From the NCBI GenBank assembly GCA_015709315.1, contig JACCQI010000018.1, forward strand, positions 1-62,472: DNA of 62,472 nt, in the 5' to 3' direction. Numbering within the stretch: the first letter of the stretch is position 1; each line of letters opens with the position of its first letter. Positions 1 through 62,472 of this stretch are shown here, piece after piece. Origin of the DNA: Desulfovibrionaceae bacterium. GTDB lineage: Bacteria; Desulfobacterota; Desulfovibrionia; Desulfovibrionales; Desulfovibrionaceae. The notes beneath the pieces are model-generated. The model did no database searches. It was not told where the DNA came from and saw only the letters and a list, made by a program, of their open reading frames with translations. Position numbers and translations under genes: made by a program.

Positions 1-1
1 G

Positions 2-241
2 ATGCTGCTCGGCTGCAAGTACGGCGACGACTACCAGTGCCACTTCGTCAAGGGCTCCGAACTGTGCAACCGCCGCAAGGAAAACATCGCCGAGTCCCTG
101 GGACGCCTCGGTGTCGAACCCGAACGCGTTGAGCAGTACGAAGTCTCCATCGACATGTACGACAAGGTTCCCGACATGATCGATGAGTTCGTCAGGAACA
201 TCACCACCAACTTCGGCCCGAACCCGTTCAAGGGTTACTAG
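2..241 (+). CDS. qmoB: QmoB, C-terminal fragment (Qmo complex flavoprotein subunit)
   Basis: This is the last 79 codons of a gene that begins before the window. The fragment looks like the MvhD/FlpD-type iron-sulfur domain that closes QmoB: it opens with a GCKYGDDYQCHF motif and carries another cysteine in SELCNRR. QmoB is a HdrA-like FAD/FeS subunit of the quinone-interacting membrane-bound oxidoreductase, which passes electrons between menaquinol and APS reductase in sulfate reduction. Only ten bases separate it from qmoC, and the GGAGG before qmoC lies directly behind this stop codon, so the two are cotranscribed. The assignment rests on the fragment plus the intact qmoC that follows. Confidence 0.85.
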   Translation: MLLGCKYGDDYQCHFVKGSELCNRRKENIAESLGRLGVEPERVEQYEVSIDMYDKVPDMIDEFVRNITTNFGPNPFKGY

Positions 242-251
242 GAGGTACGGC

Positions 252-1523
252 ATGTCCAATACCGTCAAGGTACAACCGGACCTTACGTTCGTTAAAGAGT
301 TGCAGGCCGTGGGCGGCGACTCGCTCAAGAAGTGCTACCAGTGCGCCACCTGCTCGGTGGTATGCCCGCTCTCCCCGGCTGACAGCCCCTATCCCCGCAA
401 GGAGATGGTCTGGGCGCAGTGGGGTCTGAAGGACCGCCTGGTCAATGATATCGACATCTGGCTGTGCCACAACTGCGGCACCTGCTCCGACTTGTGCCCG
501 CGCGGCGCCAAGCCGGGCGACCTGCTGGCCGCCCTGCGCAACATGGCCTACCGCAACCTGGCTCCGCTGCCGATCATCGGCAAGCTGATGTCCAGCTCCA
601 GCGGCATGCTGCCCCTGGCCGCGGTCCCGGCCGTGATCTACGGCATCATCTGGGTCATCATGGCAAGCATTACCGGCTCCATGTTCCCCACCTTCGAGTG
701 GGACGCCCACGCGCACGCATGGAAAGCCGTCGAGGACGGCGCGGTCGTCTTCGGCGGCCTGTTCCCCGGCGACTACACCATCGACCCGATCTTCCTCGCC
801 GTGTTCATCTTCATGCTGGTCATGTTCTGCATGGGCGTGAAAAACATGCTCAAGGCGTTCGACGCGCAGCCCAAGACATTCATTGTCGGCCGCAAGAAGG
901 AACCCTCCTTCCTGGCCTGCCTGATCGACACCCTGCAATATGAGGTGCTCCAGCACACGCAGTTCTTCGACTGCAAGGACGAGAACACCGACGAGCTGGA
1001 CGAGAAGCGCGCCACCGGCCACCGCTGGCTGATGTTCGCCTTCATCGCGCTCATGGTCGTCACCGGCGTGGTCGCCACCGGCCACTGGGGCGGCTGGTTC
1101 CTGCGCACGATCGGCGCCGACGGCCTGGGGGCCATCCTGTCCGCCATCGGCCACACCCCCATGCCCTGGTGGTCCCCGATCAAGCTCCTCGCCTTCGTGG
1201 GCGCGGGCCTGGGCGTCTACGGCCTGCTGGCCGTGACCAAGCGCAGGGTGAACCTGGACCAGGCCAAGCAGTCCTCCAGTTGGTATGATTGGTATCTGCT
1301 GACCCTGATCTGGACCATCTTCCTGACCGGCATCGGCGCTCTGGTGTTCCGTCTGCTCGGCATCGGCCTGCTGGCCTACCCGATCTACTACGTACACCTG
1401 ATCGGCGTGTTCATGCTGCTCGCATACCTGCCGTGGTCCAAGCTGGGCCACCTGGTATACCGTACCGTGGCCCTGTCCTACGCCAAGAAGATTGGCCGCA
1501 TCCCCATGGGCGCCGACAAATAG
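252..1523 (+). CDS. qmoC: QmoC, membrane subunit of the Qmo complex (FeS / cytochrome b)
   Basis: The protein has 423 residues. The N-terminal ~100 residues are HdrC-like, with two [4Fe-4S] motifs, CYQCATCSVVCP and CHNCGTCSDLCP. The rest is a membrane domain of about six hydrophobic helices resembling HdrE/NarI-type cytochrome b. In known sulfate reducers QmoC receives electrons from menaquinol and passes them through QmoA/B to APS reductase (AprAB) on the cytoplasmic side. The start is the ATG behind GGAGGTACGGC; a longer reading frame upstream overlaps qmoB and lacks a ribosome site. It sits between qmoB and the qmoD-like gene as expected for a qmoABCD operon. Confidence 0.95.
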   Translation: MSNTVKVQPDLTFVKELQAVGGDSLKKCYQCATCSVVCPLSPADSPYPRKEMVWAQWGLKDRLVNDIDIWLCHNCGTCSDLCPRGAKPGDLLAALRNMAYRNLAPLPIIGKLMSSSSGMLPLAAVPAVIYGIIWVIMASITGSMFPTFEWDAHAHAWKAVEDGAVVFGGLFPGDYTIDPIFLAVFIFMLVMFCMGVKNMLKAFDAQPKTFIVGRKKEPSFLACLIDTLQYEVLQHTQFFDCKDENTDELDEKRATGHRWLMFAFIALMVVTGVVATGHWGGWFLRTIGADGLGAILSAIGHTPMPWWSPIKLLAFVGAGLGVYGLLAVTKRRVNLDQAKQSSSWYDWYLLTLIWTIFLTGIGALVFRLLGIGLLAYPIYYVHLIGVFMLLAYLPWSKLGHLVYRTVALSYAKKIGRIPMGADK

Positions 1524-1573
1524 TCGCCTGGGTGAACATAAAAAAGAAGCTTACTTAGTTAAGGAGGCATCAA

Positions 1574-2227
1574 ATGGCTGAAGCTAAGGTTTTCCCCATG
1601 AACGCTTTCGTGTCTGTTCTGCGCGGCGAAGCTGCCGATCAGGCTCAGCTCGATATGCTGGCTTACATCACCCAGGCTGAATCTTTGGACGCCGACATGG
1701 CCCCCGTGGCCCAGGCACTGTCCAAAGCCTGGATCTACGAACAGGAACCCGGCCTGACCGCCTACGCCGAAGGCGACATCGCCAAGCTCGGCAACCAGGT
1801 CAAGATCGAGGCCCTGCCCGAGACCGACGCGGCCCGCGCGCAGGCTGTCCTGGACATCCTGACCGGCCTCAAGGAAGAAAACGCGGCCCTCAAGGCCGAG
1901 GTCGAGAAACTGACCGCCGAGAAGGCCGACCTGGCCGCCAAGATCGGCCCCATGGAGGCCAAGATCAAGACCATCGACGCTGCCAACGCCGCAGGCGAGC
2001 AGCAGGTCTCCGTGGCCAGCTCCAAGCTCAACGAGATGACCACCAAGCTCAACGAGCTCATGGCCGAGGTCGAAAAGGTCAAGAGCCAGGGCGTCGTGGT
2101 TGCCGGTGTTGCCGGTGACGGCGCCGCTGCGGCCGCCGACGGCGGCACCGCTACCGGCCCCGAGGTCGGCGGCGAGCCCGAAGCCGATTTCGGCCTCGGT
2201 GGCGACGCATTCGGCGGCGATTGGTAA
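1574..2227 (+). CDS. qmoD: QmoD-like protein, promoter-distal gene of the qmo operon
   Basis: This 217-residue soluble protein starts behind AAGGAGG, 50 bases after qmoC. It has an alpha-helical N-terminal part (about 1-80), a central coiled coil (about 95-175, rich in Glu/Lys/Ala heptads such as EENAALKAEVEKL) and a flexible Gly/Ala/Glu tail ending DAFGGDW. There are no cysteines, so it cannot bind FeS clusters. A hypothetical protein gene ends the qmo operon of Desulfovibrio vulgaris and is called qmoD in the literature. Position, size and lack of cofactors fit that gene, but the name here comes mainly from context. Its molecular role is unclear; a coiled-coil adaptor is inference. Confidence 0.72.
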   Translation: MAEAKVFPMNAFVSVLRGEAADQAQLDMLAYITQAESLDADMAPVAQALSKAWIYEQEPGLTAYAEGDIAKLGNQVKIEALPETDAARAQAVLDILTGLKEENAALKAEVEKLTAEKADLAAKIGPMEAKIKTIDAANAAGEQQVSVASSKLNEMTTKLNELMAEVEKVKSQGVVVAGVAGDGAAAAADGGTATGPEVGGEPEADFGLGGDAFGGDW

Positions 2228-2229
2228 GC

Positions 2230-2298
2230 CGACGGAAATTGAACGCAAAGGGGCTCGCGTTGATGCGCGGGCCCCTTTTTTGCGTTCAATTTCCGTCG
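2230..2298 (+). terminator. Qmo operon terminator with perfect 20-bp outer arms
   Basis: The outer arms at 2230-2249 and 2279-2298 are perfect 20-base inverted repeats. Inside them a GC stem (AAAGGGGCTCGCG paired with CGCGGGCCCCTTT) ends in a run of six T on the plus strand. The inner hairpin plus T run is a classical intrinsic terminator two bases after the qmoD stop codon. The outer arms would also fold on the opposite strand. Confidence 0.9.
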
Positions 2299-2463
2299 GG
2301 CGAGCGGCTTGCGCCGATTGAGGCCCGACGGAGGACGGTGAAGGCTGTTGCGGCATGCGGGAAACAAGACCGCGCGTATTATCCGGGACGCAAGACGCGG
2401 CCCGAAGAATCAAGGCCGTTTCCAAAAAAAATCAATTCCAATAAAAAAAGAATTTCAAATATT

Positions 2464-2492
2464 TTGACAATCTCTTGAGGCCGAAATATAAC
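2464..2492 (+). promoter_or_regulatory. Sigma70-type promoter for the chemoreceptor gene
   Basis: A perfect -35 TTGACA (2464-2469) is followed by a 17-base spacer and a -10 TATAAC (2487-2492) in an AT-rich stretch. The predicted leader to the GTG at 2619 is about 120 bases. The match is seen in sequence; activity is inferred. Confidence 0.65.
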
Positions 2493-2618
2493 TGACATAA
2501 AATTCTGAAATTGTAGACATATCAAGTCTGAAATGTGAGCCTGCCCGAATTCATAATACCATGCGTCCGCCCATGTTGAACGAAGTGAAACCCGCCAAAG
2601 TTGAAGGAAGTCAAAAGA

Positions 2619-4655
2619 GTGTTGAAAACCATTAGTGGACGGCTGTTGTTGCCCATTGGCTGTATCATATGCATTCTGATTGCCCTTGCCGCGGGCACGC
2701 AATACATAACCATGAAGGAAGCCATTTTTGAGGCTGCCCGGGATCAGATGGAGCAAGAACTGCATCAGGTGGAGGTCGTGTTCGCCGAAAAAGCGCAGGC
2801 TGCGAAAGCACTCGCTTCCTGGGTCGCTGCGGACGAGGACGTCGCCGCCGCCTTTGCCCGGCGCGACAGGGAGGCCCTGCAATCCCGCCTGCTGCCCGTT
2901 TTCGACGAGCTCAAAGGCCCGTTGAATTTGTCGCAGTTCCAGTTCCATATTCCCCCGGCCACCTCGTTTCTCCGATTGCACAAGCCCGAAAAGCATGGGG
3001 ATGACCTCAGCAAATTCAGGGCGACGGTCGTGCGGGCCAACGAGTCCAAAAGCGCCCAGGCGGGACTCGACGGAGGGACCTTCGGCCTGGGTCTTCGCGG
3101 CGTGGCCCCGGTTTTTCATCAGGGCGACCACGTGGGCTCCGTGGAGTTCGGCATAGCGATTAACAACGACCTGATTCTCCCCCTGAAAAAGCAGTTCGGC
3201 TACGATGTCTCCATTCTCGGCCCAAAGGGCGAGGGTTTCGACTTCATCGCCAAGACGCACGGCATGCCCATGGCTCCGAAGATGCTGCCCACCCTGCGCA
3301 AGGTGTACGAGAGCGGCAGTTCGTTCTTCAAGCGGGTCGACAAGGCGGGCAAGCAGCTCTACACCGCCTACTTCCCCCTGAAGGACTATACGGGCAAAAC
3401 CATCGGCGTGCTGGCCATTCCCACCGACATTTCGAGTTCCCTCACGGCCATGCGCAACCTGCTGCTCGCGACCGTGGGCGTGGGGCTGCTGGCGTTGCTG
3501 GTTTCCGGGTTGCTGATCCGCATGAGGGTCAAGGGGATCGTCGGCCAGCCGCTGGACAGGATACTGCGCTTCCTCGACAAGATCGCGGGCGGCGACTACT
3601 CGGATCGCCTCGGCGACGGGTATTGCTGCGAGGTGGCCACGCTGGCCGACGGCATCAATTCCATGACCGATGCGGTGGACGGCGCCATGAAGCAGGCCCG
3701 GCAGGCGGAGGCCCTCGCCGTGGAGGAAGGCCACAAGGTGAAGCAGGCGCTGGACGAGGCCGAGGCCCAAAAGTCCAAGGTGTCCGAGCTGCTCGGCACC
3801 CTCAAGCGGGTGGCCGGAGAGGCCGATGGGATCGCCTCGCAGGTGTCCGCGGCTTCCGAACAGCTGTCCACCCAGGTGGAGCAGGTGAACCAGGGGACCA
3901 CGATTCAGGATGACCGGACGCGGGAAACAGCCATCGCCATGGAGGAAATGAACGCTACCGTGCTCGAGGTGGCCCGGAATTCGAGTTCCGCCGCCGAAAG
4001 CGCCGATGCCGCCAAGACCCAGGCGACCATGGGACAGAAGGTCGTCGATCAGTCCGTGGCCGCCATCATGGGCATCTCCGAGCGCGCCAGGGGCCTGAAG
4101 GGCGAAATGAGCGAACTGGGGCAGCAGGCCGACGGCATCAGCCGGGTGCTGGATGTCATAACCGACATCGCGGACCAGACCAACCTGCTGGCGCTCAACG
4201 CCGCCATTGAGGCGGCCCGGGCCGGGGAGGCCGGGCGCGGGTTCGCCGTGGTGGCCGACGAGGTCCGCAAGTTGGCGGAGAAGACCATGTCCGCCACCAA
4301 GGAGGTGGACGACGCCATATCCCAGATCCAGCAAGGCGCCTACCGGAATATCGCCTCCATGGACGGCGCGGTCACGGCGGTGGAGGAGGCCACCGATCTG
4401 GCCAACCAATCCGGGGAAGCCTTGCAGCAGATCGTGGAACTGGTCGTCGATGCCTCGGACCAGGTGCAGTCCATCGCCGCGGCGGCGGAGGAGCAATCCG
4501 CCGCCAGCGAGGAGATCAACCGCGCCGTGGACGAGATAAGCCGCATCACCAACGAGACGAGCGAGGGCATGGACCAGTCGGCCCAGGCCGTGTTCAATCT
4601 GGCGGAGCTGGCCAAGAAGCTGCAACGGCTCATCAAGGAGATGCATCAGGCGTAG
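2619..4655 (+). CDS. Methyl-accepting chemotaxis protein with periplasmic sensor domain
   Basis: The protein has about 678 residues. The first transmembrane helix is at about 9-30, followed by a periplasmic region of about 250 residues of the double-Cache-like size, a second helix at about 278-302, a HAMP segment and a long cytoplasmic coiled coil. The signalling tip carries the family hallmark [19 protein letters not shown] followed by [18 protein letters not shown]. It should sense an external ligand and control CheA. I chose GTG 2619 because AAGGAAG lies eight bases upstream; TTG at 2601 or 2622 is possible. It appears monocistronic, with its own promoter and a hairpin at 4689-4726 after the stop. 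The ligand cannot be told from sequence. No C-terminal CheR-tethering pentapeptide is seen. Confidence 0.92.
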
Positions 4656-4788
4656 GGCTATCCCCTGAGCCGGAGTCGAATCCGCATCCCTCCCGCCGTC
4701 ACGGCCGCACAGGCAGCGGCGGGAGGCGTCGCAACCATCCGTCCGGGTTTCGCGCGGCGATGCCGCCGGGGTGAGACGGCAGGCCGTG

Positions 4789-5028
4789 TCAGGTCAGGTC
4801 GGCCAACACGAAGAAGGTGGACAACCTGAGCCGATGCCGCATGAAGTAGCCTTGCGCGGCAACGATCCACGCGCCGTTTTCCCAACAAACGGCCTTTTCC
4901 GAATCCAGACACGCGGGCTGTACCGCAGCGCCGCCCACGGCGAAACGGCAAGCGTACCCCCTTGCCGTTGCCGTATTTTTCCCATTGCATCCATCCGGTC
5001 CGCAGGACATCGCGCTTGCGAACCGCAC
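4789..5028 (-). CDS. Possible small Cys-containing protein (doubtful)
   Basis: This is a 79-codon open frame starting at GTG 5028, with internal ATG alternatives (for example 5010). The product has several cysteines and protein-like stretches such as KAVCWENGAWIVAAQGYF. Third codon positions are GC-biased but less than in neighbouring genes, and no clear ribosome site precedes any start. It lies alone between two convergent transcription units. It may be a degraded gene or chance frame; I recognise no family. Confidence 0.25.
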   Translation of the reverse strand: MRFASAMSCGPDGCNGKNTATARGYACRFAVGGAAVQPACLDSEKAVCWENGAWIVAAQGYFMRHRLRLSTFFVLADLT

Positions 5029-5067
5029 CCCTTGTTGACGGAAGCTTTCCGGCGTTCCCCGGATAAC

Positions 5068-5120
5068 GGAAAAAGTCCGGCCCGCCTGCCCCTGTGGGCG
5101 TCAGCTTGCAGGCCGGACTT
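5068..5120 (-). terminator. Terminator of the SDR gene
   Basis: Perfect 10-base arms AAGTCCGGCC (5073-5082) and GGCCGGACTT (5111-5120) flank a loop of 28 bases. Read on the minus strand the stem ends in five T. It lies 25 bases after the SDR stop codon. Confidence 0.75.
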
Positions 5121-5144
5121 GTTCGGTCACTGGGTTGCCGGAGC

Positions 5145-5900
5145 TTAAGCGTCCCTGTCCACGGCGAACGCGGCGAAGGACTGCTGCACGGGCATGACTT
5201 CCAAGGCGTTGATGTTCACGTGCGGGGGCAGGGTGGTGGCCCAGTAGACGCACTCGGCGATGTCTTCGGCGGTGAGGGCGTCCACCCCGGTGTACACTTT
5301 GGCCGCCGCCTCCTTGTCGCCCTTGAACCGGACCTCGGAGAACTCGGTTTCGCACATGCCGGGTTCGATGTTGGTCACGCGGACGCGGGTGCCGAAGAGG
5401 TCGGCGCGCAGGTTTTTGGAGAAGTGGTTCACGAACGCCTTGGTGCCGCCGTAGCAGTTGCCGCCGGGGTAGGGGTAGTTTCCGGCGATGGAGCCGAGGT
5501 TGACCACGTGCCCCCGGTTGCGCTCGACCATGGACGGGAGCAAGGCGCGGGTCATGTAGGTCAGCCCCTTGATGTTGGTGTCGATCATGGTTTCCCAGTC
5601 GTCCAGGGAACAGGCTTGGGCGGGTTCCATGCCCAGCGCCAGGCCCGCGTTGTTGACCAACACGTCCACGGGCCGGAACGCGTCCGGCAGCCCGTCCACG
5701 GCGTCCCGGCAGGCCTGGCGGTCGCGGACGTCGAAGACCACGGTGTGGACCTCGGCCGGAGCCAGCGCCTTCCTGAGTTCGTTCAGCCGCTCGGCGCGGC
5801 GGCCGGAGAGGATGAGTCGCCAACCTTCCCCGGCATAGCGTTCGGCCATGGCCTTGCCGAATCCGGCGGTGGCCCCGGTGATGAATATGGTCTTTGTCAT
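5145..5900 (-). CDS. Short-chain dehydrogenase/reductase (YdfG-like)
   Basis: This 251-residue classical SDR has the nucleotide motif TGATAGFG at the N-terminus, the NNAG strand motif, and a catalytic YGGTK (YxxxK) near residue 150. Length and motifs resemble YdfG-type NADP-dependent 3-hydroxy acid (serine/threonine) dehydrogenases, but substrate is not fixed by sequence. The start is the ATG directly behind AAAGGAGCATCCCC; the frame continues 66 codons upstream without a ribosome site. It is monocistronic, divergent from the liv operon across a 346-base AT-rich region, and ends at a good terminator. Confidence 0.85.
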   Translation of the reverse strand: MTKTIFITGATAGFGKAMAERYAGEGWRLILSGRRAERLNELRKALAPAEVHTVVFDVRDRQACRDAVDGLPDAFRPVDVLVNNAGLALGMEPAQACSLDDWETMIDTNIKGLTYMTRALLPSMVERNRGHVVNLGSIAGNYPYPGGNCYGGTKAFVNHFSKNLRADLFGTRVRVTNIEPGMCETEFSEVRFKGDKEAAAKVYTGVDALTAEDIAECVYWATTLPPHVNINALEVMPVQQSFAAFAVDRDA

Positions 5901-6246
5901 GGGGATGCTCCTTTGTAGTGGTTCATGGGTCGAATACCGCAGGGAAAGGCCGAAGAAAAGCACTTCCGGGAAGTGGTTTGAGGGGATGGTTGTACCAAAA
6001 TACGCAACAAAAGCCATGTATGAACGCTTTTCCTCCATTGAATCACGAACAATATACAGCGTTTTTACAAAGTCGCTAAATATTGATCTGATTATCAATT
6101 ATTTCAGCGTGTATTAGACTTTTTTAGTCAAATAAGGTAATAAGTGTCGTCCAACTATAATAGTTCGTCATTCCAGGCGATTGGGGGTTGCAAGCGGGGC
6201 CGCTGCGGTCCGCTGCCGAGGTTTTTTTCTATCTCACTGGATTCAT
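5901..6246. promoter_or_regulatory. Divergent promoter region SDR / liv operon
   Basis: These 346 bases are AT-rich from about 5930 to 6170. On the plus strand a perfect TATAAT at 6156-6161 could serve livG, but the -35 region is poor. An 18-base dyad, ATTGAT-N6-ATCAAT (6082-6099), resembles a CRP/FNR-family half-site pair; its centre is about 77 bases before the likely start. This suggests activator-dependent transcription, but the regulator is unknown. Confidence 0.4.
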
Positions 6247-7002
6247 ATGGCAAATCTTATTCTCGATGATATTTGTGTCCGTTTCGGCGGGTTGCAGGCC
6301 CTTACCGACGTCGCCTTCACCGTGAACGAGGGCGAGGTGGTGGGGCTGATCGGCCCCAACGGGGCGGGCAAGACAACGGTCTTCAACGTCATAACCGGCG
6401 TGTACAAGGCGTCCTCGGGCAAGGTGTCCTACGACGGCACGACCATCACCGGGCTGCGTCCCTACCAGGTCCTTTCCATGGGCGTTGCCCGCACCTTCCA
6501 GAATATTCGTCTGTTCCAAAACATGACGGCGCTTGAAAACTGCATGGTGGCCCAGCATTCGCGGTCCAGGACGGGCGTGGTCGGGGCCGTCCTGCGAAGC
6601 CCGGGACAGCGGCGCGAGGAAGCGAAGATCATCGAGGAATCGCGCCGCGCGCTCGAATTCATGGGGCTCGGCAAGGTCATGGACGAGGTGGCGTCCAACC
6701 TGCCCTACGGCCACCAGCGCAGGCTGGAGATCGCCCGCGCCCTGGCCAGCGAACCCAAAACCATTCTCCTGGACGAACCGGCGGCGGGCCTCAACCCGGC
6801 CGAGTCCATGGAGTTGATGCGCGACATCGGCCGCATCACCGAACTCGGCATCAACGTGCTCATGGTGGAACACGACATGAAGGTCGTCATGGGCATCTGC
6901 AACCGGATCGTTGTTCTCGATCATGGCGTAATGATCGCGGAGGGGCTTCCCGAGGATATCCAGCGGAACCCCGACGTGATCGAGGCATATTTGGGCCAGT
7001 AG
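6247..7002 (+). CDS. livG: LivG, branched-chain amino acid ABC transporter ATPase
   Basis: This 251-residue ATPase has Walker A GPNGAGKTT (about 38-46), the signature region LPYGHQRRLEIARAL, Walker B ILLDEPAAGLNP and an H-loop VEHDMKVVM. The glycine-poor signature and C-terminal extension after the H-loop are typical of LivG rather than LivF. It energises uptake of leucine/isoleucine/valine-type substrates with LivF. The start is ATG 6247 by homology of the N-terminus; the frame extends upstream and no strong ribosome site is visible, which is unusual for a first gene. It is the first of five genes on the same strand, 40 bases before livK. Confidence 0.93.
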   Translation: MANLILDDICVRFGGLQALTDVAFTVNEGEVVGLIGPNGAGKTTVFNVITGVYKASSGKVSYDGTTITGLRPYQVLSMGVARTFQNIRLFQNMTALENCMVAQHSRSRTGVVGAVLRSPGQRREEAKIIEESRRALEFMGLGKVMDEVASNLPYGHQRRLEIARALASEPKTILLDEPAAGLNPAESMELMRDIGRITELGINVLMVEHDMKVVMGICNRIVVLDHGVMIAEGLPEDIQRNPDVIEAYLGQ

Positions 7003-7042
7003 CGAGATGCTGGCGTCAACCGCAAAAATGGAGAGAGGTTCT

Positions 7043-8191
7043 ATGAAACGTTTACTGGTACTCGCGGTCGCCCTGGCCGCCCTGGGCCTGTTCCTGGCGG
7101 GCTGCGGCGAAGAGAAGAAGGCGGATCAGGTACTGAAGCTCGGCACCATGTCTCCCCTTACCGGCCCGTACGCCGCCGACGGCAACGACATCCGCCAGGG
7201 TGCCGAGATCGCGGCCGAGGTCTTCATGGAAGCGGGCGGCATTCCCGGATACTCCAATATCGAGGTCATCCCCCAGGACACCGCGTGCGATCCCAAGCAG
7301 GCCGTGGCCGCCGCCAACAAGCTGATAAACGAGAAGGTCACCGGCGTGGTCGGCGCGTACTGCTCCAGCTCCACCATCCCGGCCTCGGAGACCCTGGCCG
7401 AGGAGAACATCATCATGCTCACCCCGGCCTCCACCAACCCCAAGGTCACCGAGCGCGGCCTGCCCTACATGTTCCGCACCTGCGGGCGTGACGACCACCA
7501 GGCCCCGGCCGCGGTCAAGTTCATGAAAGACGTGGAAGGCGTGAAGACCATCTTCATCGTGGACGACAAGACCACCTACTCCCAGGGCCTGGCCGAAGGC
7601 GTTGCCATGGCCGCCAAGGAAGCGGGCATCGAGGTCCTGGAGCACGACCACGTCAACCAGGGCGACAAGGACTATTCCGCCGTGCTGACCAAGGTCAAGG
7701 CCGCCAATCCCGACCTGTTCTACATCTCCCTGCAGAACTCGGCCACCGGCGCGCTCATGGTCATCCAGGCCAGGCGCATGGGCGTCACCGCCATCCTCAT
7801 GGGCCAGGATGCGGTCTACCATCCCAAGCTCATCGAGATCGCCAAGGGCGACGCCGAGGGCATGTTCTGCACCTTCGGGGCCATCGACAAGGACGCCCCC
7901 TCGTACAAGGAGTTCCTGACCAAGTACAAGGCCAAGTCCGGCAACGAGCCGGGCGCGTACTCCGCCTACTCCTTCGACTCCGCCACCGCCTACCTGATGG
8001 CCGTCAAGGCTGCGGGCACCACCGATCCGGTCAAGGTCCGCGACGAGCTGCTCAAGCTCGATTTCACCGGCGCTTCCAAGCACATCAAGTATCAGGAAAA
8101 CGGCGACTCCGGCTCCAACTACACCGTGTACAAGATCCAGGACGGCACATTCACGCCTTACTGGAATTCCCTCACCGGCGAAAAATACTAG
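7043..8191 (+). CDS. livK: LivK-type periplasmic branched-chain amino acid binding lipoprotein
   Basis: The product has 382 residues. The signal peptide ends in a lipobox LAGC with Cys21, so it is probably a lipoprotein anchored in the membrane. The mature part is a two-lobed type I periplasmic binding protein (Peripla_BP_6/LivK family), beginning LKLGTMSPLTGPYAADG. It binds amino acids and delivers them to LivHM. The start is the ATG behind GAGAGAGG; a frame beginning at 7007 is 12 codons longer but would spoil the signal peptide. Lying between livG and livH is an uncommon gene order for this system. Confidence 0.93.
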   Translation: MKRLLVLAVALAALGLFLAGCGEEKKADQVLKLGTMSPLTGPYAADGNDIRQGAEIAAEVFMEAGGIPGYSNIEVIPQDTACDPKQAVAAANKLINEKVTGVVGAYCSSSTIPASETLAEENIIMLTPASTNPKVTERGLPYMFRTCGRDDHQAPAAVKFMKDVEGVKTIFIVDDKTTYSQGLAEGVAMAAKEAGIEVLEHDHVNQGDKDYSAVLTKVKAANPDLFYISLQNSATGALMVIQARRMGVTAILMGQDAVYHPKLIEIAKGDAEGMFCTFGAIDKDAPSYKEFLTKYKAKSGNEPGAYSAYSFDSATAYLMAVKAAGTTDPVKVRDELLKLDFTGASKHIKYQENGDSGSNYTVYKIQDGTFTPYWNSLTGEKY

Positions 8192-8254
8192 CCGTCAACG
8201 CTCAACAACCAAGCCGGGACTCCGCGAAAGCGGGGTCCCGGCCATCGGATAGAC

Positions 8255-9163
8255 ATGGACTTTGAATTTTTTATTCAGCAGTTGATCAACGGCATCACGC
8301 TCGGGGGCGTCTATGCCCTCATCGCCCTGGGCTACACCATGGTCTACGGTATCATCCAGCTTATCAACTTCGCCCACGGCGAGTTTTTCGCCGCAGGCGG
8401 GTACATGGGCGTGATCCTGATCTCCTACCTGGCGTCCCAGGGGCTGCACCCCTACGCCTGCCTGGCCATCGCCCTGGTCCTGGCCATGGGCTACTGCGCC
8501 CTGCTGGCCATGGCCGTGGAGCAACTCGCCTACAAGCCCTTGCGGAACGCCTCGCGCCTGGCCGCGCTGCTCTCGGCGCTGGGCATGTCCATCTTTCTGC
8601 AGAACGGGCTGATGCTCACCCAGGGCGTGTACGACAAGGCGTACCCCACGGAGATCACTTCCGGCGGATTCCATTGGGGGCTTATTTCGGTTTCCTACAT
8701 GCAGATATTCATCGTGGCGCTGACCGCCTCGCTGCTGGTGGGCCTGAACGTCCTGGTCTTCAAGACTCGCATCGGCCGCGCCATGCGCGCCACGGCCCAG
8801 GACAAGGTCATGTCCGCGCTGGTGGGCATCAACTCCAACCGCATCATCGCCGTCACGTTCGCCATCGGCGCGGGGTTGGCGGCGGCCGCGGGCATCATGG
8901 TCGGCCTCTACTACGGCTCGGTCAGCTACACCATGGGCTTCGTGCCGGGCATCAAGGCGTTCGCCGCGGCCGTGCTCGGCGGCATCGGCAACATCACGGG
9001 CGCGATGATCGGCGGCCTGATCATCGGGATGGTCGAAATCTTCGCGGCCGGGTACATCTCCGGCGAATACAAGGACGTATTCGCCTTCATCATCCTTATC
9101 GGCGTCTTGTATTTCAAGCCCACCGGCATCATGGGAGAGAATGTTGACGATACGCGAGTCTAA
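8255..9163 (+). CDS. livH: LivH, branched-chain amino acid ABC permease
   Basis: This 302-residue polytopic membrane protein begins FEFFIQQLINGITLGGVYALIALG, broken here only by the family's typical first helix pattern. It belongs to the BPD_transp_2 family and has about eight helices. It forms the translocation channel with LivM. A 63-base gap after livK contains a short GC-rich dyad (GGGACTCCGCG...CGGGGTCCCG, about 8215-8241) that may slow transcription between the highly expressed binding protein and the permease. Its end overlaps livM by 23 bases, consistent with translational coupling. Confidence 0.93.
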   Translation: MDFEFFIQQLINGITLGGVYALIALGYTMVYGIIQLINFAHGEFFAAGGYMGVILISYLASQGLHPYACLAIALVLAMGYCALLAMAVEQLAYKPLRNASRLAALLSALGMSIFLQNGLMLTQGVYDKAYPTEITSGGFHWGLISVSYMQIFIVALTASLLVGLNVLVFKTRIGRAMRATAQDKVMSALVGINSNRIIAVTFAIGAGLAAAAGIMVGLYYGSVSYTMGFVPGIKAFAAAVLGGIGNITGAMIGGLIIGMVEIFAAGYISGEYKDVFAFIILIGVLYFKPTGIMGENVDDTRV

Positions 9164-10334
9164 AAAAAAGTGGCTGGCCTGCGGGGTCGGCCTGCTCTGG
9201 TTTTTGATCCTGCTCTGGCCCATGCTCGGCATCACGCCGGACGGGCTGGAGTTCGGCAACACCCTGAAGGTCTTCGGCTACGTGGCCGTGGCCGCGCTCA
9301 TCATCATGCTCTTCTACCAGGTCCAGCAGGCGGGCAGGCTGGAGGCCGCCGAAAGGCCGCTCAAGGCCGTGGGCGGGGCCATCCAGGCCGCTTATGAAAA
9401 GACCCCGACATGGATGGTTCTGGCCGTTGTCTTCGCGCTGGCCGTGATCTATCCGCTGCTGACCGGCCGCTACGCCCACGACGTGGCCATCCAGGTGTTG
9501 GTCTACGTCTGTCTCGGCCTGGGCCTGAACATCGTCATCGGCCTGGCCGGTCTGCTCGACCTGGGCTACATCGCCTTCTACGGCGTGGGCGCATACACCT
9601 ACGCGCTCATGAGCCTGCACTTCGGCCTGTCCTTCTGGCTGTGCCTGCCCGTATCCGCCTTTTTCGCGGCCATCGCGGGGTGCATCATCGGCTACCCGAC
9701 GCTGCGCATGCGCGGCGACTACCTGGCCATCGTCACCCTGGGCTTCGGCGAGATCGTGCGCATCATCCTGAACAACTGGATGGCGCTGACCAACGGCCCC
9801 AACGGCATCCTGTCCATCCCCCGGCCCGAGATCTTCGGCTATTCCTTCCGCTCCCTGTCGAGTATGTATTACGTGATCCTGGGCATCGCCATCGTCACCA
9901 TCATCTCGGTCTACCGGCTGAACTACTCGCGCATCGGCCGCGCCTGGGAGGCCATCCGCGAGGATGAGACCGCAGCCGAGCTCATGGGGGTCAACACCTT
10001 CCTGCTCAAGCTCCTGGCCTACGCCATGGGCGCGACCTTCGCCGGGTTCGCCGGGGCGTTCTTTGCCGCGCGCATGAAGTTCGTGGGTCCCGAGTCCTTC
10101 ACCTTCCTGGAGTCGGCCATGGTGCTGGCCATGGTCATCCTGGGCGGCATGGGGTCCATCCCCGGCGTCATCCTGGGCGTGCTCGCCCTGGTGGCCCTGC
10201 CCGAGGTGTTTCGCGAATTGGAGCTTTACCGCATGCTGGTCTTCGGCGGCGTCATGACGCTCATGATGCTGGTCAGGCCCGCGGGCATATGGCCCGCCAA
10301 GCGCGTGGGCAGGCGATCCGAGGAGGCGGAGTAG
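9141..10334 (+). CDS. livM: LivM, branched-chain amino acid ABC permease
   Basis: This 397-residue membrane protein has an N-terminal extension of about 90 residues with two extra hydrophobic segments, then the BPD_transp_2 core (GLGLNIVIGLAGLLDLGYIAFYGVGAY region onward, quoted here only as a landmark at about 130-156). E. coli LivM carries a similar extension. The cytoplasmic loop with the EAA-like REDETAAELMGVN contacts the ATPases. The start ATG 9141 lies inside the end of livH behind GGGAGAGA. livF follows four bases after the stop. Confidence 0.93.
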   Translation: MLTIRESKKKWLACGVGLLWFLILLWPMLGITPDGLEFGNTLKVFGYVAVAALIIMLFYQVQQAGRLEAAERPLKAVGGAIQAAYEKTPTWMVLAVVFALAVIYPLLTGRYAHDVAIQVLVYVCLGLGLNIVIGLAGLLDLGYIAFYGVGAYTYALMSLHFGLSFWLCLPVSAFFAAIAGCIIGYPTLRMRGDYLAIVTLGFGEIVRIILNNWMALTNGPNGILSIPRPEIFGYSFRSLSSMYYVILGIAIVTIISVYRLNYSRIGRAWEAIREDETAAELMGVNTFLLKLLAYAMGATFAGFAGAFFAARMKFVGPESFTFLESAMVLAMVILGGMGSIPGVILGVLALVALPEVFRELELYRMLVFGGVMTLMMLVRPAGIWPAKRVGRRSEEAE

Positions 10335-10338
10335 GGCC

Positions 10339-11061
10339 ATGGACGACAAAACCCCCATCCTCGAACTGAAGAACGTGGTGTCGGCCTACGGCCGCATCCA
10401 GGCGCTGAAGGGCATATCGCTCAAGGTCTATGACGGCGAAATCGTGTCCATCATCGGGGCCAACGGCGCGGGCAAGTCCACCACGCTGATGACCATCTGC
10501 AACATCGTCAAGGCCGTGTCGGGCGACATCCTGTACAAGGGCAAGCGCATCAACGGCGTGGGCAGCGACGTTCTGCCCGCCATGGGGCTGTGCCAGGTGC
10601 CCGAGGGCCGCCGCATCTTTCCGCGCCTGACGGTGCTGGAAAACCTCGACATGGGCGCGTTTTTCCGCACCGACGCCACCGGGGTGAAGGAGGACGTCGA
10701 GCGGGTGTTCGACCTCTTCCCCAAGCTGCGGGAGCGCAGCAGGCAGTTGGGCGGCACCCTGTCCGGGGGCGAGCAGCAGATGCTGGCCATGGCCCGGGCG
10801 CTGATGAGCCGCCCCAAGGTCCTGCTCCTGGACGAGCCGTCCATGGGGCTGGCCCCGCTTCTGGTCAAGCAGATCTTCGACATCGTCAAGGAAATCAATT
10901 CCCAGGGAGTGACCGTGGTGTTGGTCGAGCAGAATGCGAATCTCGCCTTGCAGGCGGCCCGGCGCGGGTATGTCCTCGAGACCGGCAACGTGGTCATGGA
11001 GGATGATGCGGCCAAGCTTTTGGCCAACCCGGATATTCGCAAGGCATATCTCGGCGAATAG
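10339..11061 (+). CDS. livF: LivF, branched-chain amino acid ABC transporter ATPase
   Basis: This 240-residue ATPase has Walker A GANGAGKST, signature LSGGEQQMLAMARAL, Walker B LLLDEPSMGLAP and ends with the short LivF tail (DIRKAYLGE). It pairs with LivG to power uptake. The ribosome site GGAGGCGGAG overlaps the end of livM. It is the last gene of the operon, with a strong terminator 57 bases after the stop. Confidence 0.94.
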   Translation: MDDKTPILELKNVVSAYGRIQALKGISLKVYDGEIVSIIGANGAGKSTTLMTICNIVKAVSGDILYKGKRINGVGSDVLPAMGLCQVPEGRRIFPRLTVLENLDMGAFFRTDATGVKEDVERVFDLFPKLRERSRQLGGTLSGGEQQMLAMARALMSRPKVLLLDEPSMGLAPLLVKQIFDIVKEINSQGVTVVLVEQNANLALQAARRGYVLETGNVVMEDDAAKLLANPDIRKAYLGE

Positions 11062-11117
11062 CGGCAGGACCCATGCCCGGCCAGCCCGGAACAGGCGTCG
11101 GCACCGCCGACGCCGGA

Positions 11118-11158
11118 GAGGAGCGCGAAGAATGTTCGCGCTCCTCGATTGTTTTTTC
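11118..11158 (+). terminator. Liv operon terminator
   Basis: A perfect 12-bp stem, GAGGAGCGCGAA (11118-11129) with TTCGCGCTCCTC (11135-11146), has a five-base loop and is followed by ATTGTTTTTT. Confidence 0.9.
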
Positions 11159-11267
11159 TGCCGCCGCCCCCGCCGGGAGTATCGAAAAACACGTCCCCCT
11201 GCTCTGGCACCAAACTTGAAAACCGAACCTATTGGAAATATATTCCCCACAACCGCAAGGATGCGAC

Positions 11268-12626
11268 GTGAAGACGAAATACCTGATCATCGGCGCCGGC
11301 CCCACCGGCCTGGGCGCGGCACACCGGCTGACGGAGCTGGGAGAAAACGACTTTCTGGTGCTCGAACGCAACGGACACCCCGGCGGTCTGGCCGCCAGCT
11401 TCACCGACGACAACGGGTTCACCTGGGACATCGGCGGGCACGTGGTCTTCTCCCACTACGCCTACTTCGACGCCCTCGTGGACTCCCTGCTCGGCCACGA
11501 CTGCCTGGAGCACCAGCGCGAATCCTGGGTCCGCTCCAACGGGACCTGGGTGCCCTACCCGTTCCAGAACAACATCCGCCACCTGCCCCCGGAAGCCCGC
11601 TGGGACTGCGTCCGGGGGCTGCTGCCCGGCCACCGGCCCGAGACCGCGCCCGCCAACTTCGCCCAGTGGATCGACCACGTCTTCGGCGAGGGCATCGGCC
11701 GCCACTTCATGCATCCGTACAACTTCAAGGTCTGGGCCACCCCGCCGGAGCTGATGCAGTTCGAGTGGATCGGCGAGCGGGTGTCGGTGGTGGACCTGAA
11801 AAAGGTGCTCAAAAACGTCATCCTGGACCGGGACGACGTGGCCTGGGGACCGAACAACACCTTCCGGTTCCCGCTTGCGGGCGGGACCGGCGAAATCTTC
11901 CGCCGCCTGGCCGACCGGGTGGCCGACCGCATCCGGTACGGCCAGGCCGTGGCCGGGGTGGACGCGGAGGCGAAGACCGTGACCACGGCCCAGGGACTGA
12001 CCGTGGAGTTCGACGCGCTGCTCAACACCGCGCCCTTGGACATCCTGGCCGGGCAATGGCTGGCTCAAAGAGACGACGCCCTGGTGGAAGCCGCCGACAG
12101 GCTGACCCACAACTCGGTGTACGTGGCCGGGGTGGGCCTGGACGCCGAAAGGGACGCGGCCGACTCGCGCTGCTGGATGTACTACCCCGAGTCCGACTCG
12201 CCGTTCTACCGGGTGACCAATTTCCACCACTACTCGCCCAACAACGTGGCCCGGCCGGGCGAGCAGTTCGCCTTCATGTGCGAGACCTCGTTCTCAAACC
12301 ACAAGCCGGAAAAGGTGGAGGAACTGATGGACCGGACCATACGGGGTCTGGTAAACACCTCCATGTTGAACGCGGACAGGGTGGACGGCATCCTGACCAA
12401 GTGGGAAATCGCCGTGGACTACGGCTATCCCGTTCCCTGCCTCGAGCGCGACGGCGCGTTAAAGGCCATCCAGCCCCGGCTGGAGGCCATGGGCATCTAT
12501 TCGCGCGGCCGCTTCGGCGGCTGGAAGTACGAGGTGTCCAACATGGACCATTCGGTCATGCAGGGTGTGGAATGGGCCGGTCGCATGGTCGGCGGCACAC
12601 CGGAAAAGACCTATACACTGGATTGA
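11268..12626 (+). CDS. FAD-dependent oxidoreductase (amine oxidase / UDP-galactopyranose mutase-like fold)
   Basis: This 452-residue protein has an N-terminal dinucleotide motif IIGAGPTGLGAAHRL followed by a GGLAAS motif, as in NAD_binding_8/amine-oxidase flavoproteins; GGHVVFSHYAYFD resembles the UDP-galactopyranose mutase and protoporphyrinogen-oxidase-like group. The substrate is not clear. Given the window, a role in sugar-nucleotide or isoprenoid/tetrapyrrole oxidation is conceivable but is inference. The start is GTG 11268 behind AAGGA; an in-frame ATG at 11232 lacks a ribosome site. It is followed after eight bases by an Xaa-Pro peptidase gene. Confidence 0.78.
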   Translation: MKTKYLIIGAGPTGLGAAHRLTELGENDFLVLERNGHPGGLAASFTDDNGFTWDIGGHVVFSHYAYFDALVDSLLGHDCLEHQRESWVRSNGTWVPYPFQNNIRHLPPEARWDCVRGLLPGHRPETAPANFAQWIDHVFGEGIGRHFMHPYNFKVWATPPELMQFEWIGERVSVVDLKKVLKNVILDRDDVAWGPNNTFRFPLAGGTGEIFRRLADRVADRIRYGQAVAGVDAEAKTVTTAQGLTVEFDALLNTAPLDILAGQWLAQRDDALVEAADRLTHNSVYVAGVGLDAERDAADSRCWMYYPESDSPFYRVTNFHHYSPNNVARPGEQFAFMCETSFSNHKPEKVEELMDRTIRGLVNTSMLNADRVDGILTKWEIAVDYGYPVPCLERDGALKAIQPRLEAMGIYSRGRFGGWKYEVSNMDHSVMQGVEWAGRMVGGTPEKTYTLD

Positions 12627-12634
12627 AATCTCAA

Positions 12635-13702
12635 ATGAATACCGCAAGCTTCGAGAAGCGCCGCGAGGCGCTCAAGCGTGAGATGAAGGCCCGCGGGCTG
12701 CCCGCCATGCTCGTGTCGCTGGCCGCCAACCGTTTCTACCTGTCCGGGTTCGAGCTGCACGACGCCCAGTGCAACGAATCCTCGGGCTGGGTGGTGGTCA
12801 CCCCCGACGACGATTATCTTTTCACCGATCCCCGCTACGTGGACGCCGCCCGCCAGGTCTGGCCGGACGAAAACATCTGCGTGTACGCGGCCCGGAAGCA
12901 CGAGGAGGTGTGCAGCTTCCTCAAGGGCCGGGGCGTGACCGCCATGGGTTTCGAGCCCAAGGCGCTGCACCTGTTCGACTACGACAAGCTCACCGAGTAC
13001 GTTGACCTGACCCCCACGGAGAACATCGTGGAGGCCCTGCGGATCATCAAGGACGAGGACGAGATCCGGCGCATGGAAGAATCCATGCGGATCAACCACG
13101 AATTGTTCGATTACATCGAAGGCGAACTGATCCCCGGCCGCACCGAGCGCGAAATCTCCTGGCTGGTGGAGAAGTTCTACCGCGAGCACGGGGCCAGGGA
13201 ACTGGCCTTTTCCACCATCGTGGGCGTCGGCCCCAACGCGGCCCTGCCCCACGCCATCCCCGGCGACACCAAGGTGCGTGAAAACGACATGGTGCTCATC
13301 GACAGCGGCTGCCGGTACATGGACTACAACTCCGACCAGACCCGCACCTTCTGGGTGGGCGGCGAGCCGTCGGACCGCTTCAAGAAGACCATGGACCAGG
13401 TGCGGGCCGCGCAACAGGCGGCCATCGACATCATCCGTCCGGGCCTGACCTGCCAGGAAGCGTACCGGGCCGCCTACGCCGTGTTCGAGAAGGACGGCGT
13501 GGAGGCCATGTTCACCCACGGCCTGGGCCACGGCGTGGGCCTCGAGACCCACGAACCGCCGAGCCTGTCCCGCGCGGCCCAGGGCGAACTCGCGCCCGGC
13601 ATGGTCGTGACCGTGGAACCCGGCCTGTACGACACCGAGTGGGGCGGCATCCGCTGGGAATACGAAGTCCTGGTCACCGAGGACGGCTGCCGCGTGCTCT
13701 AG
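12635..13702 (+). CDS. M24 family Xaa-Pro aminopeptidase
   Basis: The protein has 355 residues: an N-terminal creatinase-type domain (about 1-130) and a C-terminal pita-bread metallopeptidase. The five metal ligands are visible as the two Asp of IDSGCRYMDYNSDQT, the His of HGLGHGVGLETHE and the two Glu of VTVEPG and RWEYEVLV. It should release N-terminal residues before proline, using two Mn or Co ions in the cytoplasm. The start ATG has only a weak ribosome site, so coupling to the upstream FAD gene is likely. A terminator follows 24 bases after the stop. Confidence 0.92.
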   Translation: MNTASFEKRREALKREMKARGLPAMLVSLAANRFYLSGFELHDAQCNESSGWVVVTPDDDYLFTDPRYVDAARQVWPDENICVYAARKHEEVCSFLKGRGVTAMGFEPKALHLFDYDKLTEYVDLTPTENIVEALRIIKDEDEIRRMEESMRINHELFDYIEGELIPGRTEREISWLVEKFYREHGARELAFSTIVGVGPNAALPHAIPGDTKVRENDMVLIDSGCRYMDYNSDQTRTFWVGGEPSDRFKKTMDQVRAAQQAAIDIIRPGLTCQEAYRAAYAVFEKDGVEAMFTHGLGHGVGLETHEPPSLSRAAQGELAPGMVVTVEPGLYDTEWGGIRWEYEVLVTEDGCRVL

Positions 13703-13726
13703 AAGCATCCCGAATCAAAACAAACA

Positions 13727-13767
13727 GGGCGCGCCGTGCTGCATGCACGGCGCGCCCTTTCCTTTTG
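13727..13767 (+). terminator. Terminator after the Xaa-Pro peptidase gene
   Basis: A perfect 13-bp stem, GGGCGCGCCGTGC (13727-13739) with GCACGGCGCGCCC (13745-13757), has a five-base loop and a TTTCCTTTT tail. Confidence 0.88.
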
Positions 13768-13877
13768 ACGGCCAACACCCCGCACACGCAATACGGGCCT
13801 TGACCGGCGGGCCACGCTTTGACATCATTTTGAATGACGAAATGAAAACTTTCCGCAACGCCGTCCGGGGGTGGACC

Positions 13878-14126
13878 ATGAGCAAGAAAGTACGTAGCGT
13901 CCGCGTGCCAAAAGAACTGGAAACGCTCGACCTGTCGGGCATGATCCGCGAATGCGAAAAGCACCTGCGCGACCTGGAGTCCGCCACCCTGCTCAAGAAG
14001 CAGGGCAGCGCCGAGGCCGCCGACGCCCTCATCAAGACGCGCCAGGCAGACCTTGGCCGCAAGATCGGCAAGCTGGTCTGGGAAGCGCGCGTCCAATACG
14101 GAAAGACCAAGGGAGATCATCAATGA
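13878..14126 (+). CDS. Small hypothetical protein upstream of the thioesterase
   Basis: This is an 82-residue basic, largely helical protein (KELETLDLSGMIRECEKHL, then KTRQADLGRKIGKL). ATG 13878 follows GGGGGTGG at a suitable distance; an upstream ATG at 13842 is less likely. It overlaps the thioesterase gene by four bases (ATGA), so the two are translationally coupled. GC-rich third positions support a real gene. I recognise no family and see no membrane segment or metal motif. Confidence 0.7.
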   Translation: MSKKVRSVRVPKELETLDLSGMIRECEKHLRDLESATLLKKQGSAEAADALIKTRQADLGRKIGKLVWEARVQYGKTKGDHQ

Positions 14127-14596
14127 ATCCGAAATCCGCAGCCGAATCCGAAGTGATAATGACCCACCTCGTGATGCCCCAGGACGCCAATCCCGCGGGC
14201 AACCTGCACGGCGGGGTCATCCTCCGGCATATCGACACCGCAGGCGGCGTGGTGGCCAAGAAGCACTCGCGCACCAACGTGGTCACCGTGTCCATCGACC
14301 GCATGGCCTTCAAGCAGCCAGCCTACATGGGCGAGCTGCTGACCTTCAAGGCAAGCCTCAACATGGTGGGCACGTCCAGCATGGAAATCGGCGTGCGCGT
14401 GGAAGCGGAAAACCTCCGCACCGGCGAAGTGCGCCACACCAACTCCGCCTACCTGACCTACGTGGCCCTCGACGAAAACGGCAAACCCACGCCCGTGCCC
14501 CCGCTCAAGCTCGAAACCGAAACCGCCAAACGGCGACACAAGGAAGCCGAGCTGCGTCGGCAAATGCGAAAAAGAGAACTCGAACTGGAAAAATAG
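14123..14596 (+). CDS. Acyl-CoA thioesterase, hotdog fold (YciA/BACH type)
   Basis: This 157-residue single-hotdog protein has the family pattern MPQDANPAGNLHGGVILRHID, with the catalytic Asp in IDTAGG and the HGG turn. It is followed by the conserved VSIDRMAFKQPAYMGELL strand and a charged C-terminal helix (RRHKEAELRRQMRKR). It should hydrolyse short- to medium-chain acyl-CoA esters in the cytoplasm. It is coupled to the preceding small gene by an ATGA overlap. Confidence 0.9.
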   Translation: MNPKSAAESEVIMTHLVMPQDANPAGNLHGGVILRHIDTAGGVVAKKHSRTNVVTVSIDRMAFKQPAYMGELLTFKASLNMVGTSSMEIGVRVEAENLRTGEVRHTNSAYLTYVALDENGKPTPVPPLKLETETAKRRHKEAELRRQMRKRELELEK

Positions 14597-14726
14597 GGAC
14601 ACCTCGCCGGTGGGGCGTCTCCGACGGGCAGGGCGCTGCCCTGCACCCGCCAGGGAGCAAGGCCCCCTGGACCCCCAGCGCGCCTTCGGCGTGGGACGTG
14701 CGGCTGCCGCACTGCGTGCCGGTGTG

Positions 14727-14801
14727 CGATTCGGGCCTGAAAAAAGAATTGAAGACGTGCCTAGTTCCAAACTGGGCACGTCTTTTTTCAGTCCCGAATC
14801 G
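14727..14801 (+). terminator. Compound hairpin / terminator
   Basis: Outer arms CGATTCGGG (14727-14735) and CCCGAATCG (14793-14801) enclose CTGAAAAAAGA/TCTTTTTTCAG and an inner stem AAGACGTGCC/GGGCACGTCT. On the plus strand the inner stem is followed by six T, so it can terminate transcription from the thioesterase unit; the outer arms extend it to a 75-base structure. Confidence 0.65.
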
Positions 14802-14927
14802 CGGGTTAGGGTTGTTTGGATTCGGCCGAACGCGAACCGCCCAACTTTTCCCCACAACAAAGTCCTAAACGCCACCACACCGGAAGTTTCGATGACCGCC
14901 CAGCCGGACCGTGTGGCGTGGGCAACC

Positions 14928-14996
14928 GTCCCGAAGAGTTCGCGCGGGGCAGCTCGCTTACGCTGTCGGAGATGTCCCGCGCGAACTCTTCGGGAC
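14928..14996. repeat. Perfect 21-bp inverted repeat
   Basis: The 21-base arm at 14928-14948 is the exact reverse complement of 14976-14996, with 27 bases between. The arms contain GAAGAGTTCGCGCGGG. No T run follows on either strand, so it is not a standard terminator. Confidence 0.85.
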
Positions 14997-15151
14997 ATTC
15001 TTCATCCCCCCCCCGCCTCGCCAAACCGCGCCCGCACGCCCCTCGCCGAAGGCGACCCAAAAAGCTTTGGAGGGTCCAGGGAACCTTTCCCGAAAGGTCC
15101 CCTGGTCGCGCCGAAGGCGGCCCCCGCGGCAAGCGGCCGCCGGAGGCTTCC

Positions 15152-16003
15152 CTACTTCCGGGACCTCAGGGAACCGATATAAATACCTGACAGCGCGGCG
15201 GCCACGCCGGAGAGTTCCAGCCAATTCAATGGCTTGGCGAAAAGAAGAATATCCCAGACGTAGGACAGCACGGGTTGCAGAAGCAGTATCAGCCCGGTGG
15301 CGGCCCCGCTCACGCACTGCATGCCGCGCGCGATGAGAAAGCAGCCCACGGCGTGGCAGAAGAGCGCCAGGGCGGAGATGGCGGCCAGGGACTTGAGCGA
15401 CGGGATGATAAAGGACTCCCCCTGGGCCAGGGCCAGGGAGCCGAGAATCGCGCCGGTGATCACGGCCACGGTGGCCGCGATGACCAGGGGGTCGGCCCGG
15501 ACCTCGGCCAGGGAGTATTTCAGGCTGAACAGATAGAGGGCGTAAAACAGGGCTGTGAGCAACCCGAAAAACACGCCCAGTTGGAAGTCGGCGGAAAAGG
15601 TGTGCCACTCCACGCCGACCATGAGATACAGCCCGGCCAGGGCCAGGGGGATGGCCAGGACCTGGATGGGCGCGAGCCGCTCCTTGAGCAGAAACACGGA
15701 CAGCAGCGTCAGGGGAATAACCTGGAAATTACCGAGCATGGTGGCCATGCCCGGCCCGACATAGCCGATGCACCGATGCCAGAAGAAGAAATCCCCGGCA
15801 TAGAACAGGCCGCCCACCAGCCCCCACTTGAGGATGCGCCGGGTGATCAGGTTGAGCCGCCCGCACCAGGCCAGCACGGCCATCATGGCCAGCCCGCCGC
15901 CCATGAGCCGGTAGAACCCGGCCACGTCCGGCGGCAGCCCGGCCAACACGATCATGACCGAGGAAAAGCTGATCAGCACCGCGCCCAGCATCAGGGCGAT
16001 CAT
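15152..16003 (-). CDS. EamA/DMT-family transporter
   Basis: This 283-residue integral membrane protein has about ten helices arranged as two EamA repeats, beginning IALMLGAVLISFSSVMIVL. Family members export metabolites or import nucleotide/amino-acid-like solutes; the substrate cannot be read from sequence. ATG 16003 overlaps the stop of sfsA by four bases (ATGA), so it is the second gene of a coupled pair. A frame that extends 23 codons upstream lies inside sfsA and was not used. Confidence 0.87.
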   Translation of the reverse strand: MIALMLGAVLISFSSVMIVLAGLPPDVAGFYRLMGGGLAMMAVLAWCGRLNLITRRILKWGLVGGLFYAGDFFFWHRCIGYVGPGMATMLGNFQVIPLTLLSVFLLKERLAPIQVLAIPLALAGLYLMVGVEWHTFSADFQLGVFFGLLTALFYALYLFSLKYSLAEVRADPLVIAATVAVITGAILGSLALAQGESFIIPSLKSLAAISALALFCHAVGCFLIARGMQCVSGAATGLILLLQPVLSYVWDILLFAKPLNWLELSGVAAALSGIYIGSLRSRK

Positions 16004-16728
16004 GGCCGCACCACCGAAAGTCTTTGTCCGAGCGTGATGCCCGACTCGTTTACGTCCGCCACATAGGGCCATGCCTCCACCCCGCGCTCAAGCGCCTGGT
16101 AGAACAGCTCGGCATAGACGGGATCAATGAAATCCGCCGGGCCGAAACACTGCCCGTCGGGCCGCTGGACCAGGAAGAACAGGGCCACGCGCGCGCCCTG
16201 CCCGGCCAGGGCCATCAGCTCGCGCAGATGCTTTTGTCCCCGCTCGGTGACGGCGTCCGGGAAGCGGGCCACGTCGTCCTCCACCAGGGTCACGTTCTTG
16301 CATTCCACCCACAGATCGCCCCGGTCCCCGGACAGGTGCGCGTCCAACCGGCTGTGACCGACCTTGGCCTCCTTCTTGAAGTGGGCGTACCCGTCCATTT
16401 CCTGCATGGCCCCGGCCTTCCAGGCGGCGTGCAGCATGCGGTTGGGCGTCAGCGTGTTCACCCCGACCATGGCCCCGGCAGACTCCAGCCCCTCCAGGGT
16501 GTACTTGAGCTTGCGGGCCGGGTTGGCGGCGGGTGAGAGCAGCGCGGCCGCGCCCGGCCGGAGCAGGCCGAGCATGGACCCGGTGTTGTTGGTGTGGGCC
16601 TCGAGCACAGTCCCGGCATCCGGCCCGTCAAGGGCCTCGGCCCGAACCGTGAACCGCTTTATCCGGCGGATGAAGGCCGCCCTCCGGCAGGGGGCGTGAA
16701 AAGGCATATGGCAGGACGGTCTGGGCAC
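16000..16728 (-). CDS. sfsA: SfsA family DNA/RNA nuclease-like protein
   Basis: This 242-residue protein shows SfsA landmarks: RFTVRAEAL (OB-like N-terminal part), AHTNNTGSM, VGVNTLTPN, DAHLSGDRGDLWVECKNVTL (PD-(D/E)XK-like core with D..E.K) and QRPDGQCFGPADFIDPVY. SfsA was first named for sugar fermentation stimulation and is now regarded as a nucleic-acid-binding nuclease-type protein. The start is GTG, preceded by AAAGGAG. The DMT gene follows with a four-base overlap. Confidence 0.92.
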   Translation of the reverse strand: MPRPSCHMPFHAPCRRAAFIRRIKRFTVRAEALDGPDAGTVLEAHTNNTGSMLGLLRPGAAALLSPAANPARKLKYTLEGLESAGAMVGVNTLTPNRMLHAAWKAGAMQEMDGYAHFKKEAKVGHSRLDAHLSGDRGDLWVECKNVTLVEDDVARFPDAVTERGQKHLRELMALAGQGARVALFFLVQRPDGQCFGPADFIDPVYAELFYQALERGVEAWPYVADVNESGITLGQRLSVVRP

Positions 16729-16773
16729 GGGGTCTCCTTTGAGGTTCCCACCCTCTAGGCCATCCGGCCGGGT

Positions 16774-17385
16774 TTATCCAGTAAAATCGGTCCGGCCGCG
16801 CAGCCGCTCGATCAGCTCCACAATGGCCCGGCCCTCGCCCTCGTACACGGCCCGGTCGGATTCCGGCGTGGGCGCGAGCGGTTCGGGCCAGACGCCGGAC
16901 TGCGGCTCCGGCCCCTTGCGGGCCTCCATGCTGGGGTCCGTGTCGGCCATGGCCGGGGTGGCGCGGACGTCCACCGCCGATACCGGGGCGCTGAACTCAA
17001 TGGCGATGTTGTTGGGGTCAAAGGCGTAGATGGAATGGATGAACCCGTGGTCCACCACCTCGGAGCACCACTGGTCCGCGGCTTCGAGCCGGTCCTTGAT
17101 CTCCCACAGGTCGTCGTCCGAGGCCACCTCGAAGGATACATGGTCAAAGGCGAACGGCCCCTTGACCGGAAAGCCGTGGTCCTTCTCGGCCAGCGGCTCG
17201 ACGCCGGGCCACTCGAAAAAGGCGATCATGTCGTGGCCCGTGATCTCGAAGAAGTAATGGCGGTATCCGGGGTGGCCCAGGCCGACCACCAGCCGCATGC
17301 CGAGCAGGTCGCGCCAGAAGCGGACGGTGGCGTCCATGTCGCCGGTGGCTATGGCCAGGTGGTTGATGCCGGTGTATCGGGCCAT
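16774..17385 (-). CDS. VOC (glyoxalase/bleomycin resistance) family protein
   Basis: The protein has 203 residues. The N-terminal ~130 residues form one VOC module (INHLAIATGDMDATVRFWRD, then HYFFEITG and AFDPNNIAIEFSAP), giving His and Glu metal ligands as in glyoxalase-type enzymes. The remaining ~70 residues are a charged tail with no clear domain, unusual for a single VOC module. Substrate unknown. The ATG follows AAGGAATTCCC. It lies 45 bases upstream of sfsA and may be cotranscribed with it. Confidence 0.85.
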   Translation of the reverse strand: MARYTGINHLAIATGDMDATVRFWRDLLGMRLVVGLGHPGYRHYFFEITGHDMIAFFEWPGVEPLAEKDHGFPVKGPFAFDHVSFEVASDDDLWEIKDRLEAADQWCSEVVDHGFIHSIYAFDPNNIAIEFSAPVSAVDVRATPAMADTDPSMEARKGPEPQSGVWPEPLAPTPESDRAVYEGEGRAIVELIERLRGRTDFTG

Positions 17386-17509
17386 GGGAATTCCTTGGTT
17401 GCGGGGTTGAGTCCGAGCGTACCATGGCGAAAGGCTGAAAGGAAGAAGGCGGGACGGCCGAAAGCTCCCCTTTACAAAGTCGCGCAAATGCGCTCAGAAT
17501 GGCTGCCGT

Positions 17510-18052
17510 ATGAAAAGAGCGCTTCTCCATATCTGTTGCGGCCCGTGCTCCATCACGACCATCAAGACCTTGCGGGACCAGGGATGCGAGGTCACCGGCC
17601 TGTATTACAACCCGAACATCCATCCGCTCACGGAATACGTGAAGCGGCGGGACGGCTGCCTGGAGGTGGCCGAAAAGTACGGCATCAAGGTCATCGTCAA
17701 GGACGACGAGTACGCGCCCCAGGAGTGGTTCCGGGCCGTGGCCTACCGGGAAAACAACCGCTGCTTCCACTGCTACGCCCTGCGCCTGGAGCGGACCGCG
17801 CAGATCGCCCGCAGGGGCGGGTTCGACCTGTTCACCACCACCCTGCTCTACTCCAAGTTCCAAAAGCACGACCAGATCGCGGCCCTGGGCCAGGACCTGG
17901 CCACCCCGAAGACGCGGTTTCTCTACCACGACTTCCGCGAGGGGTGGAAGGAGGGCATCGACATCTCCAAGGAGTGGGGCATTTACCGCCAGCAGTACTG
18001 CGGCTGCCTGTACAGCGAAAACGAGCGCTACAAAAAGGAGCTGGGGGCGTAG
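17510..18052 (+). CDS. queH: QueH, epoxyqueuosine reductase
   Basis: This 180-residue protein has the three Cys motifs of QueH: HICCGPCS (Cys9, Cys10, Cys13), CFHCYALRLERT near residue 84 and QYCGCLYSE near 164. It reduces epoxyqueuosine to queuosine in tRNA wobble position 34, using FeS chemistry instead of the cobalamin of QueG. Its presence suggests the organism does not depend on QueG even though it makes B12. It starts a tight plus-strand group with a membrane protein (three bases on) and hemW. Confidence 0.92.
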   Translation: MKRALLHICCGPCSITTIKTLRDQGCEVTGLYYNPNIHPLTEYVKRRDGCLEVAEKYGIKVIVKDDEYAPQEWFRAVAYRENNRCFHCYALRLERTAQIARRGGFDLFTTTLLYSKFQKHDQIAALGQDLATPKTRFLYHDFREGWKEGIDISKEWGIYRQQYCGCLYSENERYKKELGA

Positions 18053-18055
18053 GCC

Positions 18056-18412
18056 ATGCGCGGGCTGCCCGGCTTCCTGCTCCGGCGCGACGTGGTGCTC
18101 GCGGCCTTTCTGCTCCTCAAGCTGGCCGCCGTGGTCATCGCCGGGCTGACCCTGGGCACGGCACAGGCGTGGGCCATCGGCGTCCTGGCCCTGGCCGTGT
18201 ACGGCGTCATCGCCTGGTTCGCCCGAAGCGGCCGACTCATCTCCATCTGGGCCATCACTATCATCATACTCTATGAAGCCTCGGGCGCGCTGCTCACGGG
18301 GGTCGCCCAATTCAAACAGGCACCGGGAATCGGCCTCCTGGGCATCGCCGTGGCCGCGTACCTGCTCCTCGGCGCGCTGTCGGTCTTTTCCGGCCGCCAC
18401 GCAAGGCGGTGA
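18056..18412 (+). CDS. Small hypothetical membrane protein
   Basis: This 118-residue protein has four predicted transmembrane helices (about 11-33, 38-56, 62-83 and 90-110) and a basic C-terminus (GRHARR). It starts three bases after queH and ends three bases before hemW, so it is cotranscribed. I recognise no family. No cofactor-binding or catalytic residues stand out. Confidence 0.8.
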   Translation: MRGLPGFLLRRDVVLAAFLLLKLAAVVIAGLTLGTAQAWAIGVLALAVYGVIAWFARSGRLISIWAITIIILYEASGALLTGVAQFKQAPGIGLLGIAVAAYLLLGALSVFSGRHARR

Positions 18413-18415
18413 GCC

Positions 18416-19645
18416 ATGGGCAGAATCTACGGCGAAGACGTCCCGGCCCGGCCCGCGTTCCCCGACGCTTCGGGCGGCAAAAAACCCGCCTCCGGCGACG
18501 ACTCGGGGCTTCTGCTTTACATCCACGTGCCGTTCTGCCGCTCCCGCTGCACGTACTGCACCTTCCACTCCCAGTCCTTCAACCAGGTCACGTTCGCCTG
18601 GTACCTGAAACGGCTGCTGGACGAAATCAGGCTCTGGGGGAGGCGGCTCAAGCGCCCGGCCCTGCGGACCGTCTACTTCGGCGGCGGCACGCCGAGCCTC
18701 ATCCCGCTGAACAACCTGGACCAGATCATGAAGGCGCTCGGCAAACACTTCGCCTTCAACCCGAACATGGAAACGACCATCGAGGCCAACCCGGACTCCG
18801 CCCATGACGCGAGCTATTTCCGGGGGCTGCTCTCCATGGGCTTCAACCGGCTGTCGCTGGGCATGCAGTCCCTCAAGGACGAGGACCTGCGTATCATGGG
18901 GCGGCCCCACTCGGTGGCCATGACGCTCGCCTCCTACGAGGCCGCCCGCCGGGCCGGGTTCGGCAACATCGGCCTGGACCTGATCTGGGGGCTGCCCGGC
19001 CAGCGGCTCAAGGCGTGGATGGACCAGCTCAAGCTGGTGTCCGAGATGCGGCCGGAACACATTTCCGCCTACAACCTGACCCTGGAGGAGGGCGCTCCCC
19101 TGACCGAGCGGTGCTCGGAAAAGGGCGACCTGACGCTGCCCCAGGACCAGGAGCAGGGCCGCATGTTCGTGTACGGGGCCGAGTTTTTGGAATCCGTGGG
19201 CTACCTGCACTACGAGGTGTCCAACTTCGCCCGCATGGGATTCACCTCCCGGCACAACGCCGGCTACTGGGACGGCTCGGACTACCTGGGACTGGGGCCG
19301 TCCGCGGTCTCCACCCTCGGGCGCAGGCGGTTCGCCGTGCCCAAGTACATGGACGAGTACGACGCCTATGTCCGAGGAGCCATGGTGGGCGACGACTACG
19401 AGGAACTGACCGACGACGATCTGCTCAAGGAGATGGTCATGCTCTCCCTGCGGACCGGCAAGGGACTGGACCTCAAGGAGTTCCGCAAGCGGGCCGGATA
19501 CGACCTGGTCAAGCGCCAGGAGCCGCTCATCACCGCCCTGCACCGGGAAAACCTGGTCCGCATCAGCCAGGGGCGGCTCCGGCTGACCAAGAACGGCATG
19601 CTGGTGTCCAACGTCATCATCCGGCGGCTCGCCTTCGGAGAATAG
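18416..19645 (+). CDS. hemW: HemW-type radical SAM heme chaperone
   Basis: This 409-residue protein has the radical SAM motif CRSRCTYC preceded by YIHVPF, the GGGTPSLI motif, the EANPDS segment and, in the C-terminal HemW domain, SRHNAGYWDG followed by YLGLGPSAVS. These match HemW rather than true HemN, which has an additional cysteine after the cluster motif (here CTYCTF). HemW binds and transfers heme; this suits an organism making multiheme cytochromes. The first ~30 residues before YIHVPF are a short extension. Confidence 0.9.
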   Translation: MGRIYGEDVPARPAFPDASGGKKPASGDDSGLLLYIHVPFCRSRCTYCTFHSQSFNQVTFAWYLKRLLDEIRLWGRRLKRPALRTVYFGGGTPSLIPLNNLDQIMKALGKHFAFNPNMETTIEANPDSAHDASYFRGLLSMGFNRLSLGMQSLKDEDLRIMGRPHSVAMTLASYEAARRAGFGNIGLDLIWGLPGQRLKAWMDQLKLVSEMRPEHISAYNLTLEEGAPLTERCSEKGDLTLPQDQEQGRMFVYGAEFLESVGYLHYEVSNFARMGFTSRHNAGYWDGSDYLGLGPSAVSTLGRRRFAVPKYMDEYDAYVRGAMVGDDYEELTDDDLLKEMVMLSLRTGKGLDLKEFRKRAGYDLVKRQEPLITALHRENLVRISQGRLRLTKNGMLVSNVIIRRLAFGE

Positions 19646-20794
19646 ATGCACCCCTCGACGCCGCGCATATTCGTCCGCTTCTTCCGGCTCGGGCTGACCG
19701 CCTTCGGCGGACCGGCCATGATCCCCTACATCCGGGCCGCGGCCGTGGAAAAGGAGCGGTGGCTCGACGAGGAATCCTTCCGCCTGGGCATGTCCGTGAC
19801 CCAGCTCCTCCCCGGCGCCACGGCCATGCAGATGGCGGCCTACGTGGGATTCCGCGCCCGTGGCGGGGCAGGGGCGCTGGCCGCCTACACGGGGTTCGGC
19901 CTGCCCGCCTTCCTGCTCATGCTCGCCCTGTCCGCCCTGTATTTCTCCGCCCGCGACGTGCCCGCCGTGACGGCCGCGTTCAAGGGCCTCCAACTCGTCG
20001 TCACGGCCCTGATCCTGCACGCGGCCATCGACTTCGCCCGGCGCTACCTGGACTCCCTGGCCGCCCGGCTGCTGGCCTGCGCGGCGGGCGTCTGGCTCGG
20101 GCTGAAGGGCGACCCCATCCTGGCCCTGGTGGCGGTCTGCGCCCTGTCCGTGCTCGTGTTCCGCCGGGACCAGCCCCCCGGCCCGGCCCGCACCGCGCCC
20201 CTGGACACGGCCCCCCTGCGCTTTGCCGGGCTGGTCGCGCTGGCCCTGGCCGCACTGGTGGGCGTCCTGTTCATCCTGGACCCGGCCCTGGCCCGGCTCG
20301 GCCTGCTCATGGTCAAGATCGACTGCTTCGCCTTCGGCGGCGGGTACGTGTCCCTGCCCCTCATGCTGCACGAGATCGTGGAGGTGCGCGGCTGGCTTAC
20401 GAACGCCCAGTTCATGGACGGCCTCGCCCTGGGCCAGGTCACGCCCGGCCCCATCGTCATGACCGGCGCGTTCGTGGGCTACGCCCTGGCCGGGACCGTG
20501 GGGGCGCTGGTGGCGGCCGTGACCGTGTTCTCGCCGTCGCTGGTCTTTTTGTGCGCGGCCATGCCGTTCGCGGACCGGCTGATCGCCTCGCCCGTGGCGC
20601 AACGGGTGCTCAAGGGCAGCCTCATCTCCCTGGTCGGGCTGCTGGCGGCCGTGGCCGTGCGCTTCTTCATCAGCGTGGAGTGGGGCATGGCCGAGGGCGC
20701 GGTGGCCGCGCTCGCCTTCCTCGCCCTGCGCCTGCGCGTGGACATCCTCTGGGTGGTGCTGGCCGGGGCCGCTACGGGCGCGCTGCTGTTCTAA
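19646..20794 (+). CDS. chrA: ChrA chromate ion transporter family protein
   Basis: This 382-residue membrane protein has two homologous CHR modules. The first contains RLGLTAFGGPAMIPY and VTQLLPGATAMQM, the second MVKIDCFAFGGGYVSLPLM and GLALGQVTPGPIVMTGAFVG. This is the long, bidomain form. Characterised members export chromate, but many homologues in anaerobes have other or unknown roles. It starts directly after the hemW stop codon with no spacer. Confidence 0.9.
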   Translation: MHPSTPRIFVRFFRLGLTAFGGPAMIPYIRAAAVEKERWLDEESFRLGMSVTQLLPGATAMQMAAYVGFRARGGAGALAAYTGFGLPAFLLMLALSALYFSARDVPAVTAAFKGLQLVVTALILHAAIDFARRYLDSLAARLLACAAGVWLGLKGDPILALVAVCALSVLVFRRDQPPGPARTAPLDTAPLRFAGLVALALAALVGVLFILDPALARLGLLMVKIDCFAFGGGYVSLPLMLHEIVEVRGWLTNAQFMDGLALGQVTPGPIVMTGAFVGYALAGTVGALVAAVTVFSPSLVFLCAAMPFADRLIASPVAQRVLKGSLISLVGLLAAVAVRFFISVEWGMAEGAVAALAFLALRLRVDILWVVLAGAATGALLF

Positions 20795-20915
20795 GCTTTC
20801 CCCGGCCGCATTGACAGAAGCGACGAGCCTCCGTATTTCTCCATAGAATGTCTAGAGATCGGCGGCGGGCGCTCATGCCGCCGGACTCAAACGACGCAAC
20901 ACAGAGGGGGCATGC

Positions 20916-22550
20916 ATGTTCGATCCCAAACGGGTTCCGTTCCGGTTCAAACTCGTATTCGGCCTTGTCGGCATGGTGGCGGTCACCACCCTGGTCATGG
21001 CCGGGGCCATCATCCTGGAAGTGGGAAGCGCCCTGGACGATCTCGGCGTGGACCCGGCCCGGCTGGAGGGCATGAAGCGGGACGTCCTGTTCGTGGTCCT
21101 GGGCATCGTGGCCGCAGGCATCGCGGGCGCCCTGGTCGGCGGACTGGCCCTGGTCAGGACCCTGATCCGGCCGCTGCACGATCTGTCCGACTTCACCCGC
21201 GAGGTGTCCAAGGGCAACTTCGCCGCAAAGCTCGACTATCCGGCCAGGGACGCCGTGTCCGAGGCCATCGACGCGGTCAAGGCCATGACCGCCGAACTCA
21301 AGAACAAGCTCGGCATGACCCAGGGGCTGCTCACGAGCCTGACCCAGCCCTGCGTGGTGGTGGACAAGAACGAGATCATCACCTTCCTCAACCAGCCGGA
21401 ACTCGACCTCCTGCAGATCGACGACCCGCCCTCGGAATTCATCGGCATGCACATGGCCGAATTCATCTACGGCGACAGGGACCGCCCCACCATGCTCGGC
21501 GAATGCATGCGCGAGGACAAGACCATCGTGGGCCAGGCCACCGAGGGCACGGGCCGCAAGGGCCGCCCCTACCACCTGCTGGTGGACATCTCGCCCATCA
21601 AGGACCTGGACGGCGAGATCGTCGGGGCCTTCACCCTCCTGACCGAAACCACCCAGATCGTGGAAAGCGAGGCCGAGGCCCGGCAGCAGCACGACCTGAT
21701 CGTGGACATCGCCCGGCAGGCCGAGGACATCGCCCGGCAACTGGACGCAGCCTCCACCACCCTGGCCAGCCAGGTGGACGAGGCCGGCCAGGGATCGGAC
21801 GTCCAGCGCGACCGCGCGGCCGAGACCGCCACGGCCATGGAGCAGATGAACGCCACGGTCCTGGAAGTGGCCCGCAACGCCTCGGACGCCTCGGTCAACG
21901 CGGACAACATGCGCGACATGGCCGAAGAGGGCAACGGGCTGGTGCATCAACTGGTGGAGGCCATCCAGGGCGTGGGCGAACGGTCCGAGGGACTCAAGGC
22001 GTCCATGGCCGGGCTGGACCGCCGGACCGAGGACATCGGGGCCATCATGCAGGTCATCGGCGACATCGCGGACCAGACCAACCTGCTGGCGCTCAACGCG
22101 GCCATCGAGGCGGCCCGCGCGGGCGAGGCCGGGCGAGGCTTCGCCGTGGTCGCGGACGAGGTCCGCAAACTGGCCGAGAAGACCATGGTCGCCACCAAGG
22201 AGGTGGACGAGGCCATCCAGTCCATCCGCGCGGGCACACGGGAAAACGTGGCGGCCACGGAAACCGCGGTCAAGGCCGTGCATGACTCCACCGAACTGGC
22301 GGACAAGGCGGGCGAGGCCATCGAGCACATCCTCGAAAGCGTGATCATGGCCGCCGACCAGATCCGGTCCATCGCCACCGCCGCCGAGGAGCAGTCCGCC
22401 ACCAGCGAGCAGGTCACGCGGGCCACGGACGAGATCAACACCATTTCCAGCGAAACCGCCCGGACCATGAACCAGTCGCGCACGGCCCTGACCGAACTTT
22501 CGGACCTGGCCGCGTCGCTCAAGGACCTGATCCTTCGCATGCAATCGTAA
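20916..22550 (+). CDS. Methyl-accepting chemotaxis protein with PAS domain
   Basis: The protein has 544 residues. Two transmembrane helices (about 12-35 and 53-80) are separated by only about 18 residues, so there is essentially no periplasmic sensor. A HAMP-like segment follows, then a PAS domain at about 134-260 ([21 protein letters not shown]) and the MCP signalling domain ([19 protein letters not shown] near 390). Sensing is therefore probably cytoplasmic, for example redox or a small ligand in the PAS pocket. The start ATG follows GAGGGGGC. Its signalling domain is close to that of the chemoreceptor at 2.6-4.7 kb. Confidence 0.92.
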
Positions 22551-22606
22551 CACGGCCGCCGCGCTGTTCCCTTTCCTTTCGCGGGCCGCAGAGGTATGAC
22601 ATTGCC

Positions 22607-23584
22607 ATGAAAAAGACGCTTATCACCGGCGGCGCCGGATACATCGGGTCCCATGCGGCCAAGGCCCTGACCCTGCTCGGCCGCGACGTGGTCGTGCTCG
22701 ACTCCCTGGTCAACGGCCACCGCGATTTCCTCAAGTGGGGCGCGTTCGAGGAAGGCGACCTGGGCGACCCCGCGTTCATCGCCTCCGTGTTCGCCAAGCA
22801 CGACATCGGCGAGGTGCTGCACTTCGCGGCCTTCATCGCCGTGGGCGAGTCCGTGGAAAAGCCCGACGCCTACTACGGCAACAACGTCCGCAACACCCTG
22901 AACCTGCTGGACGCCATGATGGCGGCTGACGTCAAGCGGCTGGTCTTCTCCTCCACCGCCGCCGTGTACGGCGAGCCGGTCACGGACATCATCGCCGAGG
23001 ACCACCCTCTTTCGCCGCTCTCGCCCTACGCCTGGTCCAAGCGGATGATCGAGCAGATCCTGGCCGACTTCGACCGCGCCTACGACCTGAAGCACGTCTG
23101 CCTGCGCTACTTCAACGCGGCCGGGGCCGACCCGGACGCCGAGATCGGCGAGCGCCACCAGCCCGAAACCCACCTCATCCCGCTCATCCTGCACGCGGCG
23201 CTGGGCATCCGCGACAACATCACCATCTTCGGCACCGACTACCCCACCCCGGACGGCACCTGCCTGCGCGACTACATCCACGTCACCGACCTGGCCGACG
23301 CCCACGTCAGGGCGCTCGACTACCTCGAATCCGGCGGCCGGTCCCGCGCCTTCAACCTGGGCAACGGCAACGGCTTTTCCGTGCGCGAGATCATCGACGT
23401 GGCCCGCGAAGTCACGGGCCGGGACATCCCGGTCACCGAGTCCACCCGCCGACCCGGAGACTCCCCCGCCCTGGTCGCATCCTCGGCCGCTGCCCGTGAA
23501 ATCCTCAACTGGAAACCCCAATTCGCCGACGTCCGCGACATCGTCCGCACCGCCTGGAACTGGCATAAGAAAGATTTGGCGTAA
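22607..23584 (+). CDS. galE: GalE, UDP-glucose 4-epimerase
   Basis: This 325-residue extended SDR has the NAD motif GGAGYIGSH, the catalytic Ser/Thr in VFSSTAAVYG and the YAWSK (YxxxK) motif, followed by LRYFNAAGADP and RDYIHVTDLADAH. It interconverts UDP-glucose and UDP-galactose for cell-surface polysaccharide synthesis. A GC hairpin of the dispersed repeat family lies directly after its stop. Confidence 0.95.
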   Translation: MKKTLITGGAGYIGSHAAKALTLLGRDVVVLDSLVNGHRDFLKWGAFEEGDLGDPAFIASVFAKHDIGEVLHFAAFIAVGESVEKPDAYYGNNVRNTLNLLDAMMAADVKRLVFSSTAAVYGEPVTDIIAEDHPLSPLSPYAWSKRMIEQILADFDRAYDLKHVCLRYFNAAGADPDAEIGERHQPETHLIPLILHAALGIRDNITIFGTDYPTPDGTCLRDYIHVTDLADAHVRALDYLESGGRSRAFNLGNGNGFSVREIIDVAREVTGRDIPVTESTRRPGDSPALVASSAAAREILNWKPQFADVRDIVRTAWNWHKKDLA

Positions 23585-23753
23585 GACGCCTCCGGCGGCC
23601 GGATCAGGCCGCCGGAGCCGGAGGAAGAACTCTAAAAAGTGTTACCTATGTTCCCGGACAGAAGTGTTACCCATGTTGTCGGTTGCACAAACCCTTTACA
23701 AAGGGTATTCCTCTCCCCTTCCCCCGGCCGCCGGAGGCACCCCAGGAGGCCCT
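23585..23753. repeat. Repeat element pair with an insertion-sequence-like scar
   Basis: Three parts are visible. At 23590-23617, CTCCGGCGGCC and its exact reverse complement form a hairpin. At 23638-23652 and 23663-23677 lies a 15-base direct repeat (AGTGTTACCTATGTT / AGTGTTACCCATGTT, one mismatch). At 23690-23737, AACCCTTTACAAAGGGTATT and CCCCCGGCCGCCGGAGGC match the element found at 53247-53312. The direct repeats resemble the repeated ends of some insertion sequences (inference). Confidence 0.6.
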
Positions 23754-24149
23754 ATGGAAACGATTCAGGTTCGCACCCATGAGCGCGAGGAAATGGCGGA
23801 CATCACTGCGGCGGTCCGCAAATGCGTCAACCAGAACGGCTGGTCCGACGGCGCGCTGCTGCTCTATTGCCCGCACACCACGGGCGCGGTGACCATCAAC
23901 GAGGGCGCGGACCCGGACGTGGTCCGCGACATCCTCGTGAACATGCGGAAGCTCGTGCCCCATCGCGGCGACTATCATCACGCCGAGGGCAACTCGGACG
24001 CGCACATCAAGTCGTCCCTGTTCGGCTGCGGCCAGATGGTGATCGTCGAGGGCGGAAACATCCAGCTCGGCACCTGGCAGAAGATCTACTTCTGCGAGTT
24101 CGACGGGCCGAGGACCCGCAAGCTCTGGGTCAAGTGGCTGGGCGCGTGA
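23754..24149 (+). CDS. YjbQ / UPF0047 family protein (thiamin phosphate synthase-like)
   Basis: This 131-residue protein has the UPF0047 pattern: CPHTTGAVTINEGADPDV, HRGDYHHAEGNSDAHIKSSLFG and GTWQKIYFCEFDGPR. The His/Asp-rich centre is conserved in the family. E. coli YjbQ has weak thiamin phosphate synthase activity, but its physiological role is unsettled. The start ATG follows CAGGAGG. A Cys-rich small protein gene follows 61 bases downstream. Confidence 0.9.
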   Translation: METIQVRTHEREEMADITAAVRKCVNQNGWSDGALLLYCPHTTGAVTINEGADPDVVRDILVNMRKLVPHRGDYHHAEGNSDAHIKSSLFGCGQMVIVEGGNIQLGTWQKIYFCEFDGPRTRKLWVKWLGA

Positions 24150-24210
24150 GGCGGGCGTTCGGCCCGGCACGAGGTTGCGCGCCCCGCGTTGCGGGGGTAG
24201 AAGGTTCGAT

Positions 24211-24480
24211 ATGAAGAACAGCCACCGTTTTTTCTCCAACACCGAGTGCAAGTACTTCCCCTGCCACAAGACGTCGCGGCCGGAGCGGTTCAACTGCCTG
24301 TTTTGCTACTGCCCGCTGTATTTCTTTGACGAGTGCGGCGGCAACTACCGGATGCTCGAATCCGGGGTGAAGGACTGCACCCCCTGCATGATTCCCCACA
24401 CCTACGAGGGATACGACCATATCGTGGGCAGGCTCAAGGAGCGGTTCGCGGCCATGGCGGCCGAGCGGAAGGGGAAATAG
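24211..24480 (+). CDS. Cysteine-rich small domain protein (PF04071 type)
   Basis: This 89-residue protein has nine cysteines, including CKYFPCH, CLFCYCPLYFFDEC and CTPCM, in the pattern of the cysteine-rich small domain family, which probably binds zinc or an FeS cluster. In other genomes the domain can be fused or adjacent to cobalamin genes; here cob genes are in the window but not adjacent. Function is unknown. The stop abuts the stop of the opposite-strand gene with no bases between. Confidence 0.82.
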   Translation: MKNSHRFFSNTECKYFPCHKTSRPERFNCLFCYCPLYFFDECGGNYRMLESGVKDCTPCMIPHTYEGYDHIVGRLKERFAAMAAERKGK

Positions 24481-24942
24481 CTACTTCTTGGAGCGGGGGG
24501 GCTTCTTCACGCTGAAGGGCGAGTGGGTCATGTAGAACTGTAGTTCCCGTTCGAGCTGTTGCTCCTCGCGGTGCATGCGTTTTTCCCTGGTGTCGGCATC
24601 CATGGTGGCATCCTGGAACCGGGAGATGGCCACAAAGGCGTGCTTGATGCGCGTCAGTTCCTCGCGCTGCTTCTTGGTGTAGAAGTAGTAGGCCAGAATC
24701 TTGGCGGCGCTCTTCACGTCCTCCTTGGAGTAGGGCAGGCGGGCGCTGTCCAGGGGATGCCGGCCGTTGTCCTCCACCAGGGGAAGCACGCTCAACATCA
24801 CTTCCTTGGAGCGCTTCAGGGATTCCGGGCTGACGCGGTAGACCCGCACCGTCCTCTTCCTGCCCACGAACCATTTCAGGATGTACAGCAGGCAGGTCAG
24901 GATGATCAGGCCGATCCACAATTCCATGTCCAGGACGTCCAT
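24481..24942 (-). CDS. Hypothetical protein with one N-terminal membrane helix
   Basis: This 153-residue protein has a single transmembrane helix at about 8-26 (LWIGLIILTCLLYILKWFV) followed by a basic and charged cytoplasmic part with helical heptads (about 60-130) and a Lys-rich end. ATG 24942 follows GGAG. It is the last gene of the PilZ/HD-GYP group, 25 bases after the HD-GYP gene. I recognise no family; membrane tethering of a c-di-GMP partner is inference. Confidence 0.75.
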   Translation of the reverse strand: MDVLDMELWIGLIILTCLLYILKWFVGRKRTVRVYRVSPESLKRSKEVMLSVLPLVEDNGRHPLDSARLPYSKEDVKSAAKILAYYFYTKKQREELTRIKHAFVAISRFQDATMDADTREKRMHREEQQLERELQFYMTHSPFSVKKPPRSKK

Positions 24943-24967
24943 GCGTTTCTCCGGCTGGTAGTTGTCG

Positions 24968-26173
24968 TCAATCGGCGGTCATGTAGCCGACGAGTTTCTT
25001 CTTGTAGACTCCGGGATCGGCACATTCAATTATTTCCAGCTCCGCGCCGCCGTCCGCCTCTTCGGCCAGGTTGACGGTGCGCGCCGGGATGGGCCGCATG
25101 GACTTGTCCAGGATGATCTTGATTTTGGGGCTGAGCGGCTTGCCGGGGTTGGACTCCCGGACCACGGCGTAGTCCCCGGTGTTGAGCAGCACCAGGCTGC
25201 CGGAGGGGAAGATGCCCAGACACTTGATGAACAGCTGGATTTCCAGGGGGTCGAATTCCTGCTCGCGCATGCCGTACATGATGCCGAGCGCCTTGTTGGG
25301 CAGGATGGCGTCCCGGTAGCAGCGGTCCGAGGTCAGGGCGTCGTAGATGTCGGCCAGGCCGATGATCCGGGCGAAGGCCGGTATGTCCTTGCGCGTCAGG
25401 CCGTGGGGGTAGCCGCTGCCGTTGTATTTTTCGTGATGCAGCCGGATGGCTTCCAGGACCCTGGACGGTATGTCCTTGTTGTCCTTGAGCAGGGCGAATC
25501 CGTATCCCGGATGCTTCCGTATCTCCGCGAACTCCTTGGCGGTCAGGCGTCCCGGCTTGTTGATGATGCTCTGGGCGATGGAGGTCTTGCCCAGGTCGTG
25601 CATCATTCCGGCCATGCCCAGATCGACCAGTTCCTCCCTGGTCATGCCGATGTATTCGCCGAAGACCACGGCGATGGCCGACACGTTGATGGAGTGGGTG
25701 TAGGTGTAGTTGTCGAAGGCCGAGAGCTTGGACAGGCAGATCAGGGTGTCCGGGTTGCGGATGGCGCAGTCCACGATGGCCCCGGCCGTTTCCACGGCGG
25801 CCTGATAGTCCATCTTGCGGCCGAGCTTGACGTCGTTGACGATCCGCATGGCGCAGCTCATGGCCGACTCGTACGTCACCTGGGTGCGCCGCATGGACTG
25901 CTTGAACGGGGCGCGCTCCCTGGCGGGCGGGGCTGCGTCGCGGTCGGAGATGAGCTGGTCCAGGCGCTGCTCGTCGGTCAGCCCCTCGTTGTCCTCGGCG
26001 AGTTGCACGAAGACCTGCCGGTAGCCCTCCTTCCTGAGGGCGGCGACCTGCTCTTCGGATTCGATGACGCCGGGTTCGGCGTAGAGGTACGGCAGATGCT
26101 TCCACATCTCCGAGGAGAGCCTGACCACCTCCATGCCGGGTGCCAGCTCGTCTATGGATATCTTCTTGATCAT
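24968..26173 (-). CDS. HD-GYP domain c-di-GMP phosphodiesterase
   Basis: This 401-residue protein has a DUF3391-like N-terminal region (about 1-75, beginning ISIDELAPGMEV) and an HD-GYP domain: H159/H160-containing segment, the MMHDLGKTSI motif with His192-Asp193, HHEKYNGSGYP with His246-His247 and GYP 254-256, and IGLADIYDALTSDR. All metal ligands appear present, so it should hydrolyse cyclic di-GMP to pGpG/GMP. There is no receiver or membrane domain. It is 17 bases downstream of a PilZ gene, a producer/receptor pairing that suggests control of motility or surface growth. Confidence 0.92.
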   Translation of the reverse strand: MIKKISIDELAPGMEVVRLSSEMWKHLPYLYAEPGVIESEEQVAALRKEGYRQVFVQLAEDNEGLTDEQRLDQLISDRDAAPPARERAPFKQSMRRTQVTYESAMSCAMRIVNDVKLGRKMDYQAAVETAGAIVDCAIRNPDTLICLSKLSAFDNYTYTHSINVSAIAVVFGEYIGMTREELVDLGMAGMMHDLGKTSIAQSIINKPGRLTAKEFAEIRKHPGYGFALLKDNKDIPSRVLEAIRLHHEKYNGSGYPHGLTRKDIPAFARIIGLADIYDALTSDRCYRDAILPNKALGIMYGMREQEFDPLEIQLFIKCLGIFPSGSLVLLNTGDYAVVRESNPGKPLSPKIKIILDKSMRPIPARTVNLAEEADGGAELEIIECADPGVYKKKLVGYMTAD

Positions 26174-26190
26174 GCCTGTTCCCTCAATGG

Positions 26191-26883
26191 TCAGAGAGTG
26201 AGACGCTGCACCTTTTCCAGGTACTCTCCGATGGCTTTTTCTTCTTTGTCGAGCATGTCGAGGAACATGCCCCCCAGGGTGATGATGCCCTTTTCCCGCT
26301 TGATGTTCCGAACGGCCATGGGAAGCTTGAGCGCGCCCTCCTCACCGAGGTTGAAGGCCACCACCACGGTGTCGTCCACGCCGGTGGCGGAGATCGGGTC
26401 CTTGGCCGTGGCCCTGGCCGACACCTTGCAGCCCGTGGCGCTCAGGTTGATGACCAGGCATTCGTGGGGACCGTCGTTGGTGTGCAGCATGCCGTCCAGG
26501 CTGACCTCGCAGCGGGTCTGCCTTCTCAGCTCGATTTTTTCGATGACGCTGGGGTACTCGATGAAGAGGAGCGGGGCGGGCGTACGGATGGCGTCGATCA
26601 CGTAGGCCCTGAAGCCGTACACCGTGCCCTTGTGCAGGTATTTGAGGATGACCTGTCCCCCGCCGGACAGCTCGCTGCGGATCTTGGAGGACAGGCGGAC
26701 ATTGATGATGATGTAGTTGTAGGGGTCGTATCCCACGACCCGGCCCCGGTAGGACTGGTCGACGTCCGGCACGCGGACCACGACCTCCCGGCCCACGGCC
26801 ACGCTTGCCTTGACGCCGGGGATTTTTTTCACCTTGGCGCCTTCGGGCGCTATTGCTGGTTGTTTTTCGTTCGTATCGGACAT
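26191..26883 (-). CDS. PilZ domain protein (YcgR-like c-di-GMP receptor)
   Basis: This 230-residue protein has an N-terminal YcgR_2-like domain (about 25-110) and a C-terminal PilZ domain with the RRQTR (RxxxR) motif near 125 and NLSATG in place of the usual D/NxSxxG. Both motifs would allow c-di-GMP binding. YcgR-type proteins act as flagellar brakes. ATG 26883 follows GAGG; an upstream ATG at 26925 lacks a ribosome site. It is the first gene of the PilZ/HD-GYP/membrane protein unit. Confidence 0.87.
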   Translation of the reverse strand: MSDTNEKQPAIAPEGAKVKKIPGVKASVAVGREVVVRVPDVDQSYRGRVVGYDPYNYIIINVRLSSKIRSELSGGGQVILKYLHKGTVYGFRAYVIDAIRTPAPLLFIEYPSVIEKIELRRQTRCEVSLDGMLHTNDGPHECLVINLSATGCKVSARATAKDPISATGVDDTVVVAFNLGEEGALKLPMAVRNIKREKGIITLGGMFLDMLDKEEKAIGEYLEKVQRLTL

Positions 26884-26991
26884 GGTCGGCCTCGCCGGAT
26901 TGAAGCCCTCCGGCGGATATTTCACTATCTGAAAAGTATAGCGATAAGTGGAGGCCGATGTCGATAGGGAAAAATCCCGGCTTCGGGCGGC

Positions 26992-27549
26992 TCAGAAGAC
27001 CACGGCCTCGAACCACAATATGGTGGTGTTCGGGTCTTTCCACGCGTTTCGGGGAAGCCCGGCCTTGACGCAGGTCTGGGCCAGGAATGTCTCCCGGTCC
27101 CATCCCCACTCCACGGGCACCTGGGGCAACAGCAGGCCGCTTCGCCCGTCCCTGGACATGATCAGCCCGTGGCGGCCGATCTCCACCCACTCCGGGTCCG
27201 GGCACGGCTCGATGGGGCTGAGGATGGAGATTTCGTATTCCACGGCGGAGAATTCGCCTTCGCTCAGGGGCGGGAAGCGGGGGTCCTGGAAGGCCGCGCT
27301 TTGGGCCATGTCCCAGACCGTGCGGTACAGTTCGCCCGAACCCTGGACGTTGCCGATACAGCCGCGCAGGCTGCCGCCGAGCTTGAGGGTGACGAATGCG
27401 CCCAGGCGTTTCCTGAGCGTGTCCGAGGGCGGCTGGGGCGGACCGGAGGGACCCTTTGACGGGTCGAGGCCGTGGGCGATGGACTGGACGACCAGGTCCT
27501 TGAGGTAGTCCTTTTCCCGGTCGGTGAGGTCGAAACGGAAATCACTCAT
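26992..27549 (-). CDS. amrA: AMMECR1 domain protein (AmmeMemoRadiSam system protein A)
   Basis: This 185-residue AMMECR1 protein has the characteristic LRGCIGNVQG motif (the LRGCIG hexapeptide of the family), FPPLSEGEFSAVEYEISILSP compressed over residues ~95-115, and LLPQVPVEWGWDRETFL. Homologues occur with a Memo-like protein and a radical SAM enzyme; neither partner gene is next to it here. Biochemical function is unknown, perhaps RNA or metabolite modification. It overlaps the upstream MFS gene by eight bases. Confidence 0.88.
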   Translation of the reverse strand: MSDFRFDLTDREKDYLKDLVVQSIAHGLDPSKGPSGPPQPPSDTLRKRLGAFVTLKLGGSLRGCIGNVQGSGELYRTVWDMAQSAAFQDPRFPPLSEGEFSAVEYEISILSPIEPCPDPEWVEIGRHGLIMSRDGRSGLLLPQVPVEWGWDRETFLAQTCVKAGLPRNAWKDPNTTILWFEAVVF

Positions 27550-28825
27550 GGAGGTCTCCTTGCTTGGTTATGGCGGGCGGGACGAAAAGCATGCCCGCCA
27601 GCCCGATCGCAAACAGCCCGATGATCGCGCTCATGCCCAGCCGCTGGCTGCCGGTGGCTAAAGTCAGCCAGCCCACCACGAACGGCCCCAGGAATGATGT
27701 CAGTTTGCCGGACAGGGCGAACAGGCCGAACATCTCGGTCCGCAACTCCTCGGGGGCCGTGCGGGCCAGGTAGGAGCGGCTGGACGCCTGGATCGGTCCC
27801 ACGAAGATACCGATTGCCAGGCCGAAAATCCAGAACAGGAGCTTGTCGGTGACCAGGAGGATGGCCACGCCGGGCACCATCAGCCCGGTCAGGGAGGCGA
27901 GGATGGTCTTGCGCGGCCCCAGCCGGTCGTCCATCCAGGCGAAGGCCGCCGCGCCCAGCCCGGCCGTGACGTTGAGGCCGATGCCGAACAGGATGACCTC
28001 GGAGGGGGACATGCCGAACGCCCCGGCCGCGTAGATGCCGCCGAAGGCGAACATGGTGGTCAGACCGTCGTTGTAGAACATGCGCGCCAGCAGGAAGATG
28101 ACGATGGCCTTGTGGTCGCGGACGTGGCGCAGGGAGTCCCGGAGCTGGGCGAACGCCTGGCCCGCTGCCCGCGAGAGCGGCGTGCCCGTGGCCCGCGCGT
28201 CCGGCGAGAACAGGAACAGGGGCAGGCAGAAGACCATGTACCACCCGGCGGTCAGGGGCATGACAGCGCGCACGTGCAGGGCGTCGGCATGGGGCACGCC
28301 GAACCAGCCCGGCGGCTGCACGAATCCGTACAGGGCCACGATGAGCAGGACCAGCCCGCCCGCGTAGCCCAGGCCCCAGCCCCAGCCCGACCACCGCCCG
28401 ATGGCGTCGCGCCCGGCCAGGTCCGGCAGCATGGCGTTGTAGAAGATCATGGCGTATTCGCTGCCCACCGTGCCGATTCCGGCCAGGACGAGCGCGAGGG
28501 GCGCGAAGGACGCGTCCGGGCCGACGAACCACAAAAGGCCCGTGGCCGCGATGCACAGCGCGGTGAACGCGCCGAGCCACGGCTTGCGGCGGCCCGACCT
28601 GTCGGCCATGGCCCCGAGCACCGGCCCGCCCAGGCCGACGACCAGCCCGGCCACGCCCATCATGGTGCCCCACTGGGCCGTGCCCACGGTTTCGTTCTCG
28701 GCCACGGCCTTGGTGAAATAGGCGGCGAACACAAAGGTCTGGACAAGGGCCGCGAACCCGGAGTTGGCCCAGTCGTACATGGCCCAGGACCAGAGGGCGC
28801 GCAGGGGGGAGCGGGATTCGGGCAT
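27542..28825 (-). CDS. MFS transporter (UMF1/Atg22-like)
   Basis: This 427-residue protein has about 12 transmembrane helices. It starts LRALWSWAMYDWANSGFAALVQ in the pattern of the UMF1/Atg22 subgroup (quoted as a landmark), with an MFS-type cytoplasmic loop DRSGRRKPWLG. The related fungal Atg22 exports amino acids; bacterial substrates are unknown. ATG 28825 was chosen; an upstream in-frame start at 28918 would overlap cobL. It is coupled to amrA by an eight-base overlap. Confidence 0.87.
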   Translation of the reverse strand: MPESRSPLRALWSWAMYDWANSGFAALVQTFVFAAYFTKAVAENETVGTAQWGTMMGVAGLVVGLGGPVLGAMADRSGRRKPWLGAFTALCIAATGLLWFVGPDASFAPLALVLAGIGTVGSEYAMIFYNAMLPDLAGRDAIGRWSGWGWGLGYAGGLVLLIVALYGFVQPPGWFGVPHADALHVRAVMPLTAGWYMVFCLPLFLFSPDARATGTPLSRAAGQAFAQLRDSLRHVRDHKAIVIFLLARMFYNDGLTTMFAFGGIYAAGAFGMSPSEVILFGIGLNVTAGLGAAAFAWMDDRLGPRKTILASLTGLMVPGVAILLVTDKLLFWIFGLAIGIFVGPIQASSRSYLARTAPEELRTEMFGLFALSGKLTSFLGPFVVGWLTLATGSQRLGMSAIIGLFAIGLAGMLFVPPAITKQGDLHE

Positions 28826-28899
28826 GGGGGCAGGATACGGCAAGCGGCCGGGAGACGCCAGCCCGTTGTCGGCCCGGGCGTCGGGAGGAGGCTTCTCGC

Positions 28900-30144
28900 C
28901 TACGGTTTTTCCGCCCACAGCACGAAGACCGGATTCTGCGCCTTGAACCGAAGGTCGCCCGCCAGGGAGTCCGTGGCCGACGCCTGGAGTTGGGTCACGC
29001 CGAAGTGCCAGCCCTGTTCGTGGAAGTGGTCCTTGGCCATGTGCAGGGTGTCCAGAAGGATGCAGTGGATCACTATCCGGCCGCGCGGTGCAAGGCGTTC
29101 ACAGGCCGTTTTCAGCAGGGCGGTGTCCCGGTTGGACGCGCCGCCCAGCCCGCCGCCGATGAAGATGCGGTCCGGGTCGGGCAGGTCGGCCAGCACGTCC
29201 GGCATGTCCCCGAGCACGGCGTCCACCAGCCAGGCCCCGGTGCGGCGGATGTTCTCGCGGATCATGGCCGCGCGGGTCTTGTGGCGCTCCACGGCGAAGA
29301 CGCGGCCGCGCCAGGCCAGGTGGGACGCCTCGATGGCCACCGAGCCGCACCCCGCGCCCAGGTCCCAGACCGTGGAGGACGGCTCCACGCCCAGGTGGGC
29401 CAGCCCGGCGGCGCGCACCGGCAGCTTGGTGATGAGGTTGTTCTGGTGCAGGTAGTAGTGGTCCGGGATGCCCATGGTCAGCTCGATCTCGGGCGGGTAC
29501 TGCCGTTCCAGGACCACCAGGTTGAGGTCCGAGAAGTCCATGCCCCAGGTCTCGGGCAGGGCCAGGGGGCGGATTCTCTCGTCCGGGGATCCCAGGTTCT
29601 CCAGCACGGTCATGGAGAAGCAGTCCGCGCCCCGCTCCAGCAAGGCGCGGGCCACCTCGGCCGGGGTGTTGGCCGCGTCGGTGAAGACCGCGATCCGGTC
29701 GGCGCGCACCAGGGCCGCGTAGAGCGGCGAAAAGTCGTCGCGCCCGTGCAGGGACACGAAGTCCATCTCCTGCCACGGCAGGCCGAGCCGGGCCGAGGCC
29801 AGCTGCATGGTGGAGACGTTGGGTTCGACCAGCATGTTTTCCCGGCCGATCTCCTCGCCCAGCCGCTTCCCGATGCCGAAGAAAAGCGGGTCGCCGTCGG
29901 CCAGCACGACCACGTCCTCCCCCCGGTCCATGGCCTCGCGCACGGCCTTGATGACCGGGGGCAGAGGACCGCTGATGGGCAGGACGGCGGCCTGCTTCGG
30001 CATCAGCTCCGAAGGCACGGCCTCAAGGAGCCGCTTGCCGCCCACCACCAGGCGGGCGCCGGCCAGGATTTGCCGGGCGCTTTGGGGTAGACGGAGGGAG
30101 CCGGGGGTCAGCCCGATGACGCGGACAGGGTGCGTTGATGACAT
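28900..30144 (-). CDS. cobL: CobL-type precorrin-6Y methyltransferase, CbiE-CbiT fusion
   Basis: This 414-residue fusion has CbiE in about 1-200 (VRVIGLTPGS, VVLADGDPLFFGIGKRL) and CbiT in about 215-400 with the SAM motif VWDLGAGCGSVAIEAS and IFIGGGLGG. It methylates C5 and C15 of (cobalt-)precorrin-6B and decarboxylates the acetate at C12. It belongs to the corrin pathway with cbiD, cbiG and cobJ in this window, which lie in three separate transcription units. A 149-base gap separates it from the divergent transaldolase gene. Confidence 0.93.
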   Translation of the reverse strand: MSSTHPVRVIGLTPGSLRLPQSARQILAGARLVVGGKRLLEAVPSELMPKQAAVLPISGPLPPVIKAVREAMDRGEDVVVLADGDPLFFGIGKRLGEEIGRENMLVEPNVSTMQLASARLGLPWQEMDFVSLHGRDDFSPLYAALVRADRIAVFTDAANTPAEVARALLERGADCFSMTVLENLGSPDERIRPLALPETWGMDFSDLNLVVLERQYPPEIELTMGIPDHYYLHQNNLITKLPVRAAGLAHLGVEPSSTVWDLGAGCGSVAIEASHLAWRGRVFAVERHKTRAAMIRENIRRTGAWLVDAVLGDMPDVLADLPDPDRIFIGGGLGGASNRDTALLKTACERLAPRGRIVIHCILLDTLHMAKDHFHEQGWHFGVTQLQASATDSLAGDLRFKAQNPVFVLWAEKP

Positions 30145-30293
30145 GAGCCGTAATGTAAACCAAACCGTTCAAAGGGGAAAGGAGAATAGGACGATGGGCG
30201 AAAACGCTTGCACATGGTTTCAACCCGGTTGGGATTGTGCTACCTAAAGCCGAATCGTGGGCCAACCAGCGTGTGCCCGCCAAAGGAGGTTGC

Positions 30294-30944
30294 ATGGAAT
30301 TCTTTCTCGATACGGCCAATCTGGATCAGATAAGGGAAGTCGGGGAGCTTGGCCTGCTCGACGGCGTGACCACCAATCCGACCCTCATGTCACGCGAGGG
30401 CGGCGATTGGCGCAGGCAGGCGGCGCTCATCTGCGAGGCCGTGGACGGCCCGGTCTCCCTGGAGGTCATCGGCACCGACGCGGACGATATGGTCAGGGAG
30501 GCCGAGGACCTTGTGTCGTTCGGCCCCAACGTGGTGGTCAAGATCCCCATGATCCGCGAGGGACTCAAGGCGCTCAGGCAACTGACCGAGCGCGGGATCA
30601 GGACCAACGTGACCCTGGTGTTTTCCCCGAACCAGGCCCTGCTGGCCGCCAAGCTCGGGGCCACCTACGTGTCCCCGTTCGTGGGCCGCCTGGACGGCCT
30701 GGGCCAGTCCGGCATGGAGGGCGTGAGCCAGATGCGGACCATCTTCGACAACTACGGGTTCGAGACGAAAATCCTGGTGGCCAGCGTGCGCCATCCCATG
30801 CACGTACTGGACGCGGGCCTTATCGGCGCGGACGTGATCACCCTGCCGTACTCGACCATCCTGCAACTCATGCAGCACCCCCTGACCGACAAGGGGCTGG
30901 CCGCCTTTCTCGCCGACTGGGAGGCATTCCAGAGCGGAAAGTAA
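30294..30944 (+). CDS. Transaldolase / fructose-6-phosphate aldolase-like protein
   Basis: This 216-residue protein of the small TalC/FSA subfamily begins MEFFLDTANLDQIRE, has GVTTNPTL, the Schiff-base Lys in VVVKIPM (about residue 85), and GATYVSPFVGRLDG. It acts either as transaldolase in the non-oxidative pentose phosphate pathway or as fructose-6-phosphate aldolase; sequence alone does not decide. ATG 30294 follows AAAGGAGG. It is monocistronic with a clean terminator. Confidence 0.92.
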   Translation: MEFFLDTANLDQIREVGELGLLDGVTTNPTLMSREGGDWRRQAALICEAVDGPVSLEVIGTDADDMVREAEDLVSFGPNVVVKIPMIREGLKALRQLTERGIRTNVTLVFSPNQALLAAKLGATYVSPFVGRLDGLGQSGMEGVSQMRTIFDNYGFETKILVASVRHPMHVLDAGLIGADVITLPYSTILQLMQHPLTDKGLAAFLADWEAFQSGK

Positions 30945-30970
30945 CAGGTTGGGCAGGATACGAAAACACA

Positions 30971-30999
30971 AGGGCCGCAGTGAGTTGCGGCCCTTTTTT
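30971..30999 (+). terminator. Terminator after the transaldolase-like gene
   Basis: The stem AGGGCCGCA (30971-30979) pairs with TGCGGCCCT (30986-30994) across a six-base loop and is followed by a run of T. Confidence 0.88.
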
Positions 31000-31013
31000 A
31001 TGGTCTTCGGCGG

Positions 31014-31847
31014 TTAGAAGCCCGCTGCCCTGGCCCGGGCGCTTTCCACGACCCTGAGCAGCGCGGCCAGGTCCTTGGGCGAGGGGATGTGCCCCCGCCG
31101 GAACGCCTGGGAAAGCGGCCTGCCGCGCAGGTAATCGTCCGCCCATTCCCGGACCCGGCGGTGGAAGAAGGCCGGGTTGTTGCGGACGATGAGCGCCTTG
31201 GCCCGGCCGTCGTGCTCCCGCGCCTGGCGGGAGAAGTTGGCGCTGTGGAGGTGGTAGTCGTAGAGCGGCGACGGAAGGTGGTGAAAGCGCGCCCCGGCCA
31301 TCAGGCACTGCACCCAGTAGTCCCAGTCCTCGTAATCGGTGTTGTCGCGGTAGCGCACGCCCGCGTCCCAGAGTTCCCGCCGGTACACGGCCGTGGGGGA
31401 GAGGGTGTTCTGCATGCGGAGGTGGGCGGGATGGAAGTCGGGCAGCCGGATTGCGCGGTGTTCGTCCCACCCGTGCTCCACATAGTCGGTGTAGACCAGG
31501 TCCGCGCCCGATTCCAGGGCGTCCAGGCATCGGGCGAGGTAGTCCGGGCGCAGGGCGTCGTCCGGGTCCAGGCTCATCAGGTACCGGCCCGAGGCCAGGG
31601 AAAGCCCCCGGTTGCGGACCGGGCCGGGCCTGCCCGTCCTGGGCAGGGGCCAGACCTCGAACCGGGCGCAGGATATCCGCCGCCGCCAGCCGTTGGCGCG
31701 TTGTATGGAGTCGTCGTCGGAACCGTCGTCCATGAACAGGATTTCCACGTCGTCGAGCGGCATGGACTGCGCGTCCAGGGAACCGAACACCCTGTCCGCG
31801 AACCGGCCGTAATTGCGGTTCGGAACCACAATCGATAGGATTGGCAT
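31014..31847 (-). CDS. Glycosyltransferase family 2
   Basis: This 277-residue GT-A enzyme starts LSIVVPNRNYGRFADRV, has DDGSDDDS in the nucleotide-binding region and the metal-binding DPDD in YLMSLDPDDALRPD. The length and lack of membrane helices indicate a soluble glycosyltransferase for polysaccharide or protein glycosylation. Sugar and acceptor are unknown. No other glycan genes flank it except galE 8 kb away, so it is an isolated member. Confidence 0.88.
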   Translation of the reverse strand: MPILSIVVPNRNYGRFADRVFGSLDAQSMPLDDVEILFMDDGSDDDSIQRANGWRRRISCARFEVWPLPRTGRPGPVRNRGLSLASGRYLMSLDPDDALRPDYLARCLDALESGADLVYTDYVEHGWDEHRAIRLPDFHPAHLRMQNTLSPTAVYRRELWDAGVRYRDNTDYEDWDYWVQCLMAGARFHHLPSPLYDYHLHSANFSRQAREHDGRAKALIVRNNPAFFHRRVREWADDYLRGRPLSQAFRRGHIPSPKDLAALLRVVESARARAAGF

Positions 31848-31936
31848 GCGCGCCCCTTCACGTTGATGCCCCGGCCCCGGCCGCGCGGCCGGTGTCGGGC
31901 GTTGTCTCCCAAGGGGCGCTCGTCAAAGTCGAACAC

Positions 31937-31956
31937 CGTGTACGTCGTCGTACACG
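31937..31956. promoter_or_regulatory. Palindrome upstream of the glycosyltransferase gene
   Basis: CGTGTACG (31937-31944) and CGTACACG (31949-31956) form a perfect 8-bp dyad around TCGT, 90 bases upstream of the glycosyltransferase start. No T run follows, so an operator is more likely than a terminator. The binding protein is unknown. Confidence 0.35.
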
Positions 31957-32030
31957 TCTCCCCTGCCGACCTATCGGCAGTCCGGGCGGCTTTCTTTACC
32001 GGAAAATCGGATCAACGGGCGGGCGCGCGG

Positions 32031-32405
32031 CTACGGTTTTCGGAGCCAGTCCTCGGCCTGGCGCCTGTCGAAGAAGACCTTGAACACGATGGATCGGTTC
32101 GCGGCGGCGGTTTCGTAGGCCTGTTGCCCCTGCGGGGAGGAGGGCGGCGGCAGGGCGGCCACGCGCAATCCCAGGGTCGCCAGCTCGTTTTGCTCCCAGT
32201 ACTGGGCCAGGGCCAGGATATCCGCATAATCGAGGGATATGGTCATGTCCCGGTCGTCCGTCAGCAGCTTCCGCACTCCTTCCTCGCGCGCCCAGGCCAC
32301 CTGGGCCTGAACATACTCCACCCCGTCTTCGATGGTGGTTATGTCTCCGGAGGATTTGATGAACAGGTAATCGCCGATGCGCGTCATGGCGGCGTGAACA
32401 GGCAT
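32031..32405 (-). CDS. Hypothetical protein, possibly STAS/SpoIIAA-like
   Basis: This 124-residue soluble protein begins with strands typical of the STAS/SpoIIAA-like fold (RIGDYLFIKSSGDITTIED), followed by EEGVRKLLTDDRDMTISLDYADI and a C-terminal VFKVFFDRRQAEDWL. The last motif is common in SpoIIAA-like proteins that end in a xxAxxWL helix. ATG 32405 follows GGAG. The fold call is tentative. It lies 23 bases after cbiD and may be cotranscribed with it. Confidence 0.65.
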   Translation of the reverse strand: MPVHAAMTRIGDYLFIKSSGDITTIEDGVEYVQAQVAWAREEGVRKLLTDDRDMTISLDYADILALAQYWEQNELATLGLRVAALPPPSSPQGQQAYETAAANRSIVFKVFFDRRQAEDWLRKP

Positions 32406-32428
32406 TGATTCTCCATTCGGCCCGTTTT

Positions 32429-33505
32429 TCACAGGAGCCGGTTACCCTCGAAATCGAAGACCGCGTAATCGACCCGCACCCGGCCGCCGGAAAAGGCTTC
32501 GGCATGTTGTTTCGCTCGGTCGGCCAGCAGACGGACGAGCCGGTCGCGGGCCGGGTCTCCCCGGAGCATGTTCAGGACCTGGACGGCGGTGTTGGCCCGC
32601 CGGATGTCGGGCAGGAGCAGGCCGCCGACTCCGGCCTCGGCGCAGCGGTCCGCCAGTCGGCCGAAATCCACGGGGTGGGACTTGGCGTGGGTGTAGGCAA
32701 GCCCCTGGGCCTGCTTGGCCAGCTTGCCGAAAAAGACCGACCAGGTGGCGCGCGCAAAGCCTTTTTTGGCGGCCGAGCGCATGGCGTGCTCGAAAAAGTC
32801 GGCGGCCTGGATCACGGCCAGCTCGTGCGTGTCCGGGTGCGCCTGGAGGTAAAACCGTTCCGAGCGCCTGCCCGTGGTGAAGACCGCGTGGTCGAGTCCC
32901 TGGGCGCGGGCCACGTCCAGCCCCTCGTCCATGGTCGCCTTCCACGATGCGTGGGAATAGGGCCGGACAATGCCCTGGGTGCCGAGGATGGAGATGCCGC
33001 CCGTGATGCCCAGCCGCGGGTTCATGGTCTTTCGGGCGATGGCCTCGCCGTCCGGGACTTCCACGAGAACCGATATCCGCCCGGTTTCCATGCCCATGGC
33101 CGCCGCGCGCGCGGCTTCCGCGATCTGTTTGCGCGGCTCCGGGTTGATGGCCGCCTCGCCCACGGCCACGGGCAGGCCGGGCAGGGTGGCGCGGCCCACG
33201 CCCCTGCCGCCGTCCACGCTCACGGACAGCGGGCCGGGAATCGACGGGTCCAGGGCGACCACGGCCTGGATTTCGCATCCGTGGGTGGCGTCCGGGTCGT
33301 CCCCGCCGTCCTTGACGACGGTCACGCGCACGCCGCCGTTGTCCGGCTCGCAGCGGCCCACGGGCACGGAAAGCGACCCGCCGGGCGGGAGCGGGACGTC
33401 GACCGTTTCCGGCCGCTCGCCCGTGAGCAGGAACCGGACCCCGGCCATGGCCGCCGCCGCGGCGCAGGTGCCGGTGGTGCGCCCGGTTCGCAATGTCTTG
33501 CCCAT
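32429..33505 (-). CDS. cbiD: CbiD, cobalt-precorrin-5B C1-methyltransferase
   Basis: This 358-residue protein has the CbiD start LRTGRTTGTCAAAAA, the glycine-rich GGRGVGRATLPG loop, INPEPRKQI and the GGISILGTQGIVRPYS motif. It methylates C1 in the anaerobic (cobalt-early) corrin pathway after CbiG opens the ring lactone. The start is the ATG preceded by AAGAGGG. It follows the Rossmann/DUF2867 gene with two bases between stop and start. CbiD is a marker of the anaerobic route, in keeping with cbiG at 38.3 kb. Confidence 0.94.
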   Translation of the reverse strand: MGKTLRTGRTTGTCAAAAAMAGVRFLLTGERPETVDVPLPPGGSLSVPVGRCEPDNGGVRVTVVKDGGDDPDATHGCEIQAVVALDPSIPGPLSVSVDGGRGVGRATLPGLPVAVGEAAINPEPRKQIAEAARAAAMGMETGRISVLVEVPDGEAIARKTMNPRLGITGGISILGTQGIVRPYSHASWKATMDEGLDVARAQGLDHAVFTTGRRSERFYLQAHPDTHELAVIQAADFFEHAMRSAAKKGFARATWSVFFGKLAKQAQGLAYTHAKSHPVDFGRLADRCAEAGVGGLLLPDIRRANTAVQVLNMLRGDPARDRLVRLLADRAKQHAEAFSGGRVRVDYAVFDFEGNRLL

Positions 33506-33507
33506 GG

Positions 33508-35004
33508 TCACCGGACCCTCTTGGGCGGCTCGTAGAGGTGGGTGCCCGCCAGTGTGGAAATGTTTTCGATGATGTTTTTGAACAGGATGCCGTGGAAGGG
33601 GTACATGGCGTACCAGTAGAGGATGCCGGTCAGCCCGCGCGGCAGGAACTTGGCGGTCATGGACAGGTCCACGGCGTTTTCCCACTGGGCGTCGAGCTTG
33701 AATTCCAGCAGGGCCTGGCCCGGCAGTCGCATCTCGGCCAGGAGCAGGAGCCGCTGCCCCTCGTCCGAGGCGATGACCCGCCAGAAGTCCAGGGCGTCGC
33801 CCACCCGAAGCTCCTCGTGCCCCTTGGGGCGGCCCGGCTTCATGCCCGGTCCGGCCAGAAGCCGGTCGATGAGGCCGCGCATCCGCCATAGCGGGTCCCC
33901 GTAGTACCATCCCTGCTCGCCGCCGATGCGGCTGACCACGTCCCAGACCTTGGCCGGATCGCCTTGGAGCCGGGCCGCGTAGCCCATCTCGAACCGGGTG
34001 CCGCCCGCGTAGTCCGGGTCGTTGGCGGACGCCCATTCGGGCATGCATGCGCTGCCCACGTCGAACAGGCAGGTCTCCACGGCCTGCTGCTCGGTCTTTT
34101 CCAGCGCCCGCCGGATGGCCTCGCGGCAGGAGAAAAGCTGAAGCGGCACCAGGTCGCGGATGGCGTTGTCGTGGCAGACGACTTCGTTGCGCAGCCCCTC
34201 GATCAGGGCGCGGGACAGGGCCATGGGAACCGGCGTTATCAGGGATACCCAGAAGGAGGAGAGCCGGGGCGAGACAAAGGGCGAGGGAAAGAGGTGCCGC
34301 CGGGGGATGCCCGCCACCTCGGAATAGAGCTGGAACAACTCGGCGTAGGACATGATGTCCGGCCCGCCGATGTCCAGGGTCAGCCCGGCCGTGGCCTCGT
34401 TCTCCAGGCACCCGGCCAGGTAGTCGAGCACGTTGCGGATGGCGATGGGCTGGGTCCTGGTCCGCACCCACTTGGGGGTGATCATGACCGGTAGCCGGTC
34501 CGCCAGGTAGCGCACCAGCTCGAAGGAGGACGAGCCGGAGCCGATGATCTGGGCGGCCCGCAGCACGGTCACCCGGGCCGTTCCGAGGCGGAGGATGCGT
34601 CCCACCTCGGCGCGGGACTGAAGGTGCTTGGAAAGGGGATGGTCGTCGAAGTCCTCGCCCAGGCCGCCGAGGTAGATGATGCGCTCGATGCCGGAATCCT
34701 GGACCGCCTCGACCATGTTGTAGGCGGCGTCGCGCTCCTGGGCCGCGAAGTCGCGGCTCGGCCGGGTCATGGAGTGGACCAGGTAGAAGGCGGCGGAACA
34801 GCCGAGCGCAGCGGCCTTGAGGCTTGCGGGGTCGTGCATGTCCGCCTGGACGACCTCCACCTTGGCCCCCCAGGGTCGGGCCAGTATCTTTTCCACGCTG
34901 CGCCCGGCCGCGCGCACCTTGTGGCCCCGCTCCAGAAGGAGCGGCACCAGTCGGCCGCCCACGTATCCCGTGGACCCGAGCACCAGAACAGGACCGTCGG
35001 CCAT
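33508..35004 (-). CDS. NAD(P)-binding Rossmann protein with DUF2867-like C-terminus
   Basis: The protein has 498 residues. The N-terminal ~300 residues form an atypical SDR (VLGSTGYVGGRLVPLLL; later YLGGLGED) of the NmrA/YbjT type. The C-terminal ~170 residues look like a DUF2867 domain (FEMGYAARLQGDPAKVWDVV...LLLLAEMRLPGQALLEF, separated in the protein) and end with GTHLYEPPKRVR. Such fusions occur in many bacteria with unknown function, perhaps ligand or lipid binding joined to a dehydrogenase. It is 15 bases downstream of a lipoprotein gene and two bases upstream of cbiD. Confidence 0.83.
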   Translation of the reverse strand: MADGPVLVLGSTGYVGGRLVPLLLERGHKVRAAGRSVEKILARPWGAKVEVVQADMHDPASLKAAALGCSAAFYLVHSMTRPSRDFAAQERDAAYNMVEAVQDSGIERIIYLGGLGEDFDDHPLSKHLQSRAEVGRILRLGTARVTVLRAAQIIGSGSSSFELVRYLADRLPVMITPKWVRTRTQPIAIRNVLDYLAGCLENEATAGLTLDIGGPDIMSYAELFQLYSEVAGIPRRHLFPSPFVSPRLSSFWVSLITPVPMALSRALIEGLRNEVVCHDNAIRDLVPLQLFSCREAIRRALEKTEQQAVETCLFDVGSACMPEWASANDPDYAGGTRFEMGYAARLQGDPAKVWDVVSRIGGEQGWYYGDPLWRMRGLIDRLLAGPGMKPGRPKGHEELRVGDALDFWRVIASDEGQRLLLLAEMRLPGQALLEFKLDAQWENAVDLSMTAKFLPRGLTGILYWYAMYPFHGILFKNIIENISTLAGTHLYEPPKRVR

Positions 35005-35019
35005 GGCGTCGCTCCTCGG

Positions 35020-35292
35020 TTACCTGGGTTTGGTCTCGAACCGGATGCCTTGGTTGTCCTCGTCGTGCTGCCAGCCCCGGTCGTTCATGCATGCCTTGTA
35101 GCGGGCCTGCTGTTTGAGCTTGTTCAGGGGAAACTCCTCGCCCGCGATCACCTGGCAGTCCAGTGAATCGGTCTTGAACTTGTCGTCGGCGGTCGCGCCG
35201 GAATAGCCTTCGTGGCTCCATGGCTTGGAGCAGCCCGCGAACAGGAACAGGGATATGAGCGCGGCAAGCAGTACGGCGATGGTCCGGTGCAT
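35020..35292 (-). CDS. Small hypothetical lipoprotein
   Basis: This 90-residue protein has a signal peptide with lipobox LFAGC (Cys21). The mature part is short and polar and keeps two further cysteines (DSLDCQVI and YKACMNDRGW), which could form a disulfide in the periplasm. The motif of a second Cys in CMxxRGW is common in small outer-membrane lipoproteins of unknown role. It lies 13 bases after gpsA in the same direction. Confidence 0.8.
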   Translation of the reverse strand: MHRTIAVLLAALISLFLFAGCSKPWSHEGYSGATADDKFKTDSLDCQVIAGEEFPLNKLKQQARYKACMNDRGWQHDEDNQGIRFETKPR

Positions 35293-35305
35293 GGGGACTC
35301 CTCGG

Positions 35306-36298
35306 CTATTCGTCCTTCAGGTCCCGGCTCATCAGGTCGATGGTGGCCTTGGCCGGGTCTTTGCCTTCATACAATATCTTATAGACCTGCTCGGTGATGG
35401 GCAACTCCACTTCGAGCTTTTTTGAAAGATTGTACAGGGACTGGGTGGTCTTGACGCCCTCGGCCACGGCCTTCATCTCGCTCACGATGTCGTCGAGCTT
35501 CCGCCCCTGGCCCAGCTTGAGGCCCACCTGGCGGTTGCGCGACAGGTCGCCGGTGCAGGTCAGCACCAGGTCGCCCATGCCGGACAACCCCATGAAGGTC
35601 CGCTCCTGGCCGCCCATGGCCTGGCCCAACCGGCTCAGCTCGGCCAGTCCGCGCGTGATGAGCGCGGCGCGCGCGTCGTGCCCGAAGCCCAGGCCGTCGG
35701 CAATGCCCGCCGCGATGGCGATGACGTTTTTGACCGCGCCGCCCAGCTCCACGCCCCGGTAGTCCGGGGTGTAGTAGACGCGGAAATACGGCGTGGAGAA
35801 CGCCTCCTGCAGTTCGCGTCCCAGGTCGTGGTCGTCGCAGCCGAGCGACACCGAGGTGGGCATGTTCTCCGAGACCTCGGCGGCGAAGGACGGGCCGGAC
35901 AGGGAGGCGTAGCGCGGGCGCTTGCCTTCGAGGGACTGGGCCACCACGCGCGACATGGGCGCGAGCGTGTTCAGCTCGATGCCCTTGGAGGCACAGACGA
36001 TGACCGGGTTGTCCGGCAGGATGTCGTAGAAGCCCTTGAGCGCGGGCCGGATGAACTGGCTGGGGATGACGACCAGGAAATAATCGGCGTCGGCAAAGGC
36101 GGTCTCCGGGTCGTTCTCGACCAGGAGGCTGTCGGACAGGGTGTGCCCCGGAAGAAAGGTCTTGTTTTCGCGGGTGGCGCGGATTTCTGCCACCACCTCG
36201 GGCTCGCGGGCCCAGAGCACGGTTTCCCGCCCGTTTTTGGCGAGCATGTCGGCCAGGGTGGTTCCCCAGGCCCCGGCGCCCAGAACGGCTATCTTCAT
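35306..36298 (-). CDS. gpsA: GpsA, NAD(P)-dependent glycerol-3-phosphate dehydrogenase
   Basis: This 330-residue enzyme has the N-terminal motif IAVLGAGAWGTTLADML, the catalytic-region VIAIAAGIADGLGFGHDARAA (split by reading at about 190-210) and the GLSGMGDLVLTCTGDLSRNR motif. It makes sn-glycerol-3-phosphate from dihydroxyacetone phosphate for phospholipid synthesis. ATG 36298 follows AAGGAGAACATTCGA; a longer frame upstream has no support. It heads the minus-strand group gpsA-lipoprotein-Rossmann-cbiD. Confidence 0.95.
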   Translation of the reverse strand: MKIAVLGAGAWGTTLADMLAKNGRETVLWAREPEVVAEIRATRENKTFLPGHTLSDSLLVENDPETAFADADYFLVVIPSQFIRPALKGFYDILPDNPVIVCASKGIELNTLAPMSRVVAQSLEGKRPRYASLSGPSFAAEVSENMPTSVSLGCDDHDLGRELQEAFSTPYFRVYYTPDYRGVELGGAVKNVIAIAAGIADGLGFGHDARAALITRGLAELSRLGQAMGGQERTFMGLSGMGDLVLTCTGDLSRNRQVGLKLGQGRKLDDIVSEMKAVAEGVKTTQSLYNLSKKLEVELPITEQVYKILYEGKDPAKATIDLMSRDLKDE

Positions 36299-36440
36299 TC
36301 GAATGTTCTCCTTGTGTTCGTTGTGCAGTATCGAAGCATACGTGGGGCCGGACCGGGTGGCAAGGGGATATGCCCCGTTCCCGCGCCCGAAGGCGCGCAA
36401 TCGGTTGCATCCGTTCCCGGCGGCGGGTATACACCCTCCC

Positions 36441-36917
36441 ATGGCTATTCAATTCACCGAGACCGAGGAAAGGATCCTGGCCCTGGCGGGGCGCGACCTG
36501 CCGGACACGGAACGCCCCTTCAAGGCCATAGCCGACGAGGCGGGCTGTACCGAGCAGGAGGTCATCGACCTGCTGGCCGATCTCAAGAAGCGCAAGATCA
36601 TCCGCCGGTTCGGCGCGACGCTCAGGCACCAGAAGGCGGGCTACGGCCACAACGCCATGGTCGCCTGGCGGGTGCCCGAGGAGCGGAGCGACGAGGTGGG
36701 GGATATTTTTTCGGCCCGGCCCGAGATTTCCCACTGCTACATCCGGCGCACCTACCCGGAGTGGACCTACAACTTCTACACCATGATCCACGGCGAGCGG
36801 CCCGGCCAGGCCCTGGAGGTGGTGGCCGAGCTGGAGCGGATCACCGGCATCGACGACAATTGCGTGCTCAAGTCTCTCAAGGAACTCAAAAAGACCTCCA
36901 TGGTCTATTTCAAGTAA
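36441..36917 (+). CDS. Siroheme decarboxylase subunit (AhbA/AhbB, Lrp/AsnC-like)
   Basis: This 158-residue protein has an N-terminal AsnC-type winged helix (about 5-60) and a C-terminal ferredoxin-like domain. The junction IIRRFGATLRHQKAGYGHNAMVAW carries the RRFGA and HNAMV features of AhbA/AhbB/NirD-type siroheme decarboxylases (shown here in pieces; positions about 53-77). AhbA and AhbB together convert siroheme to didecarboxysiroheme on the route to heme used by Desulfovibrio. The gene lies ten bases before hemL. The partner subunit and AhbC/AhbD are not in the window, so I cannot say whether this is A or B. A plain Lrp regulator is less likely. Confidence 0.82.
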   Translation: MAIQFTETEERILALAGRDLPDTERPFKAIADEAGCTEQEVIDLLADLKKRKIIRRFGATLRHQKAGYGHNAMVAWRVPEERSDEVGDIFSARPEISHCYIRRTYPEWTYNFYTMIHGERPGQALEVVAELERITGIDDNCVLKSLKELKKTSMVYFK

Positions 36918-36926
36918 GGAACCGAC

Positions 36927-38186
36927 ATGAACTCCAAGGAACTTTACGCCAAGGCCCGGACCCTGATGCCCGGCGGCGTCAATTCGCCCCTGCGCGCCTG
37001 CAAGTACGTCAACAGCGAACCCGTGTTCATCAGGAACGCCAAGGGCGCGCATCTCTTCGACGAGGACGGCCGCGAGTACATCGACTACGTCTTTTCCTGG
37101 GGACCGCAGATCCTCGGCCACCAGGACCCGGCGGTCAGCGCCGCGGCCCACGAGGCCATCGACCTCGGCTCCAGCTACGGCGCGCCCTGCCTGGGCGAGA
37201 TCGAACTGGCCGAGGCCATTTCCCGGCTCATCCCGTCCATGGAGATGATGCGCATGGTCTCCTCGGGCACCGAGGCCACCATGTCCGCCCTGCGGCTGGC
37301 GCGCGGCTACACCGGGCGCAAGAAATTCGTCAAGTTCATCGGCAACTACCACGGCCACGCCGACGCCTTCCTGGCCGCCGCCGGGAGCGCGGCCGCCACC
37401 GTGCCCGGCACCCCCGGCGTGCCCGAGGAGGTCACGGCCCACACCCTGCTCGCCCAGTACAACGACCTGGAAGCGGTCAAGGCCCTCTTCGCGGAGAACG
37501 GCGAGGACATCGCCTGCGTCATCGTGGAGCCGGTGGCCGGCAACATGGGGTTGGTCCTGCCCGCGGACGGCTTTCTCCAGGGCTTGCGCGACCTGTGTAC
37601 CGAGCACGGTGCGCTGCTCATCTTCGACGAGGTCATCACCGGCTTCCGCGTGTCGCCCGGCGGGGCGCAGGTGCGGTTCGGCATCACCCCGGACCTGACC
37701 ACGCTCGGCAAGATCATCGGCGGCGGCTTCCCGGTGGGCTGCTTCGGCGGCAAGCGGGAGATCATGGAGCACATGGCCCCGCTGGGCGGCGTGTTCCAGG
37801 CCGGGACCCTGTCCGGCAACCCGGTGGCCATGGCCGCCGGTCTGGCCACGCTCAAGCGACTCGCCGAATGCGACTACGACGCGCTGGAGGCCCGCACCAC
37901 CGCCCTGACCGACGGGCTGGCGGAAATCATGCGTGAAAAGGGCAAGCCCGTGACGGTCAACCGGATCGCCTCGGCCTTCACCATGTATTTCAACGACGGG
38001 CCCGTGACCAACATGGCCGAGTCCGGCAACTCCGATTCCGAAGCCTACGCCGCCTACTGGCGGCAGATGCTCGCCGGAGGCGTGTACCTCGCCCCGGCCG
38101 GCTTCGAGTGCGCCTTCACCTCCTTCGCCCACACGGACGAGGATTTCGAGAAAACCCTGGAGGCGGCCCGCAAGGTCGAATTCTAG
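36927..38186 (+). CDS. hemL: HemL, glutamate-1-semialdehyde 2,1-aminomutase
   Basis: This 419-residue PLP enzyme has [33 protein letters not shown], the [15 protein letters not shown] region and the PLP lysine in [14 protein letters not shown]. It converts glutamate-1-semialdehyde to 5-aminolevulinate in the C5 pathway, the entry to heme, siroheme and cobalamin. AAGGAACCGAC precedes the ATG. It is cotranscribed with the upstream siroheme decarboxylase-like gene and ends at a strong terminator. Confidence 0.96.
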
Positions 38187-38216
38187 AAGCCGCAAGCGGG
38201 CGGCATGACCCAACGG

Positions 38217-38252
38217 ACGGCCGGGACGCGGACATGCGTCCCGGCCGTTTTT
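38217..38252 (+). terminator. Terminator after hemL
   Basis: A perfect 13-bp stem, ACGGCCGGGACGC (38217-38229) with GCGTCCCGGCCGT (38236-38248), is followed by five T. Confidence 0.9.
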
Positions 38253-38333
38253 CCCCGGTTCGCCGTTCCGTTCCGGGCCATATTTTCACGGATTTTTCTT
38301 TCTTAGAGACGCAGTTGCTGGTAGATATACACA

Positions 38334-39362
38334 ATGTCCGCAAAAAAAATCGCCATTTACGCATTGACTTCCCAGGGACTCTCCCTGGCCTGCCGCCTTG
38401 GCTCCCGGCTGGACGGAACGGTGTACGCCTCCCGTCGGCTGGAACCCGACGACGCCATGCAGTTCGATTCCCTGTCGGACCTGGTCTCGGCCACCTTTCA
38501 TGCCTTCGACGGGCACGTTTTCGTGGCCGCCGCGGGCATTGTCGTCCGGTGCATCGCGCCGCATCTCCAGAGCAAGGAAACCGATCCCGCCGTGGTCTGC
38601 CTGGATCAGAAGGGCGAGTTCGCCGTCAGCCTGTTGTCCGGCCACCTGGGCGGGGCCAACGAACTGGCCGCCAAGTGCGCCCGCGCCGTGGGGGGCCAGG
38701 CGGTGATCACCACGGCCACGGATTCCGTGGGCGTCCTGTCCGTGGACACCCTGGCCGCGTCCAAAGGAATGGTCATCGGCGACATGGACGGCATCAAGGC
38801 CGTCAACATGGCTCTGCTGGAAGGGCAGACGGTCCAGCTCCACGATCCCGAGGACTGGCTCGGCCTGGCCTGGGACACCTGTTTTGAGGGCGTGGCCCGC
38901 AAGGAGGAGTGGGACCACGACAGCCCCGGCATCTGGGTGACCTGGCACAACGACTGCCCGGACGGCGCCCTGGCCATGTATCCGCGCGTCCTGCACATGG
39001 GCATCGGCTGTCGCCGCAACGTCACCACCTTCGAGATCCTGGACCTCGTGCATGACGTGTTTAACAAGTTCAACCTGGCCATGGAGGCCATCGCCTCGGT
39101 GGCGTCCGTGGAGGCCAAGCGCAACGAAGGCGGCCTGCTGGAAGCGGCCCAGGCATTCGGCGTGGAGCCGGTGTTCTTTTCCACCGCGCAACTGGCGGCC
39201 ATCCGCGTGCCCAATCCCTCGGACAAGGTGGAGCAGCACATGAACGTGCCGTCCGTGGCCGAGGCTTCGGCCCTGCGCGCCTCCCACGGCGGCGATCTGA
39301 TCGTGCCCAAGGAAAAGACCGAGACCGTCACCCTGGCCATTGCCCGGAGCACCCGTGCTTAA
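38334..39362 (+). CDS. cbiG: CbiG, cobalt-precorrin-5A hydrolase
   Basis: This 342-residue protein has an N-terminal and central CbiG region (GHVFVAAAGIVVRCIAPHL; LDQKGEFAVSLLSGHLGGAN) and a C-terminal domain with GIGCRRN and NPSDKVEQHMN. It opens the delta-lactone of cobalt-precorrin-5A, releasing acetaldehyde, and is specific to the anaerobic B12 route. The start ATG has only a weak ribosome site. It overlaps cobJ by eight bases if cobJ starts at GTG 39355, indicating coupling. Confidence 0.94.
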   Translation: MSAKKIAIYALTSQGLSLACRLGSRLDGTVYASRRLEPDDAMQFDSLSDLVSATFHAFDGHVFVAAAGIVVRCIAPHLQSKETDPAVVCLDQKGEFAVSLLSGHLGGANELAAKCARAVGGQAVITTATDSVGVLSVDTLAASKGMVIGDMDGIKAVNMALLEGQTVQLHDPEDWLGLAWDTCFEGVARKEEWDHDSPGIWVTWHNDCPDGALAMYPRVLHMGIGCRRNVTTFEILDLVHDVFNKFNLAMEAIASVASVEAKRNEGGLLEAAQAFGVEPVFFSTAQLAAIRVPNPSDKVEQHMNVPSVAEASALRASHGGDLIVPKEKTETVTLAIARSTRA

Positions 39363-40101
39363 GGCGGTCAGCCTTGGGCCCGGTGACGGGTCCCTGCTCA
39401 CCCCGGCCGCGCGGCAGGCCATTGGGGAGGCGGACTTTGTGGCCGGGTACAAGGGATATCTCGAACTGGTCCCGCCCGATCTCCTGGAGGGCAAGCAGAC
39501 ACTTTCCACCGGCATGATGGGCGAGGTGGAACGCGCCAGGGGCGCGGTGCGGGCCGCCCGCGAAGGCAGGCGGACGGTCATGGTCTGCTCCGGCGACGCG
39601 GGCATCTACGCCATGGCCGGACTGCTGCTGGAAATTCTGGAGGCCGAGGGACTCCTCGACAGCATTCCCTTCGAGGTGGTGCCCGGCGTGGCCGCCTTCA
39701 ACGCCGCGGCCGCCCTGCTCGGCGCGCCGCTGATGCACGATTTCGCCTCGGTCAGCCTGAGCGACCTGCTCACTCCCTGGGAGGTGATCGAGCGCCGTCT
39801 CGCGGCCGCCGCCTCCGCCGACTTCGTCATCGCCATCTACAACCCCCGGTCGAAAAAGCGCAGCGACCACCTGGTGAAGGCGCTCGGCATCATAGGACAA
39901 TTCCGCGGCCCCGAAACCCCGGTCGGCGTGGTGGGCAGGGCCTACCGCCAGGGCCAGGCCGTGCGCGTCGAGAGCCTGGGCGGGGTGGATGTTGAGCGCG
40001 TGGACATGCAGACCGTGCTCATCGTGGGCAATTCGGCCACCCGGAGGACGGGCGGCCGGATGCTCACCCCTCGCGGGTACCATCAAAAATACTCGATTTG
40101 A
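39355..40101 (+). CDS. cobJ: CobJ/CbiH, precorrin-3B C17-methyltransferase
   Basis: This 248-residue tetrapyrrole methylase begins LKAVSLGPGDGSLLTPAAR, with GDAGIYAM in the SAM-binding loop and FVIAIYNPRSKKR, typical of CobJ/CbiH. It methylates C17 and contracts the ring. GTG 39355 follows CGGAGCACCC; a TTG at 39340 is an alternative. It is coupled to cbiG by overlap. A weak 7-bp hairpin with T run (40122-40150) may end the unit before the cytochrome gene. Confidence 0.93.
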   Translation: MLKAVSLGPGDGSLLTPAARQAIGEADFVAGYKGYLELVPPDLLEGKQTLSTGMMGEVERARGAVRAAREGRRTVMVCSGDAGIYAMAGLLLEILEAEGLLDSIPFEVVPGVAAFNAAAALLGAPLMHDFASVSLSDLLTPWEVIERRLAAAASADFVIAIYNPRSKKRSDHLVKALGIIGQFRGPETPVGVVGRAYRQGQAVRVESLGGVDVERVDMQTVLIVGNSATRRTGGRMLTPRGYHQKYSI

Positions 40102-40186
40102 GGCAGAAGCGGAATGTATGGAAAGCCTCTTGCCATGAACAGGCTTTTTCAGGTAAAAGCAGGGGTCTACGATGGCATCCCCCTGC

Positions 40187-40215
40187 TTGACAGGGGTGGG
40201 ATGTTTATTTATCCC
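40187..40215 (+). promoter_or_regulatory. Candidate promoter of cytochrome c3
   Basis: A perfect TTGACA (40187-40192), a 17-base spacer and a weak -10 TATCCC (40210-40215) lie about 55 bases before the start codon. The -35 is strong, the -10 poor. Confidence 0.4.
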
Positions 40216-40270
40216 GCATAGTAGAGAGTGTGACTGTTTATTATTTCATGCAACAGGAGGAACTAGGTAA

Positions 40271-40681
40271 ATGAAGAAATCTTTGCTCATCAGCCTGATG
40301 GTTGCCGCTCTGGTGTGCGTCTTCGCGCTGCCCACCGTGTTCGCCGGTCCCGCAGCCCCGGACGTTATCACCATGTCGGTTCCCGAAGGCGTCAAAGCGA
40401 CCAAGACACCCGTGACGCTGTCTCACAAGAAGCACGAAGCCGAGTACGGCATCGACTGTCTGGTCTGTCACCACAAGGCCACGTCCAAGGACGACATCAA
40501 GGGCTGTGCTTCCGAAGGCTGCCACACCGATGCCTCCAAGGCCGCCAAGAAGGACCCCAAGGGCTTCTACAAGGCTTTCCATGCCAAGGCTGACGCCTCT
40601 TGCCTGGGTTGCCACAAGAAGGAAAAGAAAGCCGGCAAGGCCGCTCCCGTGAGCTGCAAGGACTGCCACCCCAAGAAGTAA
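40271..40681 (+). CDS. Periplasmic tetraheme cytochrome c3 (class III)
   Basis: This 136-residue precursor has a Sec signal peptide of about 25 residues ending PTVFA and a mature chain of about 111. Four heme-binding motifs are present: CLVCH, CASEGCH, CLGCH and CKDCH, plus additional His ligands. Type I cytochrome c3 takes electrons from periplasmic hydrogenases and formate dehydrogenases and passes them to membrane complexes. The fourth motif is CxxCH here, while D. vulgaris c3 uses CxxxxCH. The mature chain is Lys-rich, as expected for docking. A strong ribosome site (AGGAGGAACTAGGTAA) and its own terminator suggest high expression. Confidence 0.95.
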   Translation: MKKSLLISLMVAALVCVFALPTVFAGPAAPDVITMSVPEGVKATKTPVTLSHKKHEAEYGIDCLVCHHKATSKDDIKGCASEGCHTDASKAAKKDPKGFYKAFHAKADASCLGCHKKEKKAGKAAPVSCKDCHPKK

Positions 40682-40699
40682 GACGCTAGGGTAATTCGA

Positions 40700-40726
40700 G
40701 GGGGCTGCCAGACAGCCCCCTTTTTT
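40700..40726 (+). terminator. Terminator of cytochrome c3
   Basis: The stem GGGGGCTG (40700-40707) pairs with CAGCCCCC (40713-40720) across a five-base loop and is followed by six T. Confidence 0.88.
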
Positions 40727-40750
40727 CCAACCTTCCTCCCGGAGGTAATT

Positions 40751-41899
40751 ATGACCCCGGCCCCCCCGCCTCCCACCGACGAAAAGATCGATGTAAGCGA
40801 TATGCTGAACGAACCCACCGATAGAGACGCTCTGGACCCGGATTCCGTGGATGCGGATTTCGAGCAGGAGCTGGAGGATCTCTTTTCCGACGATCTCGAA
40901 GACGACACCCGCGATCCCGCCGGTGACGACGAGCCCGTGGTGCTCGACGACGAGATCGACGAGGCGGGTGACGAGCCCATCTCGCTTGACGACATGGCCG
41001 ACGAGGCCGACGACGATCTGATCGTGCTCGACGACATGGTCGAGGAGCCTGCGGCCGCTTCCGGCGCCGAGGACGTCGAGGCGCTGGTGGAGGATATCGC
41101 CGAGGAACCGGCGGACGAGCCCGAGGAGGAAGAGGAGGAGATCATCGAGCTGGACGACCTGGTCGAGGAGGCCGAGGCCGACGAACCGGCCGATGACGAG
41201 GACATCGTGGTCCTGGATGACATGCTGGAGGAGGAAGCCCCCGAGCCGGAGGCCGAACCCGAAGAAGAAATTTCCCTCGAACCCGAGGACATGATGGATG
41301 CCGCCCTGGCCGAGGAACCCGCGCCGGAAGTGCCGGTGGACGAGGCCGTTCCCGATGCGGTCATCGACGACATCCTCGACGAGCCGGAATCCGGGCTTGC
41401 CGACGAACCCATTGATCTCGCCGACCTGGATGAACCCGCCGAAGAGGCCGATGCCCTGGATTCCGAACTGACCGGCCTGGACGAGCTGGACGAGCTGGAC
41501 GAGGAAGACATGGACGACGTGGACAGCCTCCTGGACAACGTGGAGGTGGACGTGTCCGACGTGGTGGACGCCGAGGAGGCCGAAGCCGAGGACATGGAAA
41601 TTCCGGAAGTGGGCGCGGATGAATCCATCGGCGACATGCTGGCCGCCGAGGCCATGCCGCCCGACGCCGGTGTGGACGTGTCCGACGACGTGGACGTGGA
41701 CCAGCTTTTGGTGGAGGTCCGTTCCGAGACAGAGGCGTCCAGCGTGGCCGAGCTTCAGGGCAAGATCGCACTGCTCGAGTCCCGGGTGGAGGACCTGGAG
41801 AAGCGGCTGCGCGACGAGATCGCCCATCTGGTGCCCGCCGAAGCCGCCCGCATCATCCGGGAGGAGATCGCCGCCCTGGCGGCGGAACTCGACGATTAG
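40751..41899 (+). CDS. Highly acidic repetitive protein with C-terminal coiled coil
   Basis: This 382-residue protein has no signal peptide, membrane helix or cysteine motif. By eye well over a third of the residues are Asp or Glu. From about residue 57 to 165 a short motif recurs at least five times: VVLDDEIDEA, ISLDDMADEA, IVLDDMVEEP, IELDDLVEEA and VVLDDMLEEE. Similar but more degenerate units continue to about 300. Residues ~325-382 form a conventional coiled coil (AELQGKIALLESRVEDLEKRL). A GGAGG lies seven bases before the ATG. It follows the cytochrome c3 terminator and has its own terminator. I know no named family; a scaffold or multivalent binding protein in the cytoplasm is inference. 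Confidence 0.8.
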   Translation: MTPAPPPPTDEKIDVSDMLNEPTDRDALDPDSVDADFEQELEDLFSDDLEDDTRDPAGDDEPVVLDDEIDEAGDEPISLDDMADEADDDLIVLDDMVEEPAAASGAEDVEALVEDIAEEPADEPEEEEEEIIELDDLVEEAEADEPADDEDIVVLDDMLEEEAPEPEAEPEEEISLEPEDMMDAALAEEPAPEVPVDEAVPDAVIDDILDEPESGLADEPIDLADLDEPAEEADALDSELTGLDELDELDEEDMDDVDSLLDNVEVDVSDVVDAEEAEAEDMEIPEVGADESIGDMLAAEAMPPDAGVDVSDDVDVDQLLVEVRSETEASSVAELQGKIALLESRVEDLEKRLRDEIAHLVPAEAARIIREEIAALAAELDD

Positions 41900-41916
41900 G
41901 ATTTTGCACGCAAAAG

Positions 41917-41947
41917 GCCCGCCATGACAGCATGGCGGGCTTTTTTT
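41917..41947 (+). terminator. Terminator after the acidic protein gene
   Basis: GCCCGCCATG (41917-41926) pairs perfectly with CATGGCGGGC (41931-41940) across ACAG and is followed by seven T. On the other strand AAAA after the stem gives a weaker bidirectional signal for the convergent gene. Confidence 0.92.
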
Positions 41948-41960
41948 CGTGGACGGCTTC

Positions 41961-42896
41961 CTATATCGAATTCCGCCAGGCCGGGAGCAGGGTGTCCAGG
42001 GAGTTGGCCAGCAGGCGCATGTAGCGCAGCTCCAGGCCGATCATCTCGATGTCCCGGCGGCGCAGCCATTCGGACATCCAGGCAAAGCGCAGGGCGAGGA
42101 GCAATTCCGGGAGCAGGGCGAAGGAGTCGGGATCCAGGCAGCCGCTGTCCTTGAGTTCGCGGAGCAGGGCCGGGGCCAGGCCGCGCACCAGGGCGGGCGG
42201 GTCCTCGATGCCCACGCAGCCCAGGCAGTTGGCCGCGTCGAACAGGGCGGGCCGGACTCCGGCGAATTCCCAGTCGATGACCGCGGCCACGCCGGTTCCG
42301 CGCCAGATGACGTTCAGGGGGTGGAAGTCGCCCTGGCAGAAGGCGCGCGGCAGATGGGGCCACGCCTCGAACAGGGGCGCGAGCGCCGGGAGCACGTTTT
42401 TCAACTCGCGGTGTATCCCCGGATGGCGGGTCCGCACGGTCCCAATGAGTTCGTTGACGTAATCCTCCAGCGCCAGTTCCGGCTCGGTGTCGAACCCCGC
42501 GACCGAGCGGCTTTCCCGGCGCAGGGCGGCCAGGAAGCGGCCGAGGTTCGCGCCCCGGTCGGCGTGCTCGACGAATTCGGGCCGGGGCAGGGGGTCGCCG
42601 GGAACGTATGGGGAGAGCTGGTAGGCATGGCCGTCGCGTTCCGGGGCGAAGCGGTTGTCCGGTCCGGGCAGGTAGGCGGGCACGGGCAGCCCGGCCTCTG
42701 CCAGCAGGTGGAGTGCGCGGCCGATGCGCTCGCGCCGGTCGGACTGGCCCGGCCGGAGCCGCTCGATCATCCAGGTCCGGCCGTCGGCGTCCTCCACGGC
42801 CATGCGCTGCACGCACCGCTCGGGGCTTCCGGGCAGAAAGAGGTCGGTGCGGGGGCGGGCCGGGACCAGCCCCCACAGGGAAAGCAGTTCTATCAT
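41961..42896 (-). CDS. APH/choline kinase-family phosphotransferase
   Basis: This 311-residue protein of the aminoglycoside phosphotransferase fold has the catalytic loop FCQGDFHPLNVIW (HxDxxxxN pattern in the form GDFHPLN) and the metal-binding AVIDWEFAG. The start lacks a resistance-type signature, and family members in such genomes often phosphorylate sugars, choline or homoserine. Substrate unknown; not evidence of antibiotic resistance. It begins three bases after the lipoprotein gene upstream and is probably coupled to it. Confidence 0.82.
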   Translation of the reverse strand: MIELLSLWGLVPARPRTDLFLPGSPERCVQRMAVEDADGRTWMIERLRPGQSDRRERIGRALHLLAEAGLPVPAYLPGPDNRFAPERDGHAYQLSPYVPGDPLPRPEFVEHADRGANLGRFLAALRRESRSVAGFDTEPELALEDYVNELIGTVRTRHPGIHRELKNVLPALAPLFEAWPHLPRAFCQGDFHPLNVIWRGTGVAAVIDWEFAGVRPALFDAANCLGCVGIEDPPALVRGLAPALLRELKDSGCLDPDSFALLPELLLALRFAWMSEWLRRRDIEMIGLELRYMRLLANSLDTLLPAWRNSI

Positions 42897-42899
42897 CGG

Positions 42900-43442
42900 C
42901 TACTGGATGCCGAGAACGGAACAAAGCCTGGGCATGTTGGCCCTGATGATTTCCTGCTCGGAAAGAGGCACCTGCTTGTCCACTTCAGCCTGGAACGCCT
43001 CCATCTGGCCGCCGCCCTGCTTGGCGAGCATCTGCTTCATCATTTCCCGCTGGTCCTCGGGCATGTCCTTGAGTTGGGCCTGCATCTGCTCGTTGACCTT
43101 GTTCATTTGTTCCGCGCTGACCATGACCAGGGAGTGGCTGTATATGTACATGAACCGGTCGCTGTCCCAGCCCAGCGCCTCGACGGACGCGATGACCTTG
43201 GCGGTCAGGAACGCGCCGGAGGCTTCGCCGATCTGTTTCTGGGTCTCGGCGGTCAGGCCGGGAACCTTGGGCAGGTCGTCCAAAAACCGTTCGAATTCCG
43301 AGGCGGAGAACGGGCCGCCGACCTCCTCGACCACGGTTTTGCCCTCTTCGGACAGCGGGGCCTTGTCGGCGTCGTCGCCGCAACCGGCGAGCATGGTCAG
43401 GGCGGCGAGCATGAGAAGCAGGGAAAAGGCGAATCTGGGCAT
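42900..43442 (-). CDS. Hypothetical lipoprotein
   Basis: This 180-residue protein has a lipobox MLAGC (Cys21) and a helical, Gln/Met/Glu-rich mature part (NEQMQAQLKDMPEDQREMMKQML). ATG 43442 follows AAGGAGAACCC; a frame 23 codons longer was rejected. The helical periplasmic part could be a chaperone-like or sensor lipoprotein, but I recognise no family. The gene upstream, 100 bases away, encodes a second helical lipoprotein of similar size with related local pattern (SxxxLDRFL / ASEFERFLDDL). Confidence 0.8.
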   Translation of the reverse strand: MPRFAFSLLLMLAALTMLAGCGDDADKAPLSEEGKTVVEEVGGPFSASEFERFLDDLPKVPGLTAETQKQIGEASGAFLTAKVIASVEALGWDSDRFMYIYSHSLVMVSAEQMNKVNEQMQAQLKDMPEDQREMMKQMLAKQGGGQMEAFQAEVDKQVPLSEQEIIRANMPRLCSVLGIQ

Positions 43443-43542
43443 GGGTTCTCCTTGATGATGCTGGTTGGTACTCTTCATCCAGCCTATATTGGGTGGACGG
43501 GTTTTCGTCAACCGATGGCGAACCGGCAGCGGGGCGAGCGGG

Positions 43543-44067
43543 TCATGGCCGGAGCGCCGCGTTGTTTCCTCCGCCGAGGGTGTCCAGGTGCCTGGCCAGG
43601 AAGGCGCGTTCCGCGGCCGTGGTCCGGGATTCCAGCCGGGTGACCACGGTAAGCAGGCGGGCTTCCAGTTCCCGGACGCCGGATTGTATCCGGGCGCGGT
43701 CCTTCGGCCCGAGGGCGGTCCCGGCCCGCTCCGCCAGCTTGTCCGCCGAGTTCTCGAGCGTCTGCCGGGCCAGGGCCTTGCGGCAATAGCCCAGGATGTC
43801 GTTGAACCGCCCCAGGGTCCAGCCGAGGTCGCGGATGGCCTTTTCCCGCGCCCGCTTGAGGACGAGCCGTCCTTCCTCGCGGGTCATGGCGCCGCAGCGC
43901 TCGGCGGCCTTTTCCACGGCCTTGATGACGGCGCGGCTGTCCCGCAGAAAGCGGTCGAGTTCGGTCACGGAAACGGGTGGAGGCTGGTTTTTTTCGGGGA
44001 CGGCATCGCAGGCGGACGCCAAAAAAAGAGCCGCAACCAAAGATATGATGCACGCAAGGCGTTGCAT
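43543..44067 (-). CDS. Hypothetical lipoprotein, helical
   Basis: This 174-residue protein has a signal peptide with lipobox LASAC (Cys20) and an all-helical, Arg/Ala/Leu-rich mature part. VSVTELDRFLRDSRAVIKAVEK resembles the corresponding region of the neighbouring lipoprotein (FSASEFERFLDDL), and LGWTLGRFNDILGYCRKAL parallels ALGWDSDRFMYIYSHSLVM, so the two may be ancient duplicates (both given here as partial landmarks). ATG 44067 follows GGGAGGTATCC. Function unknown. Confidence 0.78.
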   Translation of the reverse strand: MQRLACIISLVAALFLASACDAVPEKNQPPPVSVTELDRFLRDSRAVIKAVEKAAERCGAMTREEGRLVLKRAREKAIRDLGWTLGRFNDILGYCRKALARQTLENSADKLAERAGTALGPKDRARIQSGVRELEARLLTVVTRLESRTTAAERAFLARHLDTLGGGNNAALRP

Positions 44068-44219
44068 GGATACCTCCCGGTCGGGCAGCACAGAGCGATT
44101 CATATATACGCATCCGCGACCGGGACGTCAACGGGCGCTTTTTCCCGTCCGGGGTTCAAATCCCGCGTGAAGTCATATACAGTCACCCTTCATCATTCCC
44201 GATCATGGAGAGAAAACCC

Positions 44220-45380
44220 ATGCCTTTGAAAGTGAGTCGGCGCAGGCCTCTGGTGGCCCAGTCGGAAATTCGGAACATGACGCTTGAGTGCGCCCGCGCG
44301 GGCGGGGTGAACCTGGCCCAGGGCGTGTGCGACCTGCCGGTGCCGCCGGTGGTCATGGACGGCGTGAACGAGGCCATGGCCGACGGCCACAACATCTACA
44401 CCCGGTTCGACGGCCTTTCCCGGCTGCGTCGGGCCGTGGCGGCCAAGCAGCGGAGATACGCGGGCATGGACGTGGACCCCGAGGGCCAGGTGGTGGTCTC
44501 GGCCGGAGCCACGGGCGCGTTCTACGCCGCCTGCCTGGCCCTGCTCGACGAGGGGGACGAGGTCGTGGTCTTCGAGCCGTACTACGGCTACCACATCGTG
44601 ACCATGGCCTCCCTGGGCATCAAGCCGGTCTTCGTCACCCTGGAACCCCCGGCCTGGGAATTCGTTGCCTCGGACCTGGAGAACGCGGTCACGGACAAAA
44701 CCCGCGCCCTGATTCTGAACACCCCGTCCAACCCGGCGGGCAAGGTCTTTTCCCGGGCCGAGCTTTCCGTCATCGCCGACTTTGCCGAGGCCCACGACCT
44801 GTTCGTGTTCACGGACGAGATCTACGAGCATTTCGTGTTCGACGGCCGGGAGCACGTGGCCCCGGCCATCCTGCCCGGCATGGCCCGGCGGACCATCACC
44901 ATCTCCGGCCTGTCCAAGGTCTTCGCCATCACCGGCTGGCGGCTGGGCTATGCCGTCTGCGACCCGGAGTGGGCGCTGCCCATCGGCCACTTCAACGACC
45001 TGGTGTACGTGTGCGCGCCCGCGCCGCTCCAGATCGGGGCGGCCAGGGGGCTGGAGGAGCTGGGGGCCGATTATTATAGGTCCGTGTCGGACGACCATCA
45101 GCGCAAGCGCGACCTGTTTTGCGCCGCACTGCGCGACGTGGGGCTGGTTCCGCACGTGCCCGAGGGCGCGTACTACACCCTGGCCGACGTGACCTCCCTG
45201 CCCGGCGCCACGGCCAAGGAGCGGGCGCTGTACCTGTTGGAGAAGACCGGCGTGGCCTGCGTGCCCGGATCGGCGTTCTACTCCGGGCCTGTGGGCGAAA
45301 CCCTGGCCCGGTTCTGTTTCGCCAAGGAGATGGACGTGCTTGAGGACGCCATGAACCGGCTGCGGAGGCTGGACAAATGA
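44220..45380 (+). CDS. PLP-dependent aminotransferase, class I/II
   Basis: This 386-residue fold-type I aminotransferase has NLAQGVCDLPVP, VSAGATGAFYAACLALL, FEPYYGYH, NTPSNPAGKVFS, the DEIYEHFVFDG segment and the PLP lysine in SGLSKVFAITGWRLGY. It resembles the AspC/PatA-type group using aspartate, methionine/kynurenine or similar amino donors; the exact substrate is not clear. ATG 44220 follows GGAGAG; ATG 44205 is five codons longer. It overlaps the DksA-like gene by four bases (ATGA). Confidence 0.92.
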   Translation: MPLKVSRRRPLVAQSEIRNMTLECARAGGVNLAQGVCDLPVPPVVMDGVNEAMADGHNIYTRFDGLSRLRRAVAAKQRRYAGMDVDPEGQVVVSAGATGAFYAACLALLDEGDEVVVFEPYYGYHIVTMASLGIKPVFVTLEPPAWEFVASDLENAVTDKTRALILNTPSNPAGKVFSRAELSVIADFAEAHDLFVFTDEIYEHFVFDGREHVAPAILPGMARRTITISGLSKVFAITGWRLGYAVCDPEWALPIGHFNDLVYVCAPAPLQIGAARGLEELGADYYRSVSDDHQRKRDLFCAALRDVGLVPHVPEGAYYTLADVTSLPGATAKERALYLLEKTGVACVPGSAFYSGPVGETLARFCFAKEMDVLEDAMNRLRRLDK

Positions 45381-45712
45381 ACGACAGGCAGAAAAAGGAA
45401 TTCAAGACGTTCGCGCGGGATGAGATCGAGGCCCTGAAGGCCGAGATCCCCCGGCTGGAGGAACTGGTCAAGCCCGTGGCCCCGGACAACGCCATCGGCC
45501 GCATCTCGCGCATGGACACCATCGTCAACCAGTCCGTGGCCGAGGCCCAGCTTTCCAAGGCCAGGGCGCGTCTGGTGCGGCTTCAGGAGGCGCTCAGGCG
45601 GGTGGACGAGGACGAGGACTTCGGCCTGTGCGCGGACTGCGGCGACCCCATCCCCATGGCCCGGCTCAAGGCCATGCCCGAAACGGATCTGTGCGTGGCG
45701 TGCGCGGAGTAG
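45377..45712 (+). CDS. DksA/TraR-family zinc finger protein
   Basis: This 111-residue protein has an N-terminal helical hairpin with the acidic EDED before the zinc finger and the four zinc cysteines in CADCG and CVACAE. DksA-type proteins enter the RNA polymerase secondary channel, often with ppGpp. The protein is shorter than E. coli DksA (151 residues), closer to the TraR/YbiI-like group. It is coupled to the aminotransferase by an ATGA overlap, an unusual pairing. Confidence 0.88.
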   Translation: MNDRQKKEFKTFARDEIEALKAEIPRLEELVKPVAPDNAIGRISRMDTIVNQSVAEAQLSKARARLVRLQEALRRVDEDEDFGLCADCGDPIPMARLKAMPETDLCVACAE

Positions 45713-45716
45713 CCCG

Positions 45717-46265
45717 CTAGCCCTCATCCATGGTGGCCAGGAATTCCGTGAAGGAAACCACGACGATCGGCTCCTCGATGAGCGAGCGGATGACCTTGAG
45801 GTGCAGCTTTTCCCTTTCCCTGGCGGTCAGGCTTTCGATCAGCCGGGCGTAGTCCATGTCCTCCTTGCGGATGTGGTTCACCCACCATTTGGCGATGGAA
45901 TTCAGGGAGCCTCCCGCGTCTTCCTGTTCGGCGATGCCCAGGACGATGTTCCTGTGGAACCGGGGCATGATCTCCTCGCGGAAGACGCGGTGCCGTTCCT
46001 TGTGCCCGTCCACGGTGTCATAAGGATACCCTAACTGCTCCGCGAGCAGGCCGAGGACGCGCTCCTCCAACTCCAGGTGCTGCTGGGTGAATCGGTTGAG
46101 CAGGTCGAAAACCTTGTTCAGCCGGGTTTTGTTGAGCCGGACCTCGCCCGATTTGGTTCGGGTCCACCAGACGTCGATGAGTTTGAGGATGGATCGATGC
46201 TGGCGGTCGAGATAGTCGAGATGGACGGACAGTTGCGGAGTCCAGACAAGGGCGTTGGTGGGCAT
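45717..46265 (-). CDS. Bacteriohemerythrin
   Basis: This 182-residue protein has the hemerythrin diiron ligand pattern: H in LSVHLDYLDRQHRSILKLI, QHLELEE, HKERHRVF and HIRKEDMDY. It binds O2 or stores/delivers it, or protects against oxygen, as in other anaerobic sulfate reducers. The C-terminal ~45 residues after the four-helix bundle (EREKLHLKVIRSLIEEPIVV) are an extra helical part. It is 95 bases downstream of a membrane polyferredoxin gene on the same strand. Confidence 0.9.
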   Translation of the reverse strand: MPTNALVWTPQLSVHLDYLDRQHRSILKLIDVWWTRTKSGEVRLNKTRLNKVFDLLNRFTQQHLELEERVLGLLAEQLGYPYDTVDGHKERHRVFREEIMPRFHRNIVLGIAEQEDAGGSLNSIAKWWVNHIRKEDMDYARLIESLTAREREKLHLKVIRSLIEEPIVVVSFTEFLATMDEG

Positions 46266-46360
46266 GGCGTTTCGGTCCTCGCGTTGAGTTTCGGTCCTGT
46301 GGACGGCGGGGTATGTCCACCGTAGCACCAAGGCGCGCCGGAGAAAAGCCGCGCGGCGAG

Positions 46361-47332
46361 CTAGAAAGCGGAGTAGAACCGCCGGACCATGGCGGCGGGC
46401 AAGGCCGAGTCCCAGTGGCCGGTGGACGACGCCCACAGCCAGGCCGGCAGCAGCACGGCCACGGCTCCCGCGCCCGCCACAGCCCAGTGGATGCGCTTCT
46501 TCCCGAGCACCGAAAACGAAAGGCACCCTTCCACCGGGCAGGTCTCCACGCACCGCCCGCAGCCGATGCATTCCGGGGACCGGACCACGGTTTTCCCCTG
46601 CACGTCGATGCCGGACGGGCATTGCCGTCGGCACGCGCCGCAGTGGACGCAGATGTCCGCGTTCCGTTGCACGGCGGTGGGGCCGAACCAGGCTATCAGG
46701 CCGAGCAGCGCGCCATAGGGGCAGAGATAGCGGCACCAGAAGTTCCGCACCGCCAGGCTGGCCACTGCCAGCAGGCCGATCACGGCTAGGGCGAGCGCGG
46801 ACGGATGGAGGAAGAAGGCCAGCATGCCGGCGTCGGCGACCATGTTGTAGGGGCCGGTGATGAAGGCCCGGAGGGAGCGCGGGTCCATGGAGAACACCGC
46901 GATGCAGAAACCGGCCAGGAGCAGGTATTTCACGCCGTGCAGGGGCAGGTCCAACCATCTGGGCGGGATTACGGCCAGGCCCAGTCTGCGGCCCGTCCGC
47001 TCCAGCAGGGAGGAGAGGAACCCCACCGGGCAGACGTAGCCGCAGAATCCCTTGCGGAACAATAAGGCCATGGTCAGGACGGCCAGAAAAATGGTCAGCC
47101 CGGCCGGATGCACCGGGTCCCAGCGGCCCGTTTCCAGCAGTTGCCGGAATCCCATCAGGGCGCTGATGGGCAGGAAGCCCTCCACGCTGCCGGGCTTGGG
47201 CACGAATGTTTCGGAGCGGCCGGACGCCCAGGCCACGAAACCGATGAAGCGGTAGCCCGCGTACAGGCAGAACAGGGTGAATGCGGCCTGGACCGCGAGC
47301 CGAAAACGGGAGGGGGAGAGTGTGATTTTCAT
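46361..47332 (-). CDS. NapH/CcoG-like membrane polyferredoxin
   Basis: This 323-residue protein has about five transmembrane helices. Two CxxxCP motifs (GFCGYVCPVG and WCRYLCPYG) lie near the membrane, and two [4Fe-4S] motifs (CVHCGACRRQCP and CIGCGRCVETCP) lie in a cytoplasmic part at about 215-260. The arrangement is that of NapH/RdxA-type quinol- or electron-transferring membrane ferredoxins. Its partner is unknown. The neighbouring hemerythrin suggests a role in oxygen or redox response, but this is only context. Confidence 0.87.
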   Translation of the reverse strand: MKITLSPSRFRLAVQAAFTLFCLYAGYRFIGFVAWASGRSETFVPKPGSVEGFLPISALMGFRQLLETGRWDPVHPAGLTIFLAVLTMALLFRKGFCGYVCPVGFLSSLLERTGRRLGLAVIPPRWLDLPLHGVKYLLLAGFCIAVFSMDPRSLRAFITGPYNMVADAGMLAFFLHPSALALAVIGLLAVASLAVRNFWCRYLCPYGALLGLIAWFGPTAVQRNADICVHCGACRRQCPSGIDVQGKTVVRSPECIGCGRCVETCPVEGCLSFSVLGKKRIHWAVAGAGAVAVLLPAWLWASSTGHWDSALPAAMVRRFYSAF

Positions 47333-47422
47333 GGTTGGCCTTGGCGTTGAGGAGGACCCCTTTACTCCAACCCGGAGCGGTCGGCAAGGGAGTGCAGCAT
47401 TTTTCATTTTTCATATTTATAT

Positions 47423-47451
47423 AGTATATTCAACATTTTATCATAAATCAG
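47423..47451 (-). promoter_or_regulatory. Candidate promoter of the polyferredoxin gene
   Basis: On the minus strand CTGATT (-35), 17 bases and TATACT (-10) occur in an AT-rich block about 90 bases before the start codon. Confidence 0.4.
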
Positions 47452-47648
47452 CCCATGAATCGGGGGTGTTTTTTTGACAGGTGGGGTCCGGCAATGGCCG
47501 TGCGGCCGACAGCGCCATGTCCGAAGGGGCCAAAGCTGCCTGAAAGGGCGGAATCCGCCGAAATGCGGGGATCCCTGCTCAGGCCGCGCCCCGCGCCGCC
47601 CTTGACTATCTGCTTATTCTGGCTTAACAAACGTCCTCTTTGCCCGCG

Positions 47649-47676
47649 CTGGACGGTATCTCTGCGCGTGTATAAT
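47649..47676 (+). promoter_or_regulatory. Candidate promoter of the ffh operon
   Basis: A perfect -10 TATAAT (47671-47676) is preceded at 16 bases by a weak -35 (CTGGAC). The start of ffh is about 36 bases downstream of the -10. Confidence 0.5.
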
Positions 47677-47712
47677 TTGGGGATAACGAGATAAATCCGG
47701 GAGATAGGATAG

Positions 47713-49242
47713 TTGTTCGAGAGCCTGCAGGAGAGACTCGGCGCCACTTTCTCGAAGTTGGGCGGTAAAAAGACCCTTGATGAGGACAATATCAAGGAGG
47801 GGCTTCGCGAGGTGCGCCTGGCGCTCCTGGAGGCCGACGTCAATTTCAAGGTGGTCAAGGGATTCGTCGATCAGGTCAAGGAGCGCGCCCTCGGCGACGA
47901 GGTCCTCAAGGGGCTGGAGCCCGGACAGCATTTCATCAAGATCGTCAACGAGGAGCTGATAGAGCTGCTCGGCGGCGAGCAAAAGGACCTGGACCTTTCG
48001 GCCAAGCCGCTCAAGCTGATGATGGTCGGCCTCCAGGGTTCGGGCAAGACCACCAGCGCCGGCAAGATCGCGCTCTTCCTGCGCAAGCAGCACGGCCGCA
48101 AGCCGTACCTGGTCCCGGCGGACGTCTATCGCCCGGCGGCCATCGACCAGTTGCACACGCTGGCCAGGCAGCTCGACGTGCCCGCCTATCCGTCCACCAC
48201 GGACATGGACCCGGTGGACATCTGCCGGGACGCGCTGGTCAAGGCCGAGGAGCTGGGCTGCGATCTGGTGCTCTTTGACACCGCGGGACGGCTGCACATC
48301 GACGAGACGCTGATGGACGAGCTTCTGAACATCAAGCGCGAGTGCCGTCCCCAGGAAATTTTATTCGTGGCCGACGCCATGACCGGCCAGGACGCGGTGA
48401 CCGTTGCCGACGCCTTCAACGAGAAGCTCGACATCACCGGCGTGGTCCTGACCAAGATGGACGGCGACGCGCGCGGCGGCGCGGCCCTGTCCATCAAGTC
48501 CGTGACCGGCAAGTCGGTCAAGTTCGTGGGCGTGGGCGAAAAGCTCTCCGAGCTGGAGCTGTTCCACCCGGACCGCATCGCTTCCCGCATTCTCGGCATG
48601 GGCGACATGATGACGCTCATCGAGAAGGCCCAGACCGAGATCGACGAGGAAGAGGCCAAGGTCATGGCCGAGAAGATGGCCAAGGCGGAGTTCGATTTCG
48701 AGGACTTCCTCGGCCACATGAAGAAGATCAAGAAGCTCGGCAGCATGGAGGGCCTGCTCAAGATGATCCCCGGCATGGGGAACGTCATGAAGCAGTTGGG
48801 CGACAACGCCCTGCCCGAGGACGAGATGAAGCGCACCGAGGCGATCATCTCCTCCATGACCATGCAGGAGCGCCGCCGGCCCAAGCTGATCAACCAGAGC
48901 CGCAAGGAGCGCATCGCCAAAGGCTCCGGGGTGAAGGTCGCCGACGTCAACGTGCTCATCAAGAATTTCAAGCAGATGAGCCAGGTCATGCAGGCCATGA
49001 TGGGCGGCGGCAAGGGCAAGAAGCAGAAGGGCATGATGAATCGGCTCAAGGGCCTGGCAGGCGGCGGAACGCCCGGCATGGACGCCATGGGCGGCATGCC
49101 CGGAATGGGTATGCCCGGCGGAATGCCCGGCATGGGCGAGGACGAGGGCGGCCGCAAGGGGTTGTCCAAGAAAACGCTCAAGGAACGCCAGAAGAAGAAA
49201 TTGAACAAGAAAAAAAATAAAAAGAAGAAAAAGAAGAAATAA
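47713..49242 (+). CDS. ffh: Ffh, signal recognition particle protein (SRP54)
   Basis: This 509-residue SRP GTPase has an N domain (1-90), a G domain with GLQGSGKTTSAGKIA, DVYRPAAIDQL, DTAGRLHIDE and TKMDGDARGGAALS, and a Met-rich M domain from about 300. After the M domain comes a GM-rich tail (repeats of GGMPGMGMPGG type) and a terminal run of Lys. It binds signal sequences of nascent membrane proteins with 4.5S RNA. The start is TTG 47713 behind GGGAGATAGGA; no ATG fits the conserved N-terminus. It leads the operon ffh-rpsP-khpA-rimM-trmD-rplS. Confidence 0.96.
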   Translation: MFESLQERLGATFSKLGGKKTLDEDNIKEGLREVRLALLEADVNFKVVKGFVDQVKERALGDEVLKGLEPGQHFIKIVNEELIELLGGEQKDLDLSAKPLKLMMVGLQGSGKTTSAGKIALFLRKQHGRKPYLVPADVYRPAAIDQLHTLARQLDVPAYPSTTDMDPVDICRDALVKAEELGCDLVLFDTAGRLHIDETLMDELLNIKRECRPQEILFVADAMTGQDAVTVADAFNEKLDITGVVLTKMDGDARGGAALSIKSVTGKSVKFVGVGEKLSELELFHPDRIASRILGMGDMMTLIEKAQTEIDEEEAKVMAEKMAKAEFDFEDFLGHMKKIKKLGSMEGLLKMIPGMGNVMKQLGDNALPEDEMKRTEAIISSMTMQERRRPKLINQSRKERIAKGSGVKVADVNVLIKNFKQMSQVMQAMMGGGKGKKQKGMMNRLKGLAGGGTPGMDAMGGMPGMGMPGGMPGMGEDEGGRKGLSKKTLKERQKKKLNKKKNKKKKKKK

Positions 49243-49361
49243 CGAGGAATTAAGAGGTTTCTGCGGCCGATCGGTGTGCTGGACGCGTTACCTTATAATT
49301 ATATCATCTTGCTTTAAGTTGTGCAAAAACGTATGAAAAAACTATTGGGAGAATAAGAACT

Positions 49362-49601
49362 ATGGCTATGAAAATCAGACTGACCCGGATGGGTTCCAAG
49401 AAGCGTCCCTTCTACCGCGTAGTGGCCCTCGACGGCGCCGCCCGCCGCGATGGACGCCCCGTCGAGTACCTCGGGCACTACAACCCGATGGTCGAACCCA
49501 ACGAGATACAGCTCGATATGGAAAAGATCGAACAGTGGCTGGCCAAGGGCGCCGAGCCCAGCAGCACCGTTCGCTCCCTGCTGAAAAAGGCCGGCAAGTA
49601 G
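49362..49601 (+). CDS. rpsP: Ribosomal protein bS16
   Basis: This 79-residue protein begins [21 protein letters not shown] and contains [12 protein letters not shown], diagnostic of bS16 (landmarks only). It is a structural component of the 30S subunit. The ATG follows GGGAGAATAAGAACT. A 119-base AT-rich gap after ffh includes TATAAT-like sequence (about 49293), so an internal promoter for the ribosomal part is possible. Confidence 0.97.
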
Positions 49602-49708
49602 CGCATGCTTCTTGGGATGGGGAGCCGCTTAGGCCCCCAGGCGGTCCGGACCGAATTGGCAGCTCAGATTCATGGCGCGTGGCGACGCGCCGACACGGAG
49701 GTGACGTC

Positions 49709-49942
49709 ATGTTGAAAGAGATGATTGAGTACATTGCCAAGTCCCTGGTGGACAACCCGGACGAAGTGTACGTTTCGGAAGTCGAAGGCGAGCAGACCTC
49801 GGTGATCGAACTGAAGGTTGCCAAGGAAGACCTCGGCAAGGTGATCGGCAAGCAGGGCCGCACGGCCCGCGCCATGCGGACCTTGCTCGGCGCAGCCTCC
49901 ACCAAGGCCCGCAAGCGCTCCGTCCTGGAGATCCTGGAATAG
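49709..49942 (+). CDS. khpA: KhpA, KH-domain RNA-binding protein
   Basis: This 77-residue single KH domain protein has the [18 protein letters not shown] loop-helix (the GxxG motif is GKQG). It binds RNA, usually as a partner of KhpB/Jag in Gram-positive bacteria, and is encoded between rpsP and rimM in many genomes, as here. The ATG follows GGAGG. Confidence 0.95.
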
Positions 49943-49954
49943 CCCGACAGGCCG

Positions 49955-50554
49955 ATGGCTGAACGACATTCCGCCGATGGGTTCATCCTCGTGGGCGGGG
50001 TGGTCAAGCCGCACGGAATTCGAGGGGAGTTCTGCGTGAAGAGTCATGCAGACTCCCCATCCCTTTTCGACGCGGTGGACACCCTGTACCTGCGGGACAA
50101 GAACCGGCCCCCAAAGCCTTTTGCCATCGCTTCCTGGCGCGAGCACAAGGGTTTCGTCCTTGTCACCGCCAAGGGCGTGGCCGACCGCGACCAGGCCGAG
50201 GCCCTGCGCGGCCGGGATGTGCTGGTGCGCGAAACGGACCTGCCCGAGCCGGAGGAGGGCGAGCACTACCTCTACCAGTTGATCGGCTGCCGGGTGGTGC
50301 TGGAGGACGGGACCGGGGTCGGCGAGTTGACGGGCTTCTACGAGACCGGCGAGCAGGACACCTGGGTCATTGTGAGCGAGGCCGGGACCGAAATTTTGCT
50401 GCCCGCCGTGCCCGAGTTCGTCAAGGACATCGACCTGGACGCCGGGACCATTCGCATCGAGCCGCCGGAAGGGCTGCTCGACCTCTATCTCAATCCCGAA
50501 CCGCGCCGGAAAAAGAAAAAGCGGTCTCCCCCGCGCCGGAAAGACCCGTCATGA
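49955..50554 (+). CDS. rimM: RimM, 16S rRNA processing / 30S maturation factor
   Basis: This 199-residue protein has the RimM N-terminal barrel (VGGVVKPHGIRGEFCVKS) and the PRC-barrel C-terminal domain (YLYQLIGCRVV, then LLPAVPEFVKDIDLDAGTIRI shown only by position ~148-168, and EPPEGLLDLY). It helps assemble the head of the 30S subunit around uS19. A basic tail (RRKKKKRSPPRRK) extends the C-terminus. It overlaps trmD by four bases (ATGA). Confidence 0.95.
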   Translation: MAERHSADGFILVGGVVKPHGIRGEFCVKSHADSPSLFDAVDTLYLRDKNRPPKPFAIASWREHKGFVLVTAKGVADRDQAEALRGRDVLVRETDLPEPEEGEHYLYQLIGCRVVLEDGTGVGELTGFYETGEQDTWVIVSEAGTEILLPAVPEFVKDIDLDAGTIRIEPPEGLLDLYLNPEPRRKKKKRSPPRRKDPS

Positions 50555-51846
50555 ATTTCCACCTCGTCTCCATCTTCCCCCATTTCTTCGAGACCCCGCT
50601 GCACAGCGGGCTGATGGGCAAGGCCGTGGAAAACGGGCTGGTCAGTCTCGATATGGTGGACGTGCGCCGGTTCGCGGGCGGGGTTCACAAGTCCGTGGAC
50701 GACCGCCCGTTCGGCGGCGGGCCGGGCATGCTGCTCAAGCTCGACCCCATGGTCAAGGCGCTCGACTCCATTGAAAGCAGGGGGCGCATGCTCATGCTCT
50801 CCCCGCGCGGCAAGCCGTTCGACCAGGCCATGGCGCGCGAGCTGTCGCGCGAGGACGACGTGACCCTTATCTGCGGGCGCTACGAGGGCATTGACGAGCG
50901 GCTGCTGGACCTCTATCCCATCGAGCTGGTTTCCGTGGGCGATTTCGTGCTCAACGGCGGCGAGATCGGCGCGGTCTGCGTGGTCGAGGCCGCGGCCCGG
51001 CTTCTGCCCGGCTTCATGGGCCACGAGGAATCCGGCGACGAGGAGTCCTTTTCCGCCGGGCTGCTCGAATACCCGCACTATACGCGGCCCGAGGAATTCA
51101 ACGGCCTGGCCGTGCCCGAGGTGCTCCGCAGCGGCGACCACGGCAAGATCGAACAGTGGCGGCGGGAGCGCTCGCTCACGGCCACCTTGGAAGACCGGCC
51201 CGACCTGCTGCCCGGCGCGAGCCTCACGGTCGAGGACATCGATTTTCTGCGCGTCCGGCCCAGGACCCGGCTGGGGCGCAACCTGTACATCGCGCTCTGC
51301 CATTACCCGGTGACCAACAAGTTCGGGGAAAAGGTGGCGGTCTCGGTGACCAACCTGGACCTGCACGACATGGCCCGCGTGGCCCGCACCTACGGCCTGG
51401 GCGGGTTTTACGCCACCACCCCCATCGCGGACCAGAAGGCGCTGGCCGAGCGGCTGCTCGAACACTGGACGCAGGGGGCCGGGAGCCAGGCCAACCCGGA
51501 CCGGGCCGAGGCGTTTTCCACGGTCAAGGTTTTTGACGATATCGAGGGGGCGGTCCTTGACATTCAGCGCCAAACAGGGCAATGTCCCCGCCTCGCGGCC
51601 ACGTCAGCACGGCTGGACCGCGGCAAGGGTGCGGACCCTGCCCTGACCTGTTTCGAGGTCAAAAAATGGCTCGCCAACTCTCCGGTTTTATTGATTTTTG
51701 GAACTGGACACGGTCTGGCGGAAGAAGTCCTCTCCAAAACGGACGGCACATTGCGGCCGATCAGGTATTTGGATGACTACAACCATCTGTCGGTGCGGAG
51801 CGCGGTGGCGATCACCGTGGACCGGCTCATCGCGGATGAGTATTAA
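50551..51846 (+). CDS. trmD: TrmD with fused C-terminal RNA methyltransferase-like domain
   Basis: The protein has 431 residues; ordinary TrmD has about 240-250. Residues 1-~240 are TrmD (HLVSIFPHFFETPL, DDRPFGGGPGML, ICGRYEGIDERL, SVGDFVLNGGE), the SPOUT enzyme that makes m1G37 in tRNA. Residues ~247-431 (starting RNLYIALCHYPVTNKFGEK) match a separate SAM-dependent RNA methyltransferase-type domain (PF09936-like), ending LLIFGTGHGLAEEVL and an NHLSVRSAVAITVDRL knot-like helix. Such fusion is known in Desulfovibrio-like genomes. It lies between rimM and rplS in the normal order. Confidence 0.93.
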   Translation: MNFHLVSIFPHFFETPLHSGLMGKAVENGLVSLDMVDVRRFAGGVHKSVDDRPFGGGPGMLLKLDPMVKALDSIESRGRMLMLSPRGKPFDQAMARELSREDDVTLICGRYEGIDERLLDLYPIELVSVGDFVLNGGEIGAVCVVEAAARLLPGFMGHEESGDEESFSAGLLEYPHYTRPEEFNGLAVPEVLRSGDHGKIEQWRRERSLTATLEDRPDLLPGASLTVEDIDFLRVRPRTRLGRNLYIALCHYPVTNKFGEKVAVSVTNLDLHDMARVARTYGLGGFYATTPIADQKALAERLLEHWTQGAGSQANPDRAEAFSTVKVFDDIEGAVLDIQRQTGQCPRLAATSARLDRGKGADPALTCFEVKKWLANSPVLLIFGTGHGLAEEVLSKTDGTLRPIRYLDDYNHLSVRSAVAITVDRLIADEY

Positions 51847-51864
51847 GATTCAGGAGAAACAGCT

Positions 51865-52215
51865 ATGGACATCATCAAGAAAATCGAGTCCGAACACCTC
51901 CGTTTGGACATGCCCGCATTCAAGGCCGGTGACACCGTCAAGGTTCACTACCGCATCATCGAAGGCGAAAAGGAGCGCATCCAGGTCTTCCAGGGCGCTG
52001 TCCTGCGTCGCCGCCGCGGCACCACCAACGCCTCCTTCACCGTGCGCAAGATTTCCGACGGCATCGGCGTGGAGCGCGTGTTCCCCATGAACTCCCCCTA
52101 CATCGACCGCGTTGAAGTGGTCTCCGAGGGCAAGGTTCGCCGCTCGCGCATCTATTACCTGCGCAAGCTGCGCGGTAAGGCCGCACGCATCAAGTCCAAG
52201 CAGATCTGGGAGTAA
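51865..52215 (+). CDS. rplS: Ribosomal protein bL19
   Basis: This 116-residue protein has [22 protein letters not shown] and [14 protein letters not shown] regions (landmarks), typical of bL19 at the 30S-50S interface. The ATG follows CAGGAGAAACAGCT. It is the last ribosomal gene of the operon; an elaborate hairpin region follows. Confidence 0.97.
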
Positions 52216-52352
52216 TTTTCCGGATAAGCGGGCGTCTGCACCGTTGCTCGCGGAAATCCACCCCTTGCGTATTGGGATACGCGGCGGGCCTGATTTCCGC
52301 TCCCAACGGCACAGCCACCCACTTCTCCGAAAAATTACAGGAAGGAATATAT

Positions 52353-52385
52353 GCCCGGAGCGTCCGTTGACGCTCCGGGCTTTTT
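52353..52385 (+). terminator. Terminator A after rplS
   Basis: The perfect stem GCCCGGAGCGTC/GACGCTCCGGGC has a CGTT loop and is followed by TTTTT. Confidence 0.9.
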
Positions 52386-52473
52386 GGGGTTTGGCGTTGA
52401 GGTGCGGGCGTGGGCCGCGCTGTCTATTGCGGAACTGCCGTCCTCTACTCCGTGAAGTTGCGGGTATATTTGG

Positions 52474-52505
52474 CCGGAGCGTTTCGATGACGCTCCGGTT
52501 TTTTT
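52474..52505 (+). terminator. Terminator B, a diverged copy of terminator A
   Basis: CCGGAGCGT (52474-52482) pairs with ACGCTCCGG (52490-52498) and is followed by seven T. It lies 77 bases before the rnhB start, so rnhB must have its own promoter or rely on read-through. Confidence 0.85.
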
Positions 52506-52581
52506 AGGGGTCGGCGTCGGGGTTCGGGTGGCCTTTTGACGGGCTTTGGGGCACAAACAGAGGCGGAGGATATTGGACTTC

Positions 52582-53223
52582 ATGAGCCGCGTGGTTTTGT
52601 ATGAGAAGGGGGGATACGCCCCCACGGAGATCGCCGGGGTGGACGAGGCCGGGCGGGGGTGCCTGGCCGGGCCGGTGGTGGCCGGGGCGTGCATCCTGCC
52701 CGTGGAGTACGACCTGCCGGGACTCAATGATTCCAAGCAGTTGACCGCCGCGAAGCGGGAGTCGCTGTACGGACCGATCCGGGAGCAGGCCGTGGCCTGG
52801 GGTGTGGGCGTGGCCTGGATGGACGAGATCGACGAAATCAATATTTTGCAGGCCACGTTCCGGGCCATGGGGCGGGCCGTGCGCGGCATGAAGGTCGAGC
52901 CGCGCTTCCTGCGGGTCGACGGCGACAAGACCATCCCCGGATACGCGCTCTTGCGCGACATTCCCCAGGAGGCCGTGGTCAAGGGCGACGGCACGGTCCC
53001 GGCCATTTCGGCCGCCTCCATCCTGGCCAAGACCTTCCGCGACCGGCTTATGGCCAAGCTCGCGAAACGCTATCCCGGCTACGGCATCTCGCAGCACATG
53101 GGCTACGGCACCAAGGCCCACATGGAGGCCATCAAGAAGCTCGGCCCCTGCCGCCTTCACCGCCTGACCTTCCGGGGCGTCAAGCTCGATCAAAAAGAGC
53201 AGAAGCAGGGCACCCTGTTCTAG
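52582..53223 (+). CDS. rnhB: RnhB, ribonuclease HII
   Basis: This 213-residue protein has the RNase HII catalytic DEXXG start [36 protein letters not shown] and [16 protein letters not shown]. It removes single ribonucleotides and RNA of RNA/DNA hybrids using Mg2+. ATG 52582 has GGAGGA about 12 bases upstream; TTG 52573 or an earlier TTG is possible. The gene is separated from the ribosomal operon by two terminators. Confidence 0.94.
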
Positions 53224-53314
53224 CCGCCCCGCAAAGCGGGATACAAAGTTTGGGAAAGGGGGTCCGGGGGGACAACCCTTTTCAAAGGGTTTCCCCCGGC
53301 CGCCGGAGGCGAAT
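53224..53314. repeat. Copy of the dispersed GCCGCCGGAGGC repeat between convergent genes
   Basis: The segment 53247-53312 reads CAAAGTTTGGGAAAGGGGGT, then CCGGGGGGACAACCC, TTTTCAAAGGGTTTCCCCC and GGCCGCCGGAGGC. AACCCTT/AAGGGTT and GGGGG/CCCCC make a compact hairpin. It sits between the rnhB and smpB stops and could terminate both. Confidence 0.7.
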
Positions 53315-53797
53315 CTACTTGTACGCCGCGAGCTGGCGCGCGGTGTCGCGGGCCATGTCGCGGTCCTTGATGTCCTGCTTCTTGGAATGGACGTTCTTGC
53401 CGCGTCCCAGGCCGATCTGGACCTTGACCTTGCCGCGCGCGAAATACAGGCGCAGGGGCACCACGGTCAGCCCCTTCTGCTCGGTCTTGGCCCGCAGGGA
53501 CTGGATCTCCTGCTTGTGCAGCAATAGCCGCCGGGGGCGTTCCGGGTCGTGCTGGTCGAAGAGGCCGGTCTTCTCGTAGGGCGCGATGTGAACGCCCACC
53601 AGGAATGCCTCGTCGCGGTCCGTGAAGCGCACGTAGCCGTCCTTGAACGACACCTGCCCGGCGCGCAGGGACTTGACCTCGCTGCCCGCGAGCGACAGGC
53701 CCGCTTCCAGGTCTTCGAGGATCTCGTACAATCGGCGCGCCTGTTTGTTGACGGCGATGGTGTTCGGAGAGAGGGTCTTCTTCTTTTTCTTTGCCAT
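53315..53797 (-). CDS. smpB: SmpB, tmRNA-binding protein
   Basis: This 160-residue protein begins with a Lys-rich stretch and [20 protein letters not shown] (landmark), has [18 protein letters not shown] and [18 protein letters not shown], and ends in the basic [18 protein letters not shown] tail needed for tmRNA function. It supports trans-translation of stalled ribosomes. It lies six bases after ptsI, an unusual operon position. No tmRNA gene is in the window. Confidence 0.96.
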
Positions 53798-53803
53798 GGG
53801 ATA

Positions 53804-55588
53804 TTACGTGGGCAGCTCGTCGTTTTCGAGCAGGGATGAAAAAAACGTGACTTCCTCGGGGAAGTGCTTGAAAATATTGTCCATCACCAGATTGTTGATG
53901 CGGCTGACCGTGCGGCATTCCAGGACGTCGCGCAGGAGCTTGCGGCAGTCGTGCATGTTGGTTTGCCGGATGATGCGCTTGATGCCGGGGATGGCCTGCG
54001 GGGTCATGGAGATGGAATCGATGCCCATGCCGAGCAGGATGGGCACGCAGTACGGATCGGAGGCCACCTCGCCGCAAAGCGACACTTCTATGCCCGCCTG
54101 ATGCGCCGCGTCAACCACCAATTTGATGGACCTGAGCGTGGCCGGGTGGAGCGGCTGGTACAGGTAGGAGACATGGCTGTTGGTCCGGTCCACGCCGAGG
54201 GAGTACTGGATCAGGTCGTTGGTGCCGATGGAGAAAAAGTCCACCTCGTGGGCCAGGTACTCGGCGATCATCACGGCGGCGGGCAGCTCGATCATGGTGC
54301 CCACGGGCATGTCCGGGTCGTAGTCCACGCCCTCGCGCCGCAGCTCGGCCTTGGCCTGGGCGAGCCATGCCTTGGCCTGGCGGACTTCCTTGACGCCGGA
54401 GATCATGGGGAACATGAGCGACACGTTGCCGTAGGCCGAAGCGCGCAGGATGGCCCTGAGCTGGACCTTGAAAAGCTGCGGGTTCTTCAGGCAGAAGCGG
54501 ATGGCCCGCAGCCCCATGGCCGGGTTTGCCTCGTTCAACTCGCCGAAGGAGGCGATGTACTTGTCGCTGCCCAGGTCCAGGGTGCGGTAGACCACCTTCC
54601 GGGGCGACATGATGGAGGCCAGGTCGATGTACTTGTCCGCCAGTTCGTCCTCGGTGGGCAGTTCCTTGCGGTTGAGATAGGCGTACTCCGTGCGGTACAG
54701 GCCCACGCCCTCGCCGCCGTTGTCCAGCACCGCGGCCACTTCCTCCACCAGCTCGATGTTGGCCAGGACCTCCACGCGCGAGCCGTCGAAGGTCTCGGCG
54801 GGCAGGTGGCACTGGCGCTTGATCTTGCGGGAGTAGGTCTCGAACAGGGCGGCCCGCTCGTTGTACTCCTCCAGTTCGTCCTCGGACGGGTTGACCACGA
54901 TCCTGCCGGTCAGGCCGTCGAGCACGACCAGGTCGCCGTCCTTGACCTTTTCCTCGAGCTTTTCCACGCCCACCAGGGCGGGGATGGCCAGGGACCGGGC
55001 CATGATGCCGGTGTGGGAGGTCTTGCCGCCGCGCACGGTGGCAAAGGCCATGATCTTGTCGGCCTGCAGCTCCACGGTGTCCGCCGGGGTCAGGTCGTGG
55101 GCCATGATGATGGCCCGGCCCGAGATGGCGGTCATGTCCACTTCAACGCCCATGAGCTTGGTCTGGACCTTGTCGGCCACCACGCGCACGTCCTGCATGC
55201 GCTCGCGGATGTACGGGTCGCTGATGGCCCCGAACGCCTGCTCCTGGTCGGCCACGGCCTTTTCCAGCGCCCAGGCCGCGTTCAGTCCCAGGGACTTGAT
55301 GTATTCCTCGGCGGCCCCGGACAGCTTGGGGTCCTTGAGCATCATCAGGTGGGTGTCGATGAGCGAGCCGTGGCTCTTCAATTCCTCGGGCATCTGCTCG
55401 CGGATGGCCGCCAGTTCCTGCACGACGGTCTTGAAGGCATCGTGCAGCCGGTCGATTTCGTCACCCACCAGCCTGGCCGCGACGGTCTGTCTCGGCAGGT
55501 TGGCGGCATGGCTCCGGTTGACGAAAAAGGCCTTGCCGATGGCGATGCCCGTAGCGACCGGAATGCCGGTGATGATCGAGTCGGCCAT
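53804..55588 (-). CDS. ptsI: PtsI, PTS enzyme I (PEP-protein phosphotransferase)
   Basis: This 594-residue enzyme has the phospho-acceptor histidine in GGKTSHTGIMARSLAIPA, the PEP-binding domain with YRTEYAYLNRKELPTEDE, GLRAIRFCLKNPQLF, MIELPAAVMIAEYLA and the CGEVASDP active-site cysteine (shown as landmarks). It transfers phosphate from PEP to HPr. It starts three bases after ptsH. The usual sugar-specific EIIA/EIIB genes are not next to it. Confidence 0.96.
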   Translation of the reverse strand: MADSIITGIPVATGIAIGKAFFVNRSHAANLPRQTVAARLVGDEIDRLHDAFKTVVQELAAIREQMPEELKSHGSLIDTHLMMLKDPKLSGAAEEYIKSLGLNAAWALEKAVADQEQAFGAISDPYIRERMQDVRVVADKVQTKLMGVEVDMTAISGRAIIMAHDLTPADTVELQADKIMAFATVRGGKTSHTGIMARSLAIPALVGVEKLEEKVKDGDLVVLDGLTGRIVVNPSEDELEEYNERAALFETYSRKIKRQCHLPAETFDGSRVEVLANIELVEEVAAVLDNGGEGVGLYRTEYAYLNRKELPTEDELADKYIDLASIMSPRKVVYRTLDLGSDKYIASFGELNEANPAMGLRAIRFCLKNPQLFKVQLRAILRASAYGNVSLMFPMISGVKEVRQAKAWLAQAKAELRREGVDYDPDMPVGTMIELPAAVMIAEYLAHEVDFFSIGTNDLIQYSLGVDRTNSHVSYLYQPLHPATLRSIKLVVDAAHQAGIEVSLCGEVASDPYCVPILLGMGIDSISMTPQAIPGIKRIIRQTNMHDCRKLLRDVLECRTVSRINNLVMDNIFKHFPEEVTFFSSLLENDELPT

Positions 55589-55591
55589 GGG

Positions 55592-55894
55592 TTATCCTTC
55601 CAGCTTGTTGGCGAACAGTTGTTCCAGCCGCTCCAGGGCGGCCTCGGCGTCTACGCCCGAGGCGCGCAGTTCAACGACGTTGCCCGGCCCGGCGGCCAGA
55701 GTCAGGATGTCGAGTATGGACTTGGCATCCGCCTCCTGGTCGTCGCAGACCAGCGAGATGTCGGCTTGGAAGGCTTGCGCCTCCTGAGCGAGCTTGCCGG
55801 CGGGCCGGGCGTGCAGCCCGTTTTCCGTGGCAACGATTACCTTTCGGGAGAGATATTCTCCGCCTTCCGAACCTGTGGTGCTTTCTTCCGTCAT
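55592..55894 (-). CDS. ptsH: PtsH, HPr phosphocarrier protein
   Basis: This 100-residue HPr carries the active His28 in ENGLHARPAGKLA and a regulatory-type serine, Ser59, in EADAKSILDILTLAAG. A 13-residue acidic extension (EESTTGSEGGE) precedes the usual N-terminus. The serine would permit HprK phosphorylation, though hprK is not in the window. It sits between EIID and ptsI. Confidence 0.93.
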   Translation of the reverse strand: MTEESTTGSEGGEYLSRKVIVATENGLHARPAGKLAQEAQAFQADISLVCDDQEADAKSILDILTLAAGPGNVVELRASGVDAEAALERLEQLFANKLEG

Positions 55895-55943
55895 TATAAA
55901 ACCCGCTCTGTCAATCCGTGTTTATGTCCGATTGATGGGAAAA

Positions 55944-56735
55944 TCACAAGCCAAAACCGTTTCGGATGGAGTCTTCCACCCAGGGAAATATGTCGATGAG
56001 GATAACGAAAACAGCCACCGCCAGCACCCGCGAAAGCACTCCGGTCCGCACGAACCGGGCGAACAGCAGCAGTCCGGCCACGCTCAGGGGCAGCTCCCAC
56101 CACTGGTGGGGATGCGGCCATATCAGGGTCCACAGCCAGATGAGCAGGCCCGCGTTGGCGTACTTGACCCGGCGGCCCCAGTTGATCAGGTCCCAGCGCC
56201 TGAGTTTCTCAAGGAACTTGAATCCCTGCCGCACGCCCGCCGTAAAGGTGTAGGCCCTGAACGCCTGAAGCCCGGCCAGCAGGGCGACGCCCAAAAGCAG
56301 GGCGGCCGTGTTCAGGCCGGACAGCAGCAGGCAGATGGTCAACAGCGCCCAGAAGATGAGCAGACTGCCCGCGAAGACCGAGTCCCCGATGGCCGACAGG
56401 GTGTAGGCCGTGGTGTCCTTGACCTTGGGCAGCATCTTGGCCGGGAACGTGCCCGCCTTGATGGAGGTCTCCACGTTCAGCAGGATGCCCACCAGGCACG
56501 GCGTCCAGAAGGGATGGGACTGATAGTGCCGGGCGTATCGCTTCTGGGCGGCCTTGAGTTCCCTGGGGTCGGTGTGGATGGCCCGAAGGCCTGGCTGCAT
56601 GGCGTAGGTGAGCCCGATGTTCTGCATGCCGCGCGTGTTGAATCCGGCGCCCACGAGATAGGAACGCAAAAAGCTCCGCAGGTGGGCCATGCCCCTGCTT
56701 TCCGTTCCCGAATGTGCCGTCTTCCCGTGCGCCAT
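55944..56735 (-). CDS. PTS mannose-type EIID component
   Basis: This 263-residue EIID-Man family protein has the motifs FNTRGMQNIGLTYAMQPGLR, YQSHPFWTPCLVGILLNVE and the TM-rich C-terminal half (both landmarks, split across the protein at ~30-110 and ~130-260). EIID works with EIIC as the membrane part of mannose-family permeases; no EIIC, EIIA or EIIB gene is adjacent, so either they lie outside the window or the protein serves another use. It follows bioY by 15 bases and precedes ptsH by 49. Confidence 0.9.
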   Translation of the reverse strand: MAHGKTAHSGTESRGMAHLRSFLRSYLVGAGFNTRGMQNIGLTYAMQPGLRAIHTDPRELKAAQKRYARHYQSHPFWTPCLVGILLNVETSIKAGTFPAKMLPKVKDTTAYTLSAIGDSVFAGSLLIFWALLTICLLLSGLNTAALLLGVALLAGLQAFRAYTFTAGVRQGFKFLEKLRRWDLINWGRRVKYANAGLLIWLWTLIWPHPHQWWELPLSVAGLLLFARFVRTGVLSRVLAVAVFVILIDIFPWVEDSIRNGFGL

Positions 56736-56750
56736 GGTGGGTAACCCCGG

Positions 56751-57305
56751 CTACCGTTGCCCCGGCAGGAGGTTGAGCCGGGCCAGGTAGCGGCAACAGG
56801 CCAGGGCCACGACGATCTTGACGGCGGCCCAGGGAATGAACGGGATCATGCCCACGGCCATCGCCTTGGCCCAGGTGAAGTCCAGGACGGCCTTGAGCCG
56901 GGCCACCCCGAGCGCGTAGAGCGCGATGATGGCCAGGACGCCGAACAGGAGGCCCCGGCCCCAGGGGACGAGCTTCCCTTGGGCGGGCCGTGCCAGCCCG
57001 CACAGCAGGGCGGCCAGGACGAAGCCGAACAGAAAGCCGCCCGTGGGTCCGAGCAGATGGCCCAGGCCGGACGTTCCGCCCGCGAACACGGGCAGGCCCA
57101 CGATCCCGGCCAGCAGGTAGAGCGCCACGGCCAGGACGCCGTGCCGGGGGCCAAGGGTGTATCCGGCCAGGAAAATGAACAGGGTTTGCAGGGATACGGG
57201 CACCGGGCCGATGGGCACGATCAGGTACGCGCCCGCGCCGATGAGGGCGGCCATGAGTGCGGTCCAGACCAGGCGGTGCAGGTCGAGCAGGGGGGAGTCC
57301 GTCAT
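56751..57305 (-). CDS. bioY: BioY, biotin ECF transporter S component
   Basis: This 184-residue membrane protein has about six helices and the BioY pattern: GAYLIVPIGPVPVSLQTLFIF and AGTSGLGHLLGPTGGFLFGF (landmarks), the latter containing the conserved GPTGG loop. It binds biotin for uptake with the energy-coupling ATPases or alone. ATG 57305 was chosen; an upstream extension lacks a ribosome site. It is the first gene of a minus-strand operon that continues into PTS genes and smpB, an odd mixture. Confidence 0.92.
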   Translation of the reverse strand: MTDSPLLDLHRLVWTALMAALIGAGAYLIVPIGPVPVSLQTLFIFLAGYTLGPRHGVLAVALYLLAGIVGLPVFAGGTSGLGHLLGPTGGFLFGFVLAALLCGLARPAQGKLVPWGRGLLFGVLAIIALYALGVARLKAVLDFTWAKAMAVGMIPFIPWAAVKIVVALACCRYLARLNLLPGQR

Positions 57306-57419
57306 TGTTGATTCATGCCTTGGCCGGAACTTGTCCGGCGCGGTTGATGTCGCCGCGTTTTCCCCGGTCCGCGGGCGAACCCGTGCGGGGAAGGGGGAGA
57401 CCGACGCCTTCAAATAATG

Positions 57420-57449
57420 ATGATAGCCTTTCAACCCGGCATCTTTCAA
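57420..57449 (-). promoter_or_regulatory. Candidate promoter of the bioY-pts-smpB operon
   Basis: On the minus strand TTGAAA (-35, 57444-57449), 18 bases and TATCAT (-10, 57420-57425) are good sigma70 matches. Confidence 0.55.
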
Positions 57450-57581
57450 TGTTTTAATTGCAGGTCGGCGGGCGCCCTCAGTTCATGGGGAGCTTTGTGG
57501 GTCAGCCGCCGCGAGAAGTCAAGCGGCGGGACGCGGCGCGTCCGGCCGCCCGCATGTGAATAAAAGAATTTGGAAAGGGGA

Positions 57582-57609
57582 TTGATTCGCCGAGGAAAAG
57601 GAATACACT
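57582..57609 (+). promoter_or_regulatory. Candidate promoter of the small membrane protein gene
   Basis: TTGATT (57582-57587), a 16-base spacer and TACACT (57604-57609) precede the gene by about 33 bases. Confidence 0.45.
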
Positions 57610-57642
57610 CTTCCTCCGAGTTTAATTCAGGAGGTACGAAAT

Positions 57643-57864
57643 ATGGAAATGGATCTGGATTTGGTTTTTGTTGACGGGGTGTTGCTGATTGCCTTGATGG
57701 CGTTTTTGGCGAGCCTCGGCCATTCCATAGGCAGGTTCATCCGGGCCAAGTTCCCGACCCTGTCCCGCATGCCCGCGCGTTTCGAGCGCCGCTATCCCCA
57801 GCTGTTCGACGAAGACGACAGCTTCTATTGCTTCTTCAGCAAGGGCGCGCTGTACGGCAATTGA
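57643..57864 (+). CDS. Small membrane protein, hypothetical
   Basis: This 73-residue protein has one hydrophobic helix at about 9-27 (VFVDGVLLIALMAFLASLG) followed by a basic region and an acidic/aromatic end (LFDEDDSFYCFFSKGALYGN). A strong AGGAGG precedes the ATG, a promoter lies upstream and a terminator downstream, so it is probably a real, separately expressed gene. I know no family. The pattern of one helix and a conserved-looking amphipathic tail is common in small regulatory membrane proteins (inference). Confidence 0.75.
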   Translation: MEMDLDLVFVDGVLLIALMAFLASLGHSIGRFIRAKFPTLSRMPARFERRYPQLFDEDDSFYCFFSKGALYGN

Positions 57865-57889
57865 CGCCGTTCGCCCCTTGCGGGGAGAA

Positions 57890-57924
57890 AGCCGGAAGCG
57901 GGATCATCCCGTTTCCGGCTTTTC
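57890..57924. terminator. Bidirectional terminator between small membrane protein and rsmI
   Basis: AGCCGGAAGCGGGA (57890-57903) pairs with TCCCGTTTCCGGCT (57907-57920) with one G-T pair across a three-base loop. T runs follow on the plus strand (TTTTCGG) and, more weakly, on the minus strand (TTTCTCC). Confidence 0.85.
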
Positions 57925-57944
57925 GGTTTTTGAGCGGGGAGGAA

Positions 57945-58772
57945 CTAGTCCCGCATGAGGGCGTAGACCTGCTTGGCCGTCCAGCCCTGGACGCGCTCGG
58001 CCACCCGACGGGCGATCTCCTTGGGCCTGCCCCCGGCCTCGGCCTCCTCGGCGATCAGCGCGAGCACGGCCTCCTCGTCCGCCTCGCCGATTTCGCCGGC
58101 CGGGCCGATGATGACCGTCAGCTCGCCGCGCAGGTCGAGGTCCGTGTCCTCCAGGGCGTTCAGGGTGCCCCGGATGAATTCCTCGTAGTCCTTGGTCAGT
58201 TCGCGGGCCACGCAGAACTCGCGGTCGCCCAGGATGTCCCTGGCGATGGCCAGGGTGCCCGCCAGGCGCGACTTGCGCTCGAACAGGACGAGCGTGGCCC
58301 CGGTGTCGCGGTGGGTCTGGAAGAGCTTTTCGGTCTGGGACTTCTTGCGCGGGGCAAAGCCGAGAAAGGTGTAGGGCAGGGGCGGCAGCCCGGAGGCGGA
58401 CAGGGCGGTCACCGGCGCGCTGGGGCCGGGCACCGGCCGGACGCGGATGGCGTGGTCGCGGCAGGCGCGGACCAGGGTGAAGCCGGGGTCGGACAGGAGC
58501 GGGGTGCCCGCGTCCGAGATGAGCGCCACGTCCAGGCCGTCTTCCAGGATGTCGAGCACCCTGGGCAGCCGCTTGTCCTCGTTGTGTTCGAAAAAGGACA
58601 TCAGCCGCCCGTGCTTTTCCAGCCCGAGCCGCTTGAAGAGCAGCCCGGCCCGTCGGGTGTCCTCGGCCAGGACCACGTCCGCGCCTTCCAGCACGGCGCG
58701 GGCGCGGGGCGAGAAGTCGTCCGTGTTGCCCAGGGGGGTGGCCACGACATACAGTGTTCCGGTCTCGGTCAT
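57945..58772 (-). CDS. rsmI: RsmI, 16S rRNA 2'-O-ribose C1402 methyltransferase
   Basis: This 275-residue protein has the RsmI motifs LYVVATPLGNTDDFSPRA, ISDAGTPLLSDPGF and LPPLPYTFLGFAPRKK, typical of the tetrapyrrole-methylase fold adapted to rRNA. It adds the 2'-O-methyl of Cm1402 in the 30S decoding centre. The ATG overlaps the yraN stop by four bases (ATGA). Confidence 0.95.
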   Translation of the reverse strand: MTETGTLYVVATPLGNTDDFSPRARAVLEGADVVLAEDTRRAGLLFKRLGLEKHGRLMSFFEHNEDKRLPRVLDILEDGLDVALISDAGTPLLSDPGFTLVRACRDHAIRVRPVPGPSAPVTALSASGLPPLPYTFLGFAPRKKSQTEKLFQTHRDTGATLVLFERKSRLAGTLAIARDILGDREFCVARELTKDYEEFIRGTLNALEDTDLDLRGELTVIIGPAGEIGEADEEAVLALIAEEAEAGGRPKEIARRVAERVQGWTAKQVYALMRD

Positions 58773-59161
58773 TGGTGCATCCCGGTCAGGTCAAAGGCGT
58801 TTTCGACAAGTTCCACATCCATGGAGGTCCCGGTGTCGGTGACGGCGGCCAGGTCGAACCGGCAGGGTTCGTCCCACAGGTCGTGCCGGGTCAGGTACTG
58901 GCCGGCCGCCCTGACCAGCCTGGCCCGCTTTTTCGGGGTCAGGGCCTCGCCGGGCGAAGCCATGGAGTTCGCCCGGCGCGTCTTGACCTCCACGAACACC
59001 ACGGTGTCCCCGTCGCGGCAGACCAGATCCAGCTCCCACTGGCGGAACCGCCAGTTGCGGTCCAGCACCCGGAATCCCCTGGTTTCGAGATACCGGGCGG
59101 CCGCGTCCTCGCCGAGGTCGCCGGTCCGCCTCGCGGTCGACGGTTTGGTAAAAATGCCCAT
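58769..59161 (-). CDS. YraN/UPF0102 family endonuclease-like protein
   Basis: This 130-residue protein has the UPF0102 core GEDAAARYLETRGFRVLDRN, the WELDLVCRDGDTVVFVEVKTR nuclease motif (E..D..E.K; landmark) and AGQYLTRH. It has the fold of a Holliday-junction-type endonuclease, function uncertain. ATG 59161 gives the usual length; a GTG 18 bases upstream is possible. In many relatives yraN and rsmI follow rnhB directly; here the pair is on the opposite strand 5 kb away. Confidence 0.9.
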   Translation of the reverse strand: MGIFTKPSTARRTGDLGEDAAARYLETRGFRVLDRNWRFRQWELDLVCRDGDTVVFVEVKTRRANSMASPGEALTPKKRARLVRAAGQYLTRHDLWDEPCRFDLAAVTDTGTSMDVELVENAFDLTGMHQ

Positions 59162-59212
59162 GGCCTGGAGTGATAGCACAGCGGAGTTCGGCTTGCCAGG
59201 AGGCGAGTCCGG

Positions 59213-60334
59213 CTATTTCCCGTTCAGTTGCCGGAGCACGGCGTCGGGGTTGAAGTCGTATCGCGTGCGCCGGGGGTTGCGGGTCTTGGTGAATTGGCCG
59301 AAGTCGATCCGCTTCCAGTTGGCGCGGTCCAGCAACGGAAGGTAGTCGTCCACGTTGTCCTGGTCGAGGAGGCGCATTTCGGAGTGGAGCGTGGGGAGCG
59401 GGTCGGCGAAATCATGACCGTTGTGGTAATCGAAGATCATGATCAGTGACCATGCCCCGTCCATGAAGTGCCCGCCCACCAAGGCCTCCAGGCGGCCGTC
59501 CCTGACGGCGTCAAGGCCCTCTTCGGCCCAGCCCACGCCTCCGGCGAGGAAGTTCTTCCGGGGGTGAAAGCCCTTTGCGTCGGCCGCGTCCAGGGTGCCG
59601 AGGGCCGTTTCGTCGTGGATCGACCAGAACACCCTGCAATCCGGGTACATGTCCAGCAGACGGAGTGTCTTTGTCCTGGCCGTGTCCCTGGTCCAGTCGG
59701 TCCAGACGTAGCGCTCCAGGAAAACCTTGGGCGTTCGGTTTATGGCCTGCTCCAGGCCTTTCTTCCTGTGCAGCCCGGAGGTGGTGTCGCGGGAGCCGCC
59801 GATGCCGGGCAGGTGCAGGACGCCGTCGTTGTCCGTGAGGCCCAGTTCGAACCCCCGCTTGATGAGCCGGTCGGCGAGCATCCGCCCGGCCAGGATGTCG
59901 TCCGGGAAGAGGTGGCCGATCCAATTCTTGTGTCTGCCGCGGGGACTTCCGGCCGCGTTGCGCTCGGCGGCGATCACGTCCGTGTTGCAGATCACGGACT
60001 TGATGTCCGCCCTGTCCAGCATATCCAGCATGTCCAATGAGTTCTTGGCTTGATATATGAAGACGACGTAGTCAGGCGGGGCGGGCCGGTAGATGGCTCT
60101 GCGGGCGTTATCCACCACGGAGAAGCGGTCTTTCGAGTAGACGACTTCAAGCTCGATGCCGAGGTCGTCCGCAGCGACCCGCATGAAGTCCGTGAAGCGG
60201 GCCCAGAAGGAATTTTCTCCGGGCTGGGAGGGCGTGAGGAACAGCACCTTCGGGGGCGCTTCCTCCGCCAGGGCGGGAGCAGCCGCGAACAGGAGGCACA
60301 GGCAGAGGGTGAGCAGTGCGGGCAGTCGTTTCAT
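59213..60334 (-). CDS. Periplasmic sugar-binding-like protein (orphan)
   Basis: This 373-residue protein has a Sec signal peptide (MKRLPALLTLCLCLLFAAAP ALA) cleaved near residue 23. The mature part is a type I periplasmic binding protein (Peripla_BP_4-like) beginning KVLFLTPSQPGENSFWARF and containing GIGGSRDTTSGLHRKKGLEQ. No permease or ATPase gene is adjacent, so it may serve a chemoreceptor or a two-component sensor (as LuxP does) or a distant transporter. No Cys lipobox is present. It is divergent from a Gfo/Idh gene. Confidence 0.82.
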   Translation of the reverse strand: MKRLPALLTLCLCLLFAAAPALAEEAPPKVLFLTPSQPGENSFWARFTDFMRVAADDLGIELEVVYSKDRFSVVDNARRAIYRPAPPDYVVFIYQAKNSLDMLDMLDRADIKSVICNTDVIAAERNAAGSPRGRHKNWIGHLFPDDILAGRMLADRLIKRGFELGLTDNDGVLHLPGIGGSRDTTSGLHRKKGLEQAINRTPKVFLERYVWTDWTRDTARTKTLRLLDMYPDCRVFWSIHDETALGTLDAADAKGFHPRKNFLAGGVGWAEEGLDAVRDGRLEALVGGHFMDGAWSLIMIFDYHNGHDFADPLPTLHSEMRLLDQDNVDDYLPLLDRANWKRIDFGQFTKTRNPRRTRYDFNPDAVLRQLNGK

Positions 60335-60380
60335 CAGGTCGGCCGCTTTCCATGGGCTAGGGTTGCAATGAGACTATTAT

Positions 60381-60409
60381 ATTATACATAATTGTCGAAC
60401 AGTGAGCAA
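60381..60409 (-). promoter_or_regulatory. Candidate promoter of the periplasmic binding protein gene
   Basis: On the minus strand TTGCTC (60404-60409), a 17-base spacer and a perfect TATAAT (60381-60386) lie 47 bases before the start codon in an AT-rich stretch. Confidence 0.6.
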
Positions 60410-60475
60410 GGCCGTTGGACATTCATTCCTTTTGGCAGCGCGATTTTTGCGATATGGTCACGGCAGGAGGCTGTC

Positions 60476-61582
60476 ATGCTCAAATACGCGATGATCGGCG
60501 GCGGTCCCGGCGCCTTCGTGGGCGCCGTGCATCGAAACGCCCTTGCCCTCAACGGGCAGGCGGAACTGGTGGCCGGGTGCTTTTCCCGCGACCTGGACAA
60601 GACCAGGGCCACGGGCGCGGAGCTTGGCCTGGACGAGGACCGGCTCTACGCCACGCCCGAGGAGCTGGCCCGGCTGGAGGGAGGCGACATCGACTTCGCC
60701 GTGGTGGTCACCTCCAACGAGGCCCATTACCCCAACGTCAAAGCGTGCCTGGAAAACAACATCCACGTCATGTGCGACAAGCCGTTCACCCACACCTCGG
60801 CCCAGGCCGGGGAGCTGGTGCGCCTGGCCCGCGAGCGCGACCTGCTGCTTGGCGTGACCTACACCTATGCGGGCTATCCCATGGTCCGGCAGATGCGCGA
60901 GATGATCGCGCGCGGCGACATCGGGGAGATCCGGTTCGTCAACGCCGAGTATCCCCAGGGATGGCTGGCCGAGCTGCTGGAGGCCACGGGCCACGTCCAG
61001 GCCGGCTGGCGGGCGGACCCGGCGCGTAGCGGCGGCACCCTGTCGCTGGGCGACGTGGGGTCCCACATCGAATACCTGGTGCCCCACGTCACGGGACTGA
61101 CGCTCACGCGGCTGGCCGCCCGGCTCGATTCCCTGGTGGAGGGGCGGACCCTGGACGACAACGGCGTCGTCCTGACCGAGTACGATTCCGGCGCGCGCGG
61201 CGTGTACTGGTATTCCCAGGCGGCCACGGGCACGGTCAACGGGCTCAGGCTGCGCGTGTTCGGCGACAAGGGCGGCCTGGAGTGGTTCCAGGAGGACCAG
61301 GACCATCTCCGGTTCATGCCGCTCAACGAGCCGCCCAGAATCCTGGTGCGCGGCCCGGCCGACCTGCTGCCGGGGGCCATGCCCTATTCGCACACCCCGG
61401 CGGGGCATCCCGAGGGGTGGCTCATGGCCTTCGCCAACATCTACCGGGCGTTTTGCGATACGCTCATCACCGGCGCGGTTGTGGATTTCCCCACCGGGGG
61501 GGACGGGTTGCGCGGGGTGCGCTTCATCGAGGCCTGCCTGGAGAGTTCGCGGCGCGACGCGGCCTGGGTCAACATGGGTTGA
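60476..61582 (+). CDS. Gfo/Idh/MocA family oxidoreductase
   Basis: This 368-residue protein has the N-terminal Rossmann motif YAMIGGGPGAFVGAVHR, the CDKPFTHT motif (family EKP position, here DKP) and GDVGSHIEYLVPHVTG, in which the His belongs to the catalytic GxxxxD/H region. It probably oxidises or epimerises a sugar or inositol-type substrate with NAD(P). ATG 60476 follows GCAGGAGG. Its divergence from a sugar-binding protein gene suggests a linked substrate (inference). Confidence 0.88.
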   Translation: MLKYAMIGGGPGAFVGAVHRNALALNGQAELVAGCFSRDLDKTRATGAELGLDEDRLYATPEELARLEGGDIDFAVVVTSNEAHYPNVKACLENNIHVMCDKPFTHTSAQAGELVRLARERDLLLGVTYTYAGYPMVRQMREMIARGDIGEIRFVNAEYPQGWLAELLEATGHVQAGWRADPARSGGTLSLGDVGSHIEYLVPHVTGLTLTRLAARLDSLVEGRTLDDNGVVLTEYDSGARGVYWYSQAATGTVNGLRLRVFGDKGGLEWFQEDQDHLRFMPLNEPPRILVRGPADLLPGAMPYSHTPAGHPEGWLMAFANIYRAFCDTLITGAVVDFPTGGDGLRGVRFIEACLESSRRDAAWVNMG

Positions 61583-62472
61583 CCCGGGCGCGCGGGGGCT
61601 GGCCGCGGCCTCTCGCTGTTAATGGGGAGATTGGCGATCGGGCGGGATGGCATCTGTTTGCTGTTTTCGGCTGTTTTTGTTGCGTCGGCGGTTTTGAGAG
61701 GACCGTCCGCGCTCCGCGTTAGACGCCCCCTGTCATCGGCACGTCGTTTTCCGCCCTTACGGCGGCCCTATTTTTGGCTGGCGCCCCAAAAATAGGGGAA
61801 AAAGGGCGCTTGGGAGTAACGCGGCCGCCCCCAAGACCGGCGGAAGAATCTGATCCGCTCGGGTCGGCTCCCGGCTCTTGGGGGACGGGACGTCCTGCCT
61901 CTTCGGCAGTCCGTGGTCCAAGGCTATTCGCCTGTGTTTCCGAACAAGAGCCGCCGCCCCTCGCGGTCAGCTTCTAACCGCCGGTCAAGGGCGGTTGAGT
62001 ACTCTCGGTTTCCTGTTAGGAGGGTTGCTGACGGATGGCTGTGGGGGAGCTGCCCTCCGCTCAAAGGTTCGGAGGGCAGCGGATTTACGAGTTGTGAAGA
62101 GGGCCTGGACGCGGGACTAGGTGCGGACGCGAGAGCCGCTGTCGGGTGCTGAAGCACCCGAATCGCTCCAATGCTTGGGGCCGTTGATCGAGGCTATGAG
62201 GGGAGGTGGAGAACGCACTTGCCTTTCCCAACCCGCCGCAGCGCGGCACTCACACACTCCCACTCGAAGAGCGGTAATTGATGCCGGGCCTTAGAGCCTG
62301 TCGCAGGCGACGAAGCGTAGCCCGATTGCGCTTGCTTTAGCGAGCTTTCCATCGGGCGAGCGGAAGTCGCCTACAGGCTCTTTGGCCCGGCATCAGGCGG
62401 CAGCACGAAAAAAGCGATTTTTAATGGAATGGACCCGCCCCCCGGTACACGGCATCATAGTGCCACGGTTTA
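61583..62472. other. Gene-free, inverted-repeat-rich tail
   Basis: These 890 bases carry no convincing reading frame. Hairpins seen in order: CCCTATTTTTGG/CCAAAAATAGGG (61766-61797); CCCCCAAGA/TCTTGGGGG (61828-61884); CTGCC/GGCAG near 61895; AACCGCC/GGCGGTT inside GTCAGC/GCTGAC (about 61967-62031); GCTGCCCTCCG/CGGAGGGCAGC (62049-62080); CGGGTGC/GCACCCG (about 62144-62161); and a long palindrome at 62282-62392. The last 50 bases include TGGAATGGACCCGCCCCCCG, which may be the start of another element. Function unknown. Confidence 0.7.
62282..62392. repeat. Long imperfect palindrome of about 110 bases
   Basis: The arms match in three blocks: TGCCGGGCC with GGCCCGGCA, AGAGCCTGT with ACAGGCTCT, and AGGCGAC with GTCGCCT. 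A smaller inner pairing CCCGAT/ATCGGG follows. No T run follows on either side. Confidence 0.75.

Follow-up and report, generated by a model that had tools for sequence, protein, structure and literature searches.

A candidate PopZ-like scaffold protein of extreme acidity, encoded behind cytochrome c3 in Desulfovibrionales

The window analyzed here, a stretch of 62,472 nucleotides from a Desulfovibrionaceae bacterium, holds a gene whose product is likely, on the balance of the evidence below, to be a cytoplasmic, self-associating and multivalent PopZ-like scaffold; by analogy with known systems, this scaffold is probably polar. The protein belongs to a family made of conserved ends joined by a freely varying acidic middle. 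Its C-terminal helix is apparently related to the oligomerization region of PopZ, and to judge from profile comparisons the family looks like a new PopZ-like variant, a distant cousin rather than a formal PopZ.

The Acidic Protein and Its Predicted Structure

The gene and the features around it are listed in Table 1. Its product is extremely acidic, as an earlier note on this DNA had stated, with 40.6% Asp plus Glu and a net charge of -144; it has 3 Lys, 8 Arg, a single His, and neither Cys nor Trp. The N-terminus (MTPAPPPPTDEK) is not signal-peptide-like, in contrast to that of the cytochrome c3 product (MKKSLLISLMVAALVCVFALPTVFAG), and the two proteins, belonging to different compartments, should not meet; on both points the earlier note is borne out. 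It had also reported at least five units of the form (I/V)xLDD(M/L/E)xxE, and exactly five occur, starting at residues 63, 77, 91, 132, and 153. The looser core [ILVM]xLDD[MLIVE] is likewise found five times in the middle region vs. 0.17 expected, a number reached by 0/1000 composition-preserving shuffles of that region. The degenerate continuation that had been described can be followed by reading as acidic-hydrophobic segments up to about residue 320, and the announced coiled-coil end corresponds to a confidently predicted helix. Scans of the protein against Pfam and NCBIfam gave no credible family; a Pfam match to DUF1833 (E 0.05) was taken as noise.

Table 1. Features of the candidate scaffold gene and its immediate surroundings (positions in the window)
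Feature	Coordinates	Strand	Basis and remarks
cycA, tetraheme cytochrome c3; neighbor, not regarded as belonging to the mechanism	40271..40681	+	Cytochrom_CIII 1.3e-20
Terminator-type hairpin and U-run between cycA and scaffold gene	40698..40726	+	-22.5 kcal/mol, z -2.8
RBS-like GGAGG, 5 nt 5′ of the ATG	40741..40745	+	By reading
Candidate acidic scaffold CDS, 382 aa and stop	40751..41899	+	ATG start; ORF calls, orthologs
N-terminal motif A, degenerate, residues 10-21, DEKIDVSDMLNE vs. other families' consensus EEIIELTDIVEE	40778..40813	+	Alignments
Motif B, conserved N-terminal helix, residues 30-50, DADFEQELEDLFSDDL	40838..40900	+	Alignments and predicted helix
LDD unit 1, residues 63-71	40937..40963	+	Pattern match
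LDD unit 2, residues 77-85	40979..41005	+	Pattern match
LDD unit 3, residues 91-99	41021..41047	+	Pattern match and PSSM
LDD unit 4 with flank, residues 129-140, EEIIELDDLVEE	41135..41170	+	Top match, 26.3 bits, to outside-family motif A
LDD unit 5, residues 153-161	41207..41233	+	Pattern match and PSSM
C-terminal helix/coiled coil, residues 316-381	41696..41893	+	Structure prediction
Order-wide C-terminal motif, residues 361-377, VPAEAARIIREEIAALA; aligns with PopZ LPxLVERLVREEIERV	41831..41881	+	Profiles, hhalign

An AlphaFold run on the window protein with 10 relatives (pTM 0.20) places a single helix at the C-terminus, with block pLDDT of 84-93 across residues 331-380, and a second helix over motif B with pLDDT of about 75, while the blocks between the two helices have pLDDT of 35-64 and little order. 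The acidic middle is accordingly modeled as disordered, and both ends are predicted to be ordered. The model amounts to one long helix within a disordered chain, a shape that would match any coiled coil, and searches of the PDB with profiles of the two ends yielded no credible match.

Conserved Ends and a Varying Middle Across the Order

Initial scans placed relatives in few genera only (17/149 genomes). The C-terminal profile A4 matches 309 of 348 Desulfovibrionales genomes, 57 of 59 genera and 234 of 246 high-quality genomes, with one match per genome save in G067 and G206, so that the gene is essentially single-copy; the N-terminal profile A2 matches 122 of the 348 genomes, one of these matches (G237) being spurious, and a search of the source genome with profile A1 gave the window gene as its single significant match. 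The gene is kept in very small genomes too (1.4-1.7 Mb). Because most Desulfovibrionales genomes have it, even small ones, a core cell-organizing role fits better than a respiratory one.

Regions were retrieved at 40 and then 18 loci of the order, with 15 more around matches of two phylum searches. The family has a conserved N-terminal end, EEIIELTDIVEEG, and a conserved C-terminal end, VPxAAARIIREEIAAL. Near the end, AAx[IV][IL]R[ED]E[ILM] is found in 52/52 proteins, preceded by Pro in 41 of them; the same 52 proteins range from 254 to 1153 aa in total length, and their middle regions have a median net charge per residue of -0.24. In alignment A6, identity to the window protein is 0.54 at residues 31-50 and 351-382 and 0.17-0.25 elsewhere. 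Among the regions retrieved, order members from families other than f1 have the N-terminus EEIIELTDVVEEG or one near it, here called motif A, with the consensus EEIIELTD(I/V)(V/I)EEG; the window protein's own N-terminal copy scores merely 5.4 on the weight matrix (PSSM) described below. The conserved N-terminal block (motif B) and the terminator-type hairpin had both been overlooked by the earlier note.

That note had proposed to check whether the LDD units and the coiled coil are conserved among homologs while the spacers vary. The C-terminal helix motif is conserved throughout and the middle does vary, but the core [ILVM]xLDD is absent from the middle in 17 of 38 proteins, so that LDD units are not general. 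Against its idea it had held homologs without the repeats, or an acidic region varying freely like a simple low-complexity linker; the 17 proteins lack the core and the acidic part varies freely, yet this part is not a simple linker because the ends that flank it stay conserved.

Several exclusions define these counts. L021 (same genome as L007) and L111/G237 (a spurious N-terminal match, in a 2128-aa frame) were left out, and L110, with its C-terminus out of frame, and L112, with a sequence gap, were excluded from the C-terminal sets and the motif count. Profiles A3 and A4 lack L086, L087, L093, L108, and L109, which the pattern missed, and near-duplicates were left out by hand (A1 21/25 rows, A2 15/25, A3 31/35, A4 31/33, A5 and A9 9/11). 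The start finder skipped L075, L101, and L182 and set the start of L087 too far downstream, which kept that protein out of A6, yet not out of the 52-protein set; L178 is nearly identical to L176. Coiled-coil matches of family members were taken as noise.

The Repeat Units as Probable Copies of Motif A

A weight matrix for motif A, built solely from proteins outside family f1, finds four sites in the middle region of the window protein vs. 0.19 expected, a number reached by 0/100 shuffles. Because of the matrix match at residues 129-140 and this excess of sites, the LDD units are best read as reiterated motif A, seemingly multiplied in certain lineages; the matrix gives low scores to units 1 and 2 (-0.3 and 3.6). 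At least two motif A sites are carried by only 9 of 39 f1 middle regions, which at most 1/100 shuffles equal, so the reiteration is lineage-specific.

Repeats of another form, DxDxLL, are seen in the acidic middle of some members (eight in G132 and G287, four in G038 and G085), in which LDD cores number none or one, and by reading in the g40 proteins L118-L125 too.

Relatives Outside the Order and the valS Locus

Profile A3 matches 11 genomes from other Desulfobacterota families (E 0.001-0.01), aligning on motif A alone. Outside the stretch matched by A3, the 11 proteins also share an acidic middle and a related C-terminal helix; eight of them end in LPG[ILV][IV]EKVIREEI, and L142, L139, and L137 are more divergent. 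All nine of these relatives that were retrieved with their flanks (9/9) lie directly upstream of valS, and no cycA match was found in the retrieved regions. A C-terminal profile of the outside proteins, A9, matches 136 of 345 phylum genomes and 86 of 225 genera, matches near the limit being weak and possibly including false ones. At the A9 loci retrieved, valS is directly downstream in 23/30, a count in which L212 is scored as non-valS-adjacent because the wrong ORF was taken; no valS match was found in the retrieved stretch for L200, L204, L205, L218, L219, and L221. Motif A is present by pattern in 18 of the 30 loci, and reading adds divergent copies (L204, L206, L209, L214, and others).

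In the 345-genome phylum sample, A9 matched 0/14 Desulfovibrionaceae, and A4 matched the 14 Desulfovibrionaceae and two weak others (G534 and G651), the match in G534 not lying at that genome's A9 place. Because A4 and A9 do not cross-find, the link between the order and the valS-adjacent family rests on profile-profile alignment together with motif A. No homolog lies upstream of the source genome's own valS.

Comparison of the C-Terminal Helix with PopZ

When the valS-adjacent set was searched with E up to 10, the commonest Pfam family was DUF2497 (PopZ), in 9/11 proteins (best 0.013, below cut-off), followed by CRM1_C in 3/11; the commonest NCBIfam family was PopZ_fam, in 4/11 (best 0.052, below cut-off). 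Alignment of the C-termini with hhalign scored 32.7 for the valS-adjacent set vs. PopZ, 33.5 for Desulfovibrionales vs. the valS-adjacent set, and 22.6 for Desulfovibrionales vs. PopZ, the PopZ profile resting on four sequences. None of 150 column shuffles reached any of these scores (maxima 15.5, 20.4, and 16.6, respectively), and 81 alignment windows of ValS and HemL, serving as a real-protein control, gave at most 12.1 vs. PopZ, 12.3 vs. Desulfovibrionales and 19.0 vs. the valS-adjacent set. The hhalign probability is 92% for each step via the valS-adjacent set; an earlier comparison of A4 with A5 had given 88.9. Because the direct probability between Desulfovibrionales and PopZ is just 57%, the window protein's link to PopZ rests on the intermediates.

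Motif A has a counterpart in PopZ. The Caulobacter PopZ sequence, of which residues 1-134 were checked against PDB 6XRY, reads DDEVLELTD at residues 50-58, as confirmed in that entry; a Sphingomonas DUF2497 protein has EVLELSD, and those of Shinella and Sinorhizobium (L190 and L191) have no clear ELTD motif. In one Shinella and two Sinorhizobium records, valS directly follows the DUF2497 gene; it is annotated as valine--tRNA ligase in one of the three and recognized by likeness in the other two. In Magnetospirillum and Caulobacter, popZ is reported to stand next to valS (PMC6414705), and PopZ is described as widespread among, or conserved across, Alphaproteobacteria (PMC6414705, PMC9512792).

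In the window protein, neither DUF2497 (PF10691) in Pfam nor PopZ_fam in NCBIfam is found over its curated cut-off; a search of the source genome for PF10691 gave none over cut-off, and the list of the 25 commonest families matched by 51 Desulfovibrionales members does not include PopZ. The PopZ N-terminal client helix (EEILxSIRRII) is absent from the window protein and the relatives compared. A PopZ-type trait is present, namely an acidic, predicted-disordered region of variable length between conserved ends. The protein is not placed in formal PopZ because it has no DUF2497 match, no PopZ N-terminal helix and a different neighbor. Literature combining PopZ with Desulfovibrio polarity, deltaproteobacteria, Geobacter, or Desulfobacterota reports no such homolog in the portions available.

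A candidate partner of the ZitP type is encoded in the same genome (L226:619-1881; G000:C81, near 64546), where a zinc ribbon, a TM-like segment and DUF3426 make up the ZitP architecture (PF13719 7.4e-11, PF11906 1.2e-14). A long acidic linker containing DLF/LFxDE segments is also part of this protein. In Caulobacter, ZitP is reported to bind PopZ (PMC5182065). Because MJ0042 zinc ribbons are near-universal (103/109 genomes of the family), the ZitP-type protein is consistent with, not specific support for, a PopZ-like scaffold; zinc-ribbon proteins are common and this one may be unrelated to it. The same study describes the zinc finger of Myxococcus AgmX as not polar in Caulobacter (PMC5182065).

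The Cytochrome c3 Neighborhood

The gene order hemL-(cbiG-cobJ)-cycA-scaffold recurs across Desulfovibrionales. A cycA match is present in 53 of the 58 loci examined in the order, no more than 100 nt separate cycA from the first in-frame ATG in 44 of these 53, and the conservation of the neighboring gene, which the earlier note had proposed to check, is thereby confirmed. Inside the gap, a hairpin followed by a T-rich stretch is seen, by the analysis's own criteria, in 42/53 loci. Five loci keep the scaffold gene with no cycA match (L092, L176, L177, L178, and L182), divergent cytochromes having possibly been missed. The window's downstream APH-type kinase recurs in 2/40 regions and its aminotransferase in 3/40, all from same-genus relatives.

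In the window, about 24 nt separate the U-run from the scaffold ATG, a spacing that would leave no room for a separate sigma-70 promoter 3′ of the terminator. A general terminator scan does not include the hairpin among the sites it lists, and matches in an Rfam search were all sub-threshold. The position behind cytochrome c3 most likely supplies expression, via terminator read-through from a strong gene, and not joint function; a role together with cytochrome c3 is unsupported. The usual gap of about 60-85 nt with a hairpin, seen order-wide, is a possible conserved read-through arrangement.

Other observations concern the surroundings. A stretch elsewhere in the same genome (G000:C71:23632-23715; L002) shares 75% identity with the 3′ portion of the cytochrome c3 gene and may belong to a paralog. 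On the 3′ side of the scaffold gene, a terminator-like hairpin is listed on the minus strand at 41917-41940; with a T-run on the plus strand as well, it may work in both directions between convergent genes. Two minus-strand genes (42900-43511 and 43543-44103) encode small proteins with lipoprotein-like N-termini and no Pfam or NCBIfam match over cut-off. A literature search for DVU3172, presumably the D. vulgaris gene adjoining cytochrome c3, found no paper.

Alternative Explanations

The earlier note had offered three functions, of which only the docking scaffold has gained support (conserved ends, a helix apparently related to that of PopZ, probable motif copies). A metal buffer agrees poorly with a protein that has no Cys, one His, and no metal-site family match in Pfam or NCBIfam; nothing positive speaks for a nucleic-acid mimic, and the several-fold variation in length is set against it. 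The adjacency of the gene to cycA throughout the order, the frequent presence of hemL, cbiG, and cobJ before it and the opposite charges of the two products would suit a protein that serves cytochrome c3, e.g., by acting as a holdase that keeps the basic apo-cytochrome in the cytoplasm until it is exported, or by helping with heme supply. This is nevertheless very improbable: the products are separated by compartment, most loci have a terminator-type hairpin between the genes, the nine outside relatives stand by valS with no cycA match there, five loci of the order keep the scaffold without one, and the gene is retained in very small genomes.

The likeness to PopZ could itself be deceptive: the protein might have no kinship with PopZ and be a disordered acidic scaffold or a reservoir of charge, generic amphipathic and acidic sequences having converged on a similar helix and ELTD motif. 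The two modules are short and compositionally simple, every curated PopZ model stayed below its cut-off in the members that were tested, and genome searches with A4 or A9 do not reach the group of the other profile; however, the hhalign scores stand clear of the shuffled and real-protein controls, the two modules follow each other in the same arrangement along the proteins, and the intermediates share the valS neighbor with alphaproteobacterial popZ, which makes convergence rather unlikely. The first strong idea had been a relative of the Myxococcus polarity protein RomR that lacks the receiver and acts with an MglA/MglB-type GTPase module. RomR, compared here by its published description, has a receiver, an unstructured clade-specific linker and a conserved helical Glu-rich C-terminus, linker and C-terminus each sufficing for polar targeting (PMC3441718). 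A receiver-like N-terminus with motif A and the C-terminal helix occurs in L142/L154 and L208 (weak family matches) and L207 (by reading), but the receiver matches are weak (Pfam 2.7e-4 for L208 and 0.084 for L154, both below cut-off) and none was found in L205, L206, L211, L216, and L217. The window protein has neither receiver nor Trp, whereas the C-terminus of RomR is described with an invariant Trp and Pro (PMC3441718). The idea was lowered, and now appears improbable, because no Roadblock protein (MglB/MglC) is over cut-off in the source genome, where five matches are sub-threshold (best E 0.11). The valS-adjacent relatives with a weak receiver-like domain before motif A (L142/L154, L207, and L208) show the RomR arrangement and could join PopZ and RomR.

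Proposed Mechanism and Meaning

In a PopZ-like scaffold, the C-terminal helix would oligomerize the protein, and the N-terminal block and the repeated motif A would dock several clients simultaneously, candidates being proteins that segregate chromosomes and the ZitP-type membrane protein with a zinc ribbon encoded in the same genome. The charged middle of PopZ is reported to keep its assembly open and fluid (PMC9512792), and by analogy the repulsive acidic middle of the window protein might set the openness and fluidity of its assembly. To extrapolate from PopZ, and from RomR, the assembly would gather at the cell pole.

A broader history can be put forward tentatively, with more doubt than conviction: one ancient pole-scaffold gene upstream of valS, older than the split of Pseudomonadota and Desulfobacterota, might have given rise to PopZ, to the receiver-bearing RomR-like proteins and to the acidic family, which in Desulfovibrionales would have moved behind cytochrome c3, turned extremely acidic and, in some genera, arrayed its ELTD docking motif, and would be a core pole organizer unnamed so far. 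If the PopZ-like reading is right, a known locus gives sulfate reducers and much of their phylum a candidate pole organizer, estimates of how old and how widespread PopZ is must change, and one could test for a possible shared origin with RomR. As a natural series the family would also suit condensate work, since its ends are constant and its middles differ several-fold in both length and charge, with zero to six copies of the motif.

Comparison with Known Systems

The polar landmark proteins HubP and FimV have an acidic, repeat-bearing cytoplasmic region and are membrane-anchored with LysM. The window protein resembles them in such a region, the polar function being that of HubP/FimV; it has no LysM or FimV C-terminal domain in Pfam and NCBIfam and, by reading, no hydrophobic or TM-like segment. 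RomR (Myxococcus, Bdellovibrio, and Geobacter) is like the family in its disordered linker and its conserved, helical, Glu-rich, pole-targeting C-terminus, and unlike the window protein in its receiver and invariant Trp and in its MglB/MglC-type partner, which was not found over cut-off in the window's genome.

The closer comparisons are with the valS-adjacent family and with PopZ. The valS-adjacent Desulfobacterota family, which is unnamed (L134-L147 and L192-L221), has motif A, an acidic middle and a C-terminal helix like the window protein, with one match in most genomes that have a match; unlike the window gene, it lies upstream of valS, shows no LDD arrays in the members read, and in some members has a receiver-like N-terminus. 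PopZ/DUF2497 (PF10691, NF052660) resembles the family in its acidic disordered middle of clade-specific length, in a C-terminal helical region ending in a PxxxxRxVREEI-type motif and, in Caulobacter and Sphingomonas, in an ELTD motif near the N-terminus, and it shares with the intermediates the valS neighbor. The window protein differs from PopZ in its lack of a DUF2497 match, its other N-terminal helix and its reiterated motif, and its gene stands behind cytochrome c3, unlike popZ next to valS, the usual context of popZ and not a strict criterion. Its middle is the more acidic of the two, at -0.45 net charge per residue against a published -0.28 for the PopZ IDR, and is less Pro-rich (8%) than that region.
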